Positions 1 to 36,626 of a stretch of DNA of 36,626 nucleotides are shown piece by piece (position 1 is the stretch's first letter; the number at the start of each line of letters is the position of its first letter). The stretch is taken from contig LUGL01000060.1 of the NCBI GenBank assembly GCA_002796835.1, positions 1 to 36,626 on the forward strand. Direction: 5' to 3'. The translations under genes and the position numbers were made by a program. The notes beneath the pieces are model-generated. The model saw nothing but the letters and a program-made list of their open reading frames with translations. It was not told the origin of the DNA and made no database searches. This DNA is from Elainella saxicola E1 (lineage in GTDB: Bacteria; Cyanobacteriota; Cyanobacteriia; Elainellales; Elainellaceae).

Positions 1-444
1 AATCGCTGGCAGTTGAGTTGCCAATGGCAAACCATAGATGTGGTAGCACACATACTCGGCTCGACCCGATATGAACCGCCATGCGTATTGTTGTCGTTGT
101 TCAATACATTCCGATTTCGCCACACCCACCGGATAGATATCAACGTCGTAGCTCACCCAGTCAAGCTTTGCATCTTGTGCCCGTCGTCCCGTTGATTGTC
201 GCCCTCGTTTCCCCTTGCCTTTTTGTTTGTCAACGCTATAGTTCTCTTTGAACTGGGGCGCTTTGGCATCCTTGGATGCACCTTGACGATGTAACAAGTC
301 CTTCAGATGTTTGTTCTCTGCTTCCAGTTCTTGATTTCGTGCTTCCAGTTCTTGATTTCGCTGCTCTAGCTCTTCCACCCGCTTTGTCAGGCAATTAATC
401 TCCTCAATTAGTCTCGCTAAAATCGGACTGGACTCATCAGACAT
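1..444 (-). CDS. IS66-like transposase, N-terminal part (cut by window edge)
   Basis: An open frame starts at ATG 444 on the minus strand and runs without a stop off the left edge, giving 148 residues. Residues 1-50 form a leucine-zipper-like coiled coil with repeated units of the type NQELEA. A basic Lys/Gly/Arg-rich stretch follows (about 75-90), then a segment containing DAKLDWVSYDV and YPVGVAKSEC. I recall this layout (zipper, basic linker, then the start of the DNA-binding part) from cyanobacterial IS66-type transposases. The catalytic DDE part would lie outside the window, so neither intactness nor the exact family can be judged. No terminal inverted repeat can be assigned, although a perfect 14-bp palindrome sits at 468-481 just upstream of the start. 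The transposase identity is an inference from pattern memory; the reading frame itself is clear. Confidence 0.6.
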   Translation of the reverse strand, partial: MSDESSPILARLIEEINCLTKRVEELEQRNQELEARNQELEAENKHLKDLLHRQGASKDAKAPQFKENYSVDKQKGKGKRGRQSTGRRAQDAKLDWVSYDVDIYPVGVAKSECIEQRQQYAWRFISGRAEYVCYHIYGLPLATQLPAI

Positions 445-467
445 CGCAGGTTTGACCGAGTAACTTA

Positions 468-481
468 AGGGCAATTGCCCT
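468..481. repeat. 14-bp perfect palindrome upstream of the transposase-like gene
   Basis: The bases AGGGCAATTGCCCT equal their own reverse complement. The site lies 24 bases before the start of the transposase-like frame, so it could be an operator or part of an element end. The rest of 445-729 shows no gene; it presumably holds the divergent promoters of the transposase-like gene and the response regulator. Confidence 0.4.
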
Positions 482-729
482 GAAATTTAGCATACTTCTC
501 CACAACTTTCACCTCCCGGAAAATAGACAGCTACTTCAATCGGACTTAATCAGGTTACAATGAACGCTTCTAAAGTGTGAAATTGCATTGAGGTCTACCT
601 TCAGTTAGAGGTTCGGCCATAAAGACAGTCAATTCTTCTGCCTATTGGGGGAAGCAAAGGTACCAAACATCTTCCATAATTCTGATCAATCTCGTCCGCC
701 GTAAGAAACATTAGTTATTGGTAAGCGCA

Positions 730-1446
730 ATGGGTGAAATTTCCGTCGCTTTGATTGAAGATCACGATCTCACTAGAGTAGGGTTAAAGGCTGCTTTACA
801 ACGTCAGGAAGGAATTTCTGTAGTTGGAGAAGCGGCTAATGCTGGGCAGGGTCTGAAACTGCTGGAATCCTCGAAACCGGATGTTGCCATCGTTGACATT
901 GGTTTGCCAGACATGGACGGCATTGAATTAACCCGTCGATTCAAACAAGCGCATTCCGAACCGATCGAGGAGCGCACTAAAATTTTGATTTTGACCATGC
1001 ACGACAGCGAAGATTCGGTACTGGCTGCTTTTGCGGCTGGGGCAGATTCTTATTGCATGAAGGATATTAGTACCGATCGACTGGTCGAAGCACTGAAGTC
1101 AACCTATGGCGGTAACTGCTGGATTGATCCGGCAATTGCTAGTATTGTGTTGCGTCAAATGCGGCAATCGCCCAGCTCGATTAATGAAGAGGCCGCAAAG
1201 AAAGTCTCGATCGGTGCAGTGGAACCCGAATATGAGCAATTGCTGGAAAATTATCCTTTAACAGAAAGGGAACTGGAAGTCCTGGAACTGATTGTAGCGG
1301 GCTGTAGCAATGCGACGATCGCTGAGAAACTGTACATCACGGTAGGGACGGTTAAAACGCATGTCCGTAACATTCTCAATAAGCTCTGTGCGGATGACCG
1401 GACTCAGGCAGCTGTGTTGGCTTTGCGTTCTGGCTTGATTGGTTAA
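730..1446 (+). CDS. NarL/FixJ-family response regulator
   Basis: A DNA-binding two-component response regulator of 238 residues. The receiver domain (about 4-125) has the acidic pair in IEDHD, the phosphoacceptor Asp56 in VDIGLPDMDG, a Thr in LILTMHD and a Lys in CMKDIS. The LuxR-type helix-turn-helix (about 175-238) shows LTERELEVLELI and TVGTVKTHVRNILNKL. The frame is open from a TTG at 718, but ATG 730 gives the usual short lead into the receiver and is preferred; neither start has a strong Shine-Dalgarno sequence. No histidine kinase is adjacent, so it is an orphan regulator here, and its partner and targets are unknown. The effector domain resembles that of the second NarL-type regulator at 23021-23665, but the two are clearly different genes. 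A clear intrinsic terminator follows. Confidence 0.9.
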   Translation: MGEISVALIEDHDLTRVGLKAALQRQEGISVVGEAANAGQGLKLLESSKPDVAIVDIGLPDMDGIELTRRFKQAHSEPIEERTKILILTMHDSEDSVLAAFAAGADSYCMKDISTDRLVEALKSTYGGNCWIDPAIASIVLRQMRQSPSSINEEAAKKVSIGAVEPEYEQLLENYPLTERELEVLELIVAGCSNATIAEKLYITVGTVKTHVRNILNKLCADDRTQAAVLALRSGLIG

Positions 1447-1496
1447 GCGATCGCTCTCCTGAGAATTAACGCGATTCCTGATATAACATTGCCCAG

Positions 1497-1530
1497 ATCC
1501 CACGTCTTGATTGATGTGGGATTTATTATT
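1497..1530 (+). terminator. Rho-independent terminator of the response regulator
   Basis: A stem of seven Watson-Crick pairs (ATCCCAC with GTGGGAT) is extended by three inner pairs including one G-U, with loop TTGATT, followed by the T-rich tract TTATTATT. It starts about 50 bases after the stop codon at 1446. Confidence 0.7.
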
Positions 1531-1650
1531 GCAATCGACATTTATAGGTATTTTTTACGAAAATTGAATCTAACTGATGAGAGAGGGGAAAGCTTAAAGC
1601 TTGTCATTACAGTGTAAGTAATCAAACAGTTTAAGAAGTAGGAGATGATG

Positions 1651-1833
1651 ATGAGCACAGAAGATAGAGCTAAGGCAACTGGAAAAAATTTAGAAGGTAA
1701 AGCACAGGAAGCGATCGGTAAAGTGACGGGCGATCCTAAAGATCAGAGCGAAGGAAAAGCTAAGCAAGCTGAAGCCAAAACCCGCCACGCTGCTGAAGAT
1801 GTGAAAGATGAAGTTAAAAAGGCAGTAGACTAG
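1651..1833 (+). CDS. CsbD family stress protein
   Basis: A small, very hydrophilic protein of 60 residues with the CsbD-family pattern: GKNLEGKAQEAIGKVTGD near the N-terminus and a lysine-, alanine- and glutamate-rich helical remainder. CsbD-like proteins are general-stress proteins in many bacteria; their biochemical role is not established. Three ATG codons occur in a row (1645, 1648, 1651). The Shine-Dalgarno sequence AGTAGGAG at 1637-1644 is best spaced for ATG 1651, although 1645 cannot be excluded. The gene has its own terminator and stands before another small hydrophilic protein gene (2047-2397), so both may respond to osmotic or desiccation stress; this is inferred only from family and neighbourhood. 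Confidence 0.88.
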   Translation: MSTEDRAKATGKNLEGKAQEAIGKVTGDPKDQSEGKAKQAEAKTRHAAEDVKDEVKKAVD

Positions 1834-1895
1834 GCAGATCGCCATTTAGGTCATCGGTTACTTAGGGAGTAAGTAACTCAGGCTAACCCTGGTGG

Positions 1896-1925
1896 ACTAG
1901 GTGGCTTAATGTCACCTAGTTTTTT
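1896..1925 (+). terminator. Rho-independent terminator after the CsbD gene
   Basis: ACTAGGTG pairs with CACCTAGT. The stem continues through a G-U and a C-G pair to loop TTAAT and is followed directly by six T residues. This is a textbook intrinsic terminator about 60 bases after the CsbD stop. Confidence 0.85.
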
Positions 1926-2046
1926 ATGGGTTTAATGTTGTCGTCTCTGTCTTTTTACTTTGATTTCTCTAACTCTCGGTAGAAGATTGTAAATAAATTA
2001 GAGGAGACAATAACTACACAAGCTTATGAATAGAGGATGATGAGAA

Positions 2047-2397
2047 ATGAGCAATTCAAAAGATGTTTCTGTGGATACTTATGATGATCATATCGTCCCC
2101 GCAGAAACGGCGGCACGCAAGGAAAGAGAAGGAGCTGCCTTCAAAAAGACTCCTCATCAGCCCGAAGATAACGACCTCGATACTTCTGCTGGGTACACTG
2201 TGGATAAGGAAGGTTTGATTGACAATTTCGCGATTGAACCAGAAATGTACATCAATGAGCCAGGTGACTTGCGCCAAAAGGAAGAAGAGCTTGCTCAAGA
2301 ACGAGCCGAAGAAATGGCTGAAGTGAATGATACAGATGAAACCGGTAAGGTGACAACCAAGCGTGACGATCGAGGCAAAGGAACTGGCCTCATTTAA
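2047..2397 (+). CDS. Small conserved acidic protein of unknown function
   Basis: A 116-residue, highly charged protein with no membrane segment and no cysteine, probably largely disordered. The N-terminal half contains DTYDDHIVPAETAARKERE, the middle has AGYTVDKEGLIDNFAIEPEMY, and residues about 75-92 form a Glu/Gln-rich helix (LRQKEEELAQERAEEMAE). The C-terminus is basic. I know similar proteins only as cyanobacterial hypotheticals. The start is well supported: an AGAGGATGATG purine-rich stretch lies just upstream of ATG 2047. The gene follows the CsbD gene in the same direction but behind that gene's terminator, so it has its own promoter. A link to stress is plausible from composition and neighbour but unproven. 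Confidence 0.75.
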   Translation: MSNSKDVSVDTYDDHIVPAETAARKEREGAAFKKTPHQPEDNDLDTSAGYTVDKEGLIDNFAIEPEMYINEPGDLRQKEEELAQERAEEMAEVNDTDETGKVTTKRDDRGKGTGLI

Positions 2398-2432
2398 TTC
2401 CAAATTTTAGCGGCATCAGCAAAACCGAGCTT

Positions 2433-2467
2433 GAGAGGGGAGAGTATTCACATCTGCCCTCTCTTTT
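2433..2467 (+). terminator. Rho-independent terminator
   Basis: GAGAGGG at 2433-2439 pairs with CCCTCTC at 2457-2463 across a 17-base loop and is followed by TTTT. It lies 35 bases after the stop of the acidic protein gene and immediately before the convergent tRNA gene. Confidence 0.65.
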
Positions 2468-2483
2468 GCAATTTCAGGTAAGA

Positions 2484-2565
2484 TGCGGATGAAAGGACTT
2501 GAACCTTCACTTCTTGCGAAACTAGAACCTAAATCTAGCGCGTCTACCAATTCCGCCACATCCGC
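2484..2565 (-). tRNA. tRNA-Leu (anticodon UAG)
   Basis: On the minus strand the acceptor arms GCGGATG and CATCCGC pair perfectly, with discriminator A at position 2484. The D-arm region contains GGAATTGGTAGACGCG. The anticodon stem CTAGA/TCTAG (2522-2538) closes a seven-base loop whose centre, at 2529-2531, reads TAG on the RNA strand, giving leucine. A T-arm with GGTTCAAGTCC follows a variable arm of class II character. The length is 82 bases and CCA is not encoded. Confidence 0.95.
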
Positions 2566-2694
2566 AGGTTACTTGCTATCACGACTGGAGCATCCAGCAA
2601 TAGTAGCTTGACTATCATAGCAAAGGAATCGCGAGATTCGTCAAGTTTTGTAATTTTGCTTCGCATTGCATTGGATTGAACTCCCCTGAAAAAC

Positions 2695-4323
2695 ATGGTA
2701 GGTTCAGCCCTTACAAGACCTCCAATCTCGACTTCTCGTCTGATCTCATCTATGCGCCCTAAAATTCATGGTTCGATCGCCGCAGGAAACCCCAGGATCG
2801 TTGAAGCTGGCCTGGAAATGTTTCGATTGGGTGGCAATGCATTTGATGCCGCTGTTGCCGGAGTCATGGCCTCATTTGTAGTAGAACCAACCCTGACATC
2901 CCCTGCGGGCGGCGGATTTTTGCTGGCGCATACTCAAGCAGGAGAAAATATTCTGTTCGATTTTTTCACCCAAACTCCACGGCAAAAGCGTCCGTTGGAA
3001 TCGATCGACTTTTATCCAGTTCAGGTCAATTTCGGCAGCGTCATCCAGGAGTTTCATATTGGCCTTGGCTCTATGGCAGTGCCTGGAACGATCGGCGGAT
3101 TGCTGCATGTGCATCAGCGGCTTGGACAACTACCGCGATCCGTCGTTGCTGAACCTGCGATTCACTATGCCAAAGCAGGCATTGAAATTAGTCCGTTTCA
3201 GGCTTACTGCTGCAAAATTCTCAACCCTATTCTGTTAGGGAACAGCGAGTCGCGTCAACTCTTTGCGCCTGCTGGTCAACTTCCTCAAGCCGGCGATTTA
3301 TTCACCATGCCAGATCTGGCCAGTACCTTAACTGAACTGGTCATTGAAGGAGGTCAGAGCTTCTATCAAGGCGCGATCGCCCATCAGCTTGTGCAAGATT
3401 GTCAGGAAAAGGGAGGCTACTTAACGCTGGCTGATTTGACTAATTATCAAGTGATTGAACGACAACCCCTGATGACTACCTACCGAGGTCGCACCTTTCT
3501 CACCAATCCACCTCCCAGCGCAGGCGGAGCCCTGATTGCCTTTGCCCTGCAACTGCTCGATCGCATTCCCCTCTCTCAACTGGCATTTGGCAGTACTGCT
3601 CACTTAACTCTGCTGGCCCGCGTCATGCAGCTAACCAATATCGCTCGTAAAGACGGATTTGATGCTCAGCTCTATACGGCAGCAGCTGAAGAACTGCTCG
3701 ATCCAGCTCATGTAGCAGAATACCAGGCCCAACTTTTGCAAACCCAGGCCACAATCCAGCCGATCAATAAATGGGGCAGCACGACTCATCTGAGTGCGAT
3801 CGATAGTGAAGGGAATGGAGCAAGTGTGACGACTTCCAACGGAGAAGGCAGCTCCTATGTGATTCCAGGAACTGGCATTATGGTGAACAACATGCTGGGA
3901 GAAGCCGACTTACATCCCCAAGGATTCCATCAATGGCAAGCAAATGTGCGCATTTCCTCCATGATGGCTCCGACAATGATCTTACGAGAAGGTGAACCTG
4001 AAATTGTCCTGGGTTCAGGAGGGTCTAATCGCATTCGGACGGCCATTCTGCAAGTCATTTCCAATCTGCTGGATTTTCAAATGTCGGTTGAACAAGCTGT
4101 TAATAGTCCCCGCATCCATTGGGAAGATGCTGTCTTCAATGTAGAACCAGGATTTGAGGCGTTGACGATCGATCGCAGCCAATTCCCCTTTGATGGCGAA
4201 GTCGAGTTGTGGTCACAGCAAAACATGTTTTTTGGTGGGGTTCATACGGTTGGCCGCAACATGGCAGGCGAGTTTTCTGGGGCAGGCGATCGCCGGCGAT
4301 ACGGATCGGTTGGGACAGTCTAA
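2695..4323 (+). CDS. Gamma-glutamyltransferase family protein
   Basis: A gamma-glutamyltranspeptidase-type Ntn-hydrolase of 542 residues, normal family length. These enzymes are made as one chain that cleaves itself before a catalytic threonine; they hydrolyse glutathione and other gamma-glutamyl compounds or transfer the glutamyl group. The N-terminal part shows HGSIAAGNP and GGNAFDAAVAG (about 25-55). The nucleophile is expected at Thr363 in STTHLSAIDSEGNG. The C-terminal small subunit has ISSMMAPTMIL and GSGGSNRIRTAILQV (about 420-455). No convincing signal peptide is seen, so a cytoplasmic location is possible although many relatives are periplasmic. ATG 2695 lacks a ribosome binding site; ATG 2752 (residue 20) is a good alternative because the conserved region begins just after it. 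The UPF0182 gene follows 82 bases downstream in the same direction. Confidence 0.88.
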   Translation: MVGSALTRPPISTSRLISSMRPKIHGSIAAGNPRIVEAGLEMFRLGGNAFDAAVAGVMASFVVEPTLTSPAGGGFLLAHTQAGENILFDFFTQTPRQKRPLESIDFYPVQVNFGSVIQEFHIGLGSMAVPGTIGGLLHVHQRLGQLPRSVVAEPAIHYAKAGIEISPFQAYCCKILNPILLGNSESRQLFAPAGQLPQAGDLFTMPDLASTLTELVIEGGQSFYQGAIAHQLVQDCQEKGGYLTLADLTNYQVIERQPLMTTYRGRTFLTNPPPSAGGALIAFALQLLDRIPLSQLAFGSTAHLTLLARVMQLTNIARKDGFDAQLYTAAAEELLDPAHVAEYQAQLLQTQATIQPINKWGSTTHLSAIDSEGNGASVTTSNGEGSSYVIPGTGIMVNNMLGEADLHPQGFHQWQANVRISSMMAPTMILREGEPEIVLGSGGSNRIRTAILQVISNLLDFQMSVEQAVNSPRIHWEDAVFNVEPGFEALTIDRSQFPFDGEVELWSQQNMFFGGVHTVGRNMAGEFSGAGDRRRYGSVGTV

Positions 4324-4405
4324 CTTAAAGCTTCCCCTGTTAGAAAATCCAGTTTTGCGAGAATCCTTTAGAGTGGTTTGTATCTCAACTCTTTGAACCG
4401 CTGCT

Positions 4406-7400
4406 ATGCCGATCGCCAAGCAATTCAGTCATAAAGGAACTAAACTCCTCTACTGGGTTGGAGCATCACTGGGGGCTATATTGCTCCTCAATTTGCTGAC
4501 CTTTTTATGGGCGGAGGGTTCCTGGTTCCAGCAGCTCGCTTATGGATCCGTCTTTCGCACGCGCGTATTAACCCGGAGCGGCATCGGCTTACTGACTTTT
4601 GCGACCAGTCTTGGTGTGTTGTGGAGTAACTTAACCATTGCTCAACGACAGGCTTGGATCAAACCTCCCTCAGATAGCGATCGGCCTGCCTGTTTTGGGC
4701 GTATGGGGTTATTTCGTCTGTTGCCTCTGGTGCTGTTTGCTGGTTTCACTTTAGCCGCAAGCTGGATCTACTATGGCCAGATTGCCGTGAGCCATTGGCA
4801 ACCCCAGCTGAGTTTGCACAATGCCAGTTTGCCGATTCCGTTGAAGTTTGACTATCAAGTCGTTTGGAATTTGCTGCAAGCGTGGCAAACCCAGCCTTGG
4901 CAGCTCTTCCTAACAGTCGGTTTAACCATCTTGCTGCTGATCTATCCGCACATTGTGCTGCGATCGATCACGGTTCTGATCAGCATTGGGTTCCTCTTAA
5001 TCCTGTCGGAGTATTGGGACAAAATTCTCCTGGCCTTTCAGCGAGTGCCTTTCAACCAGACCGATCCGCTCTTTCAGCAAGACATTGGCTTTTATCTGTT
5101 CACATTGCCGCTTTGGGAACTGTTAGAGTTTTGGCTGATGGGATTGGCCACCCTAACGTTCCTATCGGTGAGCGTGGTCTATCTTCTTTCTGCAGATAGT
5201 TTGGGGCAGGGCTATTTCCCAGGATTTTCCAGGTTGCAATTGCGCCATCTATGCGGCTTGGGCAGTTGGACCCTGCTGCTGATTGGTCTGGGCTATTGGC
5301 TCGATCGCTACATGCTGCTTTACGCAACTGAAGGTGTCTCCTATGGGGCGAGCTATACCAGCGTCAGCGTCAGGTTGCCAGTCTATACCGGGTTAAGTCT
5401 AGCTGCTTTGTTATTTGCAATTGGGCTGGCTCTGCAAGCGATCGAACTCGGACAGCAACCCATCCAGCAACCGGAGCCTGCGAAAGAGATCGATCGGGCT
5501 ACTCCTGTTTTAGGACTGTCAACGCGGCTTCAACCAGCTACCGTTAAACCAACCGTGCCCATCCTCCGACCAGCGTTAATGATTGGGCTCTTCCTTTATC
5601 TAGGATTGGCTTTGCTGCTCGGATTGGTTTTGCCGATCGTCATTCAGCATTTGGTTGTGCAGCCTGATGAACTCCAGCTAGAAACCCCTTACATTAAACG
5701 GACGCTGGAATTAACCCGGCAAGGATTCAATCTCAATTTCATTGAGGTAGCAACCTTTGATCCCAACACTGCACTGACGTTAGCGGATATTCGCGAAAAC
5801 AAGCTCACGATCGAAAATATTCGGCTATGGGATAAGCGACCCCTGCTCGAAACCAATCGCCAGCTTCAACGAATCCGCCTGTATTACGAATTTCCTGATG
5901 CCGATTTCGATCGCTATACGTTGCCAACGGGAGATGGTCGCACGATTCAACAACAGGTATTAATTGCAGCCCGCGAACTGGACTATCAGGCTGTTCCCAC
6001 TGCGGCTCAGACCTGGGTTAACCAACATCTCATTTATACCCACGGCTATGGTTTTACCGTCAGTCCAGTCAATACGGCAGGAGAAGGAGGACTACCCAAT
6101 TATTTTGTGCGGGGTATTGATACAGAAGCGATTGATCCACGTATACAAGACAGTATTCCGATCGGTAAACCGCGTATCTATTATGGGGAACTCACCAACA
6201 CCTATGTGATGACGCAAACCCAGGTGCAGGAATTAGACTATCCTAGCGGCAGCGATAATGTCTATAACACCTACGATGGCTGGGGCGGCGTAAAAATTGG
6301 TAACTTTTTTCAGCGCTTGCTCTATGCCCATTATCTTCGCGATTGGCGCATGCTGCTGACGAATAACTTTACCCCGGAATCTCATCTTCTGTTTCGTCGC
6401 AATATTCAAGAACGGGTGAAAGCGATCGCGCCTTTTCTCCGCTATGACACTGATCCCTACTTGGTCGTAGCCAATATTGGCAATAAGCAATGGCAGCACG
6501 GCTATCGTGCTCGTTCCAGCGACAATCCGGATGAAAGTTATCTTTACTGGATTATGGATGCGTATACGATTAGCGATCGCTATCCTTACTCTGATCCGCT
6601 CGGCAACGATTTCAACTACATTCGCAACTCGGTTAAGGTCGTGGTGGATGCCTATCATGGGGCCGTCACTTTTTATGTTGCCGATCCAGCGGATCCAGTC
6701 ATTCAGGCCTGGAGCAAGGTGTTTCCGGACATGTTTCAACCGCTTACGACCATGCCAGACGCCCTCCAACAGCATGTTCGCTATCCCCAAGATTTTTTCC
6801 AGGTTCAATCTAACCAGCTCATGACCTACCACATGACGGATCCGATCGTGTTTTATAACCGAGAAGACCAGTGGCGAGCTCCAAATGAAATTTATGGCAG
6901 TGAACAGCAGATTGTGAACCCTTACTACTTGATCATGAAACTGCCGATCGGCGATGGCGAAGAGTTCATTTTGCTGCGTCCCTTCACACCTGCCCAACGC
7001 AATAATCTGATCGCCTGGTTAGCGTCTCGTTCAGATAGTAACCACTATGGGAAAAGCCTGCTTTATGTATTTCCAAAGCAGGAGCTGGTCTTTGGTCCAG
7101 AGCAGATTGAGGCCCGCATCAATCAAGATCCGGTCATTTCAGAACGCATTTCTCTTTGGAATCGGCAAGGGTCACGAGTCGCTCAGGGTAATTTGCTGGT
7201 CATTCCTGTTGAGCAATCTCTGCTGTATGTAGAACCTCTTTATTTGGTGGCTGAACAAAACCAGTTGCCAACGCTAGTTCGGGTGATTGTGGCCTATGGA
7301 GATCGAATTGCGATCGCTGAAACATTGAATGGGGCGATCGAAGCCATCTTTTCCCAGGCAGCAACGCCTGTTCAGCCGATTTTGCGCACTACAGAATCTG

Positions 7401-7417
7401 ACCTTAATAACAATTAA
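4406..7417 (+). CDS. UPF0182 family large membrane protein
   Basis: A 1003-residue protein with the UPF0182 (COG1615) architecture. The first 415 residues carry about seven hydrophobic membrane segments (around 12-35, 50-70, 100-122, 160-200, 230-262, 285-305, 320-345 and 390-415). The rest is one large soluble part, probably outside the cytoplasm. Family-typical blocks include ENIRLWDKRPLL, YYEFPDADFDRY, a glycine-rich segment around GYGFTVSPVNTAGEGGLP and EIYGSEQQIVNPYYLIMKLP. The function of UPF0182 is unknown; it is widespread in cyanobacteria and actinobacteria. The length is usual, so the gene seems intact. The gap to the gamma-glutamyltransferase gene allows co-transcription, but no functional link is evident. 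Confidence 0.9.
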   Translation: MPIAKQFSHKGTKLLYWVGASLGAILLLNLLTFLWAEGSWFQQLAYGSVFRTRVLTRSGIGLLTFATSLGVLWSNLTIAQRQAWIKPPSDSDRPACFGRMGLFRLLPLVLFAGFTLAASWIYYGQIAVSHWQPQLSLHNASLPIPLKFDYQVVWNLLQAWQTQPWQLFLTVGLTILLLIYPHIVLRSITVLISIGFLLILSEYWDKILLAFQRVPFNQTDPLFQQDIGFYLFTLPLWELLEFWLMGLATLTFLSVSVVYLLSADSLGQGYFPGFSRLQLRHLCGLGSWTLLLIGLGYWLDRYMLLYATEGVSYGASYTSVSVRLPVYTGLSLAALLFAIGLALQAIELGQQPIQQPEPAKEIDRATPVLGLSTRLQPATVKPTVPILRPALMIGLFLYLGLALLLGLVLPIVIQHLVVQPDELQLETPYIKRTLELTRQGFNLNFIEVATFDPNTALTLADIRENKLTIENIRLWDKRPLLETNRQLQRIRLYYEFPDADFDRYTLPTGDGRTIQQQVLIAARELDYQAVPTAAQTWVNQHLIYTHGYGFTVSPVNTAGEGGLPNYFVRGIDTEAIDPRIQDSIPIGKPRIYYGELTNTYVMTQTQVQELDYPSGSDNVYNTYDGWGGVKIGNFFQRLLYAHYLRDWRMLLTNNFTPESHLLFRRNIQERVKAIAPFLRYDTDPYLVVANIGNKQWQHGYRARSSDNPDESYLYWIMDAYTISDRYPYSDPLGNDFNYIRNSVKVVVDAYHGAVTFYVADPADPVIQAWSKVFPDMFQPLTTMPDALQQHVRYPQDFFQVQSNQLMTYHMTDPIVFYNREDQWRAPNEIYGSEQQIVNPYYLIMKLPIGDGEEFILLRPFTPAQRNNLIAWLASRSDSNHYGKSLLYVFPKQELVFGPEQIEARINQDPVISERISLWNRQGSRVAQGNLLVIPVEQSLLYVEPLYLVAEQNQLPTLVRVIVAYGDRIAIAETLNGAIEAIFSQAATPVQPILRTTESDLNNN

Positions 7418-7447
7418 TAGCTAACAATAAAAATTAGCATTGATTTC

Positions 7448-8074
7448 TTATCGAGGATTGTAGAGCGGATCGTCCCAACCAAACACATCATCCTTCGGTT
7501 TAGCTGTTGATGGTGGTTGAGCAGGTGTATTCAGCTTATTAGAGGGAGCGGACTTTTGCTTTGGTGCCTCAGATTTTTGATCGGTAGATGAGTAGCTGGG
7601 AAAAGGTGAGGAACCGCGAACTGGTGAATATACGGTAGGTGTCCGTAATGGTTTTGCTGACTGCCAAACTTTATCCTGATTGACCTTCCCCAAAGCCGAT
7701 TCGACCGCTTGAGGCACCGATTCCCATTCCAACTGATCGTTACGCAAGAGAAAGCGTAGTTGAAACAGGACTTCGCGGGTAGGCTCCTGAGGAGACTGCA
7801 ATGGCATCGAGGATCGCAGCGGATCGCGTCGAATGGCAGCCAAGGCTCGTTGCACAGCCTGCTGAATTTCTTGTTTATATTTTGCTCTTCCCCGCTGAAG
7901 CTGGTAATCCAAGCCTTTTTCGCTGGTGGCATAGAGAGGCGGCAATTGGTTTAAAGCATAAGCAACCCATTCAACCTGATTGATATAGGATGCTACGCGA
8001 GCAGAAAGGGTGTTAAACTGCCGGACCACCTCTTCTTCGACCAGCAATTCCATCACGTTTTTATAAATGCCCAT
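7448..8074 (-). CDS. ComFB-domain protein, likely c-di-GMP receptor
   Basis: A 208-residue protein with a late-competence ComFB domain in the first 110 residues. It has MGIYKNVMELLVEEEV at the start, VEWVAYALNQLPPLYATSEKG in the middle and AVQRALAAIRRDPLR, the layout of cyanobacterial ComFB proteins. Members of this family in Synechocystis and Nostoc have been reported to bind cyclic di-GMP and affect competence or cell size. Residues about 110-140 form a second helical part. The last 70 residues are rich in Pro, Ser and Lys and likely disordered, ending in FGWDDPLYNPR. ATG 8074 is chosen over ATG 8080 because an AGGGA sequence is spaced eight bases from it and homologues begin with MGIY. The gene is divergent from the glycosyltransferase cluster and convergent with UPF0182. 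Confidence 0.82.
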   Translation of the reverse strand: MGIYKNVMELLVEEEVVRQFNTLSARVASYINQVEWVAYALNQLPPLYATSEKGLDYQLQRGRAKYKQEIQQAVQRALAAIRRDPLRSSMPLQSPQEPTREVLFQLRFLLRNDQLEWESVPQAVESALGKVNQDKVWQSAKPLRTPTVYSPVRGSSPFPSYSSTDQKSEAPKQKSAPSNKLNTPAQPPSTAKPKDDVFGWDDPLYNPR

Positions 8075-8259
8075 GACCATTTTCCCTGGAACTCTTCTCT
8101 TAGAACTCTTCCCCTAGAACTCCATAACGTTGTAGCAAAAATCGTGCACCCTTATCAGGATATTCCCTTAGCCTTAGCATAGTGGGCGATACCCCTCAGA
8201 ACTGTAACTTTTGGTAAACTTTTGATACTTTAAGTTTGATTGAGGGTAAAGACTCTTCT

Positions 8260-9207
8260 GTGACAACACTTCCCCTCGTTTCGGTGCTGCTGCCCGTCTA
8301 TAATGCCGATCGCTACATTGCTCAGGCGATCGAGAGCATCCTGAACCAGACTTTGACAAATTTTGAGTTGCTGATCATTGATGATGGTTCGACCGATGGT
8401 TCTGCTCAAATTTTGCAAGCTTATGCGGCTCAGGACCAGCGAATTCGGTTGCTAGTACGGGAAAACCGAGGGCTGATTTCCACTTTAAACGAGATGCTGC
8501 AACAGGCTAAAGGAGAGTTTCTGGCTCGTATGGATGCGGATGATCTCTCGCTGCCCGATCGTTTGCAGCAGCAAGTTCAGTTCCTGCAACAGCATCCTGA
8601 AGTCGTCTGTGTCGGTGGCGCATTCGACCTGATCGATCCACAAGGCCGCACGGTGCAGTGGATTCCCATGCCGCAAAGCAATGCTGAAATCCAGCAAATG
8701 TTGCTGATCGGACGCACCATCATTAACCATCCCTGTGCCCTGATCCGGCGATCGGCCCTGCTGCAAATCGGCGGATATGATCCAGAAATGCGCACTGTGG
8801 AAGATCTCGATATGCTGCTGAAGTTAGGGGAAATTGGTGAATTGGCAAATTTGCCTGAAGTTGTTTTGAAATATCGCTTTCACCCAAATTCCGTCAGTGC
8901 TCAAAACATTCTGTTTCAAACCCAAATGGCACAATTGGCCTGTCAACGAGCCTGGAAGCGGCGCGGCATTGCAGGAACCTACGACTCTCCCCAACCCTGG
9001 TATCGTCCCACCCCCGATCCGGCTTCGCGGCAGGCATTCTTTCATCGCTATGGTTGGTGGGCCTTTTGTGCGGGTCTGCGGTTGACTGCGGCTGACTGCG
9101 GCATCCAGGCCATTCGGGCTAATCCCCGGACGATCGAGAGTTGGAAGCTATTGATCTGCGCCCTATTGAAACCGATTCCATCTGCAAAAGATAAGAAACC
9201 TGTTTGA
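8260..9207 (+). CDS. Family 2 glycosyltransferase (array copy 1)
   Basis: A GT-A-fold glycosyltransferase of about 315 residues that should transfer a sugar from a nucleotide sugar during polysaccharide synthesis. It shows VSVLLPVYNADRYI at the N-terminus, the nucleotide-binding DDGSTD, the metal-binding DXD motif as RMDADD, and the acceptor-side EDLDMLLKLGEIG. There is no membrane segment. The C-terminal region has a signature shared with the next two genes: YGWW, then a short helix, then SWKLLICALLKP. GTG 8260 is preferred because the frame then opens directly into the conserved strand; TTG 8236 is also in frame. It is the first of three closely spaced copies (22-base gap to the next) and is divergent from the ComFB gene, so the promoter lies in 8075-8259. 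Donor and acceptor are unknown. Confidence 0.88.
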   Translation: MTTLPLVSVLLPVYNADRYIAQAIESILNQTLTNFELLIIDDGSTDGSAQILQAYAAQDQRIRLLVRENRGLISTLNEMLQQAKGEFLARMDADDLSLPDRLQQQVQFLQQHPEVVCVGGAFDLIDPQGRTVQWIPMPQSNAEIQQMLLIGRTIINHPCALIRRSALLQIGGYDPEMRTVEDLDMLLKLGEIGELANLPEVVLKYRFHPNSVSAQNILFQTQMAQLACQRAWKRRGIAGTYDSPQPWYRPTPDPASRQAFFHRYGWWAFCAGLRLTAADCGIQAIRANPRTIESWKLLICALLKPIPSAKDKKPV

Positions 9208-9229
9208 ACCTGAGTGGCCTGAGTTCTCC

Positions 9230-10180
9230 ATGCCGACACCTCCGCTAATTTCTGTTTTGATGCCGGTCTATAATGCCCAGCGCTATGTGGCGAAGGCGGT
9301 GGACAGCATTTTGCACCAGACGCTGGGTGATTTCGAGTTGCTAATTGTGGATGATGGCTCGACCGACCGATCGCTGAAGATCTTGCAGCGCTATGCAGCT
9401 CAGGATGATCGAATTCGCTTAATCAGCCGTCCCAATACGGGTTATGTTAGGGCGTTAAATCAAATGCTGGCGCTGGCCCAGGGAGAGTTTGTGGCCCGCA
9501 TGGATGCCGATGATGTGGCGTTGCCCGATCGGTTTGCCAAGCAGGTGGCGTTTTTGCAGCAGCATCCAGAGGTCGTTTGTGTGGGTGGGGCACAAGACTG
9601 GATTGATGCGGCTGGCCGATTTTTGCTGCACCATCCTGAAGCCGAGGCCAATGCAGATATCCAACAGCTCGCTTTGACGGGTCAAACGCCGATTAATCAC
9701 CCTTCTGCCATGATGCGGCGATCGGCCCTCCTGCAAGTTGGTGGCTACGATGAATCCTTTCATCCTGCAGAAGATCTGGATTTGTGGCTGAAGCTGGGTG
9801 AAATCGGTCAGCTCGCCAATCTGAAGGCTACCGTTTTGCAGTATCGCCAACATGATCAATCAGTCAGCGAACGCCTCCAGGATCAGCAAACCGAACAGCG
9901 ACGACGGGCCTGTCAGCAAGCTTGGCAACGACGCGGAATCACCGGGACTTTTCACGAAGCACCGCCCTGGCGTCCAGTCGATCGTGCCTCGCGGCATCAG
10001 TTTGTCACGATGTATGGCTGGTGGTTCTTCAATGCAGGCCAACGCTCTGCTGCCCTTGCCTATAGCTTGAAAGCGATTCAAACCCTCCCCTGGGCGATCG
10101 AAGGTTGGAAACTGCTTGCCTGCTCTCTGTTAAAACCCCTGCCTCAACCCTCCTCAGAAAAGACCGATAATCAAATCTAA
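9230..10180 (+). CDS. Family 2 glycosyltransferase (array copy 2)
   Basis: A 316-residue GT2 enzyme built like its upstream neighbour: ISVLMPVYNAQRYVAKAVDSI, VDDGSTD, RMDADDVALPDRF, a conserved FLQQHPEVVCVGG block and EDLDLWLKLGEIGQLANL. The C-terminus carries YGWWFFNAG and EGWKLLACSLLKPLP. Gaps of 22 and 23 bases to the flanking copies imply one transcript. Protein-level similarity to copies 1 and 3 runs end to end, so the three arose by tandem duplication. A 30-base stretch (9907-9936) is identical to 10872-10901 in copy 3, suggesting recent exchange or strong constraint. It has no transmembrane segment; the substrate is unknown. Confidence 0.9.
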   Translation: MPTPPLISVLMPVYNAQRYVAKAVDSILHQTLGDFELLIVDDGSTDRSLKILQRYAAQDDRIRLISRPNTGYVRALNQMLALAQGEFVARMDADDVALPDRFAKQVAFLQQHPEVVCVGGAQDWIDAAGRFLLHHPEAEANADIQQLALTGQTPINHPSAMMRRSALLQVGGYDESFHPAEDLDLWLKLGEIGQLANLKATVLQYRQHDQSVSERLQDQQTEQRRRACQQAWQRRGITGTFHEAPPWRPVDRASRHQFVTMYGWWFFNAGQRSAALAYSLKAIQTLPWAIEGWKLLACSLLKPLPQPSSEKTDNQI

Positions 10181-10203
10181 ATTTCCTTTTTCTGGATGAT
10201 CCA

Positions 10204-11121
10204 ATGCCCCTCGTCTCTGTGCTGATGGCGGTCTACAACGGCGATCGCTACCTGGCTCAAGCCATTAAAAGTATCTTGCAGCAAACTTTGACGGATTTTG
10301 AGCTGATCGTGGTGGATGATGGCTCGACCGATCGCTCTCTGGAAATCCTGAAATTCTATGCAGCTCAGGATAACCGCATGCGGGTGATCAGTCGTGAGAA
10401 TCAAGGCATTCCTCGAACCCGGAACCAGCTTCTGGCTGAGTCGTCCGCAGAGTTTATCGCAATTATGGATGCAGATGATGTTGCTTTGCCCGATCGTCTC
10501 GCGCGACAGATAGCGTTTATGCAGCAGCATCCCGAAGTGGTGTGTTTGGGCAGCGCCTTTGAGTTGATTGATGCAAAAGGCCGATTGCTGACAAAGTTGT
10601 CGGTGCCGCTCCAGAACGATGAGATTCAGGCCAAAATTCTGGCGGGTCATGCTGCCATTTTTCAACCTTGCGCTATGCTGCGGCGATCGGCCATGCTGCA
10701 AGTCAATGGCTACAACGAAAGCATGCCGCAAGCAGAAGATTTAGACCTCTGGCTGCGGTTAGGAGAGATTGGAGCATTGGCGAATTTACCGAATTGTCTG
10801 GTGCAGTATCGGCTGCATGCCAACTCTGCAAGTGAACAGGACTGTCTGTTACAGCGACAGAAAGCACTGGAGGCCTGTCAGCAAGCTTGGCAACGACGCG
10901 GCGTTTCGGGACAATTTGAAGCAGGCGAACTTTGGCGACCGGGGAAGGATCGTAACTCTCGCTCCCAGTTCCTGATCAAGTATGGTTGGTGGGCATTTGG
11001 TAGCCAACAGCGGCAAACCGCTCTAATCTATAGTCTGAAGGCGATTCAAACTCTGCCTTTCCAAATAGAAGGGTGGAAACTTTTAGGGTGTGCTTTGCTA
11101 AAACCGTTTCCCTCCCCTTAG
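10204..11121 (+). CDS. Family 2 glycosyltransferase (array copy 3)
   Basis: A 305-residue GT2 enzyme with VSVLMAVYNGDRYLAQAIKSI, VDDGSTDRS, IMDADDVALPDRL as the metal-binding motif, MQQHPEVVCLGSAFELIDAKGR and EDLDLWLRLGEIGALANL. The shared C-terminal signature is present as YGWWAFGSQQRQTA and EGWKLLGCALLKPFP. Compared with copies 1 and 2, the Arg before the DXD motif is replaced by Ile and the VYN motif is preceded by Ala instead of Pro, so substrate choice may have changed. It ends the tight three-gene run; the fourth glycosyltransferase lies 311 bases further on. Confidence 0.9.
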   Translation: MPLVSVLMAVYNGDRYLAQAIKSILQQTLTDFELIVVDDGSTDRSLEILKFYAAQDNRMRVISRENQGIPRTRNQLLAESSAEFIAIMDADDVALPDRLARQIAFMQQHPEVVCLGSAFELIDAKGRLLTKLSVPLQNDEIQAKILAGHAAIFQPCAMLRRSAMLQVNGYNESMPQAEDLDLWLRLGEIGALANLPNCLVQYRLHANSASEQDCLLQRQKALEACQQAWQRRGVSGQFEAGELWRPGKDRNSRSQFLIKYGWWAFGSQQRQTALIYSLKAIQTLPFQIEGWKLLGCALLKPFPSP

Positions 11122-11432
11122 AGTAGTTGTTACTTCTGAGGTTTAAGGTGGAATCTTAGAAGAGATAAGATAATTCTCTGTTGAAAGCTAGGTTGATCTG
11201 GACTTTCATCTCAGCAACAGCGCTTGCTTTGTTAAAGATGTAGTCTTTCTTAAATGTATCTTTCGTTCGAAGATGTCCAGTAAAATTACTGAATTACTGG
11301 CAGCTTTTGAAAGGGCGAGTGCCCCAGGTCACAACGCGACTGTAGAGTCTGTGTTTTACTATTAATCCCGGTTTCACATTGATTCTGATGGTTTGCAGTT
11401 GCCCCGTTAGCCGGTAGCAAGAGGAAAAGTTT
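11122..11432. other. Intergenic region between glycosyltransferases 3 and 4
   Basis: No protein gene, RNA gene or strong hairpin is visible in these 311 bases. The stretch just before the next start contains the Shine-Dalgarno sequence AGAGGAAAAG. The length suggests a separate promoter for the fourth glycosyltransferase gene. Confidence 0.5.
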
Positions 11433-12437
11433 GTGGTGCACACCAAAAGTCAATCGGTGCTTGTTAGTGTCGTTGTGCCAGTCTATAATGCAGAGCGCTT
11501 TATCTCGACTGCGTTAGGCTCAATTCTGCAAGAACGATCGGTCTCCTTAGAAATCATCGTGGTGAATGATGGTTCAACCGATCGGTCCCTTGATCAGGTG
11601 CGGCAGTTCTCAGATCCTCGGTTACGGCTGGTCGAGAATCAGGGACAAGGCATTGCAGCAGCGCTCAATACGGGTCTGGAATTGGCCCAAGGGCAGTTTG
11701 TGGTGCGTTGTGATGCAGATGATCTATACCCAGCCGATCGAATTCGTCAGCAGGTGTGGTGGCTCAGCCAGCATCCAGAATTTGGAGCAATCTGCGGTGG
11801 CTATGCGGCAATCGATCCAAAAGGGATGCCCATCGTAGAGTTCAACAGTTCGCCCGTTGGGGAAGACATTACGCAGGAACTTTGCGCTGGATTTGCCCGC
11901 ACCCATCTCTGTACTTATGCCATTCGCACTGAAGTGTTGCGATCGCTCAACGGATTTCGCCCCTATTTCACAACCGGCGAAGATATTGACCTCCAATTGC
12001 GCTTAGGGGAGGTTTGCCGAGTCTGGTATCAACCGGGTGTGTATTATCACTATCGATTGCACAAAAGCTCGATTACCCATACCAAGGGGTCTGCTGAACG
12101 GGAATTTTTTGATGCGATCGCCCGTGAATTTCAATTCCAGCGGCAGACACGAGGCCAGGATGACTTACAGCAGGGACATCCGCCTATTCCACCCAAAAAC
12201 ACGACTTGCCGCCCCCTGACTGCGGCTGAACATATCCAGAACTTTTTGCTGTGGCGAGCTTGGTGTGAACACCAGGCAGGACAAAAATGGCTTGCCATTA
12301 CGACAGGATTGCGATCGGCCCTGATCTTTCCCAGTAATTTGGGAACCTGGAAAAGCGTGGTAGCGTTGGCCCTCAAGCCAGCTCAGCCTCCTATGCAAGC
12401 ACCTCAATTGGCGATCAAACCCACGTTTCGTCAGTAA
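11433..12437 (+). CDS. Family 2 glycosyltransferase (array copy 4, divergent)
   Basis: A 334-residue GT2 enzyme starting at GTG 11433 behind a good ribosome binding site (AAGAGGAAAAG). It shows VSVVVPVYNAERFISTALGSIL, VNDGSTDRSLDQV, RCDADDLYPADRI as the DXD motif, GAICGGYAAIDPKG and GEDIDLQLRLGEVC. It is longer than the other three, having about 30 extra residues after residue 225 rich in Gln and Pro. The C-terminal end (GTWKSVVALALKP) is a weak version of the motif shared by copies 1-3, so it belongs to the same wider group but separated earlier. No membrane segment is present. The four genes together suggest surface or extracellular polysaccharide decoration; no polymerase, flippase or exporter gene is adjacent. 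Confidence 0.88.
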   Translation: MVHTKSQSVLVSVVVPVYNAERFISTALGSILQERSVSLEIIVVNDGSTDRSLDQVRQFSDPRLRLVENQGQGIAAALNTGLELAQGQFVVRCDADDLYPADRIRQQVWWLSQHPEFGAICGGYAAIDPKGMPIVEFNSSPVGEDITQELCAGFARTHLCTYAIRTEVLRSLNGFRPYFTTGEDIDLQLRLGEVCRVWYQPGVYYHYRLHKSSITHTKGSAEREFFDAIAREFQFQRQTRGQDDLQQGHPPIPPKNTTCRPLTAAEHIQNFLLWRAWCEHQAGQKWLAITTGLRSALIFPSNLGTWKSVVALALKPAQPPMQAPQLAIKPTFRQ

Positions 12438-12478
12438 TGCTCTGATTCCAACTGCGGCCAATTTGCTGTTCAACTATC

Positions 12479-12520
12479 CATCCAGGTTGAATTCAGCAGC
12501 TGGTGCTGCAAATCTGGATG
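12479..12520 (+). promoter_or_regulatory. Nested hairpin in the leader before gcvT
   Basis: CATCCAG at 12479-12485 pairs with CTGGATG at 12514-12520, and inside it CAGCA at 12494-12498 pairs with TGCTG at 12504-12508. The structure ends 18 bases before the gcvT start. There is no T-tract, so it is not an ordinary terminator; it could affect translation or end transcription of the preceding gene. It does not show the conserved features I know of glycine riboswitches. Confidence 0.3.
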
Positions 12521-12538
12521 ACAGAAGGGTAAGGTAAG

Positions 12539-13693
12539 ATGCTGATAGCAAAATCTTCTCCGCTGATCTTCATGGCCTCCTCTGAAACTCCACTGTTGCG
12601 CACCCCCCTCTACTCCACTCAGCTCGCCTCAGACAGTCGCATGGTTCCCTTTTCTGGATGGGAAATGCCTGTGCAATATAAGGGTATCGGCAGCGAACAT
12701 CAAGCTGTGCGGCAGCAAGCAGGTCTGTTTGACATTTCCCACATGGGGAAGTTTCGCTTTAGCGGTCCAAATGCCCTGGAACAGTTGCAGCGGTTGGTGC
12801 CCTCCGATCTGAGCCGCCTGCAACCCCATCAAGCCCAATACACTGTGCTGCTCAATTCGGAAGCAGGGATTATTGATGACCTGATCTTCTATTACCAAGG
12901 GGAAGATGGGGCAGGCAATCAGCAAGTTGTGGCGATCGTCAATGCAGCAACCTGCGCCAAAGATAAAGCCTGGTTCCTCAGCCAACTGGATCCCCAACAA
13001 ATTACGTTGACCGATGACTCTGCCGATCGGGTGTTGCTGGCAGTGCAGGGACCCAGTGCCACGACGCACCTTCAATCCTTCGTTGAGGCCGATCTGTCGG
13101 TCATTCCTCGGTTTGGTCATCTAGAAAGCAAAATTTTGGGACAGCCTGCTTTTCTGGCTCGCACTGGCTATACCGGAGAGGATGGGTTTGAGGTCATGCT
13201 GTCACCTGAGGCAGGTATTCAACTGTGGCAGACGTTGCTAGAGGCAGGCGTTGTGCCTTGTGGATTGGGTGCCCGCGACACCTTACGATTGGAAGCTGCG
13301 ATGGCGCTCTATGGCCAGGATATTGACGATACGACAACTCCTTTAGAGGCAGGCTTAGGTTGGCTGGTGCATCTCGATCGCGTTAATGAATTTATTGGCC
13401 GATCGGTGCTGGTTCAGCAAAAAGAAACCGGCGTGGCTCGACGATTGGTTGGGTTACAAATGGCGGGTCGCAACATTGCTCGCCATGACTATGCAGTTCT
13501 CTCAGCGGGAGAAGCCGTCGGTAAAGTGACAAGCGGCACGCTATCGCCAACCCTGGGCTATCCGATCGCCCTAGCTTATGTGCCAACCTCCCTCTCAAAG
13601 CTGGGCCAGTCCTTGGAGGTCGAAATTCGGGGCAAGGCTTACCCAGCCACGGTGGTGAAGCGGCCCTTTTATAAAAGTCCTAGCTTTGCTTAA
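12539..13693 (+). CDS. gcvT: Glycine cleavage system aminomethyltransferase (T protein)
   Basis: The T protein of the glycine cleavage system transfers the methylene group from the aminomethyl-lipoyl H protein to tetrahydrofolate and releases ammonia. Family blocks are clear: RTPLYSTQLASDSRMVPFSGWEMPVQY near the N-terminus, GLFDISHMGKFRFSG, TGYTGEDGFEV, LGARDTLRLEAAMALYGQDID and the C-terminal SGTLSPTLGYPIALAYV. The length (384 residues) is normal apart from a short extra N-terminus. ATG 12539 has a fair Shine-Dalgarno sequence (AAGGTAAG); ATG 12572 would give a more typical N-terminus but has none. The phosphate transporter gene follows after only 15 bases. The genes for the P and H proteins are not in the window, as is common in cyanobacteria. 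Confidence 0.95.
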   Translation: MLIAKSSPLIFMASSETPLLRTPLYSTQLASDSRMVPFSGWEMPVQYKGIGSEHQAVRQQAGLFDISHMGKFRFSGPNALEQLQRLVPSDLSRLQPHQAQYTVLLNSEAGIIDDLIFYYQGEDGAGNQQVVAIVNAATCAKDKAWFLSQLDPQQITLTDDSADRVLLAVQGPSATTHLQSFVEADLSVIPRFGHLESKILGQPAFLARTGYTGEDGFEVMLSPEAGIQLWQTLLEAGVVPCGLGARDTLRLEAAMALYGQDIDDTTTPLEAGLGWLVHLDRVNEFIGRSVLVQQKETGVARRLVGLQMAGRNIARHDYAVLSAGEAVGKVTSGTLSPTLGYPIALAYVPTSLSKLGQSLEVEIRGKAYPATVVKRPFYKSPSFA

Positions 13694-13708
13694 GCCCGCC
13701 TGAGACTG

Positions 13709-15220
13709 ATGCAGCCCTTGTTGGATTTATTCGGCGATGAAGCGACGCTTACCCAGGCGCTATTTTTGTTAACGGCGATCGGATTAGCGTTAGGTTTCGA
13801 ATTTGTGAATGGCTTTCATGACACGGCCAACGCAGTCGCTACCGTCATTTATACCAACAGCCTCAAGCCGATCGTTGCAGTCGTTTGGTCTGGACTGTGG
13901 AATTTAATTGGAGTGCTGACTTCAACCGGCATTGTGGCCTTCAGCATTGTGGCGTTGCTGCCCGTTGAATTGATCCTGAATGTCGGCTCCGGCACAGGCT
14001 GGGCCATGGTGTTTTCGCTGTTAGTCGGGGCAATTGTTTGGAACGTCGCCACCTGGTATTTCGGGTTGCCTGCCTCCAGCTCCCACACACTGATTGGTTC
14101 CATTCTGGGCGTGGGATTTGTAAACGCGCAATTCAATCAAGGGGGCGGATTTGGTGCCGGCATTAATTGGACCCAAGCCCAAAATGTTTTAATTGCCCTC
14201 CTGATTTCCCCAGCGATCGGGTTTATTGTGGCAGCTTTGCTGTTTCTGGTAGCTAAACACCTGTTACCTCAGCCCGAACTCTATGCTCCACCCCCTGAAG
14301 ATCAACCGCCCCCTGTCTGGATTCGAGCCATTCTCATCTTGACCTGTACTGGCGTTAGTTTTGCCCATGGTTCCAACGATGGTCAGAAAGGCATGGGACT
14401 CATCATGCTAATTCTGGTGGGAATTCTGCCAGGACTTTATGCGCTGAACCTGGACGTTTCGTCCCAAACCATTACTCAACTGATGACTCAAACCAGGGCA
14501 ATCGCGCCAATTCTGCAACCCTACGGTCCCCCTTTCGAAGCTTCGTCAGAATCGGCCATGCAGGAATTATCACAATTTCTCAAAACAGATGCACTCCTGA
14601 CCGAAAGCACGATTCCAGCTCTTGCGGCAATTCAACAGTCTGTAGCAGCTGAACTGACAGATGGACTGACAGAAGTCACTAGTCTGACCCAACTTCCGCC
14701 TGCGACACGGCAAACTCTCCGCAGCCAGCTCTACTTAACTTCAGCCACCTTAACTAAACTCGATCGCCGACATCAGCTCCCCTCTGCGATCGATCCAGCC
14801 ACCCTGGAAGCTTATCAGCAAGCCAGCAATGCCCTCATCCAATTCATTCCAATCTGGGTCAAAGTCGCGGTTGCAATTGCGTTAGGGGGTGGCACTTTGA
14901 TTGGTTGGAAACGGATCGTCGTCACGGTCGGCGAAAAAATTGGCAGCGAACACCTCACCTATGCCCAAGGTGCGACGGCTGAACTGGTGACCATGGGAAC
15001 GATTATTCTGGCTGATTCCCTGGGCCTGCCTGTCAGCACTACCCATGTCCTGTCTTCTGGGGTGGCGGGCACCATGAAAGTCAATCGATCGGGTCTGCAA
15101 GGGGCAACGGTCCGCAATATTCTACTGGCCTGGATTTTGACGCTCCCGGCTGCCATGGTGTTAGGGGGCGGTTTGTTTGCGATCGGTCAATTCGTACTCT
15201 CTCGTTGGGGTTTGACCTAG
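13709..15220 (+). CDS. PiT family inorganic phosphate transporter
   Basis: A 503-residue cation-coupled phosphate permease of the PiT family, located in the cytoplasmic membrane. The two family-defining half-repeats are visible: GFEFVNGFHDTANAVATVIYTNSL near the N-terminus and GVSFAHGSNDGQKGMGLIMLI at about residue 215, matching the GxNDxxN-type signatures. GLPASSSHTLIGSILG (around 118-135) and GLPVSTTHVLSSGVAGT near the C-terminus are the other paired elements. Between the halves lies a soluble insertion of roughly 130 residues (about 250-380), Gln/Thr/Leu-rich and without membrane segments. It is closely coupled to gcvT (15-base gap), probably on one transcript, although the functions are unrelated. 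The ATP-grasp ligase gene is convergent. Confidence 0.93.
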   Translation: MQPLLDLFGDEATLTQALFLLTAIGLALGFEFVNGFHDTANAVATVIYTNSLKPIVAVVWSGLWNLIGVLTSTGIVAFSIVALLPVELILNVGSGTGWAMVFSLLVGAIVWNVATWYFGLPASSSHTLIGSILGVGFVNAQFNQGGGFGAGINWTQAQNVLIALLISPAIGFIVAALLFLVAKHLLPQPELYAPPPEDQPPPVWIRAILILTCTGVSFAHGSNDGQKGMGLIMLILVGILPGLYALNLDVSSQTITQLMTQTRAIAPILQPYGPPFEASSESAMQELSQFLKTDALLTESTIPALAAIQQSVAAELTDGLTEVTSLTQLPPATRQTLRSQLYLTSATLTKLDRRHQLPSAIDPATLEAYQQASNALIQFIPIWVKVAVAIALGGGTLIGWKRIVVTVGEKIGSEHLTYAQGATAELVTMGTIILADSLGLPVSTTHVLSSGVAGTMKVNRSGLQGATVRNILLAWILTLPAAMVLGGGLFAIGQFVLSRWGLT

Positions 15221-15247
15221 CGAATTTCTCACTCCCGGCTGATTGAG

Positions 15248-16849
15248 TTAGTGGCCATTCCAGGTGTTGCGAAAGGTTGGCACCGATAGAATGCCTGCCC
15301 GACCGGGCTGGGTTTCCGTATCCAAGGCTTCGATCACATGGTTATAAATTGCTTCTGCCTCTTCCGGAGAGTTGCCTACACTTGTGAGGCCCAGTTTGCC
15401 AAACTCTGATAGACAGCCAATCAAATGGAAGACGGTGCCCGTTTCAGTGGTGCTGTTGAAATGTAGATGGTACTGAGCAATGATGTCCATCAAATCGCTG
15501 GGAATCAGGCCCGTATAAGACGGTTTGTGGAGATTATCAGTGGCAATGTAATATTTGGGACAGCCTTGCTGGTTATAGAACAAGCCGCTCGTCATGTCGT
15601 ATTGACCATAGGTCAGCAATTTCAGTGTCATAAAGGGATGAGTCGTGCCCCCTTTGCGCAAATTGATTTCGATCGCCTGTAAATCCCACTCTCCGTCTGG
15701 CTGTCGCACCGCAATAAAATCCAGCCCAAACCGTTCTAAGGCCCCTTTATCTGCCAGGTTTTGGCCAACCCGCAGGCCATAGTCCTGAAGCTTTAAACGA
15801 TAGGCATCATCGGCAGGAAAGCTGCAACCTAAAAAGACCTGTCCATCGGGTCCACCTAGAATTTGGTCATGGGTTGAGAGAATTTCCACTTGTCCAGTTG
15901 GCGTAATGCGGCCTTGCACACTGGGCGATCGCTTCTCTTCCCCTTCCACAAATGCCTCAACAATCGCCCCTAATTGAGGAATACGCTGACTGAAATTCAG
16001 CCAGGATTCAGTGGTGGACTGAAAACTCATCTCAGCAAATCGCTCCCGAATGGCAGCTGCACGAGCACTCCTCGAAGCCTGATCAGGAGCCATGTCCGCG
16101 ATCGGGCGCAAATCCAACAGGGCATTGCCACCCCCTGAAAATCCTTCATTTAGTTTGACCACGATGCGTTTTAGCTGGGGCTGCCGTTCCCACAATTCTG
16201 CGGCAGCGATCGCCAGATCATCCGCAGATTCCACTAGTTCACTGCCATCTGGGTAAGGCAATTGAGTTTCGGCAAAAATTTGGCGGCTGCCGCTTTTGGT
16301 GCCCCAATAGAGTAAATCGGGATCAACGGCTAACAGCGGAATTCCCAATTGAATCGATAACTCTCGCTCTAAAACCGTGGAGTTGAAGCAGGTCATATAA
16401 GCCCGATCGCTGCGAATTGCCTGTCGCAGGCGAGTCAACAATCTAGGACGTTCTAGAATCTTTTGGGTGAGTGGCTTGTGTGAGGTGTCGTAGGTGCAAA
16501 GCAGCAGCAGACGCTCCCGCGCATGGGAAAAGGGGACTCCTGGCAAGAGCTGAAGATAATAGTCGATGACGCTGGGATGAATCGGTTGGGAGGTAACGTA
16601 AATTAGTCTTGTGCGTGGGTTCCGCAGCCGGATCAGGGAAAACAGCAGCCGCTCTTCGTAATAGTGAACGCCCGTCACTTTTTGCAGTTCTTGCTGATCG
16701 AGGCTAAGTGAAGGAATGACAACAATATCCCAATCTTCCTGAGCCTGCTGGTCGATCGACTGCCATCGATCGCGAAGTTGAGACTGAAGCTGGTAAAACT
16801 GCTCGCGCTGCTCTGGATGAATCGTTGAAGCTGCTGTTAAACCCTGCAT
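15248..16849 (-). CDS. PGM1-related ATP-grasp peptide ligase
   Basis: A 533-residue ATP-grasp ligase related to the peptide ligase PGM1 of pheganomycin biosynthesis. Such enzymes activate a carboxylate as acyl-phosphate and join it to an amine. The N-terminal 150 residues hold a preATP-grasp part with VVIPSLSLD and GVHYYEERLLFSLIRLRNPRTRLIYVTS. The ATP-grasp core shows the nucleotide-binding lysine in RIVVKLNEGFSGGGNALLDLR. The metal-binding strand is EINLRKGGTTHPFMTLKLLTYGQYD, near residue 400. ATG 16849 is chosen; the longer frame from TTG 16870 has no support. The gene stands alone and no substrate-supplying gene is adjacent. The PGM1 link is recalled from how cyanobacterial homologues are usually named; the actual substrate is unknown. 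Confidence 0.75.
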   Translation of the reverse strand: MQGLTAASTIHPEQREQFYQLQSQLRDRWQSIDQQAQEDWDIVVIPSLSLDQQELQKVTGVHYYEERLLFSLIRLRNPRTRLIYVTSQPIHPSVIDYYLQLLPGVPFSHARERLLLLCTYDTSHKPLTQKILERPRLLTRLRQAIRSDRAYMTCFNSTVLERELSIQLGIPLLAVDPDLLYWGTKSGSRQIFAETQLPYPDGSELVESADDLAIAAAELWERQPQLKRIVVKLNEGFSGGGNALLDLRPIADMAPDQASRSARAAAIRERFAEMSFQSTTESWLNFSQRIPQLGAIVEAFVEGEEKRSPSVQGRITPTGQVEILSTHDQILGGPDGQVFLGCSFPADDAYRLKLQDYGLRVGQNLADKGALERFGLDFIAVRQPDGEWDLQAIEINLRKGGTTHPFMTLKLLTYGQYDMTSGLFYNQQGCPKYYIATDNLHKPSYTGLIPSDLMDIIAQYHLHFNSTTETGTVFHLIGCLSEFGKLGLTSVGNSPEEAEAIYNHVIEALDTETQPGRAGILSVPTFRNTWNGH

Positions 16850-17130
16850 AACTCCAGTCCTGCCTTGCAATTTAGGAAATACCCGATTCTAGCCGCTAGA
16901 AACCCTTTTACCTCCCCTATCCAGGGACATATCTACAGGTATACCTATATCTTGAGCTATCCTGAGCGATCGGAGTTGCAGCAATCAACTTTCTATAGAA
17001 TTGATTGAGCAGGAATTAAAAAAACAGTCAAAGCAGCTGAGTTCACTGATTTGAGCGTCAGCTCGTCCAAAGCTACACTAGACGATCGTCCATGCCTGAA
17101 TCTTGGTCCTCCACCCTTGGTCCCTCACTG

Positions 17131-17146
17131 TGATGTCATGACATCA
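17131..17146. promoter_or_regulatory. 16-bp perfect palindrome abutting the lipoprotein start codon
   Basis: TGATGTCA is followed directly by its reverse complement TGACATCA, and the last A is the first base of the ATG start codon. The site replaces any visible Shine-Dalgarno sequence. A dimeric regulator or an RNA hairpin here could block translation initiation; this is inference only. A shorter 10-bp palindrome, AGGTATACCT, lies upstream at 16937-16946. Confidence 0.4.
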
Positions 17147-17844
17147 TGAATTTCATGCAAACTACCCGATTGTTGGTATTGAGTCTTCTGTTATGGTTCA
17201 GCATCACTGGCTGTAGCAGTTCGCCTCCTGAACCAACCCCATCCAAATCAGAGCATGGAGCGATCGAGGGTCATATTGCTGCTCAACCCATTTCTGTAGA
17301 GTCGGACGCACCCAGAACAACCGCATCCGAACCAGAGCATCAATCGAAAGTCCATTCCAAATCTCAGCATAGTGCCCATTCCAAGAACCAGGCTGAATCT
17401 AGAAGACAGGCTAAACCTGAGAGTCAGACCGAGCCTCCTAAAAGTTTTGAATCTAAGCAAGCTGCTGAATCTGAACTTCAAGTCGAGGTTGAATCTGAGA
17501 CAAAGGCCGAATCCTCTGAATCTGAGGCAAAGGCTGGATCCTCTGAATCTGAGGTAAACACTGAATCCTCATCTACCAAAACACTGGCTGATATTGTAGA
17601 AGATCTCAAGACAGCGGCCATGCTTGAATCAGGAATTCCCAGCACGGATTTTTTGGTGCAAGATGCGAAAGCCGTTCAATGGAGCGATCGTTGTCTAGAG
17701 GCACCTCGCTCAGATGAAGTCTGTGCCCAAGTCATCACACCGGGCTATCAAGTTATTTTGAGTAACCTGTCTGTCACCTTTGAATTTCATACCGATCGGA
17801 CAGGCCAAACGGTGCGGCAGATTCGCCCTAAACAATCTGAATAG
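17146..17844 (+). CDS. Putative lipoprotein with Ser/Glu/Lys repeat linker
   Basis: A 232-residue predicted lipoprotein of unknown function. The N-terminus has a signal peptide ending in a lipobox (SITGC, Cys23), so it should be membrane-anchored outside the cytoplasm. Residues about 25-145 are low-complexity, rich in Ser, Glu, Lys and Gln, and include a 9-residue unit repeated three times (27-base tandem repeats at 17485-17565). The C-terminal 85 residues form a compact domain with VQWSDRCLEAP, EVCAQVITPGYQV and FEFHTDRTGQTVRQI; two cysteines could form a disulphide. I recall this C-terminal pattern from other cyanobacterial secreted proteins without known function. ATG 17155 is an alternative start, but neither has a ribosome binding site. 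The linker composition suggests a spacer crossing the cell wall. Confidence 0.75.
   Translation: MNFMQTTRLLVLSLLLWFSITGCSSSPPEPTPSKSEHGAIEGHIAAQPISVESDAPRTTASEPEHQSKVHSKSQHSAHSKNQAESRRQAKPESQTEPPKSFESKQAAESELQVEVESETKAESSESEAKAGSSESEVNTESSSTKTLADIVEDLKTAAMLESGIPSTDFLVQDAKAVQWSDRCLEAPRSDEVCAQVITPGYQVILSNLSVTFEFHTDRTGQTVRQIRPKQSE
17485..17565 (+). repeat. 27-bp tandem repeat (three units) in the lipoprotein gene
   Basis: Units at 17485-17511, 17512-17538 and 17539-17565 share the core GAATCTGAG and similar flanks; a partial fourth unit (TCCTC) follows. Each codes for nine residues of the type SSESEAKAG, so unit number can change without breaking the frame. Confidence 0.7.
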
Positions 17845-17904
17845 GGGCTTAAGTAGGCGCAGAGTATAGAGTTCGGAGGGCAGGGTGCAGTATATGGAAG
17901 TGCA

Positions 17905-17944
17905 GAGTGTTGAATCTTGAGTAAGTGACCCAAGTTCAACACTC
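17905..17944. terminator. Hairpin between convergent lipoprotein and gmk genes
   Basis: GAGTGTTGAA pairs with TTCAACACTC over ten bases, and after a one-base bulge CTTG pairs with CAAG inside. It lies in the convergent intergenic region 61 bases after the lipoprotein stop and 33 bases beyond the gmk stop. No T-tract follows on either strand, so it is a possible bidirectional terminator of the U-poor kind or an RNA-stabilising 3' structure. Confidence 0.45.
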
Positions 17945-17976
17945 GACTTGCAAACCTTAGACCTGACGCAGCCTAC

Positions 17977-18549
17977 CTAAACGGCGACGGTTTCTCTGGG
18001 AACAAACAGCGCCAACTCAATGCGATCGAGCGCTTCATCGAGATCGTCGTTCACTACGCGAATATCAAATTCATTGGCAGCTCCGACTTCTAGTGTGGCG
18101 CGTTCTAGCCGCCGCAAAATGGCATCTTCTGATTCAGAAGCCCGATGGCGCAGCCGTTGCTCCAATTCCGACATGGAAGGCGGCAGAATGAAAATCCGCA
18201 TGGCATCCGGGAAGGTTTTGTGAATCTGCCGTGCTCCCTGCAATTCAATTTCTAAAACGACCCATTTGCCCTGATTAATCTGCTCCTCAACGGGTTGGCG
18301 TGGCGTTCCATAATAATTTCCAGCAAATTCAGCCCATTCTAAAAGCTGATTGTTGGCTACCATGCGTTCAAACTCAGGACGGGTCGCAAAGAAGTATTCT
18401 CTGCCATGTTTTTCGCCTGATCGTGGCGATCGAGTTGTGACAGACGTTGATAAATAGAGATCCGGATGACGACGCAACAGTGAACGGAGCAACGTTCCCT
18501 TTCCAACCCCACTGGGTCCTGTTAGTACGATCAGCTTACCTTTTGCCAT
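17977..18549 (-). CDS. gmk: Guanylate kinase
   Basis: Guanylate kinase transfers a phosphate from ATP to GMP (or dGMP), giving GDP for nucleotide synthesis in the cytoplasm. The 190-residue protein has the P-loop LTGPSGVGKGTL at the N-terminus, then the GMP-binding STSVTTRSPRSGEKHGREYFF and EWAEFAGNYYGTP, VVLEIELQGARQI, and the lid region RLRHRASESEDAILRRL. ATG 18549 is chosen over the upstream in-frame TTG 18564 because it gives the typical short N-terminus and follows GGTGGA. The remA-type gene lies 132 bases upstream in the same direction, a pairing also found in Bacillus. Confidence 0.96.
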   Translation of the reverse strand: MAKGKLIVLTGPSGVGKGTLLRSLLRRHPDLYLSTSVTTRSPRSGEKHGREYFFATRPEFERMVANNQLLEWAEFAGNYYGTPRQPVEEQINQGKWVVLEIELQGARQIHKTFPDAMRIFILPPSMSELEQRLRHRASESEDAILRRLERATLEVGAANEFDIRVVNDDLDEALDRIELALFVPRETVAV

Positions 18550-18681
18550 AGTTCCACCGTCCAAGCGTTCTCGAATTGTAGTCTATCTTACCTAAAACAT
18601 TAGACTTGCTTAGCTCAATGGAGATGCTGAAAGTTGCAGGATCAAATGCGGAATTTGCAACTCCCAGCACTATAGGCTTAT

Positions 18682-18945
18682 TTATCCATCACCTGGTGCC
18701 TCTTTACTAACCACAAACCGATTGGCCACTGTTTCTGGCTGAATGGCCGAAAGCACCACATGGCCTGAATCAGTGATAATCACCGCGCGCGTCCGCCGAC
18801 CATAGGTAGCGTCAATCAACTGACCTCGATCGCGAGCGTCACTAATGATGCGCTTAATCGGAGCGGACTCCGGGCTAACAATTGCAATAACTCGGTTGGC
18901 AGACACAATGTTGCCAAACCCGATGTTGATCAGCCTAATATCCAT
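18682..18945 (-). CDS. RemA/DUF370 family regulator
   Basis: An 87-residue protein of the extracellular matrix regulator RemA (DUF370) family. In Bacillus subtilis RemA is a ring-forming DNA-binding activator of biofilm matrix operons; the cyanobacterial role is not known to me. Family features are the start [34 protein letters not shown], then [33 protein letters not shown], after which the conserved domain ends and a short tail follows. Length and start match the family exactly. The gene sits upstream of gmk in the same direction, as the Bacillus homologue does, which supports the call and suggests old linkage. Polysaccharide glycosyltransferases lie only a few kilobases away, but control of them is speculation. 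Confidence 0.93.
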
Positions 18946-19240
18946 AAAATGAACTGCGTAAATTGAGCCAACAGGAGTCCTGACACGGTTTATTTTTGAC
19001 TAACTTGGTGAAGCCAGGGCTGCTTAAAAAGAGCTGCCGCCCTTCGCTCATCCATGATAGCTACACTCGCTCGTTGAGTCTACGATAGAGCATTGTCCCT
19101 GCTGGTTGCACAAAGCGCCTGACCTACTGCTTTCCTTTTTCTTAATGGTAAGGTTCTATGACCATCTGTAGTCGGGATGTACCGCAGTTGAAATGCAGGG
19201 TGAGTCAGGCCCAAAGTCAAATTGCCCCCGGTCAGTTCTG

Positions 19241-19282
19241 TTGCAATATTTCATACAGCCACTATGAAATAAGGTATTGCAA
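19241..19282. repeat. Inverted repeat with asymmetric bulge
   Basis: TTGCAATA at 19241-19248 pairs with TATTGCAA at 19275-19282, and TTTCATA at 19249-19255 pairs with TATGAAA at 19263-19269. The loop is CAGCCAC, and five unpaired bases (TAAGG) sit on the right arm. Fifteen pairs in 42 bases are unlikely by chance; the function is unknown. Confidence 0.5.
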
Positions 19283-20004
19283 GAGTTCAACGCTGGGAGG
19301 ATCGTCAAAAGCTAGCATTGTCCTAAAGACTGGAAACGGGAGGGACGAGTTGTTCTCCATCAGCCACAACTGGGGAATTTATTGATAAACACATGAGTTG
19401 AAACATCGGAATCAGTCATCTGATAGATTTACAGCGGCGATCGATCAAACCAGAGGGTGTTTTCAAATCCAATGAATTCATGCTCCCAAGGATGGTGGAT
19501 CACATAATGTGGCATTGGTTGCTTGAACAGCCCAGACAGACAGGATATCCACCCCATAAGAAATTTTGTTGATTTGATTTCCGTACCTAAGGATTGCAAG
19601 AGCGATCGGTCATTATGCACTTTGTCGGCCAAAGAAACTTATCGCATTGAAGTCGCATTGAAGCAGAGCCATAGTAAATTGGACTGAAATACTGAAATGG
19701 CAAACCTGACATTCTTTCTCAGAAGCGACCAGATCTTTTCAGACATTGCACTTGTAAGACTCCCATTTTGCAGCATTAAGAGCGCTGAATCAGGCTTAAT
19801 CACCCAGATGTTCCTATAACTTTATTTCTCAAAAACTGGATACAAAGCAATTATATATGCATGAATATATTTAAAAAACTAAACTAAAGTATCCACTTTT
19901 CTAGCCAAAAATCAACCACTGCGCAATATATCTGTACGGTATAAACGTATTTAAAGTATCTCGCTTGCGGATCAATTACGCCTCAAGATCAGCAATGCCA
20001 AAAT

Positions 20005-20041
20005 ATTAAAAGGATTCGGTTAAGTAATGCAACCGAATCCT
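20005..20041 (-). terminator. Minus-strand terminator-like hairpin, possible sRNA end
   Basis: AGGATTCGGTT at 20011-20021 and AACCGAATCCT at 20031-20041 form a perfect 11-pair stem with a nine-base loop. Reading the minus strand, the stem is followed by TTTAATATTTT, so termination would be leftward. No minus-strand protein gene lies to its right before amt, which suggests an untranslated transcript begins between here and 20321. Confidence 0.55.
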
Positions 20042-20160
20042 CAATGTCTAAGTTGTACTCAGGCGCTAATTGCTCTAGTCGGAGCATCAGCATGTTCTTA
20101 CTCAAGGAACTCCCAGTACTGCCATTAAACATGGCAGATTCGAGTCCAAAAGTACATTGA
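20042..20160 (-). ncRNA. Candidate small RNA upstream of amt (minus strand)
   Basis: The segment to the right of the minus-strand terminator-like hairpin holds further structure: CTGCCAT/ATGGCAG at 20119-20137 with a five-base loop, and TGCTC/GAGCA near 20070-20086. No open frame fits. A structured RNA ending at the 20011-20041 stem is the simplest reading. The 5' end and promoter cannot be placed, so the boundaries are approximate, and I do not recognise a known RNA family. Confidence 0.3.
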
Positions 20161-20321
20161 ACGGGCGTTTAGTTCGATCTATATCAAATGCATAAATTCA
20201 AATAAACTGACTAAAACGATACATTTAATACATTTACGAGCTGCTGCAATCGGTAACTTCGTTGAATGGTGCTCTGAACTACAAAATAAAAAAAGTCTTA
20301 GCTACTAGAGAGGGATAAGAC

Positions 20322-21746
20322 GTGGTTACTCGTATTTTGACCGTTCTGGTCATTGGTTGTTTATTATCAGTAGGACTGTTCGCGGGAGAAGCCTTGGCTC
20401 AAACGCCCAGTCCGGCTGAAGCAGCAGCAGCAGCACAGGTTTCAGCAGATACGGGCTATATGCTCCTGTGTTCAGCGCTTGTGTTGCTCATGACCCCTGG
20501 GTTGGCTTTCTTCTATGGGGGGTTTGTTCGATCGCGCAATGTCCTCAACACCCTGATGATGAGCTTTGTGCTGATGCTGGTTGTCGGTGTCACCTGGCTA
20601 TTGTGGGGTTACAGTCTAGCGTTTGCGCCTGGAACTCCATTTATTGGTGGTTTACAGTGGCTCTTCATGAATGGTGTTGGCTTAGAAACCACTGATTACT
20701 TGGTTGGTTCCCAGCCTGAAGCGGTTGTTTCCTATGCACCGACGATTCCTCACCAGGCTTTCATGATTTATCAGGCTATGTTCGCCGTCATCACTCCTGC
20801 TCTGATTTCGGGGGCGATCGTCGAGCGCATGAAATTCAAAGCCTATTTCTGGTTTATCTTGCTCTGGTCAACTATCATCTATGCTCCTCTTGCCCATATG
20901 GTTTGGGGCAAAGGTGGCTTCTTAGGGCTGTATGGCGGCATTGGCGCACTGGACTTCGCAGGTGGAACGGTGGTGCATATTAGTTCTGGGGTTTCAGCGC
21001 TGGTCGCAGCGATCGTGTTGGGCAACCGCAAAGCCTACCCCGATCGGCTGACAGCACCTCACAACGTACCGTTTATTATGCTGGGTGCAGGTTTGCTGTG
21101 GTTTGGTTGGTTTGGCTTCAACGCTGGGAGTGCGCTTGCTGCGGGCGGTTTGGCAACCACCGCTTTTGTGGCAACCAATGCAGGTGCAGCGGCAGCTGGG
21201 CTAGTTTGGATTTTGATGGAATGGGTGCTGATGGGTAAACCAACTGCGGTGGGTCTGGCAACTGGGCTCGTTGCAGGTCTGGTAGGAATTACTCCAGCAG
21301 CCGGATTTGTCACGCCGATGGGTGCTTTGTTAGTTGGCGGCATTACCGCATTCTGCTGTTTCTACGCAATTCGTATCAAAAACAAATTCCAGCTCGATGA
21401 TGCCCTCGACACCTTCCCCGTGCATGGTGTGGGTGGAACTGTGGGTGCGATTTTAACTGGGATCTTTGCGACGACAGAGGTCAATGCTGCGGGTGCAAAC
21501 GGTCTGCTATTTGGTAACCCGGCTCAGTTGTTCAAGCAGTTGGCTGCTGTTGGGATTGCCTATGTGGTTGCAGGGGTTGGCACGTTTGTATTGCTGAAGA
21601 TTCTGCAGGCAATTATGGGATTGCGCGTCACACCAGAAACGGAAACTCAAGGTTTAGATGTGACGGAGCATGTTGAAATCGGTTACGGTGAAGCCGGACT
21701 CGCTGATATGGCGACGACGGGTGCAGTTCATGCTGGCGTCGAATAA
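20322..21746 (+). CDS. amt: Ammonium transporter (Amt family)
   Basis: A 474-residue Amt-family channel protein for ammonium uptake in the cytoplasmic membrane. It begins with a hydrophobic leader ending in EALAQ, typical of cyanobacterial Amt1-like precursors. The mature part follows with DTGYMLLCSALVLLMTPGLAFFYGGFVRSRN, a family signature, and about eleven membrane segments. The second signature is visible in DFAGGTVVHISSGVSALVAA, and the twin-histidine-type residues are His in VHIS and in TFPVHGVGGTVGAI. GTG 20322 is the start, behind the ribosome binding site GAGAGGGA at 20308-20315. A histidine kinase and response regulator follow downstream in the same direction. The cytoplasmic tail after about residue 430 is acidic. 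No canonical NtcA box was found by eye. Confidence 0.95.
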   Translation: MVTRILTVLVIGCLLSVGLFAGEALAQTPSPAEAAAAAQVSADTGYMLLCSALVLLMTPGLAFFYGGFVRSRNVLNTLMMSFVLMLVVGVTWLLWGYSLAFAPGTPFIGGLQWLFMNGVGLETTDYLVGSQPEAVVSYAPTIPHQAFMIYQAMFAVITPALISGAIVERMKFKAYFWFILLWSTIIYAPLAHMVWGKGGFLGLYGGIGALDFAGGTVVHISSGVSALVAAIVLGNRKAYPDRLTAPHNVPFIMLGAGLLWFGWFGFNAGSALAAGGLATTAFVATNAGAAAAGLVWILMEWVLMGKPTAVGLATGLVAGLVGITPAAGFVTPMGALLVGGITAFCCFYAIRIKNKFQLDDALDTFPVHGVGGTVGAILTGIFATTEVNAAGANGLLFGNPAQLFKQLAAVGIAYVVAGVGTFVLLKILQAIMGLRVTPETETQGLDVTEHVEIGYGEAGLADMATTGAVHAGVE

Positions 21747-21778
21747 GCTCAGCATCGAATCAGCTCAATATCGAATCA
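21747..21778 (+). repeat. 16-bp tandem duplication just after amt
   Basis: GCTCAGCATCGAATCA is followed directly by GCTCAATATCGAATCA (14 of 16 bases identical), starting at the first base after the amt stop codon. It lies in the 145-base gap before the histidine kinase gene. Confidence 0.6.
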
Positions 21779-21891
21779 GCGAACCGTTGTAAAATCATTG
21801 CAATTCAAGCTAATCAGGAGTCAGAGCGTGGGAATTAGTTCCTGCCTTCTGGCTCCTGTATGCTTTTGGATAGGGAATAGGGGAAATCATT

Positions 21892-22989
21892 ATGGCTACT
21901 CTGCCGTCGTCTGCAACCACAATGGCTTTCGAACGGAACCGGAATTTCAGCACACTCTGGATCGTCATTGGGTTGTTTGCCACGATTATTGGTTTAGAAC
22001 TGGTGACCCCAGCCGATTATGTCTTCAGCTATCTCTATATTGGACCGATCCTTCTGGCGAACCTGCGGCTCGATCGCAACCTGGCTTTTCAACTCACGCT
22101 GCTGGCCATATTGATGACGCTGGTGAATCTGTGGTTGCCGGGGAGCCATATTGTTACCGTTCCGACGATCGCCAATCGCTTTATTGCAGTACTTGCCATG
22201 CTTATAACGGCAATGTTGAGTTACCGCAATCGTTATTACGAAGAGACGATCGCACAACACCAGGCAAAACTGCAATATCAAGAAAAATTGACCAGCTTGC
22301 GAGAGGATTTCGTCTCCACGTTATCTCACGATCTAAAAACGCCCTTGTTAGGAGCGATCGAAACATTAAAAGCCTTTCAGCAAGACCGATTTGGGGAAGT
22401 TACCATGTTGCAACAGCAAGTGCTTGCCACCATGGTGCGCAGCCATCAGGCGAGTTTGCAGTTAGTTGAGATGGTGCTGGATGTTTATCGCAACGATACA
22501 GAAGGTGTGCGGCTAGAGCGATCGCCCATGAATTTGGTTGAGATGGCTGAACAGGTCGTGAAAATGCTGCATGAGATGGCAACCAGCTACCAGGTTTCGA
22601 TCCATCTGCGTTATGAATCTCGGTTGGATCAACAGTGGGTCAACGGTGACATGCTGCAACTCCAGCGAGTTTTATCCAATCTGTTAATCAACGCTATTCA
22701 CCATTCTCCGATTGATGGGGTGATTGAAATTGATTTAGCAACGCTGCATCCCTTGGGTCAACAAAGGATTTTGGTGATCGATCAGGGACCAGGTATCCAT
22801 CCTGAAGAATTACCCCAGTTATTTGAGCGGTTCTATCAGGGACATAGCGATCGACAGGCGAAGGGTTCGGGGTTAGGGTTATACTTGTCTCGACAGATTG
22901 TGGAAGCCCATGGTGGCAAAATCTGGGCAGAGAATCATGTTCCACGGGGAGCCTGTTTCGGGTTCTGGCTTCCGGCCCTTACACAGTAA
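21892..22989 (+). CDS. Membrane-bound sensor histidine kinase
   Basis: A 365-residue histidine kinase. Residues 20-112 contain three or four hydrophobic segments with only short loops, so there is no sizeable external sensor domain. A coiled-coil stretch (113-135) leads to the HisKA domain with the phosphorylated His146 in STLSHDLKTPLLG. The ATPase domain shows the N box in LSNLLINAIHHSP, the G1 box in VIDQGPGI and the G2 box in GSGLGLYLSRQIVEAHGG. The response regulator gene begins 31 bases after its stop, so the two form a pair. GGGGAAATC before ATG 21892 serves as ribosome binding site. The place directly after amt suggests a nitrogen-related signal, possibly read through the membrane part; this is inference. 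Confidence 0.9.
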   Translation: MATLPSSATTMAFERNRNFSTLWIVIGLFATIIGLELVTPADYVFSYLYIGPILLANLRLDRNLAFQLTLLAILMTLVNLWLPGSHIVTVPTIANRFIAVLAMLITAMLSYRNRYYEETIAQHQAKLQYQEKLTSLREDFVSTLSHDLKTPLLGAIETLKAFQQDRFGEVTMLQQQVLATMVRSHQASLQLVEMVLDVYRNDTEGVRLERSPMNLVEMAEQVVKMLHEMATSYQVSIHLRYESRLDQQWVNGDMLQLQRVLSNLLINAIHHSPIDGVIEIDLATLHPLGQQRILVIDQGPGIHPEELPQLFERFYQGHSDRQAKGSGLGLYLSRQIVEAHGGKIWAENHVPRGACFGFWLPALTQ

Positions 22990-23020
22990 TCACTCCCGTT
23001 GATTTCTCCAGTGATGTCTT

Positions 23021-23665
23021 ATGAATGCTGAGCCTCTCAAAATCTTACTGGTTGAAGACGACGAGCTATTTCGGCTGGGATTGCGGGTTAAGTTACAGCA
23101 GGAAGTCGATGTGGCGATCGTTGCGGAGGCAGCAGATGGCGAAACTGCTGTTCGAATGGTGAATCAGCATCAGCTCGATGCCGTTCTACTCGATATTGGC
23201 CTGCCCCGGATTAGCGGGATTGAAGCCTGCCGTCAGATCAAACAAAAACAGCCACACTTGCCAATTTTGGTGCTGACTTCTCGATCGGGCAAGGCATTGA
23301 TTAATCAATTGCTGGAAGCTGGGGTGCAGGGATATTGCCTCAAGGGAATAAGCGCTGAGCTGCTCGTGTTAGCGCTACGGTCTGTCGTGGCAGGGGCTTC
23401 CTGGTGGGATCAAACCGCAACTGCTGAAATTCATGCGCTGGCCAATTCTAAGACGCCCCCTGAACCCGCTTCGCCGCTCACACCCCGTGAACAGGAAATT
23501 TTGCGGCTCATCACTGCCGGAAAAACGACACAAGAAATCGCGAATACCTTTTATATTACACCTGGCACCGTTCGCGTTCATATTCACGCAATTTTACAAA
23601 AGCTGGAAGTGCGCGATCGAACTCAGGCGGCATTGTTGGCACTTCAGAAGGGATTGATCAGTTAA
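23021..23665 (+). CDS. NarL/FixJ-family response regulator paired with the kinase
   Basis: A 214-residue response regulator. The receiver domain has VEDDELFRLG, the phosphoacceptor Asp58 in LLDIGLPRISG, the conserved Thr/Ser in LVLTSRSG and the Lys in YCLKGIS. The LuxR-type DNA-binding domain shows LTPREQEILRLITAGKTTQEIA and PGTVRVHIHAILQKLEV. It follows the histidine kinase gene by 31 bases and should be its phosphorylation partner. Targets could include amt or the facing gamma-glutamylation operon, but no binding sites are known to me. The operon on the other strand ends only 21 bases downstream, so the two transcription units converge with almost no spacer. Confidence 0.92.
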   Translation: MNAEPLKILLVEDDELFRLGLRVKLQQEVDVAIVAEAADGETAVRMVNQHQLDAVLLDIGLPRISGIEACRQIKQKQPHLPILVLTSRSGKALINQLLEAGVQGYCLKGISAELLVLALRSVVAGASWWDQTATAEIHALANSKTPPEPASPLTPREQEILRLITAGKTTQEIANTFYITPGTVRVHIHAILQKLEVRDRTQAALLALQKGLIS

Positions 23666-23686
23666 ACACGTCGCTCGTAAAATCCT

Positions 23687-24460
23687 CTATTCTGCGGTCA
23701 CATAGGCTGCGGTAATGCCACCATCCACCAGGAAGGTCGAACCATTCACAAAAGAAGATTCATCACTGGCTAAAAATAGGGCAGCATTGGCAATTTCAGG
23801 AGCCTGAGCAAAGCGGCCTGGGGGAATATGGACCAAGCGTCGCTGCCGTCGAGCCGGATCGGCCAGAAGTTCGTCTAACAGAGGAGTTTGCACCGGACCA
23901 GGACAGAGCGCATTTGCCCGAATATTTTGACGCGCAAATTCGATCGCAATTTCACGGGTCATGGAGAGCACACCGCCTTTGCTAGCCGTATAGGCAATTT
24001 GTGGAGTTGCAGCACCCATCACCGCCACAAAAGAAGCCGTATTGATAATTGAACCGCCCCCCGATCGCAGCAGGGCCGGAATCCCATATTTGCAGCCAAG
24101 AAATACCCCTTTCAAGTTGATATTAATTGTTAAATCCCAAATTTCCTCTTCGGTATCCAGGACGGAATTATCAGCTCCATGGAAAATTCCAGCATTGTTA
24201 AACAGCACGTTCAATTTACCGTAGGTAGTCTCGGCTGCTGCGATCGCGGCTTTCACCTCCGCACCTTTAGAAACATCGGCTTTGACAAAAATTGCCTGTC
24301 CGCCTGCCGCTTCAATCTGGGAAAGCGTTTCTTTGCCTCCTGCTTCATTCAGATCACAAACAACGACTTGAGCTCCTTCTCTGGCAAACAGCAGCGCAGA
24401 CTCACGGCCAATGCCACTACCCGCACCTGTAATCAATGCCACTTTGTTTTGTAAACGCAT
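23687..24460 (-). CDS. SDR family NAD(P)-dependent dehydrogenase
   Basis: A classical short-chain dehydrogenase of 257 residues. It has the cofactor motif TGAGSGIG at 11-18, Asp38-type acidic residue in VVVCDLNEAGG (favouring NAD), NNAG at 88-91, catalytic Ser143, Tyr157 and Lys161 in YTASK, and the C-terminal NGSTFLVDGG. ATG 24460 is chosen over the in-frame TTG 24466; AAGGA stands eight bases before it. It is the last gene of the five-gene operon, 24 bases behind the amidotransferase hydrolase. In the proposed pathway it would oxidise the alcohol group of a gamma-glutamylated amino alcohol to the aldehyde, the step for which the Puu pathway uses the amine oxidase PuuB. The substrate assignment comes only from context. 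Confidence 0.88.
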   Translation of the reverse strand: MRLQNKVALITGAGSGIGRESALLFAREGAQVVVCDLNEAGGKETLSQIEAAGGQAIFVKADVSKGAEVKAAIAAAETTYGKLNVLFNNAGIFHGADNSVLDTEEEIWDLTININLKGVFLGCKYGIPALLRSGGGSIINTASFVAVMGAATPQIAYTASKGGVLSMTREIAIEFARQNIRANALCPGPVQTPLLDELLADPARRQRRLVHIPPGRFAQAPEIANAALFLASDESSFVNGSTFLVDGGITAAYVTAE

Positions 24461-24484
24461 GATCAATTTCCTTAAATGAATACT

Positions 24485-25204
24485 CTAATAACTTCCTATT
24501 GTTTTCCGTTGAGATGCCGCTGTAATCAACGCCTGAAATAAGCGTTGATGCACTGGGGATTCTGGCGAGAGTTCTGGATGCCACTGCACAGCGACTAACC
24601 AGGGATGGTGCTGATGTTCCAACGCTTCGATCAAACCATCTGCGGCATAAGCAACCGGAGACCAGCCAACAGGCACTGTTTTCACAGCCTGATGATGCCA
24701 GGACACCACTTCAAATTCGATCGCCTCCAGCATTTTAGCTAAACGGCTCTCCGGCTGAGCTTGCACAGGATGGGGAATGGGACGACGGGGATGATCCAGG
24801 CGATGGGCGATCGTCTCTCCATAGACTTCGGGCACATGGGGCACCAGTTCGGCTCCGCTCGCTACACTCAAAACCTGCAGGCCGCGACAAATGCCCAGGG
24901 CCGGAATGTCGGTTGAGAGAATTAGCTGCGCCAAAGCGAGCTCAAAATCATCTCGTTCGGCATCGACTAAATAGATGGTGGAGTGATGCGAGCCACCATA
25001 GCGCTCTGGATCAATGTCGCCACCGCCTGTAAAGACAATGCCGTCCACAATATCGAGAATGCGCTGCGGATTGGGCTGGTTGGGCGGCAGCAAAATTGGA
25101 ATGCCGCCTGCAAGTTGAATGGCATCCACATAGGCACCGGGCAGTGTAAATTCTCCAGCTTCGCTACGGCTGTAGGTGGTGATGCCAATAATCGGCGATT
25201 GCAT
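24485..25204 (-). CDS. Class-I glutamine amidotransferase-like hydrolase (peptidase C26, PuuD-like)
   Basis: A 239-residue protein of the gamma-glutamyl-gamma-aminobutyrate hydrolase group (peptidase C26). It begins PIIGITTYSR, has GIVFTGGGDIDPERYG, the nucleophile Cys106 in ALGICRGLQVL, and the His209/Glu211 pair in VQWHPELSPESP. A histidine-containing segment VVSWHHQAVK precedes these, as in PuuD. PuuD cleaves gamma-glutamyl-GABA to glutamate and GABA; here the natural substrate may be another gamma-glutamyl amino acid. ATG 25204 fits the family N-terminus; the longer frame from TTG 25264 adds a basic stretch with no family support. It lies between the ligase gene (74-base gap) and the SDR gene (24-base gap), so the hydrolysis step is encoded beside the gamma-glutamylation step. 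Confidence 0.88.
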   Translation of the reverse strand: MQSPIIGITTYSRSEAGEFTLPGAYVDAIQLAGGIPILLPPNQPNPQRILDIVDGIVFTGGGDIDPERYGGSHHSTIYLVDAERDDFELALAQLILSTDIPALGICRGLQVLSVASGAELVPHVPEVYGETIAHRLDHPRRPIPHPVQAQPESRLAKMLEAIEFEVVSWHHQAVKTVPVGWSPVAYAADGLIEALEHQHHPWLVAVQWHPELSPESPVHQRLFQALITAASQRKTIGSY

Positions 25205-25278
25205 AGTCACAGTTACTTTTTTCAACGGTGCTTCTAATCCACGAACGAGATGCTTGCGCTTCAAGGGATTTAACTGAA

Positions 25279-26667
25279 TTATGCTCTTTCAAAATATCTG
25301 GCGCGTTCCCAGCTTGTTACTACTTCATCAAACTTACGTTGTTCTGTGCGGAAAAAATGGAGATAGTGATCGATCACGGCATCGCCCAAAATTTGACGGG
25401 CCCAATCGCTTTTTTCTAGTTCTCGGATCGATTCATTCAGGCTAGAGGGAACCTGCGGCAAATCCTGTGCAGCATAAACATCGCCTTCAAACATAGATGG
25501 TGGTTCAATCTGGTGACGAATCCCATCCAGTCCGGCAGCTAAAGTGACAGCAAAGGCAAGATAGGGATTGGCATCGGCCCCTGGAGCCCGACATTCTAGC
25601 CGCAGGGAAGAACCATGGCCCAATACGCGAAATCCCGCCGTACGGTTGTCATAGGACCAGGCGATGCCGGTTGGCGCGAATGACCCAGCAACATAACGTT
25701 TATAAGATGTGGGATAGGGCGCATAAAAAGCAAATACTTCCCGAATATGAGCCATCCAGCCGCCTAAGAACCAGCGAAACAGCGGCGAACTCTGCACCGG
25801 ACCAAACGCTTCCTCGCCCGGGAATAATGCCTGACCTGCCTCATTCCACAGGCTGGCATGTAAATGCATACTCGATCCTGCATAGCGCTCATCCCATTTA
25901 GACATGAACGTGATTGCCACATTATTTTGCCAAGCGATTTCCTTTGCTAAATGCTTGTAGAGAATATGCCGATCGCACATCTCCAAAAAGTCCGTATAGC
26001 GCAAGTTAATCTCCTGCTGTCCCGGTCCCCATTCTCCCTTGGAAAACTCGACTGGAATGCCCGATCGATCGAGGTGTTTGCGAATGTTGCCGATCACAAA
26101 TTCCTCTTTAGTGCCCTGAAAGATGTGATAGTCCTCAATATAGTGGCCGATCGGCTGTAAATCGTGATAGTTCTTGCGGCGTGCTTCTTCATAGGAATCA
26201 GCAAATACATACAGCTCCAGCTCAGAAGCCCCCATAGCTGTATAGCCCATTGATTTTGCCAGTTCTACCTGACGCTGCAAAATACTGCGAGGGGCAATTT
26301 CAACCGGGACATCCTCTTCTTCGTTCAGCAAATCGCAGAGAACGATCGCCGTTTTATCCAGCCAGGAGGCCAGTCTGAGCGTACTTAAATCCGGCACCAT
26401 ATGAAAATCGCCATAGCCACTGGCCCAGCTCGTAAATTGATAGCCTGGAACCGGATCCATTTCCATATCGCAGGCCAATAGATAATCGCAGGCATGAACC
26501 CCGTGAGCCAGCACGTCATTCACGAAGTATTCACCCATAATCCGCTTGCCGATCAGCCGACCGTAGATGTCAGGAAAGACCGTCAGCACCGTTTCAATTT
26601 CCTCTGCTTCAACCATTTGTTTGAGTGTCTCAACAGAGAGCAGTCCTCGTATCTTAGAGTTTGCCAT
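25279..26667 (-). CDS. Glutamine synthetase-like gamma-glutamyl-amine ligase
   Basis: A 462-residue protein of the glutamine synthetase superfamily, PuuA/GlnT-like branch rather than a true ammonia-using GlnA. It would join the gamma-carboxyl of glutamate to an amine with ATP. Residues 1-110 form the beta-grasp part. The catalytic part shows ASELELYVF (149-155, metal ligands), GPGQQEINL (214-222), SSMHLHASLW (265-274), NRTAGFRV (341-348) and RLECRAPGADANPYL (356-370). The adenylylation loop of GlnA is not apparent. ATG 26667 has only a weak ribosome binding site, consistent with translation from an operon message (26-base gap to the aldehyde dehydrogenase). In Streptomyces GlnA4 is a related gamma-glutamylethanolamide synthetase, which fits the neighbouring EutP-like permease; putrescine or another amine is the alternative. 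Confidence 0.9.
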   Translation of the reverse strand: MANSKIRGLLSVETLKQMVEAEEIETVLTVFPDIYGRLIGKRIMGEYFVNDVLAHGVHACDYLLACDMEMDPVPGYQFTSWASGYGDFHMVPDLSTLRLASWLDKTAIVLCDLLNEEEDVPVEIAPRSILQRQVELAKSMGYTAMGASELELYVFADSYEEARRKNYHDLQPIGHYIEDYHIFQGTKEEFVIGNIRKHLDRSGIPVEFSKGEWGPGQQEINLRYTDFLEMCDRHILYKHLAKEIAWQNNVAITFMSKWDERYAGSSMHLHASLWNEAGQALFPGEEAFGPVQSSPLFRWFLGGWMAHIREVFAFYAPYPTSYKRYVAGSFAPTGIAWSYDNRTAGFRVLGHGSSLRLECRAPGADANPYLAFAVTLAAGLDGIRHQIEPPSMFEGDVYAAQDLPQVPSSLNESIRELEKSDWARQILGDAVIDHYLHFFRTEQRKFDEVVTSWERARYFERA

Positions 26668-26693
26668 AATCGTTCAAGTCAGCGCCCGATCGC

Positions 26694-28133
26694 CTATTCT
26701 GCAATAAACACACTTTTGATCTCGCTGTAATGGTCCAGCACATTTAAACCTAATTCACGCCCTAACCCACTCCGCTTGACACCCCCAAAGGGCGCTTCCA
26801 GATGCACACTATGGCCGGTATTAATGGACAGTACTCCGGTTTCGATCGCCTTCGCTACCCGTAAGGCCCGACTGATATCTCTGGTCCAGATGGAACCAGA
26901 AAGACCATAAAAGCTCTGATTGGCAATGGCGATCGCCTCTGCTTCTGTGTCGAACGGGATCGCACAAACGACTGGGCCGAAAATCTCTTCCTGAGCAATC
27001 CGCATTGTGGGAGTGACATCAGCAAAAATTGCAGGCTGGAGATAAGCGCCCGATCGCAGATGTTCCCCTTCAGGGATATAGCCGCCGCACAGCAGTTTTG
27101 CCCCTTCTACCTGACCAATTTGAATATATTCAGCCACCCGATCGCGATGATTTTGGGAAATTAAGCTGCCAATTTCAGTGGATTCATCGAGAGGATGTCC
27201 CAGCTTCAACGTCTGGAATTGCTGCGTGAGTTGCTCCAAGAATGCGTCATAGATCGATCGCTCAATTAGCAGACGCGATCGGGCACAGCAATCCTGTCCA
27301 GCATTTCCCAACACACTCCACATCGCTTTCGGCACAGCTTTCTCTAAATCTGCATCAGCAAAGATCAGGTTGGCTGACTTGCCACCCAATTCCAGCGTCA
27401 CACGCTTAATGTCATCTGCGGCTAGCTTCATGACATGACTGCCAATTTCGGTTGAGCCAGTAAAGGAGATTTTGCGCACCAGCGGATGCCGTACCAACGC
27501 CTCTCCCGCCCGACTTCCCGATCCAGTAACGATATTCAGAACGCCCGGTGGAATGCCTGCGGCTAAGGCTAGCTCTCCTAATTTCAAGGCTGTCAACGGA
27601 GTTTGAGAAGCGGGTTTCAGGACGATTGTATTGCCCATTGCCAGAGCTGGAGCCAGCTTCCAGGCCGTGATCGCGATTGGAAAATTCCAGGGGGCAATTA
27701 ATCCACATACGCCGATCGGTTCTCGGAAGGTGAGGCTGGTTCCAGCAGCGGCAACCGGAATCGTCTGACCCCCCACTTTATTGATCGCCCCAGCATAATA
27801 CTCAAAGCAATCTGCCGCCAAATTCACCTCATCTCTAGCGTCCCGGATCGGTTTGCCAACGTTACGGCTTTCCAGTTCAGCCAAAGACTCCAGATGTTCC
27901 CGGATTAGTTCCGCCAACCGATACAACATGCGGGTTCGATCGCGACTATTCACTTGACGCCAAGGCTGTCGTATCCGATCAGCTGCCTGGACTGCTCGAT
28001 CGATATCAACTGCATCGCCTGCCGCAATTTTGGCCCAGCCTTCTCCCGTCGCCGGATCGATCAGTGAGGTGAATTCACCCGACTGGGCAGGTGTGCGATC
28101 GCCATTAATCAGCAACTCTTCTGTCAACACCAT
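26694..28133 (-). CDS. NAD(P)-dependent aldehyde dehydrogenase
   Basis: A 479-residue aldehyde dehydrogenase of normal length. It shows the cofactor-region PWNFP at 148-152, KPASQTPLTAL, ISFTGSTEIG, the general base Glu248 in LELGGKSAN and the nucleophile Cys282 in GQDCCARSR, then EIFGPVVCAIPF and FGGVKRSGLGRELG near the C-terminus. Relatives include PuuC and betaine-aldehyde dehydrogenases. The start is ATG 28133, with in-frame GTG 28136 immediately before; the permease gene ends just 10 bases upstream, so the two are surely co-transcribed. In the proposed pathway it oxidises a gamma-glutamylated aldehyde to the acid before hydrolysis by the C26 enzyme. Substrate is inferred from the operon only. 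Confidence 0.92.
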   Translation of the reverse strand: MVLTEELLINGDRTPAQSGEFTSLIDPATGEGWAKIAAGDAVDIDRAVQAADRIRQPWRQVNSRDRTRMLYRLAELIREHLESLAELESRNVGKPIRDARDEVNLAADCFEYYAGAINKVGGQTIPVAAAGTSLTFREPIGVCGLIAPWNFPIAITAWKLAPALAMGNTIVLKPASQTPLTALKLGELALAAGIPPGVLNIVTGSGSRAGEALVRHPLVRKISFTGSTEIGSHVMKLAADDIKRVTLELGGKSANLIFADADLEKAVPKAMWSVLGNAGQDCCARSRLLIERSIYDAFLEQLTQQFQTLKLGHPLDESTEIGSLISQNHRDRVAEYIQIGQVEGAKLLCGGYIPEGEHLRSGAYLQPAIFADVTPTMRIAQEEIFGPVVCAIPFDTEAEAIAIANQSFYGLSGSIWTRDISRALRVAKAIETGVLSINTGHSVHLEAPFGGVKRSGLGRELGLNVLDHYSEIKSVFIAE

Positions 28134-28143
28134 CACACCCGAC

Positions 28144-29631
28144 CTATTTACCTAAGGTTTCTGTTGGTTCAATCTCATGCAAAGCCTGCGTCAATAGCGC
28201 ATTTTCTTCTTCAGGTGCTCTGGCCACTAAGCGATGTCGCGAATAGAGGAAGAAATAGACTACCATTGCGCCAACAAACAGGGCCACTCCCCATACACCT
28301 GGTCGATAGCCTGGATCGGCAAAGCAAGCGAATAAAGCGATGACAGCCAGAAGTGCTCCAATCACTGCGCCAGGAATCCCCAACGGACTTTGATAGGGAC
28401 GAGGCAGATCAGGTCGTTTGATTTTGAGCTGAATGTAGCTGATCATGTTGAGGAAATAGGAAATAACTGCAGCAAACACTGCCATATTCAACAAGGCAGC
28501 ACCCACTTCCTTCCCCGCAAATTGAATGGCTGCGGCGCAAGCTAACCCAATGACACCACCAAAAATTAGGGCTAAAGACGGCGTGTGATATTTGCTGGTA
28601 AGGGAAAGCCAGCGAGGAATATAGCCTGCACGAGACAGCGAGAAGAGAACGCGACCATAGCCATAGATGATCGTGTGAAAACTGGCGATCAATCCGCTAA
28701 CTGAAATAATGATCAGCGCATTGGTGAACACGCCTTCACCGAATACGGTCTTAAATCCATCGGCTAAAGGAGCACCCGATTTACCAATCCCTTCTGCACC
28801 AGGGGCAACGCCCGAATTGAGAATCAGGACTAAAAAGGCGAGAATTAGCAAGGTAAAAATGCCCCAGGTCAGGGCTTTAGGCACATCTCGGCCTGAATCA
28901 TGGGCTTCCTCAGCGGCTAAGGGCAGTTGCTCAATGCCCAAAAAGAACCAGATGGCATAGGGAAGTGCAGCTAGAATCCCAGCCGTTCCTTTTGGGAAGA
29001 TGGCAGATTGGCCTGGATCGGGTGGAATGTTGGTGAGCAGGGCGGGATCGAAATGCCCCAAAGCGCCGATATAGAAGATCACTAGTACGCTGGCTGCCAT
29101 CAACGTGATAAACAGCCCGAATTTAAGCGTAATCTCTACCCCAATGATATTGATGCCGACAAAGACCACATAAAATAACACCCACCAGATCGGGACAGGA
29201 ACAGCTTGGAGAGGTCCTAAGGAATTGAGATAGGAGCCGATAAAATACACCACCACTGCGGGGGTGAGAACGAACTCACAGGCATCTGTAATCCCGTTAA
29301 CAAAACCACCAAATGCGCCAAATGCGTTGCGCGTAAAGGAATAGGAGCCGCCTGCATGGGGTAAGGCTGAGGACAATTCGGCGATCGTATATACCATGCA
29401 CACATACATGGTTGCCATCAAAATGGTCGCAACAGCTAATCCCCAAAAGCCGCCTGCCGCCAATCCTAAGTTCCAGCCGGAAAACTCACCGGAAATCACC
29501 GCGCCAACGCCCAGTGCCCATAACAAAATCCAGCCTGCACTGCGACGCAATCGTCGTTTCTCTAAATAACTATCATCCACCTGCTCATACCGTACCATCC
29601 CTTGACGATACGGATCCTGATTGTTGCTCAT
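28144..29631 (-). CDS. APC family permease, ethanolamine-permease (EutP)-like
   Basis: A 495-residue amino acid/polyamine/organocation transporter with about twelve hydrophobic segments. After a 30-residue charged N-terminus it reads LGVGAVISGEFSGWNLGLAAGG, which matches my memory of the EutP-type ethanolamine permeases more than amino acid permeases such as PuuP. Further family marks are TIAELSSALPHAGGSYSFTRNAFG and LPYAIWFFLGIEQLPLAAEE. The gene heads the five-gene operon; its promoter lies in the 210-base region shared with the divergent FadR-type regulator, which contains a perfect 22-bp palindrome. The cargo is thus probably ethanolamine or a similar small amine. Sure for the family, moderate for the substrate. 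Confidence 0.88.
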   Translation of the reverse strand: MSNNQDPYRQGMVRYEQVDDSYLEKRRLRRSAGWILLWALGVGAVISGEFSGWNLGLAAGGFWGLAVATILMATMYVCMVYTIAELSSALPHAGGSYSFTRNAFGAFGGFVNGITDACEFVLTPAVVVYFIGSYLNSLGPLQAVPVPIWWVLFYVVFVGINIIGVEITLKFGLFITLMAASVLVIFYIGALGHFDPALLTNIPPDPGQSAIFPKGTAGILAALPYAIWFFLGIEQLPLAAEEAHDSGRDVPKALTWGIFTLLILAFLVLILNSGVAPGAEGIGKSGAPLADGFKTVFGEGVFTNALIIISVSGLIASFHTIIYGYGRVLFSLSRAGYIPRWLSLTSKYHTPSLALIFGGVIGLACAAAIQFAGKEVGAALLNMAVFAAVISYFLNMISYIQLKIKRPDLPRPYQSPLGIPGAVIGALLAVIALFACFADPGYRPGVWGVALFVGAMVVYFFLYSRHRLVARAPEEENALLTQALHEIEPTETLGK

Positions 29632-29772
29632 GAGGTGCGCTCCCTAACATCTGGTATTTTTTGCGATCGATGAAATTACAGCCGTTGGTGGCTATCGCAG
29701 AAATGAGCATTGTTGAGCCGCCCACTCCTGGAAGCTGGGACTGTAAAAAGGAGAGGTGTGTAATTTAATTGT

Positions 29773-29794
29773 TAAGGTCTAACGTTAGACCTTA
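29773..29794. promoter_or_regulatory. 22-bp perfect palindrome, probable operator of the FadR-type regulator
   Basis: The left half TAAGGTCTAAC is followed without spacer by its exact reverse complement. It sits between the divergent permease and regulator genes, 47 bases before the regulator start. Regulators of the FadR/GntR group bind short palindromes with GT and AC in the half sites, which fits. The palindrome overlaps the expected -35 area of the regulator promoter, suggesting autorepression as well as control of the operon. Confidence 0.7.
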
Positions 29795-29810
29795 GAGATT
29801 TCGTTATACT
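29782..29810 (+). promoter_or_regulatory. Probable promoter of the FadR-type regulator gene
   Basis: TATACT at 29805-29810 is a good -10 hexamer. Seventeen bases upstream, 29782-29787 (ACGTTA) would be a poor -35 and lies inside the 22-bp palindrome. The start codon follows 31 bases after the -10 box. Confidence 0.45.
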
Positions 29811-29841
29811 TTCTTCTGTTTTGATCCCCCGTGCTGTGTAA

Positions 29842-30609
29842 ATGCCTACCAATCCTGATCTGAATCAGCCGAATGCCCAAGTGTCTGGATTTAGTGCTGC
29901 CGAAGCGTTAATTCGCAATTCCAGGTCCACAGCCAATGCCTATGAAGTGACCGTCGAACGCCTCAGTGCCGCGATCAAAATGGGATTGTATCGTCCAGGA
30001 GAACAGTTGCCGCCCGAACGGGAGATGGCAGAATTGATGGGTGTTAGTCGCACCACGTTACGGGAAGCCATTCGCGTATTGGCGGCCCAAGGATTCTTGC
30101 TGGTTCGACGCGGCAGGCAGGGGGGAACTTTCGTGGCAGAGACGTTGACGCTGCCCAATGTGCTGGAACTGAAGCATCAGCTCTTGCAGTCCGGAGCGAG
30201 CCTCCGCGAAATTTTGGATTATCGGTTGGTGGTGGAAATGGGCATAGTCGAACTGGCAGCCCAACGGGCCAATAGTCAGCAAATTCAAGAATTACAGACC
30301 TTGATTGATCAGATGGAAGGGGCGATCGATCGATTCAGCGAGTATCGTCGGCTGGACACTGAGTTTCATATTTTGATTGCTCGATCGACCCAATCGCAGC
30401 GGCTTACCTCTGTGGTTGCGGGCATCCATGCTGAATTCTCTGATCTGCTGGCTGTGATTCCCCATAGTCCAACTGCCTGCTGTTATTCTACACAGCAACA
30501 TCAGCAAATTTTGGATGCGATTCAGGCAGGCAACGCCGAGTTAGCTCGATCGTTAATGCAAATCCATGTTACCGGAACAAACAGTCTGCTAAATGGATTG
30601 CTGGGTTGA
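29842..30609 (+). CDS. FadR-subfamily GntR transcription regulator
   Basis: A 255-residue regulator. After a 33-residue Asn/Ala-rich lead, the winged helix-turn-helix (about 36-102) shows the GntR pattern GLYRPGEQLPPEREMAELMGVSRTTLREAIRVLAAQG with the wing VRRGRQGGTFV. The FCD ligand-binding domain (about 115-250) has LREILDYRLVVEMGIVELAA, the Asp and His of RRLDTEFHILIA, and further His residues in QQHQQILDAI and IHVTG that normally hold a metal ion and a small carboxylate. It is divergent from the permease-led operon, with a perfect palindrome between them, and is almost certainly its local regulator. The effector might be a pathway intermediate such as a gamma-glutamyl amino acid; this is inference. 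Confidence 0.93.
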   Translation: MPTNPDLNQPNAQVSGFSAAEALIRNSRSTANAYEVTVERLSAAIKMGLYRPGEQLPPEREMAELMGVSRTTLREAIRVLAAQGFLLVRRGRQGGTFVAETLTLPNVLELKHQLLQSGASLREILDYRLVVEMGIVELAAQRANSQQIQELQTLIDQMEGAIDRFSEYRRLDTEFHILIARSTQSQRLTSVVAGIHAEFSDLLAVIPHSPTACCYSTQQHQQILDAIQAGNAELARSLMQIHVTGTNSLLNGLLG

Positions 30610-30631
30610 TGTCCAAACTCGTGTCAACAAC

Positions 30632-30673
30632 AAAAAGGAGGAGGAAATGGGAATTAATACACTCCTACTCCTC
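30632..30673 (-). terminator. Possible terminator of pckA
   Basis: On the minus strand a GAGGAG-type arm and a CTCCTC arm can pair with a small bulge and are followed by CTTTTT, about 65-105 bases after the pckA stop. Pairing is imperfect, so confidence is modest. On the plus strand there is no T-tract for the convergent regulator gene. Confidence 0.35.
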
Positions 30674-30737
30674 ACTCCATGAGCGGAACTGGTTAATAAC
30701 ACCGTGTGAGTTGTATTGATGATGTTGGTGCAACAGG

Positions 30738-32504
30738 TTAGTTCAAACTAGGCACCTCGCAGGATAACTCGCAGGCCAAATCCCAAGCGGGACCGGCAGC
30801 CACAATTTCCGGTGATGCTGTGGTAAATTGACGGAAGTTTGCTGCAAACTGACTGGCCAGCTCTCGCGCTTTGGCATCATAGGCATCCGGATTTTCCCAG
30901 GTATTTTGGGGATCTAGAATTTCCTGCGGCACACTGGGCACAGCATCAGGAATCCACAGCTTGAAGATGGGATGTTGATGATAGGATACCTTGCTCAGAT
31001 CATCATTGAGGGCCGCAGATACCATAGCGCGCGTATATTTAATTGGAATGCGCTGTCCAATCCCATACGGACCGCCAGACCAGCCCGTGTTAATCAGGTA
31101 AACATGGGTTTCGGGGTGCTGCTGTAGCCGATCGCCCAACATTTCGGCATAGACAGTGGGCGATAGCGGGAAGAAACATTGGCCAAAACAGGCTGAAAAC
31201 GTACTTTGAGGTTCAGTAATGCCTCTTTCCGTACCAGCCAGTTTGCTGGTATAGCCTGACAGAAAATGGTACATCGCCTGTTCACGAGTCAGGTAGGAAA
31301 TGGGTGGCAAGACTCCAAATGCATCGGCAGTCAGGAAAATAACAGTTTTAGGATGATTGCCGACACCAGTTTCAGAACAGTTGGAAATATAATTGAGTGG
31401 GTAGGCAGCGCGCGTATTTTCAGTCAAATGATCGTCGTCATAATCCAGCGATCGGGTTTTCGGATCCATCCGCACGTTTTCCAGCAGGGTGCCAAACCGG
31501 ATTGCCGCCCAAATTTGCGGTTCATGTTCCTGAGATAGGCGAATCGTTTTAGCGTAGCACCCACCCTCAAAGTTGAAGATGCCTGTTGTTGACCAACCAT
31601 GTTCGTCATCCCCAATCAACCTGCGATCGGGGTCTGCTGAAAGGGTCGTTTTTCCCGTTCCTGATAGGCCAAAAAACAGGGCCGTATGACCATCTGCTGC
31701 AATATTAGCGGCACCGTGCAGCGGTAACACTTCTCGCTTCGTCATCACATAGTTTAACAGCGAGAAGATCGACTTCTTCATTTCTCCGGCGTAGCAGGTG
31801 CCTCCGATCAGAACCAATTTGCGGCTGAGGTGAACCACAATAAAGGTTTCGCTATTTAAACCATCGAGATCGGGTGCGCCCTGGAGACCGGGGACCGCAA
31901 TCACATGGAAGTCAGCCTGATGATTGGTTAACTGTTCCTCTAAAGGACGACGGAAAAGCTGGTGAACAAATAGATTTTGCCATGCAAATTCATTAACAAT
32001 TCGAACACCGAATTGATGTTGAGGATCAGCTCCCACATATCCATCGAAGATGTAGAGGTTACGCCCCTGAACATAATCCAACATCCGCTGATAGAGGTGG
32101 TCAAATTTCTCTTCCGAGATTGGAACATTCAGTGAATTCCAAAGTACCTCATGGCGTGAACCAGGCTCATCGACAATAAATTTATCTTTGGGCGATCGCC
32201 CTGTATATTTTCCAGTTTCAACAACCAGAGCCCCATTCGCTGCTAAGGTTCCCTCACCTCGAATCAGGGCATGTTCTACCAGTTTTGGAACTGAAAGGTT
32301 GCGGTAGACAATCCCCAGGTTTTTCATCCCTAGATGTTCTAACCCATAGGTCTTGCCGACGGGCAGGTTTTTCACAATGGAAGACTGCGATTGCTCCTTC
32401 TCATCAACGATCGAGAAATCAAGATTGGGGAACTGTCCCCTGCCAAGATTCTGAAGAATTGCTAAAGATAATAACGTACTTTCCTGCTTATTCCGGACTG
32501 CCAT
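30738..32504 (-). CDS. pckA: Phosphoenolpyruvate carboxykinase (ATP)
   Basis: ATP-dependent PEP carboxykinase converts oxaloacetate and ATP to phosphoenolpyruvate, CO2 and ADP; it links the C4-acid pool to gluconeogenesis in the cytoplasm. The 588-residue protein has TGRSPKDKFIVDEP near residue 105, KKSIFSLLNYVM with its active-site lysine, the P-loop GLSGTGKTTLS (279-289), the metal-binding DDEHGW just after (about 299-304) and ENTRAAYPL. About 50 residues at the N-terminus precede the usual family start (YGLEHLGMKNLG). ATG 32504 is chosen because the GGAGG at 32512-32516 is eight bases from it; ATG 32510 is too close. It is convergent with the FadR-type regulator and has its own long upstream region. 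Confidence 0.95.
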   Translation of the reverse strand: MAVRNKQESTLLSLAILQNLGRGQFPNLDFSIVDEKEQSQSSIVKNLPVGKTYGLEHLGMKNLGIVYRNLSVPKLVEHALIRGEGTLAANGALVVETGKYTGRSPKDKFIVDEPGSRHEVLWNSLNVPISEEKFDHLYQRMLDYVQGRNLYIFDGYVGADPQHQFGVRIVNEFAWQNLFVHQLFRRPLEEQLTNHQADFHVIAVPGLQGAPDLDGLNSETFIVVHLSRKLVLIGGTCYAGEMKKSIFSLLNYVMTKREVLPLHGAANIAADGHTALFFGLSGTGKTTLSADPDRRLIGDDEHGWSTTGIFNFEGGCYAKTIRLSQEHEPQIWAAIRFGTLLENVRMDPKTRSLDYDDDHLTENTRAAYPLNYISNCSETGVGNHPKTVIFLTADAFGVLPPISYLTREQAMYHFLSGYTSKLAGTERGITEPQSTFSACFGQCFFPLSPTVYAEMLGDRLQQHPETHVYLINTGWSGGPYGIGQRIPIKYTRAMVSAALNDDLSKVSYHQHPIFKLWIPDAVPSVPQEILDPQNTWENPDAYDAKARELASQFAANFRQFTTASPEIVAAGPAWDLACELSCEVPSLN

Positions 32505-33079
32505 AGCCATGACCTCCGTATGTTGATTATTTTTCTCCAGCTCTCATTCAACCCATATTCAAATACCGGCTATGAAACTCAGAATTCAGAGCAACATATT
32601 CATAATTTTTCAAGACATCTTTATCTCAAGACATCTTTATCTCAAGAGAGCTTGAAATGTTTCGAAGGTAAGTTGAAGTAATGAAGAGCCTTGGATTTAC
32701 CTACCATCCTTAACTTAGTCTTAATGAATTCTATCTGAGAAGTGAGTAGGGATTTATTAAAAATTCTTGCTTTTCACCTGTAATATCAGGCTTCCCTAAC
32801 TCTTTATCGTTTTGTTTTAAGGTATCAACTTTTATGTTTATTGGCTAAGTTCTGCATCAGAATTCGATATCTGAGAAGATCGCTTCTGGACTGATTTGAC
32901 GATCGATGTTCCAGTCATCTGCCTCTAAACTATCTGCAATTCACCTGCGGACAGATCGACAACCTAACCCGTTTTGAGTTTGCGATCAAAGATACTAAGT
33001 CTACACTGGTAGCTTGTCCATCACAAAATCTGTATTGGCAGCTACTGTTTCTCAGGTTCGCTGAGATTGTATAGCTATT
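32505..33079. other. Gene-free spacer upstream of pckA
   Basis: About 575 bases with no plausible protein gene. They hold the pckA ribosome binding site and promoter (minus strand), an AT-rich stretch, a 16-bp tandem repeat at 32611-32647, and around 32930-32990 a block similar to sequence near 34165-34225. I see no convincing terminator for the gene ending at 33080. Confidence 0.55.
32611..32647. repeat. 16-bp direct tandem repeat
   Basis: CAAGACATCTTTATCT occurs twice without a gap (32611-32626 and 32627-32642), and a third partial copy, CAAGA, follows. It lies about 105 bases upstream of the pckA start, where a regulator could bind or slippage could occur. Confidence 0.7.
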
Positions 33080-33949
33080 TTATGCAGAAGCCATACCTTG
33101 TATTTGAATTTTCTGAATCACCGTTGCATCCTCAGCCAAGGCTTTCGTCATTTTGATCTGGCCAACAACGGTCAATTTGAGTTGTAGTCCCATTCCGGTT
33201 TCAGGTGAGAGATAGGTTCCTCCCAGGAGGTGAAATTGACTGAGTGTATGGGTGGTGAGGAAGTTTGGCGTTTGATACTCGGTTTTAGCTCCAGGATTTT
33301 GAGGGGCGTTATATTGCTCGATCAACTGATCATGGCTGTTGAGTAGAATGCCGCTGATCAAGGATGACCATTGTTCGAGTTTGGCGAAGTCTGAGTCGTA
33401 TATTTCAACCCAAAAATCTTGCTGAAATTCCTGAACAGTGAAGAGGCTGGGAAAGGAATAGGTGAGGCTGAGGTGGGTAACTTTAGATCGATCCACAGCT
33501 TTGATCAAGGTCAGTGTGGAGTGGTGATAGTCGATCGTGAAATCTTGGCCTTCGGTTAAGCAGCGAGCAGAACTGCCGAGGATCAATTCAGCCTGCAACG
33601 CCTGTTCAGCCGGAAGCGGATCGGGAGGTTCCTTGAGAGGCAGCAGGCGAGCCTGCACTGATCCTTTGAGTGGCGGCTTGCTCAGGAGGTAAATCGGGGC
33701 TTGTTCGGCTGTCAGGTGAATGAGCTGACGGAATTCCTGGGGACGGGGTTCGGTCAATCTGATGTCGCGGGCGGTTTCGTTGATCGTCCAGTTGCCGGGA
33801 TAAAGAGCGATCGTTGCAGCGGCAGGAGTGGGCTGATCGGTCAGGGGGAGATGTGAGCTGGGCCTGATCAGGATCTGGCCGAAGCCGGGTTGCCCTCCCA
33901 GTTCGGTCTGGAGTAATGCGGAAATGGCGGTGAGCAGGTTTTGGATCAA
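33080..33949 (-). CDS. Protein of unknown family near a tail-fibre-like gene
   Basis: A 289-residue protein that I do not recognise with certainty. The start is MIQNLLTAISALLQTELGGQ, then a stretch with RPSSHLPLTDQPTPAAATIALYPGNW, a beta-rich middle with SLTYSFPSLFTVQEFQQDFWVEIYDSD, and a C-terminal part ending in KIQIQGMASA. It has no membrane segment or signal peptide. An N-terminal helix followed by beta strands recalls the Pvc16/DUF4255-type proteins of phage-tail-like injection systems, but the match is weak. The only reasonable start is TTG 33949; no ATG or GTG lies in frame upstream before an unlikely low-complexity stretch. Downstream of the tail-fibre-like and coiled-coil genes in the same direction, it could be part of one locus with them. 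Confidence 0.6.
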   Translation of the reverse strand: MIQNLLTAISALLQTELGGQPGFGQILIRPSSHLPLTDQPTPAAATIALYPGNWTINETARDIRLTEPRPQEFRQLIHLTAEQAPIYLLSKPPLKGSVQARLLPLKEPPDPLPAEQALQAELILGSSARCLTEGQDFTIDYHHSTLTLIKAVDRSKVTHLSLTYSFPSLFTVQEFQQDFWVEIYDSDFAKLEQWSSLISGILLNSHDQLIEQYNAPQNPGAKTEYQTPNFLTTHTLSQFHLLGGTYLSPETGMGLQLKLTVVGQIKMTKALAEDATVIQKIQIQGMASA

Positions 33950-34015
33950 GGCTAGACCTGGGGAGAAAAGGGTAGGGATGGGCTTGTTGGTGGGGATGAT
34001 GAATCTGGGGTTTGC

Positions 34016-34151
34016 TCCCTGAATCCCCCATGTTGGGGGACTTTGAATAACTTCGCTGTTGTCTCACCTGCGCGTAAACGGCAGGCTAATTGAGCAAGTC
34101 CGCTAAACCGGACTAAACCCAGAAAACCTCTTCTAGTGCACTTTAGTGCAG
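34016..34151. repeat. Cluster of short hairpins resembling dispersed intergenic repeats
   Basis: Three hairpins lie close together: TCCCCCA/TGGGGGA with a three-base loop at 34024-34040, AGTCCG/CGGACT at 34098-34115 and TGCAC/GTGCA at 34138-34151. The first, within a context like AAAGTCCCCCAACATGGGGGATT, resembles a repeat I recall as common between cyanobacterial genes. A short open frame across it (33952-34161, minus) is probably not a gene. Confidence 0.55.
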
Positions 34152-34238
34152 TTACTTCCATAGTCCGCGATTCATCTGCGGACGGCTCAGCAACCCAGTT
34201 TAGGTTTGAAATTGTGATCTACTGAGGTTGGAAGGTTT

Positions 34239-34481
34239 TTAGACCGATGCAGCCACAGGGATCGGATCTGGTGTTGTTGCGGTTGTATGAATTGCATTAC
34301 CGTTGCTGGGTTCAGTGTTGTCCTGAGCAAGTTCTTCTTCCAGCACCTGGATCGCTCCACTGATCCTCAACAGCGTATCTCGAACCGAGGCTTGTTTGGC
34401 TTCCAGATCGGCCAGGACTTTTTGGCCTTCGGCATATTCGGTTTTGAGGGATTGTAGACGGTGTTGCAGTTGTTCTTTCAT
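34239..34481 (-). CDS. Small coiled-coil protein of unknown function
   Basis: An 80-residue protein. Residues 1-53 form one long heptad-type helix (LQHRLQSLKTEYAEGQKVLADLEAK and so on) without proline, typical of a short coiled coil. The last 25 residues are Asn/Thr/Pro-rich and end in VAASV. No family is recognised. The start ATG 34481 has a fair ribosome binding site (GGAG, spaced about nine bases). It lies 168 bases behind the tail-fibre-like gene in the same direction, and small coiled-coil proteins next to trimeric fibres are often structural partners or assembly helpers, but this is only a possibility. Confidence 0.6.
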   Translation of the reverse strand: MKEQLQHRLQSLKTEYAEGQKVLADLEAKQASVRDTLLRISGAIQVLEEELAQDNTEPSNGNAIHTTATTPDPIPVAASV

Positions 34482-34649
34482 GGGTTGATCTCCAGTGTTT
34501 AGTGAAGCTGTGTCTTAGTTGCTTACTGATCCGATCTCACTTTTAACTCAAAACTGTACTGCTTGCGTTCGTTGCTAATTATTCTTATCCTTCAAATTGT
34601 TCAGGACCTACTCATCTGCTCAGTTTTTGGAAACCATCTCACTTAAAAG

Positions 34650-36626
34650 TTATTGATTTACTTTTTCAGCAAGTTGAGTGATAAGGATTTGTTGGGCTTG
34701 CACAACTTTAGTCAGAATCGCGACCAAATCCGGTGTACTGACGCTTTTACGATCGCCTGCCAATAATTCTGGCATCTCTTCAGCAATAAAGCCTAAACGT
34801 GGTTTTAGTGGATCGTCTTTATAATGAAACTTGACTGGGTTCAATTCAGCTAAAATCTTTATAGCTTCTGCTTGAGATAAATCAGCAATATTCGTCTTGA
34901 GTTCTCTTGAAGATGATTGCAACCAATCAGTGCCCTGTACAAATCCTGTCACTGTGATTCCGCCCGTTGCATGGATCCTGAGCCTTTCCGTAAGTTTCAT
35001 GACACCATTCGTCGTTTTGTTCGCATAAAAGATTATGTGGCCAGATTGGTTATTGCCGTCGCAATTATCTTCAAACATAATTCTCGCAATTGGAGGGTTG
35101 TTAAGATTCCAGCTTTTGAAATCAATAGCCCCCATAGCCCCACTACCAGCTAAATCATTAGATAAAGTCAGGATAGGACCACCACCGTACATATCTTTAC
35201 GAATCTCCAAAGATGATGTTGGGCTGGTGGTGCCAATCCCAACGTTGCCATCTGCGGTTAGATGCATAACATCTGTAACCTGCTTGCCATTCTTGGTACG
35301 TAATCGAAGCCCAAGGTTGGAGGTTTCTGATTTATCCCGTGCTTGAATGTAGGCAGTACCTGATTTCCCATCGCCTTCAAAGGCATAGAGATAGATGTTA
35401 CCTTGACCGTAATAATCACCATTTACATGGAGCTTGGCACTGGGAGTCGTTGTGCCAATGCCAACGTTGTTACCAGCAGCATTGAGTGCAAGTGGTTTCG
35501 AGTTAAAGGATTGAATCCATCCGTAGTTGGTGTTGTACCCTAAGCTCAAGTAAGTCTGATTCACTTCTGTTGATCCTAAGATCAAAGTTTTACCAGAAGT
35601 ATCTGTCGATTGATTAATAATGTGTAGCTTCGCTTTTGGATCAGTTGTGCCTATACCAACGTTTCCATTTGCTTGAATTCTCAATCTTTCCTGAAGGCTA
35701 TTGGAACCTCCTACAACTTCATTAGTGGAAAAGGATAGGTGACAAGATCCAGTGTCATCAGCAAGAGACTGAATTCTCGCTCTAGTCGCATCAGAAGTAT
35801 AGCTTTTGAAGTCAATGGCTCCACCTGCGTTAACGCCACCTGCAATATTACATAGAGTTAGGATAGGCCCCAGCCCACTTGCAACACTTTTTTGGATCTC
35901 TAAAGAAGACCTTGGATTGGTAGTACCGATCCCAACGTTGCCACTATTGACGATCGCATTACCACTTCCAGTAACTGTCAGACCTGCTGTTGAGATGGTG
36001 CCACTTGTTGTCGAAATATTTCCGCTTGTTGTTGAAATATTTCCGTTTATCGTGCTGAAACCTGCTGCTGAGATGCTGCCATTAAAGGTTGTATTGCTAT
36101 TCCCTGTAATGCTCAAGCTTTTTGCAGTGACAGTACCATTTGTTGTCAAAATATTTCCGTTTGTCGTACTGAAACCTGCTGCTGAGACACTACCCGTTGC
36201 TGTTATATCTCCGCTCACATCCAGCTTTGTACTAGGGCTGGTAGTGCCAATACCAACATTGCCTTCAGCGGTTGCCAGATAGGTACTCTTAGTTACCTTA
36301 AGAACACCTTCACTTTGCTGCGACCATTCCCCCACGACCAACCCACCCTCTGAGCCAAGGGCAACAGCTTTATAAAAGGCAGTCCCAGGGTAACTCCCCT
36401 TAGGATTAATTCTCAGCCAATCGGTTTGGTCAGTTGCAACAATTTCGTAGCCATCCTTACTTTTGATCCTGGATCCTAAAATCTTGAGAGAGCCATTCAC
36501 CTCCAGCTTTTCACTAGGGCTGGTAGTGCCAATCCCAACATTGCCATCTGCGGTTAGATGCATAACATCTGTAACCTGCTTGCCATTCTTGGTACGTAAT
36601 CGAAGCCCAAGGTTGGAGGTTTCTGA
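34650..36626 (-). CDS. Tail-fibre-like repeat protein with Peptidase S74 chaperone domain (5' end missing)
   Basis: The frame is open through the right edge, so the N-terminus is missing; 658 residues are visible. The C-terminal 110 residues are a Peptidase S74 (intramolecular chaperone) domain with SSRELKTNI, where Ser and the Lys five residues later form the self-cleaving dyad, then NPVKFHYKDD and LGFIAEEMPELL. The final segment is a helix (LTKVVQAQQILITQLAEKV). The rest is repetitive: six units of the type GNVGIGTTSPSAKLHV at intervals of 40-100 residues, with Ser/Thr/Gly-rich strands (ISTTSGNISTTSG). S74 proteins are trimeric fibres of phages and phage-like particles or surface adhesins. 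The first ATG (36563) is internal; codons before it match the internal repeat exactly. Confidence 0.85.
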   Translation of the reverse strand, partial: SETSNLGLRLRTKNGKQVTDVMHLTADGNVGIGTTSPSEKLEVNGSLKILGSRIKSKDGYEIVATDQTDWLRINPKGSYPGTAFYKAVALGSEGGLVVGEWSQQSEGVLKVTKSTYLATAEGNVGIGTTSPSTKLDVSGDITATGSVSAAGFSTTNGNILTTNGTVTAKSLSITGNSNTTFNGSISAAGFSTINGNISTTSGNISTTSGTISTAGLTVTGSGNAIVNSGNVGIGTTNPRSSLEIQKSVASGLGPILTLCNIAGGVNAGGAIDFKSYTSDATRARIQSLADDTGSCHLSFSTNEVVGGSNSLQERLRIQANGNVGIGTTDPKAKLHIINQSTDTSGKTLILGSTEVNQTYLSLGYNTNYGWIQSFNSKPLALNAAGNNVGIGTTTPSAKLHVNGDYYGQGNIYLYAFEGDGKSGTAYIQARDKSETSNLGLRLRTKNGKQVTDVMHLTADGNVGIGTTSPTSSLEIRKDMYGGGPILTLSNDLAGSGAMGAIDFKSWNLNNPPIARIMFEDNCDGNNQSGHIIFYANKTTNGVMKLTERLRIHATGGITVTGFVQGTDWLQSSSRELKTNIADLSQAEAIKILAELNPVKFHYKDDPLKPRLGFIAEEMPELLAGDRKSVSTPDLVAILTKVVQAQQILITQLAEKVNQ
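35221..35330 (-). repeat. 110-bp repeat copy A in the tail-fibre-like gene
   Basis: This segment is repeated at 36517-36626 with only two mismatches, 1296 bases (432 codons) away in the same frame. It codes for SETSNLGLRLRTKNGKQ and the following VGIGTTSP unit. Confidence 0.85.
36517..36626 (-). repeat. 110-bp repeat copy B in the tail-fibre-like gene
   Basis: Second copy of the segment at 35221-35330. It runs to the right edge of the window, so the repeat may extend further. Near identity at the DNA level implies recent duplication or gene conversion. Confidence 0.85.

Follow-up and report, generated by a model that had tools for sequence, protein, structure and literature searches.

The window analysed here, a stretch of 36,626 nucleotides from the cyanobacterium Elainella saxicola E1, carries an operon of five minus-strand genes that diverges from a regulator gene on the plus strand. 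The first gene of this operon encodes an ethanolamine permease (28144..29631; TIGR00908 with 395.3 bits, cut-off 381.75) and is followed by those of an aldehyde dehydrogenase (ALDH; 26694..28136; PF00171), a glutamine-synthetase-like (GS-like) ligase (25279..26667; PF00120), a class-I amidotransferase-like (C26) gamma-glutamyl hydrolase (24485..25264; PF07722, 2.4e-55), and a short-chain dehydrogenase (SDR; 23687..24466; PF13561). The ligase scores under the cut-offs of all four NCBIfam families that it matches and is probably a gamma-glutamylethanolamide synthetase, a function assigned by analogy with the GlnA4 cluster (PMC6529630). All five genes of a GlnA4-type gamma-glutamylation set (GS-like ligase, SDR, ALDH, gamma-glutamyl hydrolase, and permease) are present in the operon, and together with the identity of the permease this gene set suggests that the route works on ethanolamine. 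According to the available text of the same report, the glnA4-epuRI region of Streptomyces likewise combines an SDR, an ALDH, a gamma-glutamylethanolamide synthetase, an amidotransferase, and a putative permease (in several species), and the gene upstream of glnA4 encodes, in opposite orientation, the regulator EpuRI that represses glnA4 (PMC6529630). That system is actinobacterial, however, and is likened to the window operon by gene content rather than by sequence comparison. At its far end, the operon is adjoined by genes for an ammonium transporter, a histidine kinase, and a LuxR-type response regulator (20322-23665).

The divergent regulator gene (29842..30609, plus strand) encodes a GntR/FCD protein of the FadR subfamily with 255 amino acids, in which an N-terminal GntR winged helix-turn-helix (PF00392, 3.6e-18) and a C-terminal FCD domain (PF07729, 2.3e-25) both score above the gathering thresholds. 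None of the best 25 of its 27 NCBIfam matches exceeds the family cut-off, and the best is the NanR subfamily model with 108 bits against a cut-off of 260. The AlphaFold2 model (mean pLDDT 82) predicts seven helices after the winged helix-turn-helix (residues 107-254), which would place the regulator in the FadR group with its seven C-terminal helices rather than in the VanR group with six (PMC7797058). Among the best 50 PDB matches in Foldseek are NanR, LldR, and FadR with E values of 1e-9 to 1e-6 and query TM-scores of only 0.36-0.56, suggesting that the model matches known structures at the level of the fold only.

Relatives of the regulator at E 1e-45 or better were found in 12 of 388 genomes of the class, the window's own included, in a class-wide search that scored the six best candidates per genome; searches of the families f1 (36 genomes, E 1e-30) and f16 (42 genomes, E 1e-45) scored all candidates. 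Ten of the 12 were aligned for residue invariance, with G133 left out of all protein alignments (broken frame on a contig that ends shortly upstream) and G020 left out of this one (broken frame). Glu59, Arg60, Arg70, Thr72, Arg74, and Gly91, which from FadR and LldR motifs we take to be DNA-contact residues, are invariant in all ten. The same is true of Asp172, His176, and His196, which together with the nearly invariant His220 and His242 presumably form a metal-type FCD pocket, as judged from these motifs and an alignment to LldR. Ligand binding by DgoR is reported to be metal-dependent (PMC7674646). Regulators from four genomes of family f16 resemble that of the window more (64-70% identity) than do the regulators of its own family f1 (at most 58%), a possible sign that the module was transferred horizontally.

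A perfect palindrome in the divergent promoter

The starts of the permease gene (29631, minus strand) and of the regulator gene (29842, plus strand) are separated by an intergenic gap of 210 bp. As an earlier note on this DNA had described, the gap holds a perfect 22-bp palindrome, TAAGGTCTAACGTTAGACCTTA, with arms of 11 bases and no spacer (29773-29794). It lies 47 bp upstream of the regulator gene's ATG and 141 bp upstream of that of the operon. Based on its own sequence and its orthologous versions, we propose this palindrome as an operator composed of a left half-site GGTCTA on the plus strand (29776..29781; GGTNYR in general form) and a right half-site that reads GGTCTA on the minus strand (29786..29791), of which the GGT and the ACC, respectively, are the same in all nine sites compared (see below).

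The palindrome is the longest perfect spacer-less one found in the window, where the runner-up has arms of eight bases. Arms of at least 11 bases appeared in three of 300 windows simulated with a first-order Markov model, and the analytic expectation is 0.009 per window or 5e-5 for the 210-bp gap, while the same arithmetic gives about two such palindromes per 8.7 Mb. The claim that it is not expected by chance is thus no more than suggestive from these figures; what decides that the palindrome is real is the near-palindromic version that four other genomes have at the corresponding position.

A probable -10 box of the regulator gene, TATACT (29805..29810, plus strand), begins 10 nt past the palindrome, with TATACTTT aligning in four of the five orthologous gaps. 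The three of four orthologues that share this box have it at other distances from their palindromes, i.e., 23 nt in G218 and G235 and 24 nt in G224. No good -35 hexamer for the regulator gene was found in the window's gap, and a sigma-70 scan gave no promoter. The proposed overlap of the palindrome with the regulator's -35 area therefore fits by position relative to the TATACT box but lacks a recognizable hexamer.

Palindrome versions at the loci of regulator relatives

Four genomes, G218, G235, G224, and G325, encode regulators that are 64-70% identical to that of the window in the same divergent layout, with the operon of G325 cut by the end of its contig. Absence of the palindrome at orthologous loci had been named beforehand as a result that would speak against an operator, and all four gaps carry a version of it: TAAGGTTTAGTATTAGACCTTA in both G218 and G235, TATGGTTTAACATTAGACCTTA in G224, and TATGGTCTAACATTAGACCTTA in G325. 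When the five gaps are aligned, conservation is mostly confined to the palindrome; elsewhere it is poor, with the exception of the TATACT box in four of five. The number of independent events is small because the four orthologues all come from one taxonomic family. Three more distant loci from metagenome-assembled genomes, found by a contig scan at 29-45% identity, were not used in the comparison.

Regulator relatives in sister groups, which we defined by identity, are associated with a related site. The relatives at 55-56% identity, in G007 and G029, carry the sister form AAWGGTAYR-N4-YRTACCWTT. In G007 it reads AAAGGTACAATTCTGTACCTTT and separates the regulator from a copper amine oxidase-permease operon. 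G029 has it twice, as AATGGTATGAAGTTGTACCATT before an amidotransferase-regulator pair and as AATGGTACGATTTCATACCATT in the gap that separates the regulator from a permease-GS-like pair. A fourth site, AATGGTACGATTCCATACCATT, lies in G002, where it is flanked by homologues of the amidotransferase and PhyH genes of G029; no regulator was found in this genome, which is 69% complete. Across all nine sites the common core is WAWGGTNYR-N4-YRNACCWTW, in which A2, GGT, ACC, and T21 are the same in nine of nine.

The gene content of these loci differs from that of the window. In G007 (L021, 4096-7770), a regulator relative of 56% identity stands divergent to the copper amine oxidase-permease pair with the sister operator between them; judging from this locus, the role of the regulator branch in amine catabolism seems to be a broader one. 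The G029 locus (L023, 5096-11735) clusters two PhyH dioxygenases, the amidotransferase, the regulator, the permease, and the GS-like gene with its sister operators, while at the G002 locus (L034) only PhyH genes and the amidotransferase were seen together with the sister operator.

Not every relative comes with a site. By the criteria used, none was found for the intact regulator relative of G246 (57% identity), and no intact site adjoins the regulators of G020 and G133, whose frames are broken, or of G030, whose frame is short (L026, L027, and L025). G031 and its congener G030 have only versions with two mismatches, at aligned places before an ALDH gene; these are two matches in 1,625 bp as opposed to one in 180,019 positions of regulator-free loci, in a comparison that was made post hoc.

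These sites bear on two readings that do without a DNA-binding protein. About 1% of simulated windows (the three of 300 above) contain a comparable palindrome, so that a functionless chance occurrence has some statistical footing in the window itself, but its conserved position in five genera from two families, together with the sister form in promoters next to relatives of the regulator, leaves this reading with practically no credence. Alternatively, the palindrome could act as an RNA or DNA structure such as a hairpin or an intrinsic terminator, and a terminator-like pattern was indeed flagged on the plus strand (one found, 0.3 expected). However, no gene terminates at this place because both neighbours are transcribed outward, the run of T after the palindrome is absent in the four orthologues, no Rfam match was obtained up to E 1, and the sister sites in other promoter gaps have altered inner bases with constant edges, which makes a structural role extremely improbable.

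Target searches, regulator-free operons, and NtcA

The degenerate pattern of the window-type sites, WAWGGTYTARNNYTARACCWTW, occurs in six of the 388 class genomes, i.e., the five with the divergent layout and G159, where the match precedes a gene unrelated to the operon, and its reversed control occurs in one. The sister-type pattern AAWGGTAYRNNNNYRTACCWTT is found in three of 388 genomes (G007, G029, and G002; reversed control one of 388). Both patterns were written from the known sites, whose own presence is thus given by construction, so only their rarity elsewhere is informative. Fisher values, being circular for the source genomes, were not counted as evidence. Each of the five divergent-layout genomes has one exact match and none with one mismatch, and matches with up to two mismatches are fewer than those of the reversed control in every one of them (4 versus 21, 8 versus 10, 6 versus 8, 9 versus 11, and 2 versus 6). 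These counts indicate that the operator is local. The earlier expectation of a searchable operator that would lead to further targets of the regulator was consequently not borne out, and the proposed search of the genome with the half-site TAAGGTCTAAC was uninformative, with two other single places and fewer than for the reversed control. The exact palindrome, with up to three mismatches allowed, occurs a single time in the genome. A wider regulon was rejected on the basis of this single occurrence and of a degenerate pattern that does not rise above its control; judging from these searches, the regulator is most likely a local, single-target one with one operator in the genome.

Sister-type matches with one mismatch are at noise level in the eight genomes searched (seven versus five for the reversed control). 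When 19 loci of weaker or sister-type matches, a part of all matches, were compared with the proteins of the operon and of its relatives, only that of G002 was linked, and two more matched generic proteins. G030 and G031 share a sister-type site with one mismatch that adjoins genes unrelated to the operon and that we take as unlinked.

With a threshold of E 1e-180, the GS-like gene was found in 20 of 388 genomes, and we fetched the loci (5.8 to 17 kb) of the 12 GS-like genomes without a regulator match along with the GS-like contig of G031. No regulator was found in any of these 13 loci (tblastn, 1e-6), and the 12 regulator-free loci contain no palindrome with exception of one weak match with two mismatches in G042. 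The locus of G025 keeps the permease (82% identical), ALDH, GS-like, SDR, and C26 genes with neither regulator nor palindrome there, and the only match of this genome to a regulator-relative query is 28% identical and lies elsewhere. At least the ALDH and GS-like genes are kept in G019, G018, G050, and G035, while some or only one of the operon genes were seen at the other seven loci. The palindrome therefore goes with the regulator, not with the operon, and loci lacking both regulator and site serve as a natural control.

Some of these fetched loci have signaling genes nearby. In G025 (L085, 4464-10978), the opposite strand upstream of the operon carries a gene for a large hybrid histidine kinase/response regulator. 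In G035 the GS-like and C26 genes flank a gene for a sensor kinase whose sensor domain is of the PDC/Cache type (L094, 5578-7545), and the G031 locus (L097) has a kinase match at the same place. The G035-type kinase may take over amine sensing.

A different protein that could bind the palindrome is NtcA, with recognition sites of GTAN8TAC or relaxed GTN10AC, which would place the operon under general nitrogen control. The GT-N10-AC within the palindrome has the spacing of the NtcA box and is the most conserved part among 508 NtcA ChIP sites (PMC3898017), the pathway feeds nitrogen, GTA-N8-TAC is exact in all four sister sites, and those of G029 and G002 that precede the amidotransferase have a TAN3T 21 nt on in a class-II layout. 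The window-type sites themselves, however, do not have these features. GTAN8TAC occurs in none of the five (the window's core is GTCTAACGTTAGAC, reading GTC...GAC), and TAN3T at 20-24 nt, the class-II placement (about 22 nt downstream), is found in none of their ten directions versus two of eight for the sister type. NtcA sites favour A/T beside the core, as given by position numbers in the available text of the ChIP study (PMC3898017), whereas all nine sites here have G and C (GGT...ACC). Moreover, NtcA was found in all 12 genomes tested (11 above the cut-off, and split in two pieces in G018), among them G025, G019, G050, G035, and G018 that have operon genes and neither regulator nor palindrome in the fetched locus, while the 22-bp pattern is confined to six of 388 genomes. 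NtcA as the binder of the window's palindrome is thus disfavoured by regulator-free loci in genomes with NtcA and by the missing GTAN8TAC and TAN3T, and we consider it improbable for a site that follows the FCD regulator. By contrast, NtcA may also bind the sister sites facing the amidotransferase, where GTAN8TAC and TAN3T at 21 nt make it possible and count against control by one regulator.

Operator geometry and proposed control

From its sequence and place, its conservation at orthologous loci, its co-occurrence with the regulator rather than the operon, and the sister form beside relatives, the palindrome is very likely the operator of the adjacent FCD/GntR regulator, in agreement with the earlier note's view of it as a site of the neighbouring FadR-subfamily protein. 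As a control element it would be of an ordinary kind. The GT-N10-AC spacing of its half-sites is unusual for the family of the regulator and mildly new.

In all nine sites, 10 nt separate the conserved GT from the AC. By comparison, a survey of 36 FadR-subfamily groups gives a typical distance of 3 nt, or 2 nt in several groups, with NanR and BioR as the exceptions that it names (PMC4494728); a GT and AC 2-3 nt apart at the centre are not present in the palindrome. No cyanobacterial FadR-subfamily member appears in the available text of this 2015 GntR survey (PMC4494728), and among the matches listed in our literature search there was no paper on a FadR-subfamily ethanolamine regulator of cyanobacteria. 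Like the systems of FadR, PdhR, and LldR, that of the window combines GntR and FCD domains and conserved presumptive contact residues with inverted GT/AC half-sites in a divergent promoter, but differs from them in having these 10 nt rather than typically 3 or 2 nt apart (PMC4494728). Its half-site GGTNYR resembles the GGTATA of the E. coli NanR operator, (GGTATA)3, where the units are direct repeats (PMC8012715, PMC4494728) as opposed to the inverted half-sites seen here. A parallel in layout is the VanR-like FadR-subfamily member Ms0535 of Mycobacterium smegmatis, for which a 26-bp palindrome was described in the promoter of regulator and permease genes and no second site was found in the genome (PMC4609117). 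The sequence of that palindrome is unrelated, with two CCTTGCATGCA arms and a 4-bp spacer, and Ms0535 is a reported activator with regulator and permease in one operon (PMC4609117).

As a refinement of the operator assignment, two regulator dimers might bind, each to one half, in the manner of composite long FCD operators. Both halves of the window's palindrome have a GT-N3-AC core of their own, GTCTAAC and GTTAGAC, which fits the common spacing of the subfamily (PMC4494728) and resembles the AlkR core GTCAGAC (PMC12042122), and one such core is also held by the G029 site before the amidotransferase. NanR uses several GGTATA units with one dimer each (PMC8012715), and the authors of the Ms0535 study suggested that its 26-bp palindrome is bound in two steps (PMC4609117). 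It is the existence of long family operators and of two adjacent GT-N3-AC cores in the window that keeps this reading alive. However, the inner GT/AC are poorly conserved, with a left core in three of five and a right core in one of five window-type sites (in the regulator's direction) and in zero and one, respectively, of the four sister sites as listed, while the outer GGT/ACC are constant in nine of nine. We therefore regard binding of two dimers as possible yet doubtful.

Whether as a dimer or as a pair of dimers, the regulator of the operator assignment that we prefer would read the two inverted GGTNYR half-sites at a centre-to-centre distance of 10 bp, about one helical turn. Bound regulator would cover or adjoin its own -35 region and sit upstream of the permease operon, a position from which it would repress both in the absence of substrate, and the operator thus probably serves repression. 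Release would follow when a metabolite from the gamma-glutamyl route for ethanolamine binds; the likeliest candidate is a carboxylate, for example gamma-glutamylethanolamide, held in the metal-type FCD pocket.

On a more general level, we only tentatively suggest that a cyanobacterial FCD/GntR branch for amine catabolism reads inverted NanR-like half-sites, GGTNYR-N4-YRNACC, in neighbouring major grooves one turn apart instead of GT-N2-3-AC, and that the operator of one sub-branch has come to contain GTAN8TAC so that NtcA could compete for it. The locus provides a defined and compact candidate regulator-operator pair for the use of ethanolamine by cyanobacteria, and its half-site spacing, if true, would mean that the FCD scaffold is able to adopt a different DNA-binding geometry.
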